Of a stretch of 64,000 nt of DNA, positions 1 to 64,000 are shown piece by piece. The stretch comes from Symbiotaphrina buchneri (Eukaryota; Ascomycota; Symbiotaphrinales; Symbiotaphrinaceae). A model generated the notes under the pieces. The model was not told where the DNA came from and did no database searches. It saw only the letters and a list, made by a program, of their open reading frames with translations. Position 1 is the first letter of the stretch; each line of letters starts with the position of its first letter. Made by a program: the position numbers and the translations under genes. Location: positions 1 through 64,000 of the forward strand of contig BCIG01000025.1 of NCBI GenBank assembly GCA_001599915.1, written 5' to 3'.

Positions 1-103
1 CGGCCACCGCCTTCGCGTCCGGCCCGCCCATTGGCTCCCCGCCGGCGAGGCCGTCGATTCTGCCGCCAAACCCGGACCCCGTCATGCTCCTTCTATGTGT
101 CAC

Positions 104-583
104 GTATACAGCATGCTTCTGACAGCGGCAACTATGACAACGAGGGAAGATTCAATCCACAGCTTTTTGAAAACATGTTCTCGAAGTTCGACGAATCTGG
201 CACGGGGAGCCTTTCACTCCGCGAGCTCTTCAACATGATGAAAGGCCACCGATGCGCGATGGATCCATATGGCGTGAGCTTACCATTCTGATCAAAGCCC
301 GTTTCCCGACTCTAATTATTCCTGTAGTGGTCAGGAGCAGTTTTTGAGTGGGGTACCGTTTGGCTACTCGTGCAAAAGGGCGGCCGTGTATACAAGGAGG
401 ACGTACGCCGCATTTACGATGTAAGAGATGCTAAAAGCCCGCAGTCATTTCTCGAGCTAATGTTTCGTCTGCAAGGGGAGCATCTTTTTCGACATCCGCG
501 AAGCGAGGCTCAACGGAACAGGGTGGAACCAAGGGTTCGGCCTAGGTGGTGACGGTATGTGGGGATCAACAAAGTTATGGTGA
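104..583 (+). CDS. Caleosin family protein, 3' part only
   Basis: This is the C-terminal part of a caleosin, a lipid-droplet or ER-bound calcium- and haem-binding protein with peroxygenase activity in known members. Visible pieces are HASDSGNYD, which carries the second conserved histidine of the family, then FENMFSKFDESGTG and the closing block GSIFFDIREARLNGTGW. Predicted exons run from about 104 to 273, 328-420 and 476-583, with introns 274-327 and 421-475; phases fit. The N-terminal EF hand and proline knot should lie to the left of the window. The first ~85 bases are GC-rich and their reading frame does not join cleanly to the caleosin frame, so the left boundary is uncertain. The gene converges on the caleosin-oxidase gene that ends at 889. 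Confidence 0.8.
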
Positions 584-888
584 TAGAGTGTCGAAGGTCG
601 ATACAGACTGTAGACAAAGGTATCTTTTGAAGGGGTAAGAAGAGAAGAAATGTTTTATAATGGAACAGCGGAAATAAACGAATAGGTAAAAATGCGGGAT
701 CCAAAGTAAACAATGCTATGGGCTGGGGACTGGTTATTTTAGACTGCATTACCGACGTGCTCCTAGGGACAAAAATGACACTTGGCAAAGCACGACATTC
801 TAAATGGTCGCGAGGTCTTATAACCAGAATGCAGTTTCGGAATGTGACTATTTGCTGCATCACGTGCATATCAACTGTCGGCCATCTT
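584..888. other. Intergenic, convergent 3' ends
   Basis: Spacer between the caleosin (+) and the caleosin-oxidase gene (-). It would hold both 3' UTRs. Nothing else is recognised. Confidence 0.6.
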
Positions 889-3848
889 CTACTCCCGTCC
901 AAACCTTTGCTTGCAAACCATTGCATCTAGTTCTTGACGTCCTCTGACGCATTTATAAAGCGCCGTAGGTCCACAATGCTCGTCCTCTTCACAATAACAG
1001 TCATCGTTCGATATGCAACCGGGATATAAAGGGTATCGGCTGCCGTTGATGATATCGTCGAACAGTGCTGGTCTGAAGATTCCCTGGGGATCATGCACCT
1101 CGGCCAAGCCCAGGAAGCGATCAAAGTGCGGGTATTTGTCTTTCACAGGACATTTGGTGTTGAGAAATATACGCTGGGTATTCTTGCCCCAGTGAGGTCT
1201 CGCGCCGTACTTGCAGAAGCTGATATGCTCGATTTCATCAAGCACGCTTTGGTGGTGAGCTGGAAGAGACTGAATGCCCTTCGCAATGAGCATGTCGATG
1301 TAGACCGTGTCTCGACCATATGCCATATCCAGATACGCGTCGGACGCCTTCCCAAAGCGCATAGCGAAGCCCAGCAGGGACGGTAAGCATCCATGAGCCT
1401 CTATTTTATTGGTGAGCGCCCTTACGTCTCGTATCCAGTCGCCGAGGACGGCCACGTCCATGTCCATTTCGACAAGGAGTTGCACTTGATTCCTCCAATA
1501 ACAGCCCCACTGATTGTCCTTGCAACTGGAGCCGCCTAGTCGGTGAGGCCAACCGATCACGCTCTGGTTGAACTCAATCCACAGCCCAGTCGATCCTTCC
1601 TTGTACCAAAATGGCGGAGGATGACGTGCGAAAAGGCAGATGGCCCAATCGGTAGGAATTGGTGTGTAATTGATTTGGTCAATCGCAAGCGACAGCTGTC
1701 CGCCTACTGCGGCCCACGGTCGACTTTCAAAGAAACTATGGTATGCATCTCCCGGCGTGTCTGGTGATACAAAAGTGTGCCAGCGGAATATCGCTGAATG
1801 AGCATTCGGGTACCACATTACCCTCGAAAAGTCAGGCTCCTTGATCATTTCGCCCAGACGTTCAGCAAGTTGATGATCGCCTTCTTTCATAACCTGCGAG
1901 CAGTTAGCAATACCGCGTTAGCTTGCGTATTTGACAGGTCCTGGATAAGCTTCTTACAGTGGTGTTCAGCTTGTAAGAGTCAACAGCGCCTAGCGTTATT
2001 TCTGTCACCACACCTAGCATCCCCATTGATGCTATAAACTGCGTCGGATTTTCTTCTTCCTGAATGTCGCCTCTTCCATCAACGTAGGTTAATCTCCTGA
2101 CTAGATGGCCGAACGCAGACGGGATCTGCACAGAGCTTCCATGTGCACCGGAAAGTAACAACCCGCCAACCGAAAGGCCAGTGTAGATGGGTATATATTG
2201 GAGAGGCACAGCCATTTCATAGTCATGCATAATATCCATGAGATCGTCCAGATGCATGCCTGGTTGAACAGTAATTTTATGGTTCGGGCCGTCTAGAGAT
2301 ATGATTCGGTCCATTCTCGAAAGGTCAAGTTGCACGGCGCATGATTCCGCTTCAACGTCGACACACGGAAAACTGGCGCTACTATGATACATCTGCTTCG
2401 AAGCACGTATGCTGACGGGCTCGCCGTGGCGTGCGCAACGCTGTAAGGTGTCCTTGACGATGCTTGCTACCTGCTTCGTGCTAAGAGGCTGCAGGATTGT
2501 TCCTGAGTGATCAGGACAAGCACGCGGAATCCAGGCGCTTTCAAGGATGTTTTGGCCGATGGGCCGTCGCGAGAGAATTGAAGGCACACCTCGTTCAGTG
2601 ATGGAAAAATAGACGAGCAAAGAGGCTATTAATGTGTACATAGCATATGTCCCTGGGATTATCACAGATCAGAGCCGTCCTGTCATGAGAAAATAACATA
2701 AAGGTGTCTTACATTTTGACCTTTGAGCAGATCTCCAGCCCCCTGTTTTCATGGTTTTTTCACGCATTTTCCAAAAGAACCGACCCTATTTGGTTAGCAG
2801 AGTGTCTTGCTTGATGACGCGTTAGACCCCACTTACGTTGTATATGTCCCTGAGCTCTTCTCTGTATACTCGCCCGTTCTTTTGATTGGCGAACCATGTC
2901 GCCATCCACAAGGGAATAACAACTGCCCACTGTGGTCAAGGTTAGAAAACTCCATGGTACGATGAACAGCAGAAGCGGTGTAAATGGGGTTTGCATCTGC
3001 ATTGATGAACGTACACCATATGGACTTGAGCCTATAGGGTGCTCCCTCATCATGGATAAGAGTCCGAGTAGATCCAGACTGTCTGATTTGGTTGTGTCAA
3101 ACCTGGAGAACATCTCTTCAAAAGGCATCAAAGCAGCGATTTTCCCATAATCTCCGATATGCTCCTCTGTTTCCTGTGTATACATGATCCATGACGTTAG
3201 TATATGCTGTTAGACGCAGGCATAGCGAAACGACAAGACAATAGAGCATCCGTGAAGAAGGCACAATGCTAACCTTGTCTCCTTGAGGATGAGGAACATG
3301 GATTCGAAACAAGGGATCCGGTCTCCATGAATACCTCAGCTGGGTCGGCAAAGAGAGAAGCAAATGTAGCACAATTGATGTGAAGAACGATGCTAATCGG
3401 TGGTACCCAAGGTCGCGAAGTCCAATGTAAGTGTCGCGCGGACTGATGATTCCGTCTGCATTGCGATCCCAGAATCGGAGATGCTGCTGCATTGCGTCCT
3501 GTATGAAAAGCAGAACGATCAGTCACTAAACGGACCATGCACATTATACCAACCGATACAGACCTCACCGTTAGTGTTTCCCTCCTCTACAGACATCTCC
3601 ACTTTGGTATCGTCACTGTCTGTTGAGGCGCTGTTGCTCTCGACGTTGCGTTGATGACGGTCTTCCTCGGGATCCGGTTCAACTTCATTCTCAAGGTCTG
3701 TGGCCAGTGGACGCAGGGAAGTGACTGGACAATGTTGGGCACTGGTTTTGATGCCAGGCTTTTTGTGTCGCACCCTCGGCTCTCCGGGCACTGGCGCAGA
3801 CAGAAGCTCCATTCTCACAGAGGGTCGGACTGCTACTAGATTTTGCAA
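889..3848 (-). CDS. Predicted caleosin - FAD lactone-oxidase fusion protein
   Basis: Seven exons splice in phase: 3848-3564, 3498-3274, 3173-3015, 2929-2837, 2785-2713, 2652-1958 and 1893-889, giving about 844 residues. Residues ~95-270 are a caleosin: HLRFWDRNADG (EF hand with the first haem histidine), a proline-rich knot (LPTQLRYSWRPDP), then FEEMFSRFD and NGRVYREELRDIYN. After a short hydrophobic stretch (MYTLIASLLVYF) comes a PCMH-type FAD-binding domain (GLSVGGLLLSGAHG) and a D-arabinono-1,4-lactone-oxidase-type C-terminus ending near the HWGKN motif. The caleosin frame meets a stop at 2669-2671, three bases before an in-frame ATG of the oxidase at 2665. A 60 bp intron (2712-2653) bypasses that stop and joins the frames exactly, so one bifunctional gene is preferred over two abutting genes. 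The donor at 3563 (GTCTGT) is weak. Start 3848 was chosen over the ATG at 3812, but either is possible. Confidence 0.7.
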
Positions 3849-4507
3849 CAGGAAGCCTCAGTATTCTGCTCTTTCTGTCGAGCAAGTGCCGCAATTAATT
3901 CCGCTTGGCAGCTGCGACAAACCCTCGTTGCACATGCCCGTCTAACAAATCAGTACTTTGTGACTGCTAGTTTCCAGATCTAAGGCCGTCAGCTGTTTCG
4001 ACGTCATTAGCCGTTAGCACAAGCTTGGTTGGCTTTGATAAGCCACTCACCTGGGAAACTGATCTAATGGCGCCTTGCAGGAATGGCCGACATGGACGGG
4101 AGCACGTTCCGACCGGATGTACAAACCTCTACAGTCGTGATTGGCAGACAGGTGCCCGATATGACGTATCCCACCCAAAAGTATAGCATCCAACTTGTGT
4201 TGGAATACCGTGTATTAAACTAGGCTCTGCCTAGGACTACGCTGCTCGAATACGGCACGCGTACTATGTATTCAGGTAGCCCACGGTGCTATCTCCGCTT
4301 TGCGCGTTGTAGCTGAGAACAGAGTGCAATACTTGCCCAAATCGGGAAGACATTGATGAGCCTCAATGCTATTATCTGCAGTCAATAATTACAGCAAAGA
4401 CTTTTCTTCGAAGCATTCCACCCAGCTAATTAGGTAGGAAATCAATAATGTCCCCTTGAAAGCCTTCCCGGTGCTTTAACTCAGCATAAATCCGTTCCCG
4501 CCCATCA
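3849..4507. promoter_or_regulatory. Intergenic, presumed promoter of caleosin-oxidase gene
   Basis: 659 bp between the SDR 3' end and the caleosin-oxidase start, both on the minus strand. No coding signal or clear motif is seen. Confidence 0.4.
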
Positions 4508-5539
4508 CTACAAGACGTTGTGTAATATACCTGGCTCTATTTGCACCAAGATATCCAATAATTCGTACCATACCCTCCTCTGTGCAATCCTGCCCTGGTT
4601 GCTCGCAACGAAACGCGGTGGCTTCTTGATGGTGCTATCGCTCAAATACTGACCTCGGGACTGCGGGCCAGCAGAAGCGGCGTGCACAAGCGTCCTGCTT
4701 CCCACTTCGCTGGAGCGAGCAAGGAGTCTCTTGATAAGCCGGGCTGGGAGCCCGAGCTCCTGTGTCAAATCTGAATGACAGAGGCCGGGGTTGAGATAAT
4801 TAGCGACTATAACACCATCGCTGCCCTGGCGAGCGGTGAATTCACGGCAGAGTAACGCGACCATCATTTTGCTGATGTTGTAGCGATGCCACATGCGCGC
4901 CGACCTGGGGTCATCAAGCTTCGCGAAGATGTCGGGAGCTTTGCTTTCGGGAAAGTTGGTGTGGAAGATAACCTCGCTGCCGACGAAGACAAGATGGGGT
5001 AAACTGTCGAATCGGCGAGCCGTGTCCTGGAGTTTTGGGAGGAGCAAGAATGCCAATAGGAATGTGCTGATGACGTTGACCGTGATAGTCGCCTCATGGC
5101 CCCCGACAAGGCGGAATTTGGGAGTTGCGATGGCGGCGTTCTCGATTATGGCATCCAGCCTCTCGAGGTCGCGATCGGCGCGTTTTGCAAACTCCTTCAC
5201 TGATTCATAGGAACCCAGGTCTAGTTGCCACACTTCGACGACGTCGGGCCGCATTGTGCTAGTTTCGATGCTTTCCTTTGCGGACTCTCCTCTCTCGAGG
5301 CTGCGTACTGCAAGAATTACCTTGTGCGCTCCCAGCCGAACAAAGTGCCGTGCTGCTTCCTTGCCAAGACCCCCATTTGCCCCGGTGACAATGACCGTCT
5401 TTCCTTCCCAGCTTGCTTCAGGGTAAGCAGGAATGACAAAGAATTGACTGTACAAGAATGATAGGAAGTAATAGAATCCTAAGATCCTGTCGTAGACGAA
5501 AGATAGCAGTGAGCGAATCATTGTCAAGCAAATAGACAA
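4508..5539 (-). CDS. Short-chain dehydrogenase/reductase, membrane-anchored
   Basis: Intronless gene of 343 residues. A hydrophobic N-terminal stretch (about residues 8-38) probably anchors the enzyme in a membrane. The Rossmann dinucleotide motif TGANGGLG lies at residues 52-59, ENAAI takes the place of the NNAG motif, and the catalytic tetrad residues sit in YNISK (near 221-225). Length and motif order match the retinol-dehydrogenase-like or protochlorophyllide-reductase-like classical SDRs of fungi, which oxidise or reduce lipophilic alcohols or ketones with NAD(P). The substrate is unknown. It lies head-to-head with the Zn2Cys6 regulator at 6677, which suggests shared control. Confidence 0.9.
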   Translation of the reverse strand: MSICLTMIRSLLSFVYDRILGFYYFLSFLYSQFFVIPAYPEASWEGKTVIVTGANGGLGKEAARHFVRLGAHKVILAVRSLERGESAKESIETSTMRPDVVEVWQLDLGSYESVKEFAKRADRDLERLDAIIENAAIATPKFRLVGGHEATITVNVISTFLLAFLLLPKLQDTARRFDSLPHLVFVGSEVIFHTNFPESKAPDIFAKLDDPRSARMWHRYNISKMMVALLCREFTARQGSDGVIVANYLNPGLCHSDLTQELGLPARLIKRLLARSSEVGSRTLVHAASAGPQSRGQYLSDSTIKKPPRFVASNQGRIAQRRVWYELLDILVQIEPGILHNVL

Positions 5540-6676
5540 GATAATCGAGATATGGTCAAATTGAACAGAGTAAGGAGGAGTTAGTTTGACTTCCCCGCAG
5601 CCCAGGTTGTTAGAGAATCCAATTGGAGCCGTCTAAACAGGGTGGATGAGCGTGAGCGGCTTGTACCTTTATTGCCGGTAATGGATAAAAAAAAGGATGT
5701 AAAGGAACTGATCCTAGTGCCTCCATAATGTCTACCAATCAACTGAGGTGGTGCTGAACAACGCAGGTTCATACCAAGCATCCGCTGCAGCCGTTGTCGC
5801 TCATTATTGGTGGGGCTATGCAAAAAAAGCGGCGCATGGACTATATGCGGCATTCATATCGGCCCTTTGGAGCGCATGGTCTACGAGTCAGCCTAGGAAG
5901 GAACCTCATGAGTCCTCTCTCCTGGGGTTGTTCCTCGGTCCCTCTCCGCTAGTGCTATTTATTGATAGGTCAGCTCCCCCGACATGAGTCAAAATCGCTT
6001 TTACTTTCGTCAAGCTTTGATAAACGCGGTTAAGCTTTTCGGACAAAACTCCGCATTGAGAACGGAGACTTGTAGAAAGTCGACTAAGCTCACACCCCTG
6101 GTTTCCGGGGCGGAAATCTTACACAAGCTCAATTACATAACTAGAGTATAACGGATGATCCGAACCACTGAGCAAACAGACCGACAAGGTTACGGCTCTG
6201 ATAGCCTGATTCAAACAAGGCCACTGCTTCTTGCACAATAGAGACAAAACCCCCATTTCGCCGCATGCAAAATGCAACGTAGCTTCCCTCGGCCCTCGCG
6301 ACATGGCTCTAAAAAGGACCTGCCCCAATGGAGAAAAGGGGTAGCTTAAGGGTAGCCTACTAGGAATCTGGCCGGTCGGAACGAACGGGCTCACTGAGCG
6401 ACTTTACCTGGGATCGACAGGTACATACATGAATGACGTATAAAACGCGCGTGAAGCATGGGAGGACGCGACAAAGCCATTAGCGAAAGTCACGGATAAC
6501 GCCTCGTGCACATCAGCGCATCGGTGCAGTGTTACGAACGATGATGAAACTCGCACGTAAAGGGGAAATCGCATCTTCAAGAAGTTTATATCTCAGGATG
6601 CTGCTAGTGAATTACCCCGCTGCCAAGGGACAGAAAACAAGGTTCCTATATCGAGCTTTCCACATCCGCCTTATCT
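5540..6676. promoter_or_regulatory. Divergent promoter region, SDR / regulator
   Basis: 1.1 kb between the divergent SDR and Zn2Cys6 regulator genes. No ORF here resembles a protein. It is the natural place for a shared promoter, but no binding site was identified with confidence. Confidence 0.45.
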
Positions 6677-7835
6677 ATGGCTTATCATACCCAACGGCCT
6701 TTGGCACCTTCGCCTTCGGCATCGGATGGCGAACGATTGACTGAATCTACGACGAGCGCTTCTCCCGCGTACGACGACGATCTCTTCAAGTTGCCAAGGG
6801 CAGATGCCAAAAGGTCCTCCATTCCCTCCGAGCGAAAGACCGACACCCGTCCACAACGAGTCAGACGAAAGCGGACTTTACAGGCATGTCTCCGTTGTCG
6901 GTTGAAAAAGACCAAGGTTCGAGGAACTCTCATCTTCGCTGTATTTTTTATATCGGCTACTGATCCAATCATAGTGCGGGGCCCCGCATGGCACTACCGT
7001 TAGGAACTGCTTCCGCTGCTCGCAGGACGGAGTCCCATGTGTCTGGGTCGCAGAGAACGAAGATAGAGAACCCAAGACAACAGCTGAAAAGTACTTCCCC
7101 TAATTCCCTTATGCTGTTGGCTCTTCTTCCGGTCTATGCCGGCAGGCTATCTCCGCACTCAAGACTTACTGGGTATAGGAAGATGTTATTACTGCAGAAT
7201 GAGGTCCGCTTGTTGCAGCAGGGTATCTGTGAACTGTTTACTGAGTTGCAGACTCGTGGTTCACTGGGAGCAACAGATATCGAGCTAGGAGGTCAAGTTC
7301 CGCAAAGCCCGAAGGTCTGCGACATACTAGAGTGGCTGGAGAAGAGAAGAAGCCAGCGACAAAACCGCCAGCTGGGTTGTGGACATTCCAATTCCCTGCA
7401 GGAGTTAGTTGGCTGTGGAGACGTAAGTCAACTCGTTGTTCTACAGACTGCTTCAGAATATGAACTTCAAAGACGGCATGCTAACAAGTGAGATAGCCAG
7501 CCGCAGATACACGTCTTACCCCTGAATCTCTCTCGAGTCCCAATACGGACATGCAATCAATGTTTGGAAGTGCGTGTGACACGGCGTCGACCACAGCCCC
7601 CAGCCCTCCGATCGGACCACTGCCAATCGTGCCTCCGGCTGCTGGAAATTCAATATTCCCTCAGGAGTTGCTCGACATACAGATGATGCTCGATGCGCCT
7701 CCCTATGGAACCACTACCTTCGATACGATGTTGGCTGATACCATATATCCGTTTCTGAACTTCAACAAGCTGGCACCCTCTCAGGTTCCTGTCAATCAAG
7801 CAATTTATGGATGTGACATGGCGGGTACCTTCTAG
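6677..7835 (+). CDS. Zn2Cys6 transcription factor, likely local cluster regulator
   Basis: Four exons in phase: 6677-6916, 6975-7090, 7179-7422 and 7497-7835, about 312 residues. Splicing assembles a complete binuclear zinc cluster across the first intron: CLRCRLKKTKC on exon 1/2, then CFRC and a last cysteine in DGVPC on exon 2. The spacing is C-x2-C-x6-C-x11-C-x2-C-x6-C. The basic stretch RVRRKR precedes it. The rest is short, with no recognisable fungal-specific regulatory middle domain. This is the usual form of AflR-like pathway regulators inside secondary-metabolite clusters. Its place between the SDR and the GMC oxidoreductase supports a cluster-specific role (inference). The chosen ATG follows a divergent promoter, and a later start is possible. 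Confidence 0.85.
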
Positions 7836-8710
7836 TCCCAGTTCTCGATTATGGCATAGTTGGCTGGGCCTGCTTTCCCGGCGTGGAGGGAATAGCTTTC
7901 ATTGCAGCACGAGGGGCGTTCCCGCTCAGTTCAATTCTACCGGAAAGCATGCATGTCCTTTGAGGGACTGCAGTCTATTGTACATTTCTAAAAAGCGGAA
8001 TGAAAGCAATTTTAAAATTTTCTTTTTTCCTTTCCTTTTTTTGAATATTGATCTGACACTATTTTATGTTCCACTGGTAATTTGCAGTATCCGCCCTTCG
8101 ACAGGGACAGGAAAGGCTAGGCGGCTTTGGAGTCCAGAAGGGGCACTCAGAACAGAAACTTGGCAGCAGTGGTTGGAACAAGCCTCTGTGGTGCAGACGC
8201 GTGTCCTAGGCGTCTTGGTCCGTCGGACAAATCGCCCGTGCCAAGAAGCCACCCCTGATTCGACGGACTTGGTCACTGCAAAGCCGAATTCTATCGGCCA
8301 TTTGTGCGATCACCATGGTACTTTCCCGTGTGCAAGACATGTGTACCTTAGGACTACGGGCACCCGCTAATAATGCGCCGAGGTGGCCACCAAGCTCCTT
8401 CCTCAGTGGCTGCAGCCGTGCCTCTATCTACTCCCACTCGTTCCGGCCACGACCCCACTATTTTCCAGACAAGTGATTAATTCCTGGCACGCCCGATGTG
8501 ACGTATGTGAGAGCCATGTTGCACGGGAATCACATGCCAACCACTGTACCCTTGCCGGATCATTTGAAGAACATTCGAGAGGACTTGACAATGTGCCAAC
8601 AACGTTCATTACCTAAGTAAAACAATTCGATTGAATTCAACCAGCATCCCGTGGATTTCCACAAGTCTGCAATAGTAAATTGGCGTGTGTCTCTGTGGCA
8701 TCTTTGCAGG
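7836..8710. other. Intergenic between regulator and GMC gene
   Basis: 875 bp holding the regulator 3' UTR and the GMC promoter. A T-rich tract sits near 8010-8045. Overlapping open frames show no family resemblance. Confidence 0.4.
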
Positions 8711-10891
8711 ATGGGTTCGAGCGTGGAGGAACCTGAAGAGTATGACTTCATCATTCTCGGAGGTTTGTAATCGCGTCTTATATTCCTACGACCTTACCAA
8801 GGGCTCACCTACTGCCATCAGGAGGTGCAGGCGGACTATGTGTCGCTGGCCGCCTAGCTGAAAACCCGCGGGTGTCCGTGCTGGTGATAGAAGCAGGGAA
8901 AGGGTAAGAGCAGCGTCAGCTGACTACGAATCCTCTCGTGTGGGACTTTGGAGCTAACAGAGAATAGCGACCCTATGGCGGAAGAGAACATCAGGACTCC
9001 TGCATCGGCTTTTGACTTGGTAGAAAGCGAATACGACTGGGCTTATGAGACGACGTTGGTGGATAGACCGGACTTCCGCCGAGTAGAGAAGCATTACACG
9101 CGAGGAAAAGTGCTGGGCGGATCCACGGCCCTCAATTATTATAGTTGGATGCGTGGAAGCAAAGGGACATATAACGAGTGGGCGAAGTTTGGCGGCCCAG
9201 AATGGTCGTGGGAGAGCTGCCTCCCTTTCTTCCAAAAGGTGGGTGCTGTCCATCAATTAGGGTGCACGTTTAATACATCAGCAGAGTGCTACGTTTCACA
9301 ACGAAGACAAGTCCGTGCAAATAGCTCCACAGGAAGTGGGGATAGATGGGCCGATAGACGTATCCCCAGCACGAGAGATTCCGCTCACGCAACCATTGAA
9401 GCAGGCCTGGGAAAGCCGGGGTTATAAGTGGAGCAGTGATATCTACAATGGCCAAGTGGAGGGACTTTCTCACGTCGTTGCCTCGAAGTACCAAGGTGTT
9501 CGCACCACAAGCGTGTCATACATCGCAGGGAAGCCGAACGTGTTCGTCAAGTCTGAACATCGCGCTCTGAAAGTGCTCTTTCGAGGGAACAGGGCCATAG
9601 GTGCACTAGTGCGCGGACCGCAGGGTAACAAGACCTACACGGCCAGACATGAGGTAGTAGTCGCAGGCGGAGTATACGGAAGTCCCAAGCTGCTGTTACT
9701 CTCGGGGATCGGTCCTAGTACAGATCTGTTGGCGCATGGTATCGACTGTCTGGTTGACTCGCCACATGTGGGGCAACACTTGCAAGAGCATCCGGTCATG
9801 GCACACACCCTACGTGTGGCGGATGGCCATGGTATGGACCAGTACTTGCGGCCCGGACCGGAGCGCGAAAAGGCTTTGGAAGAATACCGGCGAAACAGAA
9901 CAGGGCCGCTGTGCAGTGGCCTACTGGAGCTGTCGGCATTTGAACGAATCGATGAAAGACTCAAGACATGTTCCGAGTGGAGAGAAGCGGAAAGCAAAGC
10001 TGGCCATGATCCATTGGGTCCTGATGGCCAGCCGCATTTTGAGATTGATTTCATTGTAAGTGTTCCGCAATCGGCAGCGATGTACCACTGACGATTCCTC
10101 TTAGCCGGCATTTGCGAAACCCTTTCACCCTCATATACCAAAGCCGGAAGAGGGAGATTACCTTACTGTGGTGGTAGACCTCGTGCGGCCAACATCAAGA
10201 GGGACTGTCTCACTCCGCTCAAGCGATCCGCTTGATCAACCAGAAATCAATCTCAATCTTCTTCATACTCCGCTTGACTTGGTGGGTCTTCGCGAAGGCG
10301 TCCTCTTCGTCGACGAGATATTGCAAAAGGGGGAGAAGATCAAAGACCTCATCTTCGAGAGCTATCCCGAACCGCTTCCTCGAACTTCCGACGATGAGAT
10401 GAAAGACATGATCCTGAGAAGGGTGTCAACCGGCTATCGTAAGTTACTAGCTCTGCGACCTTAGTTGCGGCACGAGGGTTAAACATAGAGTAGACCCTTG
10501 CGGAACTTGTCGCATGGCATCATCGGTCGAAGAAGGTGTGGTGAATAACCGTCTGAAGGTCTTCGGCGTCGAAGGTCTTCGGTATATCGATGCTTCCGTC
10601 ATACCAGTCATTCCAGACTGCCGCATACAGAGCGCGGTATACATGCTTGCAGAGAAGGTGATGTTGCCCTACTTCACTTTACCGCTTGCAGTTTGCTAAC
10701 TCGACGTACAGGCCTCCCAAATGATCAAAGAAGATTGTCCCGCGCTGTGGGCCAAACAGGGAAACCTCATGCCCAATGGCACGGGACTGACTCTCGTGAA
10801 TTCTTACACGGGGGGATTGTTTAATCGGGCGCAGAATTTGAGCAGTTGGGCTTCTGAGAATGTTGCTTTGCTTAAGAAGGCAATGGCTTAG
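8711..10891 (+). CDS. GMC oxidoreductase (FAD alcohol oxidase/dehydrogenase)
   Basis: Seven exons in phase: 8711-8762, 8822-8903, 8968-9238, 9285-10055, 10105-10438, 10494-10657 and 10712-10891, giving 617 residues, the normal GMC length. The FAD-binding motif reads LGGGAGGLCVAGRL with VLVIEAG after it. The first GMC signature is RGKVLGGSTALNYYSWMRG and the second is GGVYGSPKLLLLSGIGP. HPCGT and the end block IDASVIPVIPDCRIQSAVYMLAEK complete the fold. The family oxidises alcohols (choline, aryl, methanol, long-chain or sugar-like) to aldehydes or ketones. The substrate cannot be read from sequence. No signal peptide is evident, so it is probably intracellular. Confidence 0.93.
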
Positions 10892-11848
10892 CAACGCGAG
10901 AAGAGGCGCAACAACATATTCAACCAACCAGAGCTTTTGTAAAGAACATTGAGACGACGTTGTATCAGAGGTAATCTGAAAAAAAAATATCGAAGAGAGG
11001 AATTGGGAATGTCTCCCTCATGGCCCCTCAATCCCTGTGATTTCAGCGTGATGTTGGATTTTGGACGATTCAAAGCTTAATGTACCGAAAGTAGGGGAGA
11101 ACAACTCATTGTGTACCTAAGAAATGTATTACCCGCAGCAGCTGCCCCTGCGCTCGTGGCTTTTCTTCAACAGTAACCATGGGCGAAGGTTACCGTAGCG
11201 ATAAACACGGCATGGCATTCTCGGACCGTCATTGACCGCGAGCTTAGGAACGGGGGAATATCATTAGAGGCTGATATTAAAGGTTCAATGTAGTGCGGAG
11301 ACGTTTCTACATGACGGATACGGAGGAGATTCCTATTTGCGATTGCCATAAGCCCGCATCGAGAGGAACTCAACCAGACGGCCCACAGTAGCGCATGGCG
11401 CTATTTCTGGATAGGAAGCAAGTTCCCCGCCTGGGATCTTGCTGATTATTCGGTCTTACGGTGTTGTGCACGGGATGACAAAAGCAGTGGGGAGCTCTGC
11501 CCACTTTCTCTGATAGCACGGCCGCTCAGGCGGAGATACTTCCGATAGGCTAGTTCCTCGGCATTCGGCCTTGGCCATTCGTTCCGTTCCCGGTCTGCCG
11601 GGACCGGGCTGTCACTCCTTCGCCCGCTCGGAACGAACTGCCGCTAGGAGAGGACTGCGGCATGCCAAAGTTGAAATGGGTGTCACGTCACTGTCAGTAA
11701 TTGCAGTTGTTTCCGGAACTCGTAACGAGCGTGCGGATCGCGACAAAGCTTGGTACACTTGGCTCGTCTTGCCCATTCTTGCAGGAAAGGAGTAAAGTGC
11801 TGTAGGTGCTGAACTCAAAGACCGGCGACGCCCTCCATCCGTCCATCA
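10892..11848. other. Intergenic between GMC and hydrolase genes
   Basis: 957 bp between two plus-strand genes. It should contain the GMC terminator and the hydrolase promoter. No RNA gene or repeat is recognised. Confidence 0.4.
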
Positions 11849-13327
11849 ATGTCGCAGAGGACAACATCAGCCATGTATTATGCGTCTTGGGCAGTCATCG
11901 CCCTCGATTCGTTTCTCCACCAGTATTTTAAAGCGGTCAGATGGCTCGACACCTTTACCATTCTACGTATCGCCGTAGCGGTCGATATCCTACTTCCTGC
12001 CTACATCGCCATCAAATTTCTGGAATGCTTGCCGTCGGCCTGCTACAATGCTCCACGGCTCCTGTACCGCCGGGGTTGGCAATCCCTCATCCATAAAGCC
12101 GATATGTTTCGGAAAGAGGAGGAAAATATCGCCAGACTCCAGCTAGAAGGGCAATTTAAGTTCCAGGAGCCGGATCTATTCGAGGTCAAGAGATTGACCG
12201 ATATCATGTGGCATGCTGGTTGGGTTCCTCGAACGGAGCACTTCACTGTCTGCGGCGCAAAGGTCAGCGTGGTCCACGAAGTATCGGAAGAGCAGAAAGG
12301 GCCCAGAGAGACGGTGTTGCTCTTGCATGGAAACCCAAGCTGGTCGTATATGTGGAGAAAGGTGGGCAGAGTATTTTTGTAATCATAAAGGGTAGAAGAG
12401 CTGACATGATTTGCTTTGTCTTCTTCTTGAAGGTTATTCCTCGACTGGTTGAACAAGGCTACGACGTCTACGCCCTTGATTGGATTGGACATGGTCTCAG
12501 TGATAAGCCGCGCAAAGCGTCGGCCATTTCATTTGAGTTGCATATGGCGACGCTGCGCGGCTTCTTCGAGCACTTCCAAATACAGGATTGCACAATTGTA
12601 GCTCATGACTGGGGCGGGTAAGTCACCCAAACTCCTTTTACTTGAGAATATCCATTTACGCTTTGGCAGCTGCGTGGCCCTTTGCACCGAGAAGTATCTT
12701 CCACGCAATGCCTGCAAGAAACTTCTCCTTCTCAACTCCTTCTTCCCTGCTCGGCCGACCGACATCGGCATTCGCACCGCTGCTTTATACGCTCTTTGGT
12801 TCCTGGCCACTGGAACCTTCGACGGCTACCTCCCGGAGAGTGCTATCATGCGGTACATGGTCCCATCAATTTCCAGCCCTGAGACCGAGGGCTACTCTGC
12901 GCCTTATGCGGGAAACGTCAAGTCCAAAGCGGGCGTCGGGCGGTTCGCTCATATCGTCCCCGGCATGCCCGACCGGGTCCTCTTCAACCTGCGCACCATG
13001 TCGGTATGGCGCGCCTTCGAAGGGCTCTGCGGGCCAGAGAAGTTCACGAACTTCAATGCTCAAGCTGCACTTGCTACGCTTGACAAAGCAGTCCGGGAGC
13101 ATTGGAGTAGGCTGGCGGACGCTGATGGCCGTCCCAAGGTTATGGTTGTTTTCGGCGATGATGACCCGCTGTTGAAGGATTTCAAGGCCGTCGACGAAAG
13201 CGTAATCAACGAAGACCTTCTAGTCAAAGCCCCCGGAGACGGATGGATTAAAGGTGCGGGACATTATCCAACCGAAGAGAAGCCAGCCGAAGTAGCAGAC
13301 GCGATTTCTCTATTCGTTAAGTTGTGA
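11849..13327 (+). CDS. Haloalkane dehalogenase / epoxide hydrolase-family alpha/beta hydrolase, membrane-anchored
   Basis: Three exons in phase: 11849-12361, 12433-12617 and 12670-13327, about 451 residues. Two hydrophobic N-terminal segments (near residues 10-25 and 37-60) precede the hydrolase domain, which is unusual for the soluble bacterial homologues. The oxyanion-hole strand reads LLLHGNPSWSYMW. The nucleophile elbow is AHDWGG, with aspartate as nucleophile and the halide-type tryptophan beside it. VFGDDDP probably supplies the acid and GAGHYPTEE the catalytic histidine. An aspartate nucleophile means ester-intermediate chemistry, as in haloalkane dehalogenases and epoxide hydrolases. 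The lid (EGYSAPYAGN) is closer to dehalogenase-like proteins. Next to caleosin peroxygenases, an epoxide-opening role is attractive but unproven. Confidence 0.88.
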
Positions 13328-13636
13328 AGGGATTGGACAGGGATCGCAGACTTTGACCAGGGAATTAATGCCATATTTCTGGTTTCTCGCGCCTCTCCTT
13401 GCGCTTGGGACAGATGAGTCAAGGGAGAAAAAAAGAAAAAGCAGCATTTACAGTAGCCTCCGTCATCTGTCAAGCCACTGTATTTTAATATCTATAAGAC
13501 GTACTCAAGCATCGATTAGGCCAATTGAAAGAAAGGTCGTATGTCCCAAAGGAGCTGCTCATAATAGTAACTAGACGAGCCTGTGGCTCTTGGCCCCAGG
13601 AAACTCCACAAAGGGCCAGCCTTCAGGATGAAGGCT
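13328..13636. other. Convergent intergenic spacer
   Basis: 309 bp between the hydrolase (+) and the MFS gene (-). 3' UTRs only; nothing else is seen. Confidence 0.5.
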
Positions 13637-15556
13637 TCACATCGACCGATGATCAGGCTGAAGGCTAGCATAGTATCTGTACCTGTCCGCAGTAGCAACC
13701 CTAGCCTTCCTACCCCATATAATCATCGGCACAGTCAGGAGATGGATACCAAATGCCAGGCATCCGACGCTGACGAACATGTTATATAGGCCCAGAGAGG
13801 CAATCCAGGGGCTGAAGGCGAATTCGATTACCACTGCGAAAGAGTTCCTGACGAATGCCACTGCTACCAGGGCGTCGCCGACGATCTAGTAATAGGGCGG
13901 GGGCGGATTAGCTTTGCAGTAATATGATATCAAGGCGGCCTCGGAGGGATGACTCACATCGCGGTAGCAGTCCGTCAGATATGTCAGGCTAACATCACCA
14001 ACCACAACCCAGCCAAAGCCGAATAACGCGCCTCCGACGGCTAGTGCTATCCACGGTTGTCCCTATTGATGGTTACGCATCAGTATCCAGCCTGCCGGTC
14101 GATATACGCGGGGAGTGACTTACATTGGCCATGCACAAGCCAAAAACAAAGATGCCCACGGGCAAGAGTGTTCCGCAGATCAAAGCCAGCCAAAGCCGCA
14201 TTTCCGGCTCAAAGACGCCACCATTCCTCCTCGCCATCCAGAGGATCCACCAGTCGTTCAGTGGTCCACCGACGATAGAACCTAAGAGGGACCCTACGAA
14301 CGGCGAAAGGTTAAAGAGACCCACACCGATAGAATCAAAGTTGTACGGTGCTGATAGGAGATACGTCGAGTACGCTGTACCGACCACGGAGAACCAAGCC
14401 AAGAGCGCCCCGTACATGATCGCAGTGTACGCCACCGCTGGGAAAGTGAGCATCACGATGAACGGTTGGTAGAAATGGCGCAGGAGCGGAGTCGGGGTTG
14501 GTGTGATGAGGGCTAGACGCTGGCGATAGGACTTCTGTGGGTATGAGACTTGGTCTGTCGGTGACTCAGGGATTGCCCGATTCTCCGAGCTGAGGGCGAC
14601 TTTATCGATATCGGAGCTGGGCTGCAGATTCTCGCTGGGCGGGCTATGCGCAACAGGGCCAGGCTGTGCAGCAGTCCTCGGGACATACTTGCTTTCTTCA
14701 TAGCAGAACATGAGCACGACCAGATTGACGCCGAGGAAGATAACCGTCCACCACCATATCCAGCGCCAGCCCTGGCTAGCCGCCGAGTAGCCGGCGGCGA
14801 CGGGAGCAAGGAAGCTTCCTGCCATGACCATGACGAGATAGATGCCGTTGACGGACGCTCGCTGGTGCGTAAAGAAAAGGTCCGCCACCGTCATCTGCAC
14901 GATTGTCTCACTGATAGCGCCGCCGACGCCCGTCACGGCTGCGGAGGCGATGACTTCCCAGCTCGTGTTCATCTTGGCGCACCAGATTGCCCCGGCGAGC
15001 TGGATGACGGACGAGACGAGGTAGACGGGCCGCCGGCCGTAGCGATGCGCGAATGGGATGATTAGGATGCAGCCGATGGCGAGCCCGGCGCAGTTGGAGG
15101 CCCAGGAATCATCGAGGGCGTCATATGAGACGTTGAGCTCGGTGTTGAGGTCTGTGAATGCTTAGTATTGGGGTCGAGCTTGGCGGGTAGAGTGGGAACT
15201 GACCACCCCAGATTACCGTTCCGATATCAAGCAGGACGAAGGTCATCAGAGAATAGAAGCAGGTAATACCGAAGTTGACGGCCTTTCTGCCTTTGGACCA
15301 GTTCTGCGATGGGATTAGAATATAATCATCACAGCGGGGGGAATGAACTTTTACCAGAGGATCGTTGGGGTCGTCAGTTGGCGGTGGCTGCAAGATGACC
15401 TTATCGGTCGTCCCCCTCACTGTGTCAAAGCCGTCAGTATGTTTGACTTTGGCGAAATAAACCGTGAAAGGATAGCGTACAGTCCTCCAATGCAACAGTT
15501 CCTGGGGGCCAAGGCCCCTGCTCTCCGCTTACGTTCATGGCGTCAATTCCTACCAT
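13637..15556 (-). CDS. MFS transporter, DHA1 / HOL1-like
   Basis: Multi-exon gene. The N-terminus reads PPGTVALED and, after a 61 bp intron, runs into TDDPNDPLNW, the diagnostic start of HOL1-like drug/polyamine carriers. The segment AHRYGRRPVYLVSS holds the conserved loop 2-3 signature. APYNFDSIGVGLFNLSPFVG and MARRNGGVFEPEMRLW are typical of the C-terminal half. The last exons give GQPWIALAVGGALFGFGW and then VRNSFAVVIEFAFSPW. About 12 membrane segments with a polar central loop are expected, located in the plasma membrane or a vesicle. It probably exports the product of the neighbouring enzymes, or imports their substrate. Start 15556 was taken because the in-frame protein begins there with the conserved leader. 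Confidence 0.88.
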
Positions 15557-16461
15557 TGTATTATGAGTTGTTGGCAGTAAACGCGCGCAAAGCCTCACTA
15601 TGCAGCTTCTTGTAATGGGCATGGCTATTATTATTTATCTTTTAGATAAGACGGCAGTCGACTGTTCTTATCAACTCTCGACGCGATTCTGGGATCTGGA
15701 CCGAAAGCTTGATAAGGATCTGAAGACGCGCTGATATACGCGCCCAAACGACGACAATCATTGGCCCACCTCAACCACACTATCAGATCGTTATCTGCGG
15801 GATACGGGCTTGCTGCTAAACCCCTGTTCCTGCTACCCCACTCTCAAAGTTTATGGTTGGTTATCGCTATATCGCAGGATTAGCTTTCGGAGAAGGTCCG
15901 GCAAACTATCTCGAGTGGGTTAAATTCTGTGACCTGCCTTCGTCGCCGTTCAGAGCCTGCACAATCGCAACACGTTATCGCTGAGAATATGCTGACATGG
16001 CGTTGAGCATGCAGTTGGACACTATTCTGCGCCGTGCACGCCTTTGAGAAAAGAAGTGGACAAGCTTATGCGCGGATGCCTCGAAGGGTTACTTGAGCGA
16101 AGTAGGAAAGCAGTCGTTGCGAGCCACAATGCAAGTACAACTTTCCAGATACGCCCTGTAGCTGTTACTATAGCATCCCTTCAACTTCTACCAGCGGCGT
16201 GTCTGTTCGAGAAAAGCATATAGCAGGGGTTTTCCCGACCTATGATTGCATTATTACATGACCATGGAATATGCCGCACTCGCTTGTTCCACATCCTCCT
16301 TCAGTTTCAGCCACGTCAACCATCTCAGTTCCTCTACCTATCCAAGCTCTTGCTCTGAGTTGCTAGAGGGAAGGCATCAGCTTCGGTTGCTTATATGACC
16401 TGGAGCCAGCTGTATCGGCAGTGCTAGTTATATTCCAATCTTCCTACCGCAGGAGCCTGCC
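15557..16461. promoter_or_regulatory. Divergent intergenic, MFS / APH-type gene
   Basis: 905 bp separating two divergent genes. No ORF of note and no recognised motif. It may mark the right edge of the left-hand cluster. Confidence 0.4.
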
Positions 16462-17826
16462 ATGCAGTATGACCATCTTGCCGAAGAACGGTCGAAGATT
16501 ATCCACACCTTTTGGTTGCAATCCTTGCTGAGAAAGCACCCGGAAGAACTCGCCGGATCTCTTGTTGCGCGACACCTAGAAGGGAATTCGGTATCTGCCA
16601 AATGCTTGGGAAATGGAGCCTTCAACGTATGCTATCGAGTCAAGTACGAGGATGGCCAATTGGCAGTGGTTCGTTTCGTTGCCCTAGGGCAAGTCCGATT
16701 CAGGAAAGAGAAAGTCGCGAATGAGGTAGCCGTCATGCGATACCTTGCGAATAAAACGAACATTCCAGTGCCGGAAGTGCTTGGAAGTGGCAAGTGCTGG
16801 GTCGGACCGTACATTGTCATGTCTTATGTTGAAGGTTTCTTGCTCTCCTATGCTCTTAAGGACCCTACCGTATCAAGGCGACCGGTCTTGAACCCGAACG
16901 TCGATATAAACCTTCTCAAGATGGCCTATAGAGCCATGGCGGACGTCCTACTCGAGCTTTCTAGGCCTGGATTTCCCCTCATCGGAGGTCTTTCCAAGGT
17001 GGATTCGGGCGACTTCATTGTCAACCGAAGGCCTCTGACATTCGCAATGAACGATCTTGCAGAGTCAACAAACTTCCCGCTCGAGGACTTCCCGGATCGG
17101 ACCTTCAGCACGGCTAATAAATATTTCAGAAGCCTCGCAGACCAGCATTTGCAGCAGCTCCGTACGCAGCGTAATGATGCAGTCGATGATGAGGCTGATT
17201 GCCAAAAGAAGTATGTCGCTCGGTGCCTGTTTCGCAAGATTGCAGAAGGGATTTCAATTGAGCACAACAACGGTCCGTTCCGGCTCTACTGCGATGACCT
17301 TCGCCCATCGAACGTGCTCATTGATCATGACACACCGAAGATCGCCGGGGTCATCGATTGGGAATGGACATACGCTGCACCTGCTGAATTCAGCTACACG
17401 GCGCCGTGGTGGCTGCTCTTGCAAAGCCCGGAGGACTGGGAATCAGACCTGGACTCATTTCTAGCCCGTTACAAACCCCGCCTGGAGATTTTCTTGCGCG
17501 AGTTGCGACAGCTCGAGGAGCAGAAAATACAGAGCGGATCGTTAGCCGCCGCCGACAGGCTTTCAGACCGAATGGAACAGTCCATGGGGAACGGCTTGTT
17601 CTGGTTCTGTCTTGCCGCAAGACATCCGCAGATGTTCGATGAGATCTACTGCACGTTTCTTGACGAGTTTCATTTTGGCTCTTTCACATCTTTAGAAGAC
17701 AGGGTTGCCTTGCTGACAAAGGAAGAGCGGGCTGAGATGCCGGGATTTGTTCGGATGAAGATGGAGCAGAAGAGGGAGGGCACACTGGGACCTGCACTGG
17801 ATGCTGACACCCTGTTCGATCTCTAA
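16462..17826 (+). CDS. Aminoglycoside phosphotransferase-like (APH/choline kinase fold) protein
   Basis: Intronless, 454 residues. LGNGAFNVCYRVKYEDG is the nucleotide-binding N-lobe, followed by PVPEVLGSGKCWVGPYIVMSYVEG. The catalytic loop reads YCDDLRPSNVLID and the metal-binding motif is VIDWEW. The usual HxDxxxxN appears here as CDDLRPSN, with the catalytic aspartate and asparagine kept and the histidine replaced by cysteine. Proteins of this group are abundant in filamentous fungi and mostly have no known substrate; they phosphorylate small hydroxyl compounds or act as pseudokinases. Nothing in the context fixes a role. Confidence 0.88.
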   Translation: MQYDHLAEERSKIIHTFWLQSLLRKHPEELAGSLVARHLEGNSVSAKCLGNGAFNVCYRVKYEDGQLAVVRFVALGQVRFRKEKVANEVAVMRYLANKTNIPVPEVLGSGKCWVGPYIVMSYVEGFLLSYALKDPTVSRRPVLNPNVDINLLKMAYRAMADVLLELSRPGFPLIGGLSKVDSGDFIVNRRPLTFAMNDLAESTNFPLEDFPDRTFSTANKYFRSLADQHLQQLRTQRNDAVDDEADCQKKYVARCLFRKIAEGISIEHNNGPFRLYCDDLRPSNVLIDHDTPKIAGVIDWEWTYAAPAEFSYTAPWWLLLQSPEDWESDLDSFLARYKPRLEIFLRELRQLEEQKIQSGSLAAADRLSDRMEQSMGNGLFWFCLAARHPQMFDEIYCTFLDEFHFGSFTSLEDRVALLTKEERAEMPGFVRMKMEQKREGTLGPALDADTLFDL

Positions 17827-18281
17827 TTCCCTGCTGGAAGACCAAAGTTTCCTTCACATGCCGTCGGGTTGATAGGTTACTGGCTCCTAATGCGCTGTGG
17901 GCTTGAGGGCTCAAGCCATGAAAGGCTGGGATGCAGCCTTGCGGTTCTGGCCAGAGGCATCGCGTAACCTCTGTGTTAAAAGAAGGCTCTGCTTGTCTGG
18001 AAAAGGAAGGTCGCTATTGATGGCTTACGCCACCACACCGCATAGCAGTGTTATTGTTCAGCCTTGTTTGTGACCTTGTCATAGCCGATGGCATGCAGGA
18101 AAGGATTGGGCCTCCGTTATTTGAATGATGTGCCGCCTCCTGGAAGTGTCTCTCCTCTTCCCCGCTTTCCCATCTACCATTCTCTCCTCGAAGACTTTCT
18201 GACATTCTCCGACACACACGCAGCTCTACCTGTCCAGCGGTAGGGGACCTTCAAAAACCAAACGTCCGAGACGTCCAAACT
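17827..18281. other. Intergenic spacer
   Basis: 455 bp between the APH-type and HET genes. It serves as the HET promoter. Nothing else is seen. Confidence 0.4.
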
Positions 18282-20821
18282 ATGGCGGAAGATTTGACCA
18301 GAGATATGTATGAACCGCTGATTACGGATCGAAGGCGGTCCAGGGCTGAGTCGACCCTCTCCGTCGGAAGCATCGCAGAGCCAAGCAAACCCGACTCGCC
18401 CATTCGCCTTCTTCGACTAGTCCCAGGCGGCCGTACCGATGACCTGATGGGAGAACTCTTCAATCGAACTAATGAAGAATATGAGGCATTATCCTATTTC
18501 TGGGGTGGCAAGGCTCCATCAGCGGAATCGCCGTTTATTCGAATACTGCGCCCTCCAAATCAACCGTCCAAATTGGAAATAACTCCCAACCTAGAAGCAG
18601 CTCTGCGCCACCTTCGCTATGACAATACTTTCAATAAATATCGGAATCTGTGGATCGATGCCATTTGTATCAACCAAAAGGATGAAAAGGAAAAGAGTGA
18701 ACAGATTCCGATCATGGGCCGCATTTATAGTCAGGCTGCCAACGTCTGTGTGTGGTTGGGGACCAGTGATGACACAACTCGGGACGCGCTTGATATGATC
18801 AACAAAATAGTTGACCTAAACGAGTTGGACAAGCTCGTCGACCGCAACTACACCAAGAGATGGGCCGCTCTGTCCCAACTCATGAGACGACCATGGTTTA
18901 GCCGCCGCTGGGCAGTACAGGAGATAGCATTTGCACGCAGCGCCACTGTCCATTGCGGTGGTGAAGACGGGATTGAGTGGGCTGATCTTGCTGACGCAGT
19001 TGCTTTGTTTGGGTCCAGAGCGCGGGAGATATCCAACCTCTTTCGCGGTGACTCGGACTTCAACCACCGTGCAGACTACCTCGGCGATATTGAGGCACTT
19101 GGTGCCAACCGCCTTGTCCAGACTATCAGTAAACTGTTTCGCAAAGCGGATGATGGACGGCGCATGGAGAAGCTGTTGTCGTTGGAGTCGCTCATCTCCA
19201 ATCTATCCGCGTTCGATGCCTCCAGGCCTCACGATATCATTTACGCTGTTCTGTCTCTGGCGAACGATACGATTACCTCCGCGAGGCCAGCAGACAATAA
19301 CCCTTTGAGTCCCATTGACGTACCTCCAATCAATAAGCTAAAGCCCAACGGTCCGTTCTTGAGCAGTCCGATCGAGTCTGAACGTTTCGGACATATGGCA
19401 AGGGACAAGAATAGAGTTCTGCCTGGGACAGATTTTGGTTCGAACGGAGAGAACAATACTGCAATTGTGACCGGCCAACAGACCAACCTCAACTACCTGC
19501 CGTGATCGACTACGAGAACGACTCTTCCGGCCCTGCTGGCGATGTCGAGTCTGCCGAGGCGTCACCCACGAAAGCAATCCATATTGCAGAGCATTCCCGT
19601 TCACACGAGCGTTTAGCTTCCAATACAGTCGCGGGGTTGAGCGGTAGGAGCAGAACTTTGTCGCCCGCCGAGACACGGGAAACCCTAGAGAAAGACCTCG
19701 ACGAGGCGGCTGAAGGACGGCTCCGGGAGCGGGAAATAAAAAGGAATGTGATTGCCGTACTCAGAGAACGACGTGCTAATAAGGTGTTCCACGTGGACTA
19801 CAAGAACAAACCGTTCTTCGAGGTCCGCAAGGACTTTTTAGGCTTCACTATCAAGTCCTCGCGATCGCTTGACATGCTATGTAGACCCTGGGCGCCGGAT
19901 GAGCGGGACCTCCCAGACGAAGACAAACAGTATCTCCCATCCTGGATCCGCCCACTATCGCAGTCGCCTTTTCGGTCGAGGCCCGATGGCAATTTTGGGA
20001 GGGTCAATGCAGATTTGCTGGTAGGAATGCCCGATAGGGGAGGGAAGGTGTACAGCGCCTCTGCCAACACCAAGCCAGAAGTATACCGATTTGGAGGGGA
20101 GAAGACAGGCGAACACAGTCTCTACGTTCATGGCTTCGTGCTGGACAAGATCCAGGAGATGAGGATCCCCGCCGTCGAGGGCAACGTACCAGATGAGTGG
20201 CTTCAGCTCGGCGGCTGGACAAACCTGTCCCAGCCGCCCCCGGAAAGCTTCTGGAGGACACTCGTGGAAGACCGCGACGACAAAGGCCGAAATCCTTTAT
20301 CGTATTATCGCCGCGCTTGCGCGTACGCCTTTACGCAGCGCGTGGCCGGCGGGTCGCTGAACACCGAGAGGCTTATTAGCAACGAGACCAGCAAGATCAT
20401 CACCGACTACCTAAAACGAGTACAAGCTGTTGTCTGGATGCGGAGACTGATCAGGACCGTCAATTCTAAGCAGCTGGGACTTGCCCCCAACAACGCCACG
20501 CACGGCGACTTGATCTGCATTATCCGTGGCTGCAGTGTCCCTGTCGTCCTACGCCCCGAGCCAAAGGATGGAAGATCGGTGTCGGATATGGATATTGGTT
20601 GGCCTGATAGTGGCAAGAAACATTCAAACTCTCTGCCGATTACTGTCGCTGCGAATGAAAACTCGCTCTTCAAGGTGCGAGGGAGCATACCTTGTAAGTT
20701 TATTGGGGAATGCTATATCCATGGCATGATGGATGGTGAATCTTTCAAGTACAAGGAGCAGAATGATATTGTGGAGATGGAATTTGACATGCAATGTGGT
20801 CAAGACACTGTATGTATTTGA
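18282..20821 (+). CDS. HET-domain (heterokaryon incompatibility) protein, frame break in linker
   Basis: The N-terminal half is a HET domain: EEYEALSYFWGG, NLWIDAICINQKDEKEKSEQI, GRIYSQAANVCVWLG and RPWFSRRWAVQEIAFA. The C-terminal half (from about 19502) keeps the usual continuation: FHVDYKNKPFFEV, LDMLCRPWAP and GECYIHGMMDGE. HET proteins trigger cell death or self/non-self reactions after fusion of unlike hyphae. The two halves are in different frames; the first ends at 19505 in the poorly conserved linker. No strong GT-AG pair of the right phase bridges them. Either a weak-donor intron (for example 19376-19431) or a small indel is present, so expression of the full protein is uncertain. 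Confidence 0.8.
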
Positions 20822-20932
20822 CCCTAATAGCCTTGGATAGTGGCCCTGATGTGGAAAGCCTTCATCGTTTCCCTTCTAGTAATCACTATCTCTCTACTTT
20901 GTAGCCAGATCCAGAGTGCGCATTTTGACACC

Positions 20933-22155
20933 TCATTCATAGTACTTGGTCTTCACACCCGCGATAACCTCCTTTTCCTTCTCCAGCTCCTTCTTCGCGG
21001 GATCCAAATTCCCCTTGACCCTCGCCCTCACCCAGTCTCCGGCTTTGATTCCCTTTGCAGGTTCACCTCTATCCTTCAACCCCAACCGCTCCAACAGCGG
21101 GCTATCCACAGTCGTCAAATCCAAGTCATGACGAGGCCTTACGAAATACAGAACCCCTAGGCGATCCAGATGCGCCTGGTCCTCTGGCGGAGCGACGACA
21201 CGGTGCACGCTGCTCTTCAAGACCCCATTCGTCCAGAACTGCAATGCATCGGCGATGTTGACCGTGATGCTGCCGGGCAGCGGCTTGACGTACTTCCACC
21301 CACCATCCGGCTGCAGCACCTGCAGCGCCGCGACAGGCTGGCGGAACAGCAACGTCAGACTGCCGAAGTCCGTGTGCCCGCGCGAGTACAGCTGCTTGTA
21401 GCGCGCGTTCTCCTCGGGCGTGCGCGCGCGGTAGATCATGTACCGCAGGTGGCAGTCCGAGTCATCCTCGTATCGGTGGCCCTCGCTCAGGTAGTCCTCG
21501 GGCAGCTCCAGGATGATGGAGATGAGTGCGAACAGCTTTCGTACGATGTCGTTGTGGATGTGCCGGTGGAACCACTCGATCTCGGTGGCGTTGTCAAGGA
21601 TAATCTCCGGATGGGACCGTGCGAATTGCGGTACGAACTTGAAGATGTTGTACATCTCCACGTTGTCTCGTAGTCCTGGGAATAACTCGATGGATCCTTT
21701 GGGGCGGTACCCGTTGTAGATGCCATGCTCGAGGTCCGCCCGGTACTTGAGCTTCTCGGCCTCGGGCAATTCGAAGAAAGCCTTGCCTATGGCAAATTGC
21801 CGATCGATTTCCTCTTGTGAGAGGCCGAAGTCGGTGATGTAGAAGAAGCCTGGTTGACAGTAATGTTAGAAGACAGTCTACATCCTCAAAGAATAGTATC
21901 GGGGGCACTGACCGACCTGCTGCACAGCGTCTCTCAGCTGTGCAGCCAATTCCTCTTTTCCGCTTGGGGCGTCAAACTTGGAAAGATCGAGGGTGACCAG
22001 CTCAGCCCAGTCAACTGCCACAACGTTAGCAACTGTGGATGGTAGTGTACGGTGTCTAACTGACGTTCTTTGTTTGTCTCAGGCACTTGCTCATACTTGG
22101 GCAACCTAAAAGTGATAGGAGCATTGCTCGCCGTCTCTACTGCTGTCTGCGACAC
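20933..22155 (-). CDS. 2-oxoglutarate/Fe(II)-dependent oxygenase (isopenicillin-N-synthase-like)
   Basis: The exons read KYEQVPETNKE, then (intron ~22075-22026) LDWAELVTLDLSKFD ... VQQVG, then GFFYITDFGLSQEEID into the long 3' exon ending at 20933. The jelly-roll iron site is HTDFGSLTLLF (His and Asp) with the distal histidine in SSVHRVV. The 2-oxoglutarate arginine is in YFVRPRHD. The DIOX_N half is present (GFFYITDFG). These enzymes hydroxylate, desaturate or close rings; in fungi many act in secondary metabolism or on imported organic compounds. The 5' end is unresolved: no in-frame ATG is seen upstream of KYEQVPE, so a small first exon is probably missing from this model. Confidence 0.88.
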
Positions 22156-23206
22156 AGCTGGATCCGTCCGCGGTTGAGGACGTACTTGAAAATAAGGAAT
22201 AGAAATTCAGCAACAAATGCCCCAATTATTCTCCGCTCCAGATTAACGAGCATATATATCTGGTCATCTCTGACTCGGCGCCTTCTTATCCGTGTACCGA
22301 AGATGAGATGTGGCTGGTCGTAGTCCCCGCAGATGACGCCATCTATCCCTGTTATTGAGTGATATTGAACCAGTAAGGGGTATCCCGCTCCGCGAGAATA
22401 TACTCGTACAAAACACAACCACTTAGGCCGTGGCAACCCCGATAGATTACAAGTCTTTCATCGCAGGTATCCGCCTCTAGGCCTCCTTCCTGGATTGTTT
22501 CTACTACTCGGGCTTTCCAAGGACTAGGTTACCCCCTTCATGTCCTATCTTGGCAACGTTGCGGGAGCGGAGACATATTTTCAAAGTATCTAGCCGGCGG
22601 GAGATGAAAGCTACTAGGAGTACAGTGTAAATTGTATTCAAATAGAGCATCTTGCAGGAAGATTCATAATATCTAGAAGAGAAGCCTTTGAACTACTGAG
22701 GATTCTATCAGGGCAGCTACCTTGCCACAGTCACTACACATCTACTACAAGTACCTGAAATATCGAATGAGCCTCCGAGACATAATTGAGAATGATCTGC
22801 ACAACGATCGCCGTTTGTTTCCGGGCATGTTCCGTCCAGATGAGAATACCGTCTGTTGCGTCTTCGCTGCTGATGTTGACGTGCTCGAACTAGTGCGTTG
22901 CGAAACCCCAAATCCGAGCACGACATTACAGGCGTCCACAATCCAGCACCAATGATAGAGCTCCAAGGGCCCATTTACCCAGCATACCGGCACAATGATA
23001 TCTGAAAAAGTCAATCTTAGAGTTTACACTGCCTGGCAGTGCGGGCCGGCGACATGTACTGGCGTAAAAGCCAACTGACCCGGGAATAATCCACCGATGG
23101 CGTCTTCTGCAACGGCAATGAAGATAAGAAATCTCAGCTCCCACCATAAATAGTCCAGTATAGAGAACTCCTACCAATTTCTGTTCATCACCCATATCTC
23201 CTGATC
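22156..23206. promoter_or_regulatory. Divergent intergenic, 2OG oxygenase / MFS
   Basis: 1.05 kb between divergent genes. It probably also contains the missing first exon of the oxygenase. No other feature is supported. Confidence 0.4.
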
Positions 23207-24972
23207 ATGTCGCTCCGCATAGACACAATCCGCGACAGCGCGGACGAGGAGAAAAATGCTCGTCCCACTGAGCTTTCCGCAGAGAGCTCCGTCTCGACAT
23301 CCTCAACTGCCGAGGCAACTGCAAACCTGCGTACAGCCCACCGGAAGGCAGACATCCGGATCCTGATGTGGTACTCATTCGTCTACTTGATCATGCGGAT
23401 CGACGTCGGGAATATCTCCAACACGGCCATTATCAATGTCGAACTAGGAACTGGGATCAAGAAGCAGCCGGGGAACCTTAGGGCATCATCTCGATGTGTC
23501 AAGCGGCGTCGAAGAACTATTCGGGAATTCTTGCCACTCGATTCTTCCTTGGCATGGCTGAGGCGGGCTTCTACCCTGGCGTACTATATCATCTGAGTTT
23601 CTGGTACCACCCAGACGAGATGCCGTTGAGGATCGTCAGTCTCACTATACGTTATATAGAAACTGAATATGTCTGACGTTGTATAGGCGTTTTTCTATGC
23701 CTGTGGGCAGTTCTCGGGAACGATCAGTGGCTTGCTCGGTAAGAGACCGCATTTCAGATATGATATTATTGTGGCGGGGTAGCGAGCTGACAAGTTGAAG
23801 CATACGCTATATCTTTCATGAACGGCGCAGGTGGGCTTGCAGGATGGAGGTGGGTAAGCTCTACCAAGTCACAGGGTATCAATCGTTACAGCACCTGACT
23901 GGAGACAGGTCTTCATCCTCGAAGGGATACCCGCCATCCTCTGTGGTCTCGTAAGCTATTTCTTCCTTCCAAACTGTAGGTACCCATTTCTCGCTCACCT
24001 CTACTGCGGGCACGCCAGCGACTAAAACCTCCTGGCAGACCCGCAGACCTCCAAATTCCTCACCGAGGCCGAGCAAACCGCCATCCTCGAAGACCTTCCC
24101 AAAGGTGCCCCCACACAAAAAGCAAAGACGTGGGATCTCCAACAGGTCAAGTCGTTGCTGCTGGACCCCACCTTCATTCCCTTCACTGTGCTCTGGGGCT
24201 CGCATGGCATTGGAGGCTGGGGCGTCTCAATCGTGCTGCCGAACGTCATCTACGATCTGGGATTAAGAGATAGCGCGATCTTGCAGCTTATGACTATGGT
24301 ACGTGTCCCGCCAGCCGCTGGACGGTATAGAGCAAAGGACTGACCGCAGAGGATGATTATAGCCGACGTATTCTATGGCGTTCATCCAGCTTGTGACACT
24401 TGGGTACCTGGTGCGGAAGGGCAAGTTGAACAGCTTGGGCGGTGGCGGTTGGACGTGAGTTATCCCTAGATTCCTTACCGGATCAAGGCTGAATAGTGGT
24501 GTGCAGTGGATGTGACTTCTATCGTCCGCTTCATCATCCTCATCGTTGTCAACCATAGCGTGGTCAAGTACATCTTCGTCATGATCACCACATCCTGCTC
24601 CGTCTGCATCTACCCCATTACCTGGCCTGGTAAGCTCTCCCGAGATCAAGACCGTTCACTGCAAGCGTACTTGCGTGCTGACCGGCATCAGAGCGCATCC
24701 GAGCTGCCAAAGGGACTACGACGGCAGGAATGGCAATTGGTTTGACGAATGCAGCCGCGCAGGTGATGGGAATTGTGGGACCGCAGGTCTATCAAACCAA
24801 GTTTGGACCGTCGTACAGGACCTCTTACTCGGTTTCGATTGGCCTTCTTGTTGTGGCTATTGGCGCTATTATCACTTGCTGGTGGCTGATGAGGAAGAGA
24901 GAGCAGAAGGAGGCAGTTGAAAGGCTTCAGGCGGTCGAAGGAGTCGATGTATTGACAGAGGCAAAGGAATAA
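23207..24972 (+). pseudogene. MFS transporter (allantoate-permease/ACS family), internally deleted
   Basis: The start encodes a normal N-terminus up to ISNTAIINVELGTGIKKQ and GNL. The next recognisable block, GIISMCQAASKNYSG, follows at once but in another frame (junction near 23480). In the family about 40-50 residues, covering TM2 and its flanks, lie between these blocks, so a segment of the gene has been lost. The rest is intact and conventional: FFLGMAEAGFYPGVLYHLSFWY, then MNGAGGLAGWRW, FILEGIPA, and a C-terminus from TNAAAQVMGIVGPQVYQT to 24972 over several short introns. The family imports organic anions, vitamins or small peptides with protons. Loss of a membrane helix plus a frame shift should abolish transport. 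Confidence 0.75.
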
Positions 24973-25473
24973 GAATATCACCAGTGATGGGATGACCTTT
25001 ACGCACAGGCATGATTCCAGGGGTTGGCCCAGTAGATAGATAGAGGTGGAAATATGTGCTTATCCATGTCCACTCTGTTTTCGGACTGTAGGACGTTCTA
25101 GAGACGTTCGATGCTCGGAGTCATGCAATGTGTAACGTGCCCTCGAATATTTCATGACAAAATATCGGCCCCGAAGATCCAACGAGATCCACGAGATCCA
25201 AGAAGATCTATCAACAAGGTTTAGATTCTAGGCGCTGTGGCCCTCTGGGCAGGCGGAAGGCGGAACGCTAGACCATCGGGACCGCTCGGGAAATCAACGC
25301 CAAGCCCGCAGCTTCTTCCGATCGCACCCCCCCCCCCCCCCCCCAAAACGGCTGAGTCCTAGCGTCGGCGGAGAGCGGCCTCGGCGGCGGACAACCACCA
25401 CGACAAAAGAAGACGCAGTACCCTATCTTCTCGCAATAGCAGACATCCAAGCAGCACCGGCGGAGAAACCACC
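24973..25473. other. Intergenic with an 18-base C run
   Basis: 501 bp upstream of the Zn2Cys6 regulator. It contains an uninterrupted run of 18 C at 25327-25344, a site of likely length error or variation, and short GAGATCCA-type repeats near 25175-25205. Confidence 0.6.
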
Positions 25474-27746
25474 ATGGACATGCCTAGCCCGAGTGTTTCA
25501 GCCCGGTCGTGCCGCCGGGAAGGAGGGCCTGCGGGCCTACATGATGAGAGGTCGCAAACGCCCGTCGGAGGATCGAAGGTGCGCACCGCCACGGTGTGCT
25601 CCCAATGTAGAAGGCAGAAGCAGAAAGTATGTAGACCAACGCCCCCCCTGAACCCCTGAACCCCTGAGCATAGAGAGCGCAGAAGGAACAAGGGCTGACG
25701 AGATGGTGGCAGTGCGACCGACAACATCCTTGTTCGAATTGTGTCCGCAGGGGCGTGGCGCATCTCTGCGCCTTCCCCGGGTGGAATCCCGTACGGAGGA
25801 GAACGTCGTCGTATGCAGGCTCGGTGCGGGCCTTGCAGAGCAACCATAATGTGGCGACGACGACGACTAGAACGACCGCGATGGCTGAGAGAGGAGCGGC
25901 CAGCTCTGCATCCAGTCGCGCGGAGCCAGTTACAGAGCGACAATATGGACACCTGTGGAATATGCGCGGCGGGGCATCGTACCATGGGGAGTCTTACTTT
26001 GGCCCTCAGACGGCTGCCAACATGATGCAAGTGCCGAGCCCGGATCTTCCTCTTGGAATAGACGGTATCCACGCGCATCACCTACCGCACAGCGAGGCCA
26101 CCAAGTCCTTTCGGAACGAGAGCGGGCCGTACGCACATATCTGGGAGTTCATTGGTTACTTGCCCCGGCAGAAAGCCTCGGTTGACCGTCTTGTGGATGT
26201 CTTCCTCAAGGAGTTAAATCCCATCTTCGATAGTGTCCATGTTGGGACGTTCATGGCGCACTACGCGAAATTCTGGGACCGAAAGTTGGCCTCGGATGAT
26301 CTAGATACAATCGATCTGCGGTGGTTGTCGCTCTTGTTCATGATCATTGCGTTCGGAGAGCTGCTGGACTGTCCAGAGCCTTGCTCGATAGAGCGGCAGA
26401 GGGTCTGTGAGGAGACATCCCTACACTTCTTTTGGGCTTCCCGGAAATGCGTCGTCATCGCTCCCACGTTTCAGGGGGAAAGCGCAGATCTGGTCCGCGC
26501 CGGCATACTCATCACTCGCTACCTGGTGCACCTCCGAAGGATACCGGAGAGCTGGCTGACCTGTAGCTTTGCCGTCCGCATGGCCCAAGCACAAGGGATG
26601 CACATCGATGGTCAGAACTGGAATCTACCTCGGAAGGTCCTCGAAACGCGACGACGGTTGTGGAACATCCTTTACAACCTTGACAGGACCCTTTGTCTTA
26701 CACTGGGACGTCCCTATACCATCCACGAGAAGCATTGCATGGACATCATCGTACCGAACATCTGGGTGGATGACATGACAGCCGAAGAAGCAGGTTGTGC
26801 CCAGCCGAAAGACATTCTAGACCCTACTCCCAGCATCTACTACCAATTTCATCAACCTCTATCCAAGATACTGGGGTTTATTCACGATGAATGTTTCGGT
26901 CTCTCTCCCATGGACTCTTCATACACCTCTTATGAGAAAGTCCTCGCTCTCGACAGACAGCTGCTGGCTTGGAAAGACACACTGCCGCCCTATTTCGACC
27001 TGTACAATCCCGACACATCAATGGACGAAGCTCGGCCATATCTCAAATGGCAGAGACTATACTTGCATTCCGCATTTCACTTTGCCCGGATCACACTCCA
27101 CCGCAAGTTCGTGTTGCTGCCATCAGTTACTGACAGGTTCCATCATAGCCGTGAGGTGTGCATCTCCTCTGCGTGCGCGGACCTTAGTTTTAGACTGCAA
27201 CTACACCAGCCTAGTATGGCTGATCGACTGAAGTTTCATCTATCTACCAGTCCCTTCTTTAGTAGCGCCTTAGTGCTTGGTGTCATAGCAGTCCGGGACC
27301 CGTTCTCTAGGGTCACGGAAGGGATCGTCGCAGACCTCAAGGCCTTCTGCGAGAAGCAAAAATCCGATAGATGGGTGAATGGCTTCGAACTGGCAGAGAT
27401 CAAAATCGTCGAGCTGTGTATCGCCAATGTGGAGAAGTCGAGGCGGGATAAAACAGCCGCGCTACGTGTCGGGCGGGGAGATATAGCCCGTGAAACGGAA
27501 ACCATCTCACAGTCGTACAATCACCAGCCTGACGTCTGGGCGGGAGATGACACGTCTATGACGGCGCAGAGTTACACTGGGATGGACTTCGTTTCAGAAT
27601 TGACATCTGGCGAAGGGTTCACGGGCAACACCGAGTTTGAAAGGGATCTGATGGATCTATGGTTCGGTCCAACGCTTCATTTCACGGAGACATTCGACAC
27701 ACAACCATGGGAGTATCAAGTGGATGAACAAGAAGATCTAACATGA
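25474..27746 (+). CDS. Zn2Cys6 regulator with fungal-specific transcription factor domain
   Basis: Two exons: 25474-25626 and 25713-27746, about 728 residues. The zinc cluster is split by the intron: CSQCRRQKQKC, then CSNC and the final cysteine in GVAHLC. The middle part is a fungal_trans domain: LNPIFDSVHVGTFMAHYAKFWD, then WLTCSFAVRMAQAQGMHID, TRRRLWNILYNLDR and LCLTLGRPYTI. The stop lies only 12 bp before the stop of the convergent FAH-family gene. With that gene and the MFS gene at 29641 it forms a regulator-enzyme-carrier trio. It probably controls both, most likely in response to the substrate (inference). An earlier start is possible, as the 5' region is GC-rich and open. Confidence 0.88.
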
Positions 27747-27758
27747 GATTATACATTG

Positions 27759-28894
27759 CTATCGCTGTAATGAGATAGGGTTCGTGAGTGTGCCGATGCC
27801 ATTGCTGGCTGATAGCCGCACGCAATCTCCTTCTTTGATGAACAAGGGCGGATTCTGGCTTGCTCCAATCCCAGAAGGCGTTCCAGTGAGGATAACTGTA
27901 CCTCTTGGAAGCGTGGTGCTCTATATCAGATGTCAGTGCTGTTCCACTTGCACGGAAGCTGCCGCGGCTTGACACTTACCGAAGACAGATAGGCAATGAT
28001 CTCTGGTATCGAGAAAATGAGGTTGCTAGTCGACTGTTTCTGCAGTATCTTCCCATTGACCGTCGTCAAGAGCCGCAAGTTCGACGGATCCGTGATGCGA
28101 CCCGGCGACACCAAGACCGGCCCCAGCGGGCAGAACGTATCGAAAGCCTTACAATACCCCCACTGCAAGATCGATTGCTGCACATCTCTTGCCGTGAGAT
28201 CGTTGGCCAGCGTATAACCCAGGACATATTCGAGCGCGTTCGAGACAGGCACGTCCTTGCAGTCCCGACCAATGACAACGACAAGTTCGACTTCGACGTC
28301 CACACTTGAAGGCGCCGCCCGCGGCAGCATTATGGGATCGGAAGGCGAGATCAGGGTTGTGGAAGGCTTCATGAAGATCTCGGGTTGTTTGGGCACGCTC
28401 TGCCCGAGTTCGGCGGCGTGGTCTTTGTAGTTCAGCCCGACGCACCGGATGGTGCCGACTTCTGAGGCGGCTAACGGCGAGAGAAGCTGCGAGTGGGAAA
28501 GATTGTTAGCAGACGATTCCCACCACAACAGGGGCTAGATGTTGCAGAAGTTAACTCACCTTTTTGATGTCTTTGATCTCCCCGGTGAACTCGCCGTTGT
28601 AATCCAAGACTGATTTGCTGTTCAATACCCGGACCGCGACGGGTTTATTATCCGCGAGCGCAAGGCCCACTGTGTCCACTCAGTCAGCCGCAGTCGTCCA
28701 TATGCCTCGTCTGAAGAAATGGTCATACCATCGACTTCAGCATCAACCGGCTGCCCACAATATTCCTGGCCGTCGTCGCCGATGAATCGGACCACGCGGT
28801 CCCACACCTAGAAAACTCCACGTTAACATTTGACACCTCTGACTGAAGGGTCGCGAAGCGCACGAACCGGCAGAACAATTCCTAATGAACCCAT
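27759..28894 (-). CDS. Fumarylacetoacetate hydrolase (FAH) family protein
   Basis: The spliced model begins MGSLGIVLP (ATG at 28894), crosses a 60 bp intron to VWDRVVRFIGDDGQEY, and continues through ALADNKPVAVRVLNSKSVLDYNG into VGLNYKDHAAELG. Metal-ligand residues are in VDVEVELVVVIGR (E-x-E pattern) and the later DLTARDVQ. After the last intron the protein reads TLPRGTVILTGTPSGIGASQNPP and ends at 27759. Length and order match single-domain FAHD1/HpcE-like enzymes, which cleave or decarboxylate acylpyruvates, oxaloacetate or ring-fission products of aromatic catabolism. With the divergent MFS carrier and the convergent regulator it probably serves uptake and breakdown of an organic acid or aromatic-derived compound. 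Confidence 0.9.
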
Positions 28895-29640
28895 TCTGTC
28901 GTCTGAATTTTTAATGTCTTTGCAGAGAGTGCCCTTGGAGTAGTTGTTCAAGGTGCCCCGATAGGGAGCGGGGTGCGGTTGCTCTTAAGGGCCAAGCCAA
29001 ACTATCTTACAAAGGACCGCGGTCTAGCTAGCACCGATTTAGGGCCCTGATTAGGGTGCTTCCCGCGAGATGGCAGGGCCCCGCGGCAATCCTCTGGCCC
29101 TGTCGGACATCTGCGACATGTCGATAAGCTGTTGGCCGCTAATGATTGATCTCTTTGCCACATTTTAGAGCAAATATAGCGGGAGAGGTTATGGAACGGC
29201 GCGCCTAACGGTAGGTTGGAGTCGGCCGACGCTACGGAGCTGCGATCGGCGGAGATCGGGCCTTGGTTTATCGCCCAGCGACCCACTTGATTGGATGAAC
29301 GTCGGAAACGGTCGGCCATGGCATGCCTAGCAACCTCTTCACAGCGCGGTAAACTCAAAATCCTTGACAAGAGCGCGCCATGATCAGGCGTCGGTATACA
29401 CTGCACTGCACTGGTGTCCGCGCCTCTCCCTTATCTTAGACGGCATTTGACCAGTCCGACCCTCCCACCAGCAAGGCGCCGACCTGTCTCGGTCTTGTGC
29501 CTCGGACAAGTATATATTGACCATACCCATGCACCCTCCACAGAACGTGGCCAACCAGCTCCATTATTTGCAACAAGCCTGAGCAGATCGAAGTACCCGT
29601 TTGATCTTCCGCCCCAGCTCAGATCTCTTATCCGCCGAAC
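28895..29640. promoter_or_regulatory. Divergent promoter, FAH-family / MFS carrier
   Basis: 746 bp shared upstream region. A TATA-like element (TATATAT) lies at 29511-29517, about 125 bp before the MFS start codon. It is a good place for binding by the Zn2Cys6 protein encoded at 25474. Confidence 0.5.
29511..29517 (+). promoter_or_regulatory. TATA-like element of the MFS carrier gene
   Basis: TATATAT about 125 bp upstream of the start codon at 29641, in the divergent region. Confidence 0.45.
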
Positions 29641-31269
29641 ATGGATCCGTTCCAGAAAGAAGCGATGACCGACGACCGCGAAGCCTCCACCAAGGGCCCT
29701 GAGCCCGGCGTGGCCGAACACTTCATCGACCCGGCCCAGGAAAAGCGTCTCCTGCTCAAGCTGGACATCTACCTGGCCCCGGTCATGACCTTGATCTTCC
29801 TCATGGCATACCTTGGCCGCTCGAATATCGGAAACGCAGCTTCGGCTGGGATGACGACTGATCTGGGTATGACCAGTGGACAGCTTGGAAGTATGATTGC
29901 CGCAGACCTGTCACGATAACCACCGCTGACTCCCCCGCTCCAGATGCCGTCACTTTGTTCTATGCTACATATGTCGCCTTCGAGCTGCCACTCACACTGT
30001 TGATGAAGAAGCTCCGACCAAGTGAGAGACAACCATGTCCCCTATCCCAGTACAATGCTGATACTGTTTCAGGTCGTTTGATCCCAGTCCTCGTCTTCTG
30101 CTGGTCCGTCGTCATCATTGGCTCGGGCTTCATGCACAACGCCGGGCAGATGTACGCCAGTCGTCTCCTTCTCGGCCTGTTCGAAGCCTGCATGTTCCCC
30201 AGTCTCTGCCTCTACCTCAGCACCTTCTACCAACCCAAGGAGCAAGCCGTCCGGGTCTCGTACCTGTACGTCTCCGCCGCTCTCTCTGGTGCCTTCGGCG
30301 GTCTGCTCGCGTACGGGCTGCTCAAAATGGAAGGCGTGGGTGGCCTCGCCGGCTGGCGATGGTTGTACATCATCGAGGGGATCATCAGCGTGGTCGTCGC
30401 CGTCGTCATCTTCTTCCTGCTACCAGACAACTTCGAAGAGGCGCGGTTCCTGAACGAGCACGACCGGAAGCTGATGCGTATCCGCGCCGAGATGAACGCC
30501 CGCTACAACGGCGCGCCCCAGTTCGAGTGGGCCGAGGTCCGCAAGGCCCTGACTGACTTCAAGCTCTATGTCAGCTGCTGGAGCCAGTTCTGGGGCGACA
30601 TCTGCTCCTTCGGCGTCTCGAGTTTCTTGCCCCTCATCATCAAGACCTTCGGCTATGGCACCGTCGAGACCCAGCTGCTGACCGTGCCCGTCTACCTCTG
30701 GGCCAGTGGCTTGTACCTGCTCATCTCGTACCTGTCGGACCGGATGGGCAAGAAGTACGCGTTCATGATCCCCGCGGGTTTACTTACCGCCGTCGGCTTT
30801 GCTCTCAACGTCGGCCTGCCTATGACCTCCAAGGGTCCTTTGTACTTCTCCTGCTTCCTGATCGCGCCCGGCATCTACATCATCCTCGGCCTCAACTGCA
30901 CCTGGCTCTTGAACTGCCATGCGGGCTACCACAAGCGCGCCACCGCCATCGGCTTGAACCAGACTGTTGGAAATGCCGCCGGTGTAGTCGTAAGTACTTC
31001 CTACCCTTGGCTACCCCTAGATCACCCTCTGACTCAATGTGCAACAGGTTGGACAAATTTTCAAGACAAAGGTGAACGGCAAATATTTGCTGGGATTGAG
31101 CTTCTCGCTGGGCGCTATCCTGCTTGCCAGCATCGGACACACGGTCCTCTTCTTTTTCCTCAAGAGCCAGAACAAGAAGCGTGATGCGCTGACGCCCGAG
31201 GAGAGAGAACGACAAATCCAGTATTGCAAGGGAGGAGATTTCCATCCTGACTATAGATATAGCACATAG
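29641..31269 (+). CDS. MFS transporter, anion:cation symporter (Dal5/allantoate permease-like)
   Basis: Four exons with introns near 29890-29943, 30021-30073 and 30990-31047. The start MDPFQKEAM leads to FIDPAQEKRLLLKLDIYLAPVMTLIFLMAYLGRSNIGNA, the standard ACS-family TM1 block. Then GQLG joins NAVTLFYATYVAFELP. Next come LLGLFEACMFPSLCLYLSTFYQ and the WRWLYIIEGI block. The tail VGQIFKTKVNGKYLLGLSFS leads to the last helix and a charged cytoplasmic end. Relatives import carboxylates, vitamins or amide compounds by proton symport. Divergent pairing with the FAH-family gene suggests it brings in that enzyme's substrate or a precursor. Confidence 0.9.
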
Positions 31270-31760
31270 ACTAGACAGATGATGGATGTGACTAGACGGC
31301 TTTGGGACTGTTATACATGATTTTTGGGGGTGTTAGTCAGAATACATACCGCAATTAGAGTGCCCCGAAATGATATAAGATGTATTCACTGTTCATGATC
31401 TCATATTAATGAAGAAGTATCTTGCAGATTGGAAGTGAAAGCGGAAGAAGATTAATCGACATCATAGATCATAGATCGCTGTTAATGGAGGAGCGGCGTG
31501 CATCGCCTTCTTGACCTGAGTACTATTTCACCTAGAGATTAAGCCCTGAGTAAGTCAGTCACGCCTCAAACACTTCCTATCATTCAAGCCACATCCGGTT
31601 CCCGTCCCTTTGGCTGCGGCATGTCAGTGCGTGCGGCTGTGCTTGGCGTGTCAGATCATGACGGGAGTACCGGCGCGTGAAAGCTCTCCCCACCCATCAA
31701 GGTAACTGCCTGATATTTCTCCACCGATCGACACTCTCCAGATACCCAGATCGGCATATA
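31270..31760. other. Intergenic spacer
   Basis: 491 bp between two plus-strand genes. A short AT-rich stretch lies near 31380-31480. No feature is supported. Confidence 0.4.
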
Positions 31761-33345
31761 ATGATCGTGCGAAAACAAATCTACCAGCATGCTCGGCCAT
31801 TCCTCTTGCGTTCCTTCCCGACTCTACCAGCCGTCAGGAAACAAGGCTTGCCACAGCCTAAGATCTTACCTCCGGACTCTCCAGTCGAGGAGGAACGAGT
31901 CCCGGACTACCGACCAGAACACTTCTATCCCGCCCACCCCGGACAAGTTCTTAATCATCAATACAAGTTGCTCACTAAGCTGGGATGGGGCACCGCGTCT
32001 ACTGTATGGCTTGGAGAAGATCTAGAGTGGTCAGAAGGGTCAGTGTCGCCCATTTCAGATGGATTTTGATGCTGACTGGGCCTGGTACCGAAGCGATCCT
32101 CACCGATACGTGGCCGTCAAAATCGCGACTTGCGATCCGGAAAACAGTGATACGGTTTCGCATGAGCTCGACATCAACAGACACATCTATCAGAAGTCTG
32201 AGCATCGTCATTTTGCATTTATTCGAAGAACACTCGATGATTTCGTAGCCACCAGCCCGACGGGTACTACGCACCTTTGTCTGGTTTTCGAGCTGATGCG
32301 GGAACCGTTGCGACAGTTCCAGTATCACTTCGTCGGAGACAAAATCCCGCCTCGACTGTTGAGATTATATGTTGAGTTTATCTTGAGAGGCTTAGATTAT
32401 CTACACTCCGAGTGCCAAATCATCCATACCGGTCCGCCCTCTAAACCCATTGCGAATCCTTGATTATGATCACTGACCTCATCGTTTCTAGACCTCAAGG
32501 CGGACAACATCATGATGACCTTCGAGGATCCAAAAGTAATCGAGGACTATGTCAACGCTCAACCTGAACATCCAATGCCGCGAGAACCAGTCGGCGATCG
32601 CACCATCTACCTCTCACACAACAATTTCGGGCGCATGAGATCCTTTGCAGTCTTTCCAAAAATCGCCGACTTTGGCCTGGCGCACGTAGTGAAGAGCGAG
32701 AAGCCTCTGCGACATCCAATCCAACCGCCTCTCTACCACGCCCCAGAGGTTTTACTCGGGGTGCCATGGTCCTATAGCACCGACATCTGGAACCTGGGTG
32801 TCCTGGTAAGCCTCCCTCCTGGTGTGCGCCGCGACAGTCCTAATATCTGAATGACCGCGCAGCTCTTTGAGTTGCTAGAAGCCAATACCTCTTCTCCTAT
32901 CTCGAGTCCCAGGGCGGTGTGTATACCGCGCGCGCGCATCTTGCTGAGATGATTGCGCTGCTCGGACCACCGCCCCAGAAGCTTCTTGAGCAGGAAAGAT
33001 ATTGGCGCGACGTGCCTTGGGCGCGATCATTCCCCGGCCTAAATGGGAGTTGGTGTAATACAGCTGTCGAGCACTATGGTGGGCCGTTCTTCGATTCTGA
33101 AGGTATGACTAGACACATCTCCCTCCTGCGAATGTAGCTAACTTCTCTCACCAACAGGGTCCTTCACACATCCTGACCTCATCCCCACGGACGTCAGACT
33201 CGAAGGCTGCGTCCAGTCCGTGGCCGGAGAAGAGAAGGCGCTTTTTCTCAATTTTGTCCGCAGGATGCTACAATGGCTGCCCGAGGACAGGGCGACTGCA
33301 AAGGAGCTTCTGGACCATCCTTGGCTGCAAGAAGAGAAAGCTTGA
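31761..33345 (+). pseudogene. SRPK-like serine/threonine protein kinase with one-base frame break
   Basis: Exons: 31761-32029, 32094-32431, 32492-32805, 32863-33102 and 33158-33345. The kinase reads LLTKLGWGTASTVWL (glycine loop), RYVAVKIATCD (ATP lysine), IIHTDLKADN (catalytic loop), ADFGLA and APEVLLG. The end RMLQWLPEDRATAKELLDHPWL is typical of SRPK-type fungal kinases. Exon 4 starts LFELLEAN but the conserved continuation YTARAHLAEMIALLGPPP is in another frame. The exon is 240 bp where the phases of its neighbours require one base more. The shift lies close to 32890. It is either a recent inactivating indel or a base-call error; a truncated kinase lacking the last lobe would result. Confidence 0.75.
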
Positions 33346-34319
33346 GGTGCCTACCCAAGAGGAATCTACTTTACTGTACTACTAGTGCCGCATCTAGATG
33401 AACTCCTTTTATGACTTTCAGATCCATCTAGGCCTCAATAAGGTGCAATAATGTGTGGGTGCAGAGCAAGTCAAGCCGCACGCAATTTCCACAGACCGTA
33501 CCAGGCAAGTAACCACACGTTAACAAACAGAAACCACGCTTTACCGCGTCACCCAAAAACAGCTCAAAGCCATCCAAAAAGGAAATTGGCCCACGAACAC
33601 GAGGGACGTACGTGTAAAGCGAGGTTGGGAGATATTCGAGCAAACGGAACACTTTCAATATTATCTACGGAGTGTGACGATTCGTACGATCATCGATCAG
33701 TATCCACGCTCTCCAGCCACGTTTGGACCCTGGAATGCAAGCGCTCGGCACATATCCAGCGCCGCCACGTCGGGGGCTTGTGCACACCAAGCGATATGAG
33801 GTTTAGCGCAAGGGAATTCTCTTGGCGCGGGTATGCCCAGCGACACACCGCGACCGACGTTCAAATCCGCTCGAAGTGTGTTTACTCATATCCACGAGCG
33901 GAAACCATGAGAATATACAGTGTAAGATATTAATTGCTCTTGATATCGAACTTCAAGACCAAACCCGTGCCTTCAGGCTCTCGGGCGATTATTTCTTGCA
34001 GAGGCGCAAATGTGCCGTCGGGACTCAGATGTGCCGCGCAGAGCACCACGGATGGCTCACAAGCCTCTGCATTCCCGGTAGGCGGCCTCGGAGGAATGCA
34101 AGCCACGCCCGGCAATGTGCCCACGCAAGCACCACCGCAGCCAAAGAAGAAAAAAATCTCTCTCTTTCCAGTGCCAGGTCCGCGAGTAGGACAGCAAGCC
34201 GAATATATATAACCCACAATGCCTTTCAGCGAGCATGCTAGGCCAACCGACCCATTACCTGTCACCGGATTTCTTCTGTCTCTATCTCTACGTGGATTCA
34301 TGCTGTCGTTAATAGGATC
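33346..34319. promoter_or_regulatory. Intergenic with TATA element for secreted-protein gene
   Basis: 974 bp. A TATA-like sequence (TATATATAA) at 34204-34212 lies about 110 bp before the ATG at 34320 and supports that start. No other gene is supported; overlapping open frames look like chance. Confidence 0.5.
34204..34212 (+). promoter_or_regulatory. TATA-like element of the thaumatin-like gene
   Basis: TATATATAA about 110 bp upstream of ATG 34320. Confidence 0.5.
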
Positions 34320-35621
34320 ATGCCCAAACACCTCTTCCGAGCGGTGCATCGTCCTCAACAGCAAAATGCTTTCGTCCGAGTATTCTTCCTTCTCGCACTT
34401 TGCGTTGCAGGAGCGAGTGCGCTGGTCCCGCGCCTGAGCCCGTCGCCGCAACAATGGCCCCCTCCTGCTCCTCTTGACGAGAGGAGCGGCGATGATATTG
34501 ATATTTACATCTCTATCGGCTATGGCGGCGAGGTGCACAGAGTTACCAGCACCGCGTCGACTGGAACAACGAAGACTGCAACGACCGGACGGACTGCAGG
34601 TCTCACTTCCTCCAGCTCGGTTGCAGCCGCGGTGTCTACGCAGATGACGGGGCTCTCGGCCTCGACGCACGCTTCGCCGTCTTCCCAGGGGATATCCACG
34701 GCCATGGCTGCATCATCTTCCGCTGCAGTCAGTGCAGCGTCTTCAAGCGCCGTCAGCAGCGCCAAGGCGCAGACGCCAGCGTCCGACTCGATGCTTTCTA
34801 TACCGATGTCCTCAATGCCGACGACGAGCACTGGTGCCGTATCCTCCTCGAGTTCTGCAGTGGCAACAAGTGCACCATCATCAAGCGGCGTGACTCCCTC
34901 CACGTTATCGACGCTGCCGTCGAGCTCGTCCAGCAGCAGTACCACATCTCTGCAGCCGAGCGCCACCCGAACTACGAGCAGCTCATCCACAACGCTTGCA
35001 GCAGCCACCTCAGACGGCACCACCGCACCCAGCTCTTTGACAATCTCCATCACGAACATCTACCCGTCCGCAACCGAGCTCGAAGTCGTCTTCACCGGCC
35101 CGTCCCCCGTGGCAGGCGCCTCTTCGACCGCGAACATCACGCAAGGCAGCGGGAACTACTGGGTCTTCGAGACCACCGACGGGTCCTGGGCGGGCAACGC
35201 CGCCGTCGGGATCCCCGGTGTACAATATCCGACCTCCGAGAACAGCCTGATCGAAGCGAGTGTCGCCTCCACAGTCTCGCCGCCGGTCTGGTTCGACGTC
35301 AGCTTCGTCAACGCGTTTTCCGTGCCGATTACGTGCTCCTCAGACGGCTCGGTGGTCGGGTGCACGGATCCGAGCGACTGGATGGGGAACTGTCCGAGTG
35401 CGCAGCAGATCTATGTGGGCGAGACGCTGGCGAGTTGTATTAATACCGATGGGCCGTATACGGGTCCGTCCGCGCCGTTTAGTGATGGCAGTTGTGAGAG
35501 CACGGCGTATACGTGGACGACGGATGACCAGGCGGTGGCTGGAACGTATAGTTCGTTGATTAGCTGCTGTATTGGCTCGGATTGCCCCAGCCCGAATATT
35601 AATGGTGGGGAGACGAGATGA
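34320..35621 (+). CDS. Secreted Ser/Thr-rich protein with C-terminal thaumatin-like domain
   Basis: Intronless, 433 residues. A hydrophobic signal sequence (VFFLLALCVAGASA) lies near residues 20-35. Residues ~75-240 are a Ser/Thr/Ala-rich, surely O-glycosylated spacer. The C-terminal ~190 residues start at LTISITNIYPSATELEVVF. They contain ISNVTG-like strand patterns, NYWVFETTDGSWAGNAAVG, WFDVSFVNAFSVPITC, and a cysteine-rich end (CTDPSDW, CINTDG, ISCCIGSDC). This resembles the fungal thaumatin-like group that includes CalA/CetA of Aspergillus, which are cell-wall or secreted proteins linked to conidia and germination. No GPI signal is seen at the C-terminus. Family assignment rests on pattern recognition only. 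Confidence 0.7.
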   Translation: MPKHLFRAVHRPQQQNAFVRVFFLLALCVAGASALVPRLSPSPQQWPPPAPLDERSGDDIDIYISIGYGGEVHRVTSTASTGTTKTATTGRTAGLTSSSSVAAAVSTQMTGLSASTHASPSSQGISTAMAASSSAAVSAASSSAVSSAKAQTPASDSMLSIPMSSMPTTSTGAVSSSSSAVATSAPSSSGVTPSTLSTLPSSSSSSSTTSLQPSATRTTSSSSTTLAAATSDGTTAPSSLTISITNIYPSATELEVVFTGPSPVAGASSTANITQGSGNYWVFETTDGSWAGNAAVGIPGVQYPTSENSLIEASVASTVSPPVWFDVSFVNAFSVPITCSSDGSVVGCTDPSDWMGNCPSAQQIYVGETLASCINTDGPYTGPSAPFSDGSCESTAYTWTTDDQAVAGTYSSLISCCIGSDCPSPNINGGETR

Positions 35622-36601
35622 TGATGTTTTATGGTGTTATGATTGACGAGGCATGGTTATGGTTTCGGATTTGTATAGATTTTAATGCTGGTAAGAGACG
35701 TATAGATATGAGTAGTTCGAGTTTATCAAAATCAAAGGAGAGGGTTTGTATGTCCATTATAGTATTTGTTTCTTGACCATTGACGCCAATCCTGTTTACA
35801 TCCTATGTTCATGACGGTCTGTTCACTTCCTTTCGTGAGTGGTCTCCCACGTCAATAGCCAGCGCAGTTGTGGCTTCATGTATAAGGTAAGCCTTGATGT
35901 TGGCATTATCAAACGGAAACTATCGCGCTGTCCACATAAGAATGTATAAACCGAAGATGGTACCTGCGCGGACCGAGGGCTTTGAGGACTTCCTATATGG
36001 ATTGCAGTTCGTCAGGACTATGAAAGTCAAAAGCGAAAGCGTTGAAGACGAGGCTGAGCCAAGATGACACCTTGTTGGCTCTTCATATGGCGGCGTGGCT
36101 AACGGCCTTGGTAGGACACTGCCAAGCACCTCGCGATCCAGCAAGGTTGCAAGGTTCCTGGATCGAGGCCCTGATTGTGCAATGCGCAGGTAAAGTCAAT
36201 GGATGTAGTTGATGTGTTCGTCTGGATTCTTCTCGGAATATTAAGGGTCGGCGAGGTCTAAATAGACTTAAACCTCAGTCTAAGTGCAAATGCCCCCCCG
36301 ACGTGACCATGCGGAAGGGTAGAAAAGGGAAAAAGCCAAGAGACTCCAACGCGCCTCTTAATGGTTAGCAATATTAATGGCGGCATCTAGCTGGATTCTG
36401 GCTGTCTTTGCCTTTTTGCGTTTACCCAGCAGCGCGGTTGCATGATTTTATCCTCCCAAAATGCCCATGTTCTGCAGGGACTCCAAGGGTATATAAATGG
36501 ACAGTTACCCCACCGGTGCAAGTCCTCTTCTCATCCCCAATCGAACCTTCTCACCCTATCTATCTCCTTCCCAGCAAAGCATCTCAAACGGCCTGCCCAC
36601 C
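35622..36601. promoter_or_regulatory. Intergenic with TATA element
   Basis: 980 bp. TATATAAA at 36490-36497 lies about 105 bp before the ATG at 36602. It overlaps the upstream in-frame ATG at 36497, which argues against that earlier start. Confidence 0.55.
36490..36497 (+). promoter_or_regulatory. TATA box of the small secreted-protein gene
   Basis: TATATAAA about 105 bp upstream of ATG 36602. It decides that start over the ATG at 36497. Confidence 0.6.
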
Positions 36602-37291
36602 ATGCTCTCCATCACCCATCCCCTCCTCGTCCTCTCCCTCCTCGCCCTCCACGGGCACGCTCACATCGGCTACCTCGACGACGGGAGCCACACCTCCCTC
36701 TCCACTGCCTGGGCCTACCCAGACATCAGCATCGCACGCACGCAGAAAACCAACTTCGAATGCCCGTCGCTGCCCGCCTGGCAAAAGCTCACCTTCAACG
36801 ACAGCAGCATCGGCGCACACGTCGGCATGGGCGTGCCCAACATCACGGGCATCATCAACGACCGGCCAGACCTGTGGATTCTAGGAACGGACCTGCTCGT
36901 CCCGGACGCGTACACTGCAGTCAACACCAGCGACCCGGCCGCGGAAGCGCAGATGGACGCGGACGTGCCCCTGCCCAAGGGCTACATGGCGTATAAAGTC
37001 TCCAGCGCGCTGTCTACGAGCGTCAAGCCTTTCTCGGAAGAAGGAGGGCTGATCTCGGGGTACTCGCTGCTGAGCTTGTATGTCAATGTGACGGCGCCGA
37101 GTGATGTGTATCTGGTTGTGCGGCCGACGGTGCAGAAGCGCTCCAGAGCGTATACTGCGGTTGGAACGAAGGAGGAGGGGAATATAACGGAGCTGGGACA
37201 GGCGGATGAGTATTCCACTACGGCGTGGTATTTGGAGGCGTCGTATCCGAGGATTGGGGAGGCTTGTCAGCCGTGGTCATTCCCGCAATAA
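36602..37291 (+). CDS. Small secreted protein of unknown function
   Basis: Intronless, about 229 residues. A clear signal peptide (MLSITHPLLVLSLLALHGHAH) is followed by a mature protein with four N-glycosylation sequons, at NDSS, NITG, NTSD and NVTA/NITE-type sites, and only two cysteines. The first lies in NFECPSLP and the second in the C-terminal EACQPW. I do not recognise a domain. GC-rich codon use and the TATA position support a real gene. It could be an extracellular enzyme accessory or effector-like protein, but nothing shows this. It sits downstream of the thaumatin-like gene in the same direction. Confidence 0.75.
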   Translation: MLSITHPLLVLSLLALHGHAHIGYLDDGSHTSLSTAWAYPDISIARTQKTNFECPSLPAWQKLTFNDSSIGAHVGMGVPNITGIINDRPDLWILGTDLLVPDAYTAVNTSDPAAEAQMDADVPLPKGYMAYKVSSALSTSVKPFSEEGGLISGYSLLSLYVNVTAPSDVYLVVRPTVQKRSRAYTAVGTKEEGNITELGQADEYSTTAWYLEASYPRIGEACQPWSFPQ

Positions 37292-37656
37292 TTGGCCTGG
37301 CCCATTGGTCGCAGTGTAGAGAGCCATAGTGCGGTCCAGGGCAAACCCAGGTGGGAGTCTATAAGCCAGAAGGAGTGGCACGGCACAGAGATCTCGTCTC
37401 TCATCCCTACTAGAGTTAGATTCATAAATTCGCTTATATGCGTGGTCCTGCCGGTGGACAGACTTGGTTGGAAGCAGCATGGTCCAGCTGTGAGGTAGCG
37501 GACGACGCAAAGACCACGGCTCTTCATTGTTCTTCTCCTTCTAAACCATACACATTCTAGTTAGTAGCCTTATTTAATTGAAAACTCTGTCATACCAGTG
37601 CTGAAACGAGTCCAGGTTGCGGCACATGTAGACGCACATGAAAGAGGTCCAAGCAT
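37292..37656. other. Convergent intergenic spacer
   Basis: 365 bp between the small secreted protein (+) and the regulator (-). No feature is seen. Confidence 0.5.
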
Positions 37657-39817
37657 TCAGGATCCTTCCAAGTCCCTCCACTGCATCTCCAGCGCCTCGA
37701 CGGTAGATGACGTCGTGAACGCCAGCACGTCTTCGACTCTCTTCAGGAACGCAATAGTATGTCGTTGCTGCACGGGGTCGCGCACGCAATACCCGCCTGG
37801 CGAGCATCAGCATGAGGCATCATATTAGACAAGCCATATCAGACAAGCGAGGGGGGTTAAGGAATACAGGGAGGGGTTACGGCTTACAAACGGAGAGCAT
37901 GTGTGCGCCCAGGAAGTTTGCGTTCTCGACAAAGTCGTTCGAGACCGCCAGGCCGATTATGAGCATCATGTAGGAGCATACTGTCTTCTGAAGAAAGGGA
38001 AGAGGTTAGTAGAGGTAAAGGGGGATGGGTTAACCATCGTGGGGGAGGGAGGGGAGGGAGCGTACTTCTTCCTGCCGTCGTGCTTTGGCTGCTTGGAACC
38101 CTACAAGGAGGTGTGGTTGTGGCTTGTGCAGCGTGAGTAGGATCCGCGCTGTATAGTAGTGTTGCAATCCAACCACTGGCAGAGGATTAGCCATTGCATG
38201 TCAAAGGGGACCAAGAGGGGGAATCATACCTGGTGCAGAAGCCATTAACCATATCTCCGGGAAAGGTCTGCCCTGAGCTATGTCTGCCGGCTCATACAAA
38301 ATCGGCTCGAAGCTATTTCTCTTGTTCCTCCACCACTCTTCCACCTCTTCATCCAGTCTCCTCCAGACCTCTTCAGACGGAGCCGTTCCATCATCCGGGT
38401 GCGCCAGGAGTTTGAGTATCTTCGCAATCAAAAACACCATGACATTCGCACATGCCGCATCGTCTTCATTCGTAAACACCCTCGACGCCTGAAAATGCTC
38501 CAATCGGATTCCCAGGGGCTGCTTGCGCACCAAACTCCGATAAATGGCCTGCCTCAGGCTCCACCACGCCGCGGCCTCGCCCAAGCCGCCGGAGCAAGCA
38601 AAGCGCGCCTCGGAGTTCAGCAGTCGGCTGGTGCCCAGGAGATGATACTCGTTGTCTTCGAGGTTGTTGAGCTCCTCGTAGAAGCGCGAGATGACGACGG
38701 CGGCGAGCAGTGTGTCGTTCTGCTGCTGCGATGGGTCGGACAGTGCTGTGATGAGTAGTTGTAGGCATTGGCCGTGGTAGAAGGAGGCTTCGAGGTCCGA
38801 ACTGTGTCCTCGCATGGCTTCGTAGCGCGATGAGAGTGCTAGGATGGCGTATAGCAGGATGGGCGTGGTAAGTGCGAGGTGTGGCACCAATGTTCCAAAG
38901 TGGGAATGTGTGTCGCACGCGTCGCACTGCATGAGCTTTTATTAGCTGATGGAGTCCGTACTGGGGGCAATGACTGACATACCCATGGTGCGAGCTTGTT
39001 GACCCATAGACGAAGCAGAGATGCTTCTCGCCTTGTGAGAGTCGACTTTGGGCCCTCATGAAGAGGACCAGGTGTCGAGGAGAAGGCTGACTCGGTATCA
39101 ACCGCAGAACCACTTCGACCTCCTTGTGTGATTGCGGGCAAGGGAAGGTCCGCCGCAGTGCTTGAATTTCTCGAACGGCGCGACTCCTGCCAAGGGTCAT
39201 TCTGTTCACGAAGCCCGGGAACAGGAGGGGTTGGAGAAATATGTGGAATGTGCCCCGGGGGAGCTTCTACAGTCAATAAAGATGCGATATGCGGCAAAAA
39301 GGGCGACTTGGACTGCTCCTCCGTTGCAACGTGGTGATGATTCTCGTGTACTGCTGTTCGTGAGGCATCTGAAATGGATCCAGAAGGCGTGAGGGTGTTG
39401 TTATCAACCTCCGGTCGCACATCGTTCCCAGCTGGGGAAATCCCACCACTACCATCATCATGGACAAATCCAACTACAACCTCCCATTAACACCCGCAAC
39501 AATCATTCCCCCTGTCTGGTCAAAAGGTACTTACTCCGTCCCGTAGTCCCAACCCACCGCTGATCCTCCTGAAACTCCAGCCTCAGCCTCTTCTTCTCGC
39601 GCGTCTCTCTATCCCTCGCCGCATCATAGTCCTCATCGCCAGCCTTCCGATGCTGCGACTGCGGGTGCACACATTGCACCTGGCGGAACCGGAACGCGCT
39701 CTCGATCTGGCAGTCTATTCCCTTGGTCTTGCACCGGTCGCATTGCGCCTCGCCCGGTTGCACGACGCATTTCACGTGGCGTTGGCGGCAGGCGGCGCAC
39801 CCGCGGATCAGCCGCAT
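37657..39817 (-). CDS. Zn2Cys6 transcription factor (ARCA-like)
   Basis: The start MRLIRGCAACRQRHVKC at 39817 leads into a full zinc cluster: C-x2-C-x6-C-x8-C-x2-C-x6-C, closing at GIDC. The linker RFRQVQCVHP is typical of ARCA-like proteins. Introns lie near 39531-39475, 38987-38938, 38230 and within 38130-37775. The middle domain reads APWCDACDTHSHFGTLVPHLALTTPILLYAILALSSRYEA, then LNNLEDNEYHLLG and AAWWSLRQAIYRSL. The C-terminus gives GLQHYYTARILLTLHKPQPH, then GYCVRDPVQQRHTI and ends EMQWRDLEGS at 37657. Targets are unknown; the nearest genes are the secreted orphan and the broken MFS gene. Confidence 0.85.
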
Positions 39818-42044
39818 GCCAAGCTGGGGATGGCTAGGTCATGGATGGGAGTCGCGGGAAGTTGCTTGATGGAGATGAGGGTTGATGATCTTTGGTGGAG
39901 AGGGGATGGAGAAAACTTCCTGTTGGAGGTGGAGAGCGGGGCGATTGCCTGCTTTTGTACATGGCGCTAGTTTTGCTGAGTAAAGCGAAGGGCAGGAAAG
40001 GACTCTCCCCCACGCCAAGACGGCAGCAACAAGACAACAGATAGAAGGCCGAAGGAAGTTTCAGTGGATTAAGATGATACCGGTATTTTATCCGAATCGT
40101 TTGATTGATTCCGTATTGTAGCGAGCTACACTGGACTGGACATCAAAAGGATATAGCTACCCTTTAATAATAATATTGATCCCTGAGGAAACTTTCGGAG
40201 GAACATAGGATCACCCTGTCGAAAGAAGCCATCTCAATAGAGAAAGGGTGCGTAAATTTTTAAGGTTAGCAACATAAATGGGCTTAGTTGGACGCTGAGA
40301 GATTCCCGTCAGTGTTCCGTCTCAACGCAGTATGAACCTCAACACAGGGTTGACACAATAGTCCTGTTCCAACACGTTCCTACGGCACTTGGTATTTATT
40401 GCTTACCGTAATTGCTGCCATGGTTCCTTCGGCGTGTCGAGGAGTCTAGACACTCGGGATGAACGTAAATATATCCCACACTTCCAACGACCTATCACAC
40501 AAATATTCCATCTGCGAGGTACACCGTGTCACAGCGCAGACTGCCCACCCTGTTTGGAGAATGTCTACATGCGCGGCCGGGAAATTGAGGGCCCAGACCG
40601 TTCTGTATCCGTGGATCGTGGGTGGGACTATGCGGGGTACAGCATCACCGCGGTCCAATAGAGCGCATGACTTCGACCTGATACGCATTCCGGACCTCTC
40701 GATTCCGCTCACATATCCAATCAATCTGCGGAAAATGGTGGGGAAAACGTGGAGTCGATCTAATCTAATGTATCCGATTCACCTGCAGGTCATCAGATCT
40801 CCAGAAACGTGCAACAGGAAGCTACGCTGGCTAACCAATCCGCATGTCTGTACGAAGCAGAATTCGACGAGCAGTCTCGATCTTCGGGAATATTCTGCGC
40901 GATTTGCAGGCATCCTCTGCAGCATCTGCCGAACGGGCTTGGTATTGCTTTTGGCGGCTATCGGGAAATGGAACGCAAAATATCCAGCTGATTCCCTACT
41001 ACGGCCAGTTTGGGGGATATATCCGAAAGTGCCAGCCTCCCCCTTCGCAGCGTCTGCTTTGCCTTGTTGCTGTATGGTCAGAAGTCCGCTGCGCTTGTGC
41101 TAGGGCTTGCGGGGCCGAGCTGCGTGGGGCCCTCCGGATAATACCCCAGGCGCCCCACATACACTTGGGATGCGTGGCGTCCTGTTAGTGAACCACTCAT
41201 CACGGCCGGGAATTCGGTATCATTTCATCGTAGAGTGTGTGTGCTGACAGCCGATCCTTGTCGTCCTACTTGCCTGGAAGAGAAGAAATGGATTCCCAGC
41301 ATAACGGAGGCTTCGACACCGATGGCATGGATCATGGAACAGCTGCAAGGCCCAAAGCCCCGAAGTCGAAGCCTTGTGACCCTCACAGTCTTTTCCAAAG
41401 AAAAGAAGTCTTCCCTCAAATTGCGTCCGGTCACCGGACGAGCGCAGGGATAATTCCATGGAGAAGTCCCTTCCGCACGGGAGCACCCTTGCACATCCTA
41501 TCCAATCAAAAGCACTCAAGCACCGCCTTCCCCCAATTCAGACCTGCCTAGCCGGCAGCCCCACAAGCCATTTGGGCCTCGTATCCGGCAGTAGTCAGTA
41601 GTCGACCTCCCCTCCACGGGTCTAGCAGGGAGAGGAGCGAGATGAGTGGTGGAAGGCCCGCGCGTTCTTTGCCTGTTCGAGGGAAAGTCCCCATGGGGTA
41701 CATGGACTAAATGCCGGCGCCAGCCCACAAGCGGTAATTTCGAGATGGGGGCGACGCCTGTTGAGTGCGGGGGTCGCAAGGGAACGCCGATGCCCAGGAT
41801 AAAATGGGCGGCGCAATTTACCCATGGCGACGCGCGCAGCGGCGGTGAGAGTGCTGGGCAGGCGCTGCGTGCAGGAGAGAGGGAGTCTTTAAGAAGGATG
41901 GCCATGCGCGTTCCCTTTTCCACAGGGATCCCTCACGCGATCGATCGACAGATAGATCACGCCTGCTCAAGCAACTGGCCAATTCTTTCCCTCTGTTCTG
42001 TTTGAAAACACCCTACAGCGAAAAGAATTTGATAGGCAGGCAAA
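39818..42044. other. Long intergenic region, divergent regulator / MFS
   Basis: 2.2 kb. Left part is AT-rich around 40060-40280. A GC-rich stretch spans about 41500-41900. Open frames present (for example near 40459-41103) show no signature, uneven codon use and no signal for splicing, so I call no gene. Promoters of both flanking genes should lie here. Confidence 0.4.
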
Positions 42045-43845
42045 ATGGGTCTTGGAGTTTTGGAAGACCATCATCTCGAGCACGTGCCGGGTACGGCGCT
42101 GCTCGCGGATATGGTGGACCCGGGCAACCACCACCACCACGGCGCGCTGGATACGTCGGCGCTGCGCCACGACAAAGGCCGCGACTCGGATATCTTGCTT
42201 GTGCCGCAGCCGTCGAAGAGCCCAAATGATCCGCTGAATTGGCCGCTGTAGAGGAAGGATTTCATGCTGTTTTTGATCTGTATCGATACCGCCGTCGTCG
42301 GTGCTTGGGGGCGTAAGTTGATCCCCGACTGCCATATCACCACCACAACATCTTCTAACTCTTTTAAAATTAGCGATGATCAGTCCTGGGTACGCGCTGA
42401 TGGCTGAACAATGGCATATGTCGTATAATACGCTCAATGGTGGTCTTGGTTGGGGTATTTTTGTCATCGGCATCTCCTGTTTCTTCACCCAGTCCATGGC
42501 GGTCGTCTGGGGCCGACGCCCCATATTCCTGCTCGGCAACCTCCTGCTCTTCATCAGCAGTGTCTGGGGCTACTTTGCTCACTCGTATCACTCGCTGCTG
42601 GCCTCCCGTCTTGTGGGGTGTATCGGCATGTCCCCATTCGAAGTGTAAGCTCTACCTCTCTCCGCACATGGCAACCGAGCGTTCTGACGATTCGGCAGGC
42701 TCGTAACAGCGACAATCGCCGACATATACTTTGTGCACCAGCGTGGTAAGCGGCTTGCCGCCTGGGGTCTCTGTCTTTCCGTTGGCGTGGGCGGCGGGTC
42801 CATCATCTCAGGATACATCATCCAGGACCTTGGCTGGAACTGGACGTACGGGATCTGCGCCTGCATCTACGGAGTCTTCATCCCCGTGCTGTTCCTCTTC
42901 TGCCCGGAGACGGCCTACCACCGGGACCCCGCGCTCGAGCTGGACCTGGGGACGGAAGACCACGCGGTGGAGCTGGCGCACGAGCGCAACTCGAAGCGGA
43001 CGTCAATGGAAGCCTCCGAGGCCAAGCCCAACCCTAACACCGACATCAACCACCTGGAGCGGACGGAGACGGCCCTGACGTGGTCGGAGCCGAAGAAGAC
43101 GTACTTGCAGTCGCTGAAGATCTACAACGGCCGCATGTGCCCGGACCCGTTCTTCAAGGTCCTCGTACGCCCGCTGATGATGATGATCTTCCCACAAGTC
43201 CTCTTCTCCTTCTTCGCCTATGGCCTGACCACGTCCTGGCTCGTCGTCGTCGGCTCCGTCCTCGCCCAGCTCTTCACCGCGCCACCGTATAACTTCTCCG
43301 TCTCGGGCGTCGGCCTGGTCGCCATCTCTCCTCTCATCGGCGCCATCATTGGCGCCTTCCTCTCCGGTCCGGCTGCTGATTGGGTCGTGAAGGCCATGGC
43401 GCGCCGCAACAACGGCATCTACGAGCCCGAGTTCCGCCTCGTCATCATCATCGTCACGCTGATTATCGGCGGCATGTCGTTCTTCGGGTTCGGCATGTCA
43501 CTCGCGGTGCAGGACCCCTGGATCGGCCCCGTCATCTTCTACGGCATGCAGTACTTTGGCGTGGGCTTCATGTCCATCGCCGTCTATGGCTACCTGACCG
43601 ACTGCCACCGTGACAAGGCCCCCGAGGCTTTCGCTGCCATCAACCTGAGAAATATCTACAGCTTCGGCATGAATTACTTTGTCTCGTCATGGATCGAGAA
43701 CCAGGGTGTCAAGGAGGTCTTTTGTATCATCGGCGGCATCCATGTGGCCGTCTGCCTCTTTGCTATCCCAATGTACATCTTTGGGAAGAAGTGCAGGAGC
43801 TGGACTAGCCGTGTGGCGCTGTTCCAGAGGGTCATGAGCGCTTAG
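42045..43845 (+). pseudogene. MFS transporter (DHA1, HOL1-like) with in-frame stop
   Basis: Exons 42045-42312, 42374-42644 and 42699-43845 are in phase, about 560 codons. The N-terminus reads HDKGRDSDILLVPQPSKSPNDPLNWPL, then a TAG at 42249-42251, then RKDFMLFLICIDTAVVGAWG. The family has tryptophan at this place (NWPLWRKD), so TGG to TAG is the simplest history. The rest is intact and looks under constraint: ISPGYALMAEQWHM, VVWGRRPIFLLGN, TATIADIYFVHQRG, PPYNFSVSGVGLVAISP, ARRNNGIYEPEFRL. The change equals CA to TA on the other strand. A read-through or a downstream start could still give a near-complete carrier, but the stop precedes TM1. It may also be a base error. Confidence 0.8.
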
Positions 43846-44665
43846 GGGCACAGCTGGCGGGAAATCTCCACTTAACACGGGTTTGCTCAAACAAGCCGGA
43901 TAGGAGGGGATTATTCCACAGCATAGGGCTTAGCCCAATTTGTGATGGATCTTTATGTATTTATTGTTCTATGAGGGGACCTCGTAGCGCATGTATAGCT
44001 GAAGAGATTGTTAATCTTTAAACTCCACCATTCTTCGCAATGTTACACTGTAGGCACTGAAGTAAGAAGTATTACGATTACTACTCAAGCGCGACGGGAC
44101 CATAGCGCCATTGGTACGGTCCATGGTGATCTTCTCCCCGTAGATACGCAGATTGTTACCGATCCAAAATCCTCCGTCAGAAGCTTCGTCACAGATGCAT
44201 AGATCGAAGATCAATCTAGATATCAAGATCTCCCCGTCTTTATCCCATCTTACTGCCATCAAGATCCTCATTCCTGTATATGAAACTGTCGATCCCGCAT
44301 CCTTGATCATCTCATACGGCCCAACTGAGCAAAGTCGTTCCCTATGGATCATCTTCACACTTGAATATGTTCAGGCTTATGTGATGCTACGCGCAATGGA
44401 GCGATGTTCTGCATCCACTTGGAAGCATGCTGCAAACTCTCATCACCCGAGAGCTAGATCATGTCCGTCGGGGCGCCGGGCCAACGATATGATTTCTGTG
44501 GTTGCATCGTCCGACGTACAGATCTATACATGACGCTGCCCATGTCATGTGTGGATGTGGTTACGCCAAGAACGATAGCGCCTGTGGGAGCCAGGAGGGA
44601 TGCCTAATAATGGCGAAGAATAGATGTACGAGTCTTTGGTTGAGTGTGAATGAAGATCCCTGATG

Positions 44666-45100
44666 TTAGAATTCGATGATACCCACGGAACCTGTCCATT
44701 TGGGCCTGTAGTCAGCTGGGAGCAGTTTATAGAACGTATCAACGGTGACCACTTTACCACCATGAGGACGACTGAGTTGTAATGCATCGTTCTCACAGTA
44801 TGAGGCGTCGGATTGGCTGTGCCGACTCCTCGCGACTGTCAACATCCTTGGCGCTATGTCCACTCCAACCACAAACCCGGAGTCCTTTGCCTGCATCAGT
44901 AAGAAGGAGTCGAGGGCTGGGTTGACAGCCGTCAACTCAGTCTTCTCTGCACTGTCCGTCTTGAGATAATCTTGGTCGGTAAGATAGTAATTCGGCTGTG
45001 CTGTCTTATTCTGTGGTCGCTTGTTCTTGTCCTCTATGGCTTTTAGTACAGCCTGGCCGTCCCCTGGACAGGTGCAGCAAAGCGCCTTCAGGACTAGCCA
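44666..45100 (-). pseudogene. SAM-dependent methyltransferase remnant
   Basis: The translated stretch contains GFVVGVDIAPRMLTVAR followed by CENDALQL, which matches motif I and motif II of UbiE-like class I methyltransferases (the usual pattern is GxGxGxxxGxDxSxxML). The preceding glycine-rich start of motif I and the downstream substrate half are not found in a consistent frame. Flanking open frames on the same strand up to about 46650 show no family I can name. I read this as a relic, not a working gene. Confidence 0.4.
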
Positions 45101-47338
45101 GGCACGATACCAGTCTTCAGGATGACATCTGTAAAGGAACTTTGCTTCTTTATTACTGTTCAAAATGTTGTTCAAGGAGAAACAAGTTGTATTACTGTTA
45201 GCATGTAGGATTATGCTTCTTATCGTAATAAGCATCGAGATGCTCCTTGTGTGCATTTCTACCGTAATTAGCATATTTTCACATGATAAGATGCAGTTCC
45301 TTACCCCTTGCTGGTAGTCCTTGCATAAATGCGTAAAGTGACACCAGTAGCCCAGTATACATCTGTATCGTTCGAGGTGAAAGGGACAAATGGTATTCAA
45401 CAGCTCGATGTAGTCTTCTTCCTCGATCGGCGACGTCGTGAACGCCTCCTCCTCGTCCGAGTGGCCAGCGACGCCTATATTTTTCTTTTCGCTGCTTCGA
45501 CTTTGCTGCTTGCAGTCTCCTGCACAACGCTTGGACCACTCCAACAGGCACCTGTACCACATTTCTCGGGAATTTGGTAAAGAGCCTTTTCCGAAGCTTG
45601 CTTCCGTGAAAGCAAGCAGAATACTCCCCGCCAACAGATTCTGCGCAGATGGCGGTGTATGCTGAGCAGGTAGGATGGCATCGGAAGGATCGGTCTCTTA
45701 CAGGCTTGCTTCTATCACACTTCTGGCTAAGGTTATTGCAAATCGAATCTCGAGCAGATTTCGTCACCGTGAGACAGCGGAGCACTTGCTCTGGAACTTG
45801 AAGCTTATCTCTTCGCGAAGCAAATGATTGTTCATCGCCTGCCACTATCCTCCTCCTCGGCTGTGCCGACGTGACCGGAAGGTGTCTCCGGTTATGGTAA
45901 CAAATATCTGATAGGAGTTCGGTACGTCCAACTTGGGAATTGTGTGCTTGGATTGTAGCGTGCAAGACCTGTAGATGCCGCAAGGATAAATCCGTCCCCG
46001 GGTCCAAGCCGGGGCAAGAGTCGATTGTCCGGAGCCGGGGGTCCAGGCTGGAAACGCCACTTTCGTCCAGGAATTGATGTATATTCTCTCTCCCTTGGCG
46101 TGCAATCTTATTGCGAGGAGATTGAGTTTGACAGCGGACTTCGGCACTATAAAGGGGAGTGCCCAAGTGGGCAAGCAGCCGCCCACAAGGCACTCTGGGT
46201 CCTCAGTCTCGCGGAAAAGGAACATGTCTCCGACTTTGGCATCATGAAATTTCCGGGCAGGCAAATAATCTTTTGGGATGAGTCCCACCCATTGGTCGTC
46301 CTGGCCAAACTCGACAATGAATAGATCGACAAACAAATATTGTTTCCATCCGCCCATATTGCGGCCGCCACCCCTGCTGGTTGTCTTTGTTCAACTGTTC
46401 GTGCTGAGTGCCAGCCCAATGGCTGACTGAATTTGACATCAGCTGTAAGGAACAACATGTCACGACGTCTGGGTAGGGCATCTAGTAGGATACCCGTTGG
46501 ATTTCCATGCAGAGTGTTTTTCTCCGTACAGTCTATGACGAGGTCACACATTGAACCTTCAAACATACGAATCATTGGAACATTTGGACTCCCTTTGTGT
46601 ATTGTTTCGATAACACGATGTTCAGTCAAAAAGCTTGTTGCCGGTATCCTCAACTTTCAATGGTCAGCTAAATGCCACGTCCGCAGCGAGGAAGGACAAG
46701 TCTTGATGCATCCATATGCCATCGACTCGAGTAGAACGGAAGAGAAGCTGTGGGACAGGTATCCTCCATTGCGGATGGAAGTCCGAAATAGAGCTGGCGG
46801 ACCCGGTCATCTCGCGGTCGACAAAAGAGTAGGACGCACCAATATGCTTCAATGCTGTAGAGTAGAACTTGCCTATTCTACTATATCCCGTTACGGTTGC
46901 TGCTTTCCCAATCGTCAAAAGCACGACGAGCTGACCCGTCAAGCCCGAACCCGCCCACCGTTGACATTGCAGCGTCTGAAATGCGACCCGTCCATCATAG
47001 GCCATGCCAGTCGGAAGAGGTTGGCCGTTCGCCCTCCTTGTCCAACACGAGCCGGAACGCCAGGGCTAGGCAGACGCCATGGTGCTCGCCATCATCACCG
47101 TGACGAATTTAAATAATCTTGCAGCGTCAGCCAGATGTGCTGGTGGGCCGGTTGTGGTAAAACAGTGAAAGAAGCTTGGAAGGTTGTCGTAGATATCTAT
47201 ATCATTATATAAAGACGTAACATCAGATTCATATAAAGGAAGAACCACAACCAGGACAGCAAAACGAAGGAAGGGGTACCTTCTTTTATATCCGTTGCCC
47301 TACACTTGCTGCCCCGAAGGCGGCGGGTTCGCATGGTG

Positions 47339-47717
47339 TAGCAAACAACTACCCCTCACGCCAGCAGCAAACACTGCAATTAACAGCTGTTATAACTTGC
47401 GGGGCGGAGGTATGACTCAATCTAGGGGAAGGAAGAGTCATGGCTATGGTTATGCCGATGCGAGATGATGATTTGTGTGAGTTGATACATAGCAAACAAC
47501 GGGTTCAGCAGCTGGGTATCCGGCGATCTACAAATAATGATTCACGGCAGAGCAAGCCGGATTTTGAGTCATAGCAGCAGGTAGATCTATCTCATAGCCC
47601 CGCTTTATGTCAGAATATTTACTGTCTTTCATTGGAAACTGAAGAAATGCAGGTCTGAGTTCATCTAGGAGTTATTCCTTTCTGGTTGTTCATTCCTCGC
47701 ACGGCATAGCAAACAAC
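47339..47717. repeat. Three copies of TAGCAAACAAC
   Basis: The 11-mer occurs at 47339-47349, 47490-47500 and 47707-47717, all in the same orientation, in noncoding DNA. Spacing is 151 and 217 bases. Flanks are not alike, so it is not a simple tandem repeat. Confidence 0.7.
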
Positions 47718-48818
47718 CTGAGTACTGAACGAATCTCTCCATTTGTCTCCGGTCCGCCTGCGTATGCAGCCCTATGAGGACGTGTTTAAGTGCATCATGA
47801 GCTCATATCGCGTATGTTATATGTCAATTTTCAATACCGTGGTCGGCAGGAGGATAGTAATTAGGCCATTCAACCCGACGCCAGGCTCTGAATCAGGAGA
47901 GTCCTCTCAGTATAGTCAATCAAAAGCGGAATAATGGATCGGTTTCTAAAAACGCCCAGCAGCCACCTCCTCAGTCCCTGGGGGTGGCGGCGACGGGGTT
48001 GGAACGGGAAATGGTAGCGGCGGCAATTGGTCTGCCATATTCCCGTCTTGCAGAACCAGTCTATTCGTCAAACAGGGCGCTTGCATTACTGTCGAAACAA
48101 CCCCTCACAGTACGGCGAGAAAATGATCTACAACCGCCCGCCCGCTCGCTCGCAAGGCTAGCCCCTTTTCGACCCCCTGCTCAAACCCGCTGCATAGCCG
48201 CCAAGTTTTCAAACCACCGATACCCGTCCAATGCCCCAAGCCCGATAATCCGCGCCAACCTCGTCCACCGCCCGCCAATGCGCATGGAAAGAGCCTTGAA
48301 CGAAAGATCTACAGTCCAGTGACGCCCATCGGAAATTCACTTGCGAAACTCCCGATCGTGGCTGAGCTGTGCCTGTGCCTGGCGATGTCATCGCTCAGGG
48401 GCGGGCGGACCCGAGTGAAACCTAACGGTGAAAGCAGAAGGGTGGCTCATCTGGCTCGCGACAACAAAGGACGGAGGATCTCTGAGGGTATATATATTTG
48501 TTAACGGATGGGTTCACAGGAAATGGATAGTTCTTGAGAAGTACACATAAGACAGGACTTGATATCCACCGGCCGTATACGCAGGTTCTTTAGCGAAAAG
48601 TCCTCGTCAATCACCAGGAAAGCTATCTCTCATCCTGCTATCCCAAAACCAAGAAAGTACGCCCTTTCTCTTCCATGACCATTTCCAATCCCGAGGTTAC
48701 CATGTTCTAAATCACCACCATCAGGTCACTGAACCAGCTCTCCAACGAAGCCACCGCATCTCACCCATCAACCAACGCGACCGCTCCAAACCCTCCACTC
48801 CACTACCGACATCCAACC

Positions 48819-49130
48819 ATGATCCCCATGCTAATAATGTCCGCCGTACGCGGCCGCTCGCAGAAGAAAAAAGCCGCCGCCGCTTCCGAGGCCTCGTACG
48901 AGCAAGGCTACGTCGTCGGCGCCTCGTCAAACGCCAACCAGCAACAGCAAAGCGGCTGGGGCCGTACCCAGCAACAAGGAGCGCAATATCAACAAGGAGC
49001 AGGCCAATATGCGCCGCCGCCGGTCCCGACGTCGCGCAGAGAGGCCAGGAAGGAGAAGAGGGCGGCGAAGGGGAGGAGAGCGGGCGGGCTGGCGAGTGCA
49101 GCGCGGGCGCCGGTGGGGAGGACGTATTAG
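48819..49130 (+). CDS. Small Gln-rich hypothetical protein
   Basis: Open frame of 103 residues beginning MIPMLIMSAVRGRSQKKK. The centre is rich in Gln, Gly, Tyr and Ser (SSNANQQQQSGWG, then PPPVPTSRREARKEKR) and the end is basic. Codon use is GC-rich at third positions, like the real genes nearby. No domain is recognised. It would be largely disordered. The opposite strand also carries an open frame of similar length, which lowers confidence. A 5' exon further upstream is possible. Confidence 0.5.
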   Translation: MIPMLIMSAVRGRSQKKKAAAASEASYEQGYVVGASSNANQQQQSGWGRTQQQGAQYQQGAGQYAPPPVPTSRREARKEKRAAKGRRAGGLASAARAPVGRTY

Positions 49131-49397
49131 CTGAATCCATTCAATTTCATTGGGGGGTCTGGGATCGCGGGTGAAAGATCAGAGGTGGAAGACGGGGGGA
49201 GTTGAGGGCAGAGTTGTACGATAATCTCTATTCGGATCGTGCTTTGAATAAATTAACTGCAACGCCTTTATCCGCCCACCAGAAATAAGACGCCAAGTAA
49301 ATACCAGAACCCTTTTTGCCTACTCAATGGAGCATATCCAATGACAGAACAAGGAAGAAAGAAACAAGCCGTACTAGACCGAGACACAGCAATTCAA

Positions 49398-50768
49398 TCA
49401 GATTCCAGCTTCCACCTCGCTATCAAACACCTTCTCTCCAGACTTCCACACCTGGTCCACGACCAACTTCTTCGTCCCATCCTCACCGACCTGCTCATCC
49501 AGGACAACCAGATCCGCATCCGCATCCGGCTCCAAGGACCCCTTGACGCCCTGGAGACCTAGCATGCGGGCAGGGGTGGCCGTGACAGCCTTCAGCGCCT
49601 GCGCGACAGGCTCGCCGCTCCAATTCCAGAAATTCGTGACGCACTCGAGCAGCGTGACCGTGCTGCCAGCGATCTTATCGGGCACGCGCTCGAGGGTAAG
49701 AAACGCACCCTTCTTGACGATGCGGTCGCCATTAGTCCAGTCATAGACGCCGTCGGGCAGGCCGACCAGGTGCATAGCGTCAGTCACCAGGATGAAGCCG
49801 TCCGGGTGGGCGTTGAAGGCGATCTTGACGCTCGTCGGGTGCAGGTGGATGCCGTCGGCGATGATGCCGAAGAACGGGCGGGCGACGCCCTCGGCCTTGC
49901 CCAGCAGCCCGAAGACGCCCGGGTTGCGGTGGTGCAGCGGGCGCATGGCGTTGAAGAGGTGCGTGACCATGGTCGCGCCGGCGTCGATGGCCGTGCTGGC
50001 TTCTTCGTAGGTCGCTTCGCTGTGCCCGATGCTGAAGATGATGTTGTGCGAGACGATGGACGGGATCGCGGACATTATCCCTGCCACTTCGGGCGCCGCG
50101 GTGATGACCCTGATGTTGGGGAGGTTGGAGGTCCCGTAGCAGGTTTCGAAGGAGGAGAAGCCGTCCGGTGCGGAGAGCAGCACGGATGGATTGTGGATGC
50201 CGCTTTTGGTGGGCGAGAGGAATGGCCCTTCGCAGTGTGCGCCGAGGGATTCGCAGCCGGAGTCGGACAGGCGGGATGAGCCAGAGGGACCGAGATAGGG
50301 CAGGACCTTGTACCGATGAATCACCGTCCATGCTGGCAGAGGAGGTTCATAGGTTATTTAACTCACTTTGTGGTAAACATCACTTGTCTGGCTCGTCACC
50401 GTCGGCACATAGCTCGTAAGACCCGTTCGCACTAACTGGCGATTGACGCGCTGCAGCTCCTTGCCATATGTCATCATGTCGCCGTCCTCCGGCAGAATAG
50501 AAAAGTTCATCCCAAAAGCGCCATTCAGCTGCACGTCGATCAACCCTGTCGATAGGATCCGCCCCTTCAGATCTACGATTGTGTCCGGGACTACATGGTG
50601 CTCGTAGAACGCGGCTTGACTCCGCACGATCTTGCCCGTCGACGACGACACCCACAGATCTTGCTCCACGAGCTGGTCGCCCAGGAGGATGCGCCCGTTG
50701 GTGAATTTCGTCATGGTCGCTTTCCGCGGAACGGGCGTCGAGGAAGCCTGCCCGGTCGCTGAAGGCAT
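49398..50768 (-). CDS. dac1: N-acetylglucosamine-6-phosphate deacetylase
   Basis: Two exons (50768-50367, 50306-49398), 436 residues, the family length. The enzyme removes acetate from GlcNAc-6-phosphate to give glucosamine-6-phosphate. Amidohydrolase landmarks are visible: GLIDVQLNGAFG, AHCEGPFLSP (the metal-binding Glu region), SIGHSEATYEEA and HLFNAMRPLHHRNPG (metal histidines), and LVTDAMHLVGLPDG (catalytic Asp). It stands divergent from the GH3-GNAT gene across a 1 kb promoter region and close to the Ndt80-type regulator, hexokinase and carrier. This is the fungal GlcNAc cluster arrangement described in Trichoderma reesei, where the gene is called dac1; the bacterial name is nagA. Confidence 0.95.
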
Positions 50769-51813
50769 GGCGGCGACGAGGTGTAAGGAATGAGGGGCGT
50801 CGAGAGCGATAAGTGGCGGTCTAGTCTAGAGATTGCCGTGGACAGGCTCACATCCAAAAAGATGAGGACTTTTGAGAAGCAGATACAAAAATTAAAAAGT
50901 CGATATCGTTACAAAAGTCCTGTGGCCAAGGAAGAGACCGACACTCCGAAGAAAATCCGCGGCAGCAGGGTGGTGAAAAGGATTTGACATCATCCCACCA
51001 TGCAACAATTCCACGCGCGTCCAATCTGCACCCGCCGCCGTGGGAAGGCGCGGGAATCAGATTAGCTGATAGGAATTACCCTTTCCCAGCCCGATAGGCA
51101 AATGGTACCCGCGCTACTGCACCTCACATGTTCTCGCCGCGCAGATTTTGCTTTGCCCATCAACCGTGTGCGCTTAGCGAGGAATCAAGGCCTTATCCAG
51201 TCGTTATCGCCCCGCTGATGCCCGTGTGCACGGAAGCCGCTGCGATTAGCGGAAGCGAAAGGTAGCATGTAACGTTGCTAGAGTGCGATTTCTCGCCCGC
51301 CGTAGTTCTGGGTTAGGGAGGTACGGATGTGACCTCGGGGTGGTTGAAATGATGGTATTAACTGTAATTACGGAAATGTAGTCAGTTTCCCAAGGCTTAC
51401 GGGACTATCCCGTGGTTTGCAATGTTTGCCCACGTTGCAGCTCACGTGCTTTCTCCTTTCCCCACTTCTGTTTTCGGCGATTACAATCAAAGCCCCCAGC
51501 GGCTCTTCCTCGCTTAGCATCGGCACCATGTCGGCTTCCTTCCGGCCCAGACCACGGCGCCAACTAGGGTCTGTTCCGAACATCACTTCGTGCTCTGTTA
51601 AGACATCTCACGTGCTACCAGTAAGCAAACATTGACAGCTGGACTGTGCCATGTCCGTGGCCAATGGAGATATGACGAAGTGACGACGGGATAAGCGATA
51701 CGACCTGACTTTGGAAAAGGCGGAATGCATACGGTCTTATCAAATGATGCAGCATTATTGCATCCTACTTGTCTCCTCGAGGTCGATAAGGACCTGACGC
51801 AGCACCAACACCG
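50769..51813. promoter_or_regulatory. Divergent promoter, deacetylase / GH3-GNAT
   Basis: 1.05 kb shared upstream region of two GlcNAc cluster genes, hence the expected site of Ndt80-type regulator binding. I did not find a convincing cluster of Ndt80-like elements by eye. A short open frame at 50790-50987 has no signature and is not called. Confidence 0.5.
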
Positions 51814-54624
51814 ATGAATAGTAGTGCCACCATGTCATTCTCCGAGTCCGACGGCCTCGATCCCGTCTGGGATGATGTCGACCGCTCTATGGGCCAACTG
51901 TTCATGATGGGCTGGGACGGGACCGTCGTGACGCCTCAGATCCGCCAACTGATCGAGGAGCAGTACCTGGGCAACATCATCTTGACGGCCAAGAACCTTC
52001 GGTCCGCCGACGAGACAGCACGGCTGGTACACGAGCTGCAGACCATCGCTTTCAACGCCGGACATCCTGTTCCATTAGCGATAGCGTTGGATCAGGAGAA
52101 CGGCGGCGTCAACAGCCTGTTTGATGAGAAGATGATCAGACAGTTTCCGAGTGCTATGGGCATCGCAGCGTCAGGAAGTCAGGAGCTGGCGTTCGAGGTG
52201 GCCAAGGCGACGGCTGAGGAAGTCGGCGCTGTTGGCGTCAACTGGATCCTGGGACCGGTTATGGATGTGCTCACGAATGCGAGGAATCAGCCGTTGGGCG
52301 TTAGGACCACCGGTGATGACCCGCAAGAGGTTAGCCAGTACGCGGTTTCGTTCATGAAGGGCTATAAGGAAGCCGGGCTGGTGACTTGTGGGAAACATTT
52401 TCCGTCCTATGGCAACTTGGAGTTTCTGGGAGCGACGACGTTGGATGTTCCGATTATCACAGCGAGCATTGAACAACTAGGACTGAGCGCACTGATTCCG
52501 TTCAGAAATGCTATTGGAGCTGGCGTGGATGCCATCATGGTCGGTGGATGTGCAATGGTCAATCCTGGGATGAACGTTATGCACGCATGCCTCAGCGAAC
52601 AGGTCGTGGACGAACTTCTGCGGAAAGACCTCGGCTTTGATGGTGTTGTTGTTTCAGAATGTTTGGAAATGGATGCACTCAGTCACAACATAGGCGTGGC
52701 TGGTGGCACTGTCATGGCCGTCAAAGCAGGGTGTGACTGCGTCCTCTTATGCCGCTCTTTCTCCGTCCAACAGGAAGCCATCGCCGGCTTGAAGCTAGGT
52801 GTCGAAAATGGGATGATATCTATGGAGCGGATTCGCAAGTCCCTAAGACGAGTATTACAACTCAAGTCAAAGTGCACATCCTGGGAGAAGGCGCTGAATC
52901 AACCTGGCATCGACTACCTGAGCATCCTGCAACCTTCTCATATGGAATTATCTATGAGGGCCTACAACAATTCGATCACAGTTGTGCGCGATAAAAATCA
53001 TCTATTACCCCTTTCAAACACTCTTGACCCCGATGAAGAACTCCTACTATTAACACCTCTACTTCAACCTCTAGCGGCCTCAGCAGCAAGTCAGGCGTTG
53101 GCTCATGGGACAGCAACGGCTGACCCTGCAAAGCTGGAACAGAACGCGTCCGTGATGAGTGGCGAGGGCGTTTTCAGAGAGCTGGGACGGTCCTTGGCTC
53201 GACAGCGGAACGGCCGGGTTCTACATACCTCTTATACTGCCAACGGCGTCCGACCCGTCCATGAGAACCTAATGGAACGAGCTGCAGCCGTCATCCTCGT
53301 TACTGCCGACGCCAATCGCAACCTCTACCAAAATGGCTTTACGAAACACATCGCCATGATCTGCAACATGCAAGCATCTGGCATCGGAGAAAAGCGCTCT
53401 AAACCGCTGATTGTGATCTCCGTGAGCTCTCCATACGACTTTGCCATGGACCAATCCATCGGCACATATATTTGCACTTATGACTACACCGAGACAGCTC
53501 TGGCGGCTCTGGTCAAGGTGCTCTACGGGGCGATTGCTCCTACAGGCATGTTGCCTGGCACTATGTCACACAGTCAGAAAGTCAACCCATCACGACAGCA
53601 CTGGCTGGTTGAAAACTGGCTTGAGAAGCGTGACAGCAAGGCCCTTGATGCTCTTATTGCTGCCGTGGTCAACGGGACACCGCCTCAACAACGATCCGAG
53701 CTGTCCCGTTCCAACACGTCGACGTTCCTTCTTCGCGATGCGGGTGTTGAAGAAGCACATTTTGTCGTTCGCAACAGCAGTACCCAAGCCCTGTATGGCT
53801 TCTGTGCAACGTACTACTATCCGTCGATGGGTACCGGCATCATCGGTGCCCTCTTCGTCGATCCCGCCAAACGAAAGCTCTCGATCGGACACAGTCTGCA
53901 CACCCGCGCAGTGCGAGCTCTGCTCCAAAAACCCAATATCCGCAAACTGCAGCTGGGCGCTCGGCTTCCGCATCTCTACTTGGGCGTGCCCACAGACGAG
54001 GTCGTCGGGCGGACGCGCATGGAACGCTGGTTCACGACACGCGGCTGGGATCGGGCCGTATCGAAGCCTATCCGAAGCATGGTAGTACGGAACCTGACGG
54101 CTTGGACGCCGCCAGAAGGGTTAGTGCGGAAACTGCAGAGCGCGGGGTGGGAGTTCGATCTGGTGCAGGGCACGGCGCATGCGGACGCGGTGCTGCAGCA
54201 TGTCCAGGCCGAGAACCCGCGCCCGGAAGTTGTCGAGCTGTATCGACGAGCGCTACAGGAAGCGAAGACGCCATGCAGTATCATCCGCGCGAAGAAACCT
54301 GGTGGTGGAGCTGTGGTGGGGACGGTGGTCTTGTGTAGTGCTGAAGCGGATGTGGCGCGGTATTTACCTGTGCTACGGGACGGGCTGGATGTAGGCGATG
54401 GGCTTTTGAGTCCTGTTGTGGCTGCGAGCGTGCCGGATGCGAAGACGTTACTCCAGGGATTGGTTCTTTTGGGAATCAGGCAGGTCAGGGCAAGGGGAGG
54501 GATCGCTTGTATGATGGATTGTGTCGAGGGAGATGGCCATTTCGAGCTCTTGAGCAAGATGGGATGGGTCACGCTGCATAGCTTCGAGGAAATGTCTTGT
54601 GAGGCGCAGAAGGTGAGTCCTTAG
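51814..54624 (+). CDS. nag3: Bimodular GH3 (NagZ-type) / GNAT protein of the GlcNAc cluster
   Basis: 936 residues. Residues ~15-370 are a GH3 beta-N-acetylglucosaminidase-like barrel (LFMMGWDG, ALDQENGGVNSLF, NWILGPVMDVLTN, CGKHFPSYG, GFDGVVVSECLEMDAL). Residues ~370-600 are the second GH3 domain. Residues ~640-930 form a GNAT-like acetyltransferase region (YPSMGTGIIGALFVDPAKRKLSIGHSLHTRAV, an acetyl-CoA-binding pattern). This GH3-GNAT layout matches NAG3 of the Trichoderma GlcNAc cluster. Two oddities occur. The Asp-His dyad that normally follows KHFPGHG is absent, and the nucleophile position (SDD in NagZ) reads SE with glutamate at residue ~282. The annotated stop overlaps a good donor (AAG/GTGAGT at 54613); a 52 bp intron to 54664 would give another end at 54688. 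Confidence 0.9.
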   Translation: MNSSATMSFSESDGLDPVWDDVDRSMGQLFMMGWDGTVVTPQIRQLIEEQYLGNIILTAKNLRSADETARLVHELQTIAFNAGHPVPLAIALDQENGGVNSLFDEKMIRQFPSAMGIAASGSQELAFEVAKATAEEVGAVGVNWILGPVMDVLTNARNQPLGVRTTGDDPQEVSQYAVSFMKGYKEAGLVTCGKHFPSYGNLEFLGATTLDVPIITASIEQLGLSALIPFRNAIGAGVDAIMVGGCAMVNPGMNVMHACLSEQVVDELLRKDLGFDGVVVSECLEMDALSHNIGVAGGTVMAVKAGCDCVLLCRSFSVQQEAIAGLKLGVENGMISMERIRKSLRRVLQLKSKCTSWEKALNQPGIDYLSILQPSHMELSMRAYNNSITVVRDKNHLLPLSNTLDPDEELLLLTPLLQPLAASAASQALAHGTATADPAKLEQNASVMSGEGVFRELGRSLARQRNGRVLHTSYTANGVRPVHENLMERAAAVILVTADANRNLYQNGFTKHIAMICNMQASGIGEKRSKPLIVISVSSPYDFAMDQSIGTYICTYDYTETALAALVKVLYGAIAPTGMLPGTMSHSQKVNPSRQHWLVENWLEKRDSKALDALIAAVVNGTPPQQRSELSRSNTSTFLLRDAGVEEAHFVVRNSSTQALYGFCATYYYPSMGTGIIGALFVDPAKRKLSIGHSLHTRAVRALLQKPNIRKLQLGARLPHLYLGVPTDEVVGRTRMERWFTTRGWDRAVSKPIRSMVVRNLTAWTPPEGLVRKLQSAGWEFDLVQGTAHADAVLQHVQAENPRPEVVELYRRALQEAKTPCSIIRAKKPGGGAVVGTVVLCSAEADVARYLPVLRDGLDVGDGLLSPVVAASVPDAKTLLQGLVLLGIRQVRARGGIACMMDCVEGDGHFELLSKMGWVTLHSFEEMSCEAQKVSP

Positions 54625-55505
54625 ATGAGCCTTTGGTTGACTGCGGTGGCTGATGCTTGCAAAGTGGAGTGACGGACCTACTCTGTGATGCTGTCCAGAG
54701 TTGGACCAACAAGGGTTGTTTGACGGTAGTCAGTAATGGCACGCCCCTCTCATCTATTCGCATGTATCGTACCCATCTGTCCACGCATCGATCGTATTTC
54801 ATCTATCCGGTTAATCTCCGCGCGATATAGGAACCTAATCGATCAATCAATAGCCTGACCCAAGAGGGACCAGGACAATATATGTCAGATTTATCCTTAT
54901 CATATCTATCTGTATATCTACATCGAACCGTATCTCATCTACCCGCATCATCTCTATGAATAATGGACTAATTAATTGATCGATCGATTAATTAAACAAT
55001 CCAAGACAGCATCTTATACATATCCGTATATCTATCCGCATATCTCATCTATCTGCGTCATATCATATCTATCGATATCGTATCTCATACAGTGATGAAA
55101 TGTAAGGCACCATCCAGCACACACGGTGATTTCTTGTTTGACAACTTATTGGAGACACTTTTGCCCTTGGTAAGACAAGGGCGCCAAATCCCACGTGGTT
55201 ACCATCTGATCTGGGGTTCTACGATGACGCCGGCATCCATGTGACCGATTAGTGTCCAGTCTAGACACTGTGCACTTCTTCCACGCAGTTTGATCTGAAG
55301 CAAAATACGCGGGACGCCTAATTCATCTGTGTGCAACCAATCCTGAGACCCTGTAATGCGTGATACTATACGCCCTTAAATACGTGGCAGCAGTTTCAGA
55401 CACAAAGCCATCGCTTGAGATGCTCAGTGAAGTCGTAATTATAGAAAAAGTCGAAGCCATATCTCGTGCGACGCAAACAGCAGGAGATCATGTGAGAGGC
55501 AGACA
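54625..55505. repeat. Intergenic with TATC-rich low-complexity DNA
   Basis: 881 bp between the GH3-GNAT gene and the Ndt80-type regulator. Positions about 54885-55095 are built from irregular TATC/CATC units (TATCTATC, CATATCTC, TATCGATA). Inside, at about 54968-54994, lies a near-perfect AT-rich palindrome around ATCGATCGAT. No gene is present. Confidence 0.7.
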
Positions 55506-57449
55506 ATGCCAAGCCAGCCGGGGTGCGGCTCCCACTACGATTTCACCTCGGGAACTCTATCAGCACCAGATAACGAGACGAGACGAACGTCCATCTCCAA
55601 CCTCACACTTCAGCCCCCCGATCCGACTACTCGCGCGCATCGTCCAACACCACCAGCACAGCATTTCGCATCTCCAGCGGCTTCTACACCGGGTATACTG
55701 CATGCTCGCCCTTTTGGCTCGGTCGGCCCGGCGAGAAAAGCCTCCTGCAGATGCACAGATGAGAAGCAGCCGGCGATGACAATGTCCTACACCACCGACG
55801 GCCACGGCCTCACCATGACGGACCCGCTGTCCATGATTAGCATGGACCTTCCAGACCAGTCGCTGGTGTTCGGGGCCGGTCCCTTCTCGTAAGCGGCCCT
55901 GCGTGGCCTGTGGCGATTACGATCGGAGATAACTAACCGTGACTACAGCGACGAGGCCGATTTCTCGTCCGCGGCCTTGTCCGACATGTACTCGGAGGAC
56001 GTGACCTCGTACGCGGGCGCCTTCGATGCGTCGTTTGCGTATAACCTAAGCCCATTCGATGCGCCCGTGCCCGAAATGGCGGAGCCGGAGCCGTCGAGCG
56101 CGGATCGCGATAATAAGCTGCTGGGATTCAGCGCGCCGGCGTATAGCTACACGACGCTGGATATCAACGAGAACCGGGCCTTGGTGGGCATCTCGGCACA
56201 GCTGCATGGGATGTTCTTCCTGGCGGAATCGCCGTGGGCAGCGATGGGGTCGGGTGCAGAGCCGCCGGCCGAGTTGACGTGTTATCGGCGGAATATATTC
56301 CAGATATCGGGCACGGTCACGTTACCGCGTGCGTTGCGATATATTATGACGAGTCAGGGCGAGAGGATACCGATCGTGGGGCAGGAAGTGGCCATTACAG
56401 CGACGGAATCAATCAAGGGGAATCAGGTGGGCATTATATCGGTGCCGTGGAAGTCATCAAACCACTCGAGTCTACTCGACGATAAGACCGAAACCGATCC
56501 GCCAGCCATCCCACTGGACCTTCTGACCAAGGACGAGAACGACTCCGAGTACGCTGTCTTCCCCGTCTCGTGGAAGCGGCTGCAGTTCCGCATCGCCACC
56601 GCGAATAACGGACGACGAAAGGGCCCGCAGCAGCATTTCCTCGTGCGCGTCAACATCGTCGCCACGCTCGTCACGGGCGAGAAAGTCACCATTGCGCAGG
56701 TCCAGTCAAGTCCCATCATCGTTCGTGGGCGCAGCCCGAGGAATTTCAGCAATAGCAATGAATACCCTCTCAGCAGCAACGGCTCGTATCGAGCCAACCA
56801 CTCCTCCAGCTCCGGCCGCCACAACACATCGTCACATTCAGCCTCCCGCACGACACCCACAGAGCAGCAACCCAGTCCCGTCCTCCAACGCTCATCCTCA
56901 CGCACGTTTTACTCTCCAAATATGGTCCAGCCGCCACCGACCTTCGTCGAGTGGGGCACGCCCACAACGCCCTCACTCACCCGGCAGCTCAGCACCCCCA
57001 ACGCCCTCTCCCTCAACCAGACCCTCCCGCTCTCCTTCCCGCACGACCCAGGCGACAGCGAAGTCAAGCCGCGCCTGTCCACGCACGGCAGCGCGCCCAG
57101 CGCCCCAATCGACCTCTCTCTCACCGAAGAGACGCCCAAGCGGCGTCTCGACCACACCGATACCGACCACCCTTCAACGCGCAATAAGCACTCCCGGACA
57201 GCGCAATCAGCCGGCGGCAGCGGCGGACATCGCAGCGCGGCGGTGCGCACCGAGTCGGTTAATAGCCCCGACGGCACGGGGGATTTGCTGTATGAGTATT
57301 TCCCGCTGGGCGTCAATGATTGGATGCCCCCCGTCGATGCGGTGTATCGTCCGCATGCGGTGCATCATACACACTTGCTGCCGGATGTGAAGGCGCAGGC
57401 GATGCGCATGAAGAGTAAACGCTATTTCTCGGCGGATGATCAGACGTGA
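55506..57449 (+). CDS. ron1: Ndt80-like (p53-fold) transcription factor, RON1 type
   Basis: Two exons (55506-55888, 55949-57449), 627 residues. The Ndt80/PhoG DNA-binding domain starts near YSYTTLDINENRALVGISAQLHGMFFLAE and runs through CYRRNIFQISGTVTLP, ITATESIKGNQVGIISVPWKS, FPVSWKRLQFRIATANNGRRKGPQQHFLVRVNIVATL and SSPIIVRGRSPRNF. The C-terminal third is Ser/Pro/Thr-rich and likely disordered. Placement inside the GlcNAc cluster matches RON1, which in Trichoderma reesei is required for growth on GlcNAc. The family also includes XprG and NDT80, so the name rests on context. Upstream ATGs at 55360 are in another frame. Confidence 0.93.
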
Positions 57450-59681
57450 TGTCACTGATGTGCTGCGCGTGGGTTGAAGTAGGAAGGGAGAGAGGCGAGA
57501 AGGACGAGGGTCTGGGGTTGTGCGTTTGTTGGGTTTTATGTTTCGCCTTTGCGGATGTCGTCGGGATGTCTGCTGGCTCGTGGAGGAGAGGGCGTAGGGT
57601 GCCTTGTATGGCTGGATACCATCTTTATGATTTGCCGTTGGCGCTTATGCGTGGTTGCTCCTCGTGATGTGGGGCAGTTTGATACGTTGCTTATATGCAG
57701 GAATCGAATACTGAATGAAAGACACCTGACCACGCCCGGCATATCATTTCCGATTTATCTTTCGTGTTCCTGAGTGGCTCGGAGGGTCAGGTATCAGGAC
57801 ATTGTCACGGCATTGCCGGACTGGATGACGGGTCGGATGACGGGACAGGACATAGGACGGGATGACGGGACGGGCTTACGGCTAGGCTTACGGGAAGTTT
57901 CAGGCAAACACCAACTACGGCCCGGCTTATACGAGTTCACCACGTGTGTCTGTCTGCTTATGCTGGACGCGATGGGATCTAGGGCGAAGAAGCTTATGCC
58001 TGCAACGTAGCTCTACCTTATATTCGAATTTCTCTGAGTCATGACCTGGATGCGGACGGGAAGAGAAGGGAAGATCGAAGATGCGGGAGTGAGCCATGGT
58101 TTTTGAAACATTGATTTCATAGGCGGCAAAGCCAATTGGGCCATTTGAACTCGTATAAGGGCTTGGGAGCAAGTTGATTCTGGCCTGGACGGATGATCAT
58201 TACTACTACTTTTATGCGAGACATCAGATCTTGTGGTTTGATGCAACGTGTAGGCGGCAGAATCTCGATGATGGCACGTGATATGGGACAGTGAGATGAG
58301 AGCGGATGCAATGATTGGTTTGTCAGAGATTCGACAGCAGACCTATCTTGGAAATCTGGCGGTGGGCCTGATCATCACGATATTATATCATTTTCATATT
58401 CCATCTCGTCATCTAATCATGGTTATCAGTCCCTGCAGCAAACACGATAATGAAAGTGTCAGGCGAACCCTTCAGTGGAGACTTAAGCTAAATAATGTTT
58501 AATTGAGGCGCCGGGGCGCGTTAGTTTAGTTAAGGTGGCTAGCCCGCTTACCTTATCTCTGTTGCATCTCTGCCATGCAACGTTCCATATCGCCCCGAGC
58601 TCCAATCATTGCTATCTCACACACGAACCTGAAACTTCCACTTTGCCTCCAAATCGCAGGTAAGGTAACACACAAATCAGCGATCTACCGAGTACTGCGA
58701 TAAACCCCAATACGGCTGCCACAGAGTGTGCACTGTGCCGGCGGCGCGGCGCACCAACCACCTTTACGATATTCTTTCCTTCCAACGCCGAACTAAGCCG
58801 CCGATTGAAGCGTCCGCAGAGGATTTTGCCGCCTCGCTCACTGCCAAGCTCCCCAAAGCTTTCATTAACCGCAGCGGCCGAGGGCGTCGTTACATCGAAC
58901 TGGCTAAAAAGGGCCCATCCGAATCTGGACTGCCCGTGGTTCTGTTTCATGCCACTTTCTTTATCCATAGCTTTTGACCAATTCGCACGGCTGCCCCACG
59001 AATCGAGCCCGGAGCCAACGTTGCGTGAACCCACTCCACCGGGCACTGAAGGCCCGTTTTTCTGACACCGCACCGCGCAAGGCCAACCCGGGCGACGAGG
59101 AACCGGGAAAGATCGGCGAACGGCCGTCTACTGGGTTTTGGTTGGTCGTATTCTTACGTGGGCATTTTGATCACCTCGCTTCTCCGGCAATTCTCGTCCG
59201 CGGGTTCGTTGGGGACAAATAATTATTGCGCATCGCTGCTCGAGATTTGGTTACAGATTGCGCATCTCACCAACAAACCATTGGCACTGCTTGCACGGAG
59301 CGTCCTAAAATCTCGCTGGACCTGTGGGCCGATCTTCTCTCTGTTTCTTCAATTTGACCTTCGGAGACAATGCTGCAGCGCCGAGCGGAGAATGGCTTTT
59401 GATGCGTCGTACACCCGCTGCTTAAGCTCCTGCTCTGTCTGCTGTGCACGCAGGTGACATCGCACACTCGACGGACCAAACACACCGCCAAGACGGCCCT
59501 TTCGATCCACGCGCATATTCACTGTTCAGTTTCGTTCTCCGGGCATAAAAGAGATTTGCACATTTCCAAAGCTCGTTGTTTGTGGAGGCCTATTGGAGAG
59601 ACTTGCTCCCTTGTTGCAGCCCTCATGGTGGATTGGATATTTACACTCCGTCTCCCGACATTTCCCTATACCGGCGCCCTG
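57450..59681. other. Long intergenic region before hexokinase gene
   Basis: 2.2 kb with no supported gene. At about 57795-57895 there is an irregular repeat of GGATGACGGG and GGCTTACGG units. The segment before 59682 probably holds a long 5' leader of the hexokinase gene. In-frame ATGs at 59454 and 59625 exist but their translations look non-coding. Confidence 0.5.
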
Positions 59682-61603
59682 ATGCTCTACACCATGTCGT
59701 CACTTGTCAAAAGCCTGCTGGGCGCATTCAAGCTCGTCACCGGTCCTACGCTTGTCCAATCGCTGGCTCCTCCCACAACATCAACCTCGCTTCCCGAAAT
59801 CACATCTCCAGAAATCCTCACCACATCAGCTTCAAAACCACCACCATGCACCATCTCCGAATTCGTGGCCGAAGTCGAGCAAGAATTCCGGGGGCACCTG
59901 CACACAGCAGCCCTTCTGCAAATCTCTTCTCAGCTGCGGAGACAATTCCGCGAGCGACTGCAACATAGCCCCATCTGCATGCTGCCCTCATACAACCACA
60001 CGCTCCCCAGCGGGCAGGAGCGGGGCACCGTGCTGGCGCTCGACGTCGGGGGTTCGACGCTGCGCGTGGCGCTGGTGGAACTCAACGGGTGCGAAGCTGC
60101 CTCGGTGCGGCCAGATGATACGGCGCTGCGGATAGCGCGGATGCAGAGCTGGCGCATTGGGACGGATATCAAGGCGCTGCGGGGCGAGCAGTTCTTCGAT
60201 TGGATGGCGGAGCGGATCGAGGAGATGTTGGCGGAGGATGCGAAGAGGTTTAAGAAGGAGGAGCGTGTGTTGCCTATGGGACTGGCGTGGTCGTTTCCTA
60301 TCGAGTGAGTTGTCACGCATCCGTAATATCCGATGAGAGAGAGCTGACGAGAGTGACTTCCAAGGCAAACATCCATCAGCAGCGGTGCTCTCCTAGAGAT
60401 GGGCAAAGGCTTCTACGCCGCGCACGGCGTACGAGGCCAGGATCTCGGCTCGCTGATCCAACGCGCCTGCGAGAAACGCGTACGTCGTCCCCTTCCCCCC
60501 TCACTGCATCTCCTAACCCAACCCCCCCTTCCAGTCTCTCCATGTACACCTCTCCGCGCTCGTAAACGACAGCACCGCCACGCTGCTCTCATCCGCCTAC
60601 CACGACTCCAGCACGACCTTCTCCCTCATCCTCGGGACCGGCGTCAACGCCGCAATCCACCTCCCCCTCCGCGCACTGCACGCATCCAAACTCGGCGCGC
60701 GGCCCGAAAGCTGGACTGCCGCGGCTACGCACGTGCTCGTCAATACCGAGCTCAGCATGTTCGGCGGCGCGGGCGTCGTGCCCTTCACGCGCTGGGATGT
60801 GGCGCTTGATCAAGCGCATATGGCGCCCGGGTTCCAGCCGTTCGAGATGCTCGTTAGCGGGCGGTATTTGGGGGAGATTGTAAGGCTGGTGGTCCTGGAG
60901 GGCGTAAGCAGGGCGGGGTTGTTTGATGGACAGGTGTTGAGGGGCTGGGAGGTGCCGTATGCGGTTGAGACGAGCACGTTGGCGGTTATTGAGGCGTGAG
61001 TATAATCCTACCCTTGCTCTTGCTTCTTCCCACCCCTGCTCCTGCTTCTTTATCAAGCCAGCTGGCGAGACAGTTGAAGCTGACATCTCACAAACAAACA
61101 GGGACTCCACCCCCGACCTATCCCCCTCCCGCGCCATCCTAGCCGCTCGGCACCCCTTCCCTGCCCCCGGCGGGGAGCCTTCCGCAGCAGACCTCCTCGC
61201 GCTCAAGCAGATCATCACGCACGTCACCGCGCGCGCGGCCGCGTACCTCGCCACGGGCATCCATGCGCTGTGGGAGCTAAGGAACGAAGCTTCGGTGTCT
61301 ACGGCTGCGTTGACATCCACATCCAAATCTAATTCTACCTCGGATTCACGGAGGCAGAAGACGACGACGATCGCCACCAGCGGCAGCGTTATTGAATCCT
61401 ACCCGGCATTCGCGTCAAGGTCGCAGGCCTGGCTTGATAAGTTGGTGGAGGAGAGCTCGTGCTCTGCGGCATCGCCAGCGTCGGCATCGGCATCAGCAGC
61501 AGCAGCAAAGACAGCAGCTGTGCCAGCAAGGGTGGTGCTTCGGCCGGCGCAGGCGGAGAGCTCGTTGCTTGGGGCGGCGGTGGCGGTTGTGGTTGGTGGT
61601 TGA
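59682..61603 (+). CDS. hxk3: Hexokinase-family protein of the GlcNAc cluster, HXK3 type
   Basis: Exons 59682-60304, 60365-60479, 60535-60995 and 61102-61603. It should phosphorylate GlcNAc to GlcNAc-6-P, feeding the deacetylase. Visible motifs are phosphate-1 LALDVGGSTLRVALVEL, then LGLAWSFPIEQTSISSG (sugar-binding block), SLILGTGVNAAIHLP (phosphate-2/adenosine region), HVLVNTELSMFGG (in place of INTEWGAFG) and GRYLGEIVRLVVLE. The C-terminal ~70 residues are Ser/Ala-rich low complexity, unlike normal hexokinases, so the true end of the fold is before them. The start at 59682 or 59694 is preferred to upstream ATGs because the protein similarity begins after it. Placement agrees with HXK3 of the Trichoderma cluster. 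Confidence 0.88.
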
Positions 61604-63024
61604 AATAGAACAAAATAATCAATACACGGAGGGTGAGACAGCAAGGAGACAGGACTGAGAACTTCAGCGGGAAGAAAATACCGGTACTCGTTACCGGTTG
61701 TTTTGATACAGTGATGGACCTGCACCTTATGCGACAAGGACATAGCGAATGGCTTTTTTCTCTTTGGCAAGCATCATAGCGCCGGGCTGCTGGCGCTGAG
61801 CCAAGGGTCCCCATGTGTGAGAGAGAGGGATAAAATGGGATGGTGTGGTACGCGACACGATTCTCGCGGCTTTCTCGGCCTGAAAATGCGTGGTAGAGGA
61901 AAGAAAAGGGTAACTTAACCTCCCAAACGCCTTTGGGGGGAGACACGAGGTCTAAGATGGGTATTCTGCTTAGATAGTCGCGCTTTGGATTCTCTGTGTC
62001 TATGCAGCATGACATAGAGAAGCAAAAAGAGAGCAAAAGGGCGACGAGAGATATTGCTTCAAGGGAAGGCGTCAAGGATGAGAGGAGCTTTAATGCAAAA
62101 AAGAGCATTGCATGCATGAGCTTTATCTTCTTCTGCATCAGACTCTTTTTGCTTGTATATTGATCGAAACGACAAAAAATAAATAGATACCTGGGTGTAT
62201 ATGCTAGGAATGTGTGTGGCCTTCTTTTGGTATGACCTAATCGAAACGGATTGGCAGGCTTTATAACCAGAACTCAACCAGCGATGATAGGGCGTTCTCA
62301 TGCAATACCATACATCCCAGATAAGACATTGTCAGGTCGGTTGGTCGACGAATGTAGTAGTGGTAGTATTACTATATCAGTATCGGTCCCTAGTTACTAC
62401 TGAACAGAAAGATGAGGTATTAGTATTACAGTGGAGGATCAGGTGCATCTTATCTTTCTTGAAAAGAGCTCAGAGGGCAGGGCGGCGCGGAGAAAAGACT
62501 TTAATAAGTTTAGTTAGATCCGGTATTTGAGTACAGTGCTACACCCCTCCATGCCCTCCCTGCAAAAAGAATCTATCTGACCGGGTTCCAGGAGCAGCAG
62601 ATATAGGGGTGGGCAGGAAGTAGGAGCTAGAGCCGTAAGCATCAAGCAGGCGGGAGAAAGTGAAACATATAATGCACTTCAGTACATGCACACTCAAATT
62701 AACAGACATAAACTTGGTGGGGTGAGGTGAGGTTCATATAGATAGCGATCGATGGGTATTTACGCAAATTCATCTGGCCGCTAGATAGTCTCGCTCAACC
62801 AATATCATTCCCCCATCATCCGATTACTCGTCTCCGAAGCAGCAAGTCCAACGTCGCTTCCTCGTTCCATTCCTTTCAACCTGAACCACCCCGAGTGTGT
62901 AACTACTAAGAGATATTCCAGCCCAGCACAGGCCCACGCTCCACGCTCCCAGTAAAAGGACACCTCCCGTCCCATACCACCATTGCCTTATCGTCCAATC
63001 CAGTCCAGCCTCCAGTACACTCCA
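61604..63024. other. Convergent intergenic region
   Basis: 1.4 kb between the hexokinase (+) and the carrier (-). It is moderately AT-rich with no coding signal. It should hold both 3' UTRs. Confidence 0.45.
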
Positions 63025-64000
63025 TTACGCCCTCGCCGCCTCAGCACTCTTCTTCTCCGAGTGCGTCTGCGCGGCGGGTGTCTCCAGGGGCAAATCCGGA
63101 ATCGCCAACCCAGGCGCCAGGACATCCGCAATCGTCTCATCGCTAAACTTCAAATCCTCCTCGATCGCCACATGGTCCGTAACCTTCCACCAGACCACCG
63201 GCGCCGCACACAGCAGCCCCCCCAGAAGCAGGCCCCAGCAACTGGCAAACATGGTCATGTATGGTTTCTCGAGCGCGTCAATGCGCCAGCTGACGACCGA
63301 GCCTGCGCTCTGGATGCCCTTGTAGAAACCCACGAAGAAGGCTGCTTTGCGCGTGTTGTTCGTCAGCGCGCCCATCAGCCAGTACACCGTCGTCTGCCAG
63401 CCGGCGTCGAAGAGCCCGTAGAAAATGTATAGGAACATGGGCCCCACGTAGCCGCTGCTCGACCAGTCCATGCTCCCGCCGGTGGTTTCCGGGCGCGAGG
63501 CGCGCGAGTACTGTTTCTGCCAGTCGTAGCCGCCGCCCCAGACGAACAGCCAGGCTATGGCGAGGCGGGCTTTGAGGGAGCGGCGAATCGGCGAGTCGAG
63601 CGCGTAGCCGAAGATGACGGCGCCGAAGACTTGGGCTAGCCAGTAGAGGACGCTGTTTAGGGACCGGGTCCGGATATTGAAGTTGGCCAGGTTGACGGCG
63701 TTGAATTGGTACGTGTAGAACCAGTTGGACGCGAAGAACATGGGCCATAAAGCCACGATGTAGAAGTCTGTGTGGATGCATTCCCACATGCCCAGGAATT
63801 CCGTCTTCCATGTGGGCCGCTTCATGACCACGGGCTTGGTCCCGTCCTCGCGGATGATTTTCTTGGGGTCGAGGAGGCAGCAGGCGAAGAGGGCGCCGAT
63901 GAACATCAGGATCATGAAGGCCGCGAAGGTGCCGTCCGTGGCGTTGCTGCTGCCGTTGTTGATGTTTTGTCCAAGAGGGATCTAAAATGGATCAGCGAGC
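63025..64000 (-). CDS. ngt1: UNC93-like MFS transporter of the GlcNAc cluster, NGT1 type, partial
   Basis: The last exon (63981-63025) is present; an acceptor (TTTTAG) near 63982 shows that upstream exons lie beyond the right edge. Membrane segments include FAAFMILMFIGALFACCLLD, FYIVALWPMFFASNWFYTYQFN, YWLAQVFGAVIFGYALD, MFLYIFYGLFDAGWQTTVYWLMGAL and WGLLLGGLLCAAPVVWW. FDAGWQTTVYWLMGALTN is typical of the UNC93-like fungal group to which GlcNAc carriers of the NGT1 type belong. The C-terminal tail is charged and cytoplasmic. It would import GlcNAc for the kinase and deacetylase encoded next to it. Confidence 0.87.

Follow-up and report, generated by a model that had tools for sequence, protein, structure and literature searches.

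A candidate caleosin–flavin oxidase fusion gene near a contig end of the fungus Symbiotaphrina buchneri

The window analysed here covers the initial 64 kb of the 527-kb contig C25 of Symbiotaphrina buchneri, whose genome assembly amounts to 23.4 Mb in 82 contigs. HET, NDT80 and fungal transcription factor domains, together with the shortness of the introns, fit a fungus and probably a filamentous ascomycete. Close to the start of this contig, seven minus-strand exons spanning 3812-889 join in phase to a single open frame of 832 codons plus stop, and the six introns between them are all GT-AG and leave the phase intact throughout. The first in-frame ATG is located at 3812 and none is present at 3848, so that the seven-exon fit of the original prediction stands with exon 1 starting at 3812 instead of 3848. 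Exon 1 (3564..3812) contributes this ATG and an 83-residue N-terminal extension in open frame and ends at the weak donor GTCTGT at 3563, which intron 1 needs; a donor at 3568 was ruled out because it breaks the frame. Exon 2 (3274..3498) encodes caleosin sequence with His89, an EF-hand, a hydrophobic segment and the proline knot, and the caleosin continues, as judged by frame and Pfam match, through exon 3 (3015..3173), which encodes its middle portion, and exon 4 (2837..2929). Exon 5 (2713..2785), consisting of 24 codons plus one base, encodes its C-terminal end. Exon 6 (1958..2652) encodes a hydrophobic junction stretch and the FAD_binding_4 domain and holds an in-frame ATG (2641-2639) that could be the start of a separate oxidase, and exon 7 (889..1893) adds the ALO domain with an HWGK motif, a GULLO2-like cysteine-rich tail and the stop. 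The coding score of the chosen frame was better than that of the other two frames in 7 of 7 exons, although the values for exons 2 and 5 were slightly below zero (-3.4 and -1.9, respectively).

Whether the locus encodes one chain or two depends on intron 5 (2653..2712, minus strand). This intron is 60 nt long, with donor GTAAGA, a branch-like CTGAT and acceptor CCCAG; its GC content is 42%, and it is non-coding in all three frames. The caleosin and oxidase frames share the same register with a single TGA (2671-2669) between them, and removal of the intron takes out this TGA and joins the two frames without a phase error, as originally proposed. With intron 5 retained, the caleosin would be 280 residues long and end at the TGA, and the oxidase ATG would follow after a gap of 27 nt, a distance that had previously been put at 3 bp.

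To score introns, we used donor, branch and acceptor tables derived from 40 presumed introns; these came from the window and from 200 kb of contig C1, and the locus itself was excluded. The training introns were picked by consensus patterns and the set contains decoys; at 210-nt open flanks, the intron patterns gave 64 matches compared with 14 and 27 for two decoy patterns. Intron 5 scored 15.2, which is above the 30% decile and below the 40% decile of the training introns, and ranked second among the six introns of the gene. Introns 1, 2 and 3 scored 11.2, 11.4 and 12.8, respectively, all below the 10% decile (13.7). As a null, we collected, from the two strands of these 264 kb, all stop codons that were preceded by 99 and followed, in any frame, by 120 open nt, resulting in 4355 comparable stops. 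Because an in-phase GT-AG intron of some kind could be placed over 3384 of them (78%), the mere existence of such an intron is worthless as evidence. A score at least as high as that of intron 5 was reached at only 32 of the 4355 stops (0.7%), intron 5 itself included; the other 31 contain two entries listed twice and probably include other real introns. The runner-up intron at the joining site scored 9.4. Scoring like other introns of this genome, intron 2712-2653 looks real, and we infer from its signals that it is probably spliced in the cell.

Together with the intact phase, the 27-nt gap and the recognisable domains, these splice-signal statistics support a fusion, and we consider it probable from the sequence that the locus is one gene encoding one fused caleosin–oxidase chain. 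The same frames could instead belong to two genes that are packed closely in tandem and produce separate messages, in which case the good intron would be a coincidence, the 280-residue caleosin would end at TGA 2671-2669 and a 562-residue secreted GULLO-type oxidase would start at 2641. We regard this as rather unlikely, because 27 nt is too small for a 3′ end plus a promoter and an in-phase intron this good is met by chance at about 0.7% of stops. For fungal genomes, this would be a very short spacing between independent messages. Yet the hydrophobic residues that follow the oxidase ATG would be suitable as the signal peptide of an independent secreted protein and, like the 16 cysteines and 4 sequons of the oxidase half, match a separate secreted oxidase, and plant GulLO proteins have been reported with a predicted signal peptide (PMC6077269). 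The unjoined caleosin would, moreover, stop about where the caleosin copy on contig C5 stops.

Since both frames lie in one register with a lone TGA between them, one message could also give two proteins, either as a bicistronic mRNA with intron 5 kept or through retention that toggles between separate and fused products. Polycistronic mRNAs were indeed reported from four mushrooms, but the mean inter-ORF distance in one of them, Plicaturopsis, was 364 nt and not 27, and long reads of the ascomycete Neurospora crassa in the same study showed zero polycistronic mRNAs (PMC4503453). Given, in addition, the strong signals of intron 5, this arrangement seems improbable to us. Very improbable, in our estimate, is a fused precursor from which signal peptidase, cleaving at the hydrophobic stretch inside the chain, would release a membrane caleosin and a secreted oxidase: this stretch is situated exactly at the junction and the half behind it is rich in cysteines and sequons, but a cleavage site was not clear on inspection by eye.

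The rest of the genome counts against the favoured single fused chain, because its other caleosins and its ALO are not joined to each other's domain. The surroundings of the caleosins on contigs C8 and C5 (stretches of 8.5 to 9.5 kb) gave zero matches to the oxidase, and the stretch around the ALO gene on contig C1 gave zero matches to the caleosin. Viral contigs searched with the oxidase, the caleosin and the caleosin alignment contained neither the same join nor an encoded relative, which hardly tests fungi, and a search of prokaryote genomes with the caleosin alignment found no encoded relative, which says almost nothing on fungal conservation. Plasmids searched with the oxidase yielded 3 records at 24-34% identity.

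The contig start truncates a second caleosin at 1..583 on the plus strand, which is convergent with the fused gene and not part of the fusion; no oxidase was found behind it. It is 39% identical to the caleosin of the fused gene over 100 residues, and its introns at 274-327 and 421-475 agree in place and phase with two introns of the fused gene. Over its first 80 bases the sequence is rich in GC and the match is poor. A good GTATGT donor occurs at 555 and corresponds in phase, and roughly in position, to intron 5 of the fused gene. Because only poor acceptors follow this donor (best total 11.1, with a branch score of 1.2), we do not use it as a sign of an old intron. The caleosin on contig C8 (L009 3764-4624, plus strand) is intronless, and the neighbouring frames include, as judged by eye, methyltransferase-like and P450-like ones. 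Further along the window, 4511-21865 contains an SDR, a piece of a GMC oxidoreductase, an MFS transporter, an APH-type kinase, a HET protein and a 2OG oxygenase; this part looks like a variable end region of single-copy-looking accessory genes with no obvious pathway.

The N-terminal half of the fused chain is a putative haem peroxygenase-type caleosin. Residues 84-249 match Pfam Caleosin PF05042 with an E-value of 4.8e-36 and 124.7 bits against a cut-off of 27, and a visual alignment with the copies on contigs C8 and C5, in which the C5 row is a rough join, shows the EF-hand, the hydrophobic segment (residues 119-137) and the proline knot. In our assignment of the positions of the two haem histidines of caleosins, the first is retained as His89 and presumably corresponds to histidine 85 of the Aspergillus flavus enzyme. 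Histidine 85 has been reported as essential for the activity of that enzyme (PMC5808235). The motif K/Q-H-G/A-S-D, which would carry the second haem histidine and is kept in the three other copies of the genome, is altered in the fused caleosin; His163 is positioned four residues beyond it and may stand in. An alternative intron 2 after which the exon would resume at 3206 restores the K-H pair but scores 2.7 compared with 11.4 and was rejected, and no better-scoring intron 2 that mends the motif was found at the site.

For the oxidase half, the two domains expected of the originally proposed FAD lactone-oxidase-type enzyme were found above their Pfam cut-offs: FAD_binding_4 at residues 332-464 (6.4e-15, 55.5 bits) and ALO with its best stretch at residues 643-773 (2.1e-21, 77.3 bits), the latter including HWGK, a motif of the HWXK type, at residue 732. 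By its predicted sequence, however, this half resembles plant GULLO proteins more closely than it does fungal aldono-lactone oxidase. The best NCBIfam match was TIGR01677 (pln_FAD_oxido) with 9.6e-52 and 176.2 bits against a curated cut-off of 383.1, followed at a clear distance by the sugar 1,4-lactone oxidase TIGR01678 (1.6e-27, 96.5 bits, curated cut-off 396.8) and galactonolactone dehydrogenase (1.2e-9, under its curated cut-off), and the cysteine-rich tail at residues 789-826 matched GULLO2-like_3rd (PF22906) with 6.1e-6 and 26.3 bits against a cut-off of 27. Because the matches to TIGR01677 and PF22906 are below the curated cut-offs, we call the oxidase GULLO-like and do not file it as a member of these families. 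In a PDB alignment whose register is fixed by an A113G chain, the gatekeeper Pro421 is placed opposite Ala113 of galactonolactone dehydrogenase. This alanine is reported to hinder oxygen, and the corresponding residue is glycine in fungal ALO and in animal GULO (PMC11099136). Elsewhere, oxidases are listed with either proline or glycine at the gatekeeper, Arabidopsis GULLO5 with its proline gatekeeper is reported to have zero oxidase activity, and a GULLO activity of the mushroom Grifola formed hydrogen peroxide (PMC11505616); for a nectar GulLO, weak oxidase activity without flavin was described (PMC6077269). The same genome encodes an ordinary separate ALO on contig C1 (PF04030, 8.1e-83), which has glycine at the gatekeeper.

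The cysteines are distributed unevenly along the chain, with one in the first 263 residues and 16 in the oxidase half, which also has the 4 sequons. Between them, the junction hydrophobic stretch at residues 267-285 has a mean hydropathy of 1.28 over 19 residues and is preceded by a basic stretch. The topology that we infer as most likely is of type II: the caleosin hairpin and the junction stretch would hold the chain at the surface of the ER or of a lipid droplet, the caleosin would face the cytosol, and the cysteine-rich oxidase would lie in the lumen or outside. In this way the two redox enzymes would gain a common membrane address and a common dose from being fused, and not a passage of H2O2 from site to site.

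The original prediction had suggested that FAD-derived hydrogen peroxide is coupled to haem peroxygenation within the chain. We consider this doubtful because the oxidase has secretory marks and would face the caleosin from across the membrane, because a plant GULLO that shares the gatekeeper proline has been reported not to act as an oxidase (PMC11505616), and because the second haem-histidine motif is altered. With the two halves on opposite sides, direct hand-over of H2O2 would be unlikely, although H2O2 can cross membranes. The reported data on rice PXG9 add to the doubt, since hydrogen peroxide was a less efficient oxygen donor than cumene hydroperoxide, which exceeded it 5-fold and 11-fold in kcat/Km with two hydroxy fatty acids (PMC12295067). 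PXG9 nevertheless accepted hydrogen peroxide with hydroxy fatty acids and, in favour of coupling, gave higher relative product yields with it than with cumene hydroperoxide; neither donor was effective with the free fatty acids tested (PMC12295067). A self-supplied peroxygenase at the lipid droplet or ER, in which the flavin half turns a sugar lactone over to H2O2 and the caleosin oxygenates hydroxy fatty acids, perhaps with retention of intron 5 as a switch, appears unlikely to us.

Most likely, the pairing is better accounted for by a common location on the lipid droplet or ER membrane than by H2O2 coupling. In the alga Chromochloris zofingiensis, three caleosins and a GULO were reported among the most abundant lipid-droplet proteins, and this GULO also targets droplets in yeast (PMC6818385). 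The same GULO reaches droplets without a long hydrophobic segment or tether, which counts against the explanation that we prefer (PMC6818385). A real fusion would link a caleosin of a fungus to a lactone oxidase of the secretory type, provide a genetic parallel to the algal GULO-type enzyme on lipid droplets beside caleosins (PMC6818385), and offer a test case for the coupling of redox enzymes on two faces of one membrane.

The combination of caleosin and oxidase is a new one of known domains and not a new kind of system. In a survey of 344 fungal caleosins, the architecture is described as conserved, and its main text does not contain the terms "fused", "fusion", "FAD" or "chimer". Among the papers listed on caleosin with gulonolactone or lactone oxidase and on related subjects, titles, starts of abstracts and passages likewise yielded no such fusion.

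Dual oxidases (DUOX) and engineered oxidase-peroxygenase pairs join an H2O2-making flavin enzyme to a haem enzyme. The candidate described here would follow the same idea with unrelated domains if its halves share a compartment and the flavin half acts as an oxidase. With the fungal caleosin/peroxygenases (PF05042; Aspergillus flavus AfPXG) it has the Pfam domain, EF-hand, hydrophobic segment, proline knot and first histidine in common, but it adds a flavin oxidase of about 560 residues, and its second histidine motif is altered relative to the other three copies. Fungal D-arabinono-1,4-lactone oxidase shares the FAD_binding_4 and ALO domains, whereas the candidate has proline instead of glycine at the gatekeeper and a poorer match to TIGR01678. 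Plant GULLO proteins (TIGR01677; PF22906) resemble it in the HWGK motif, the cysteine-rich tail and the gatekeeper proline as reported for GULLO5 (PMC11505616), but the candidate is fungal, would be fused to a caleosin and remains below the curated cut-offs. In Chromochloris, proteins of both types, caleosins and a GULO, occur together on the lipid droplet, but there they are encoded by separate genes (PMC6818385).
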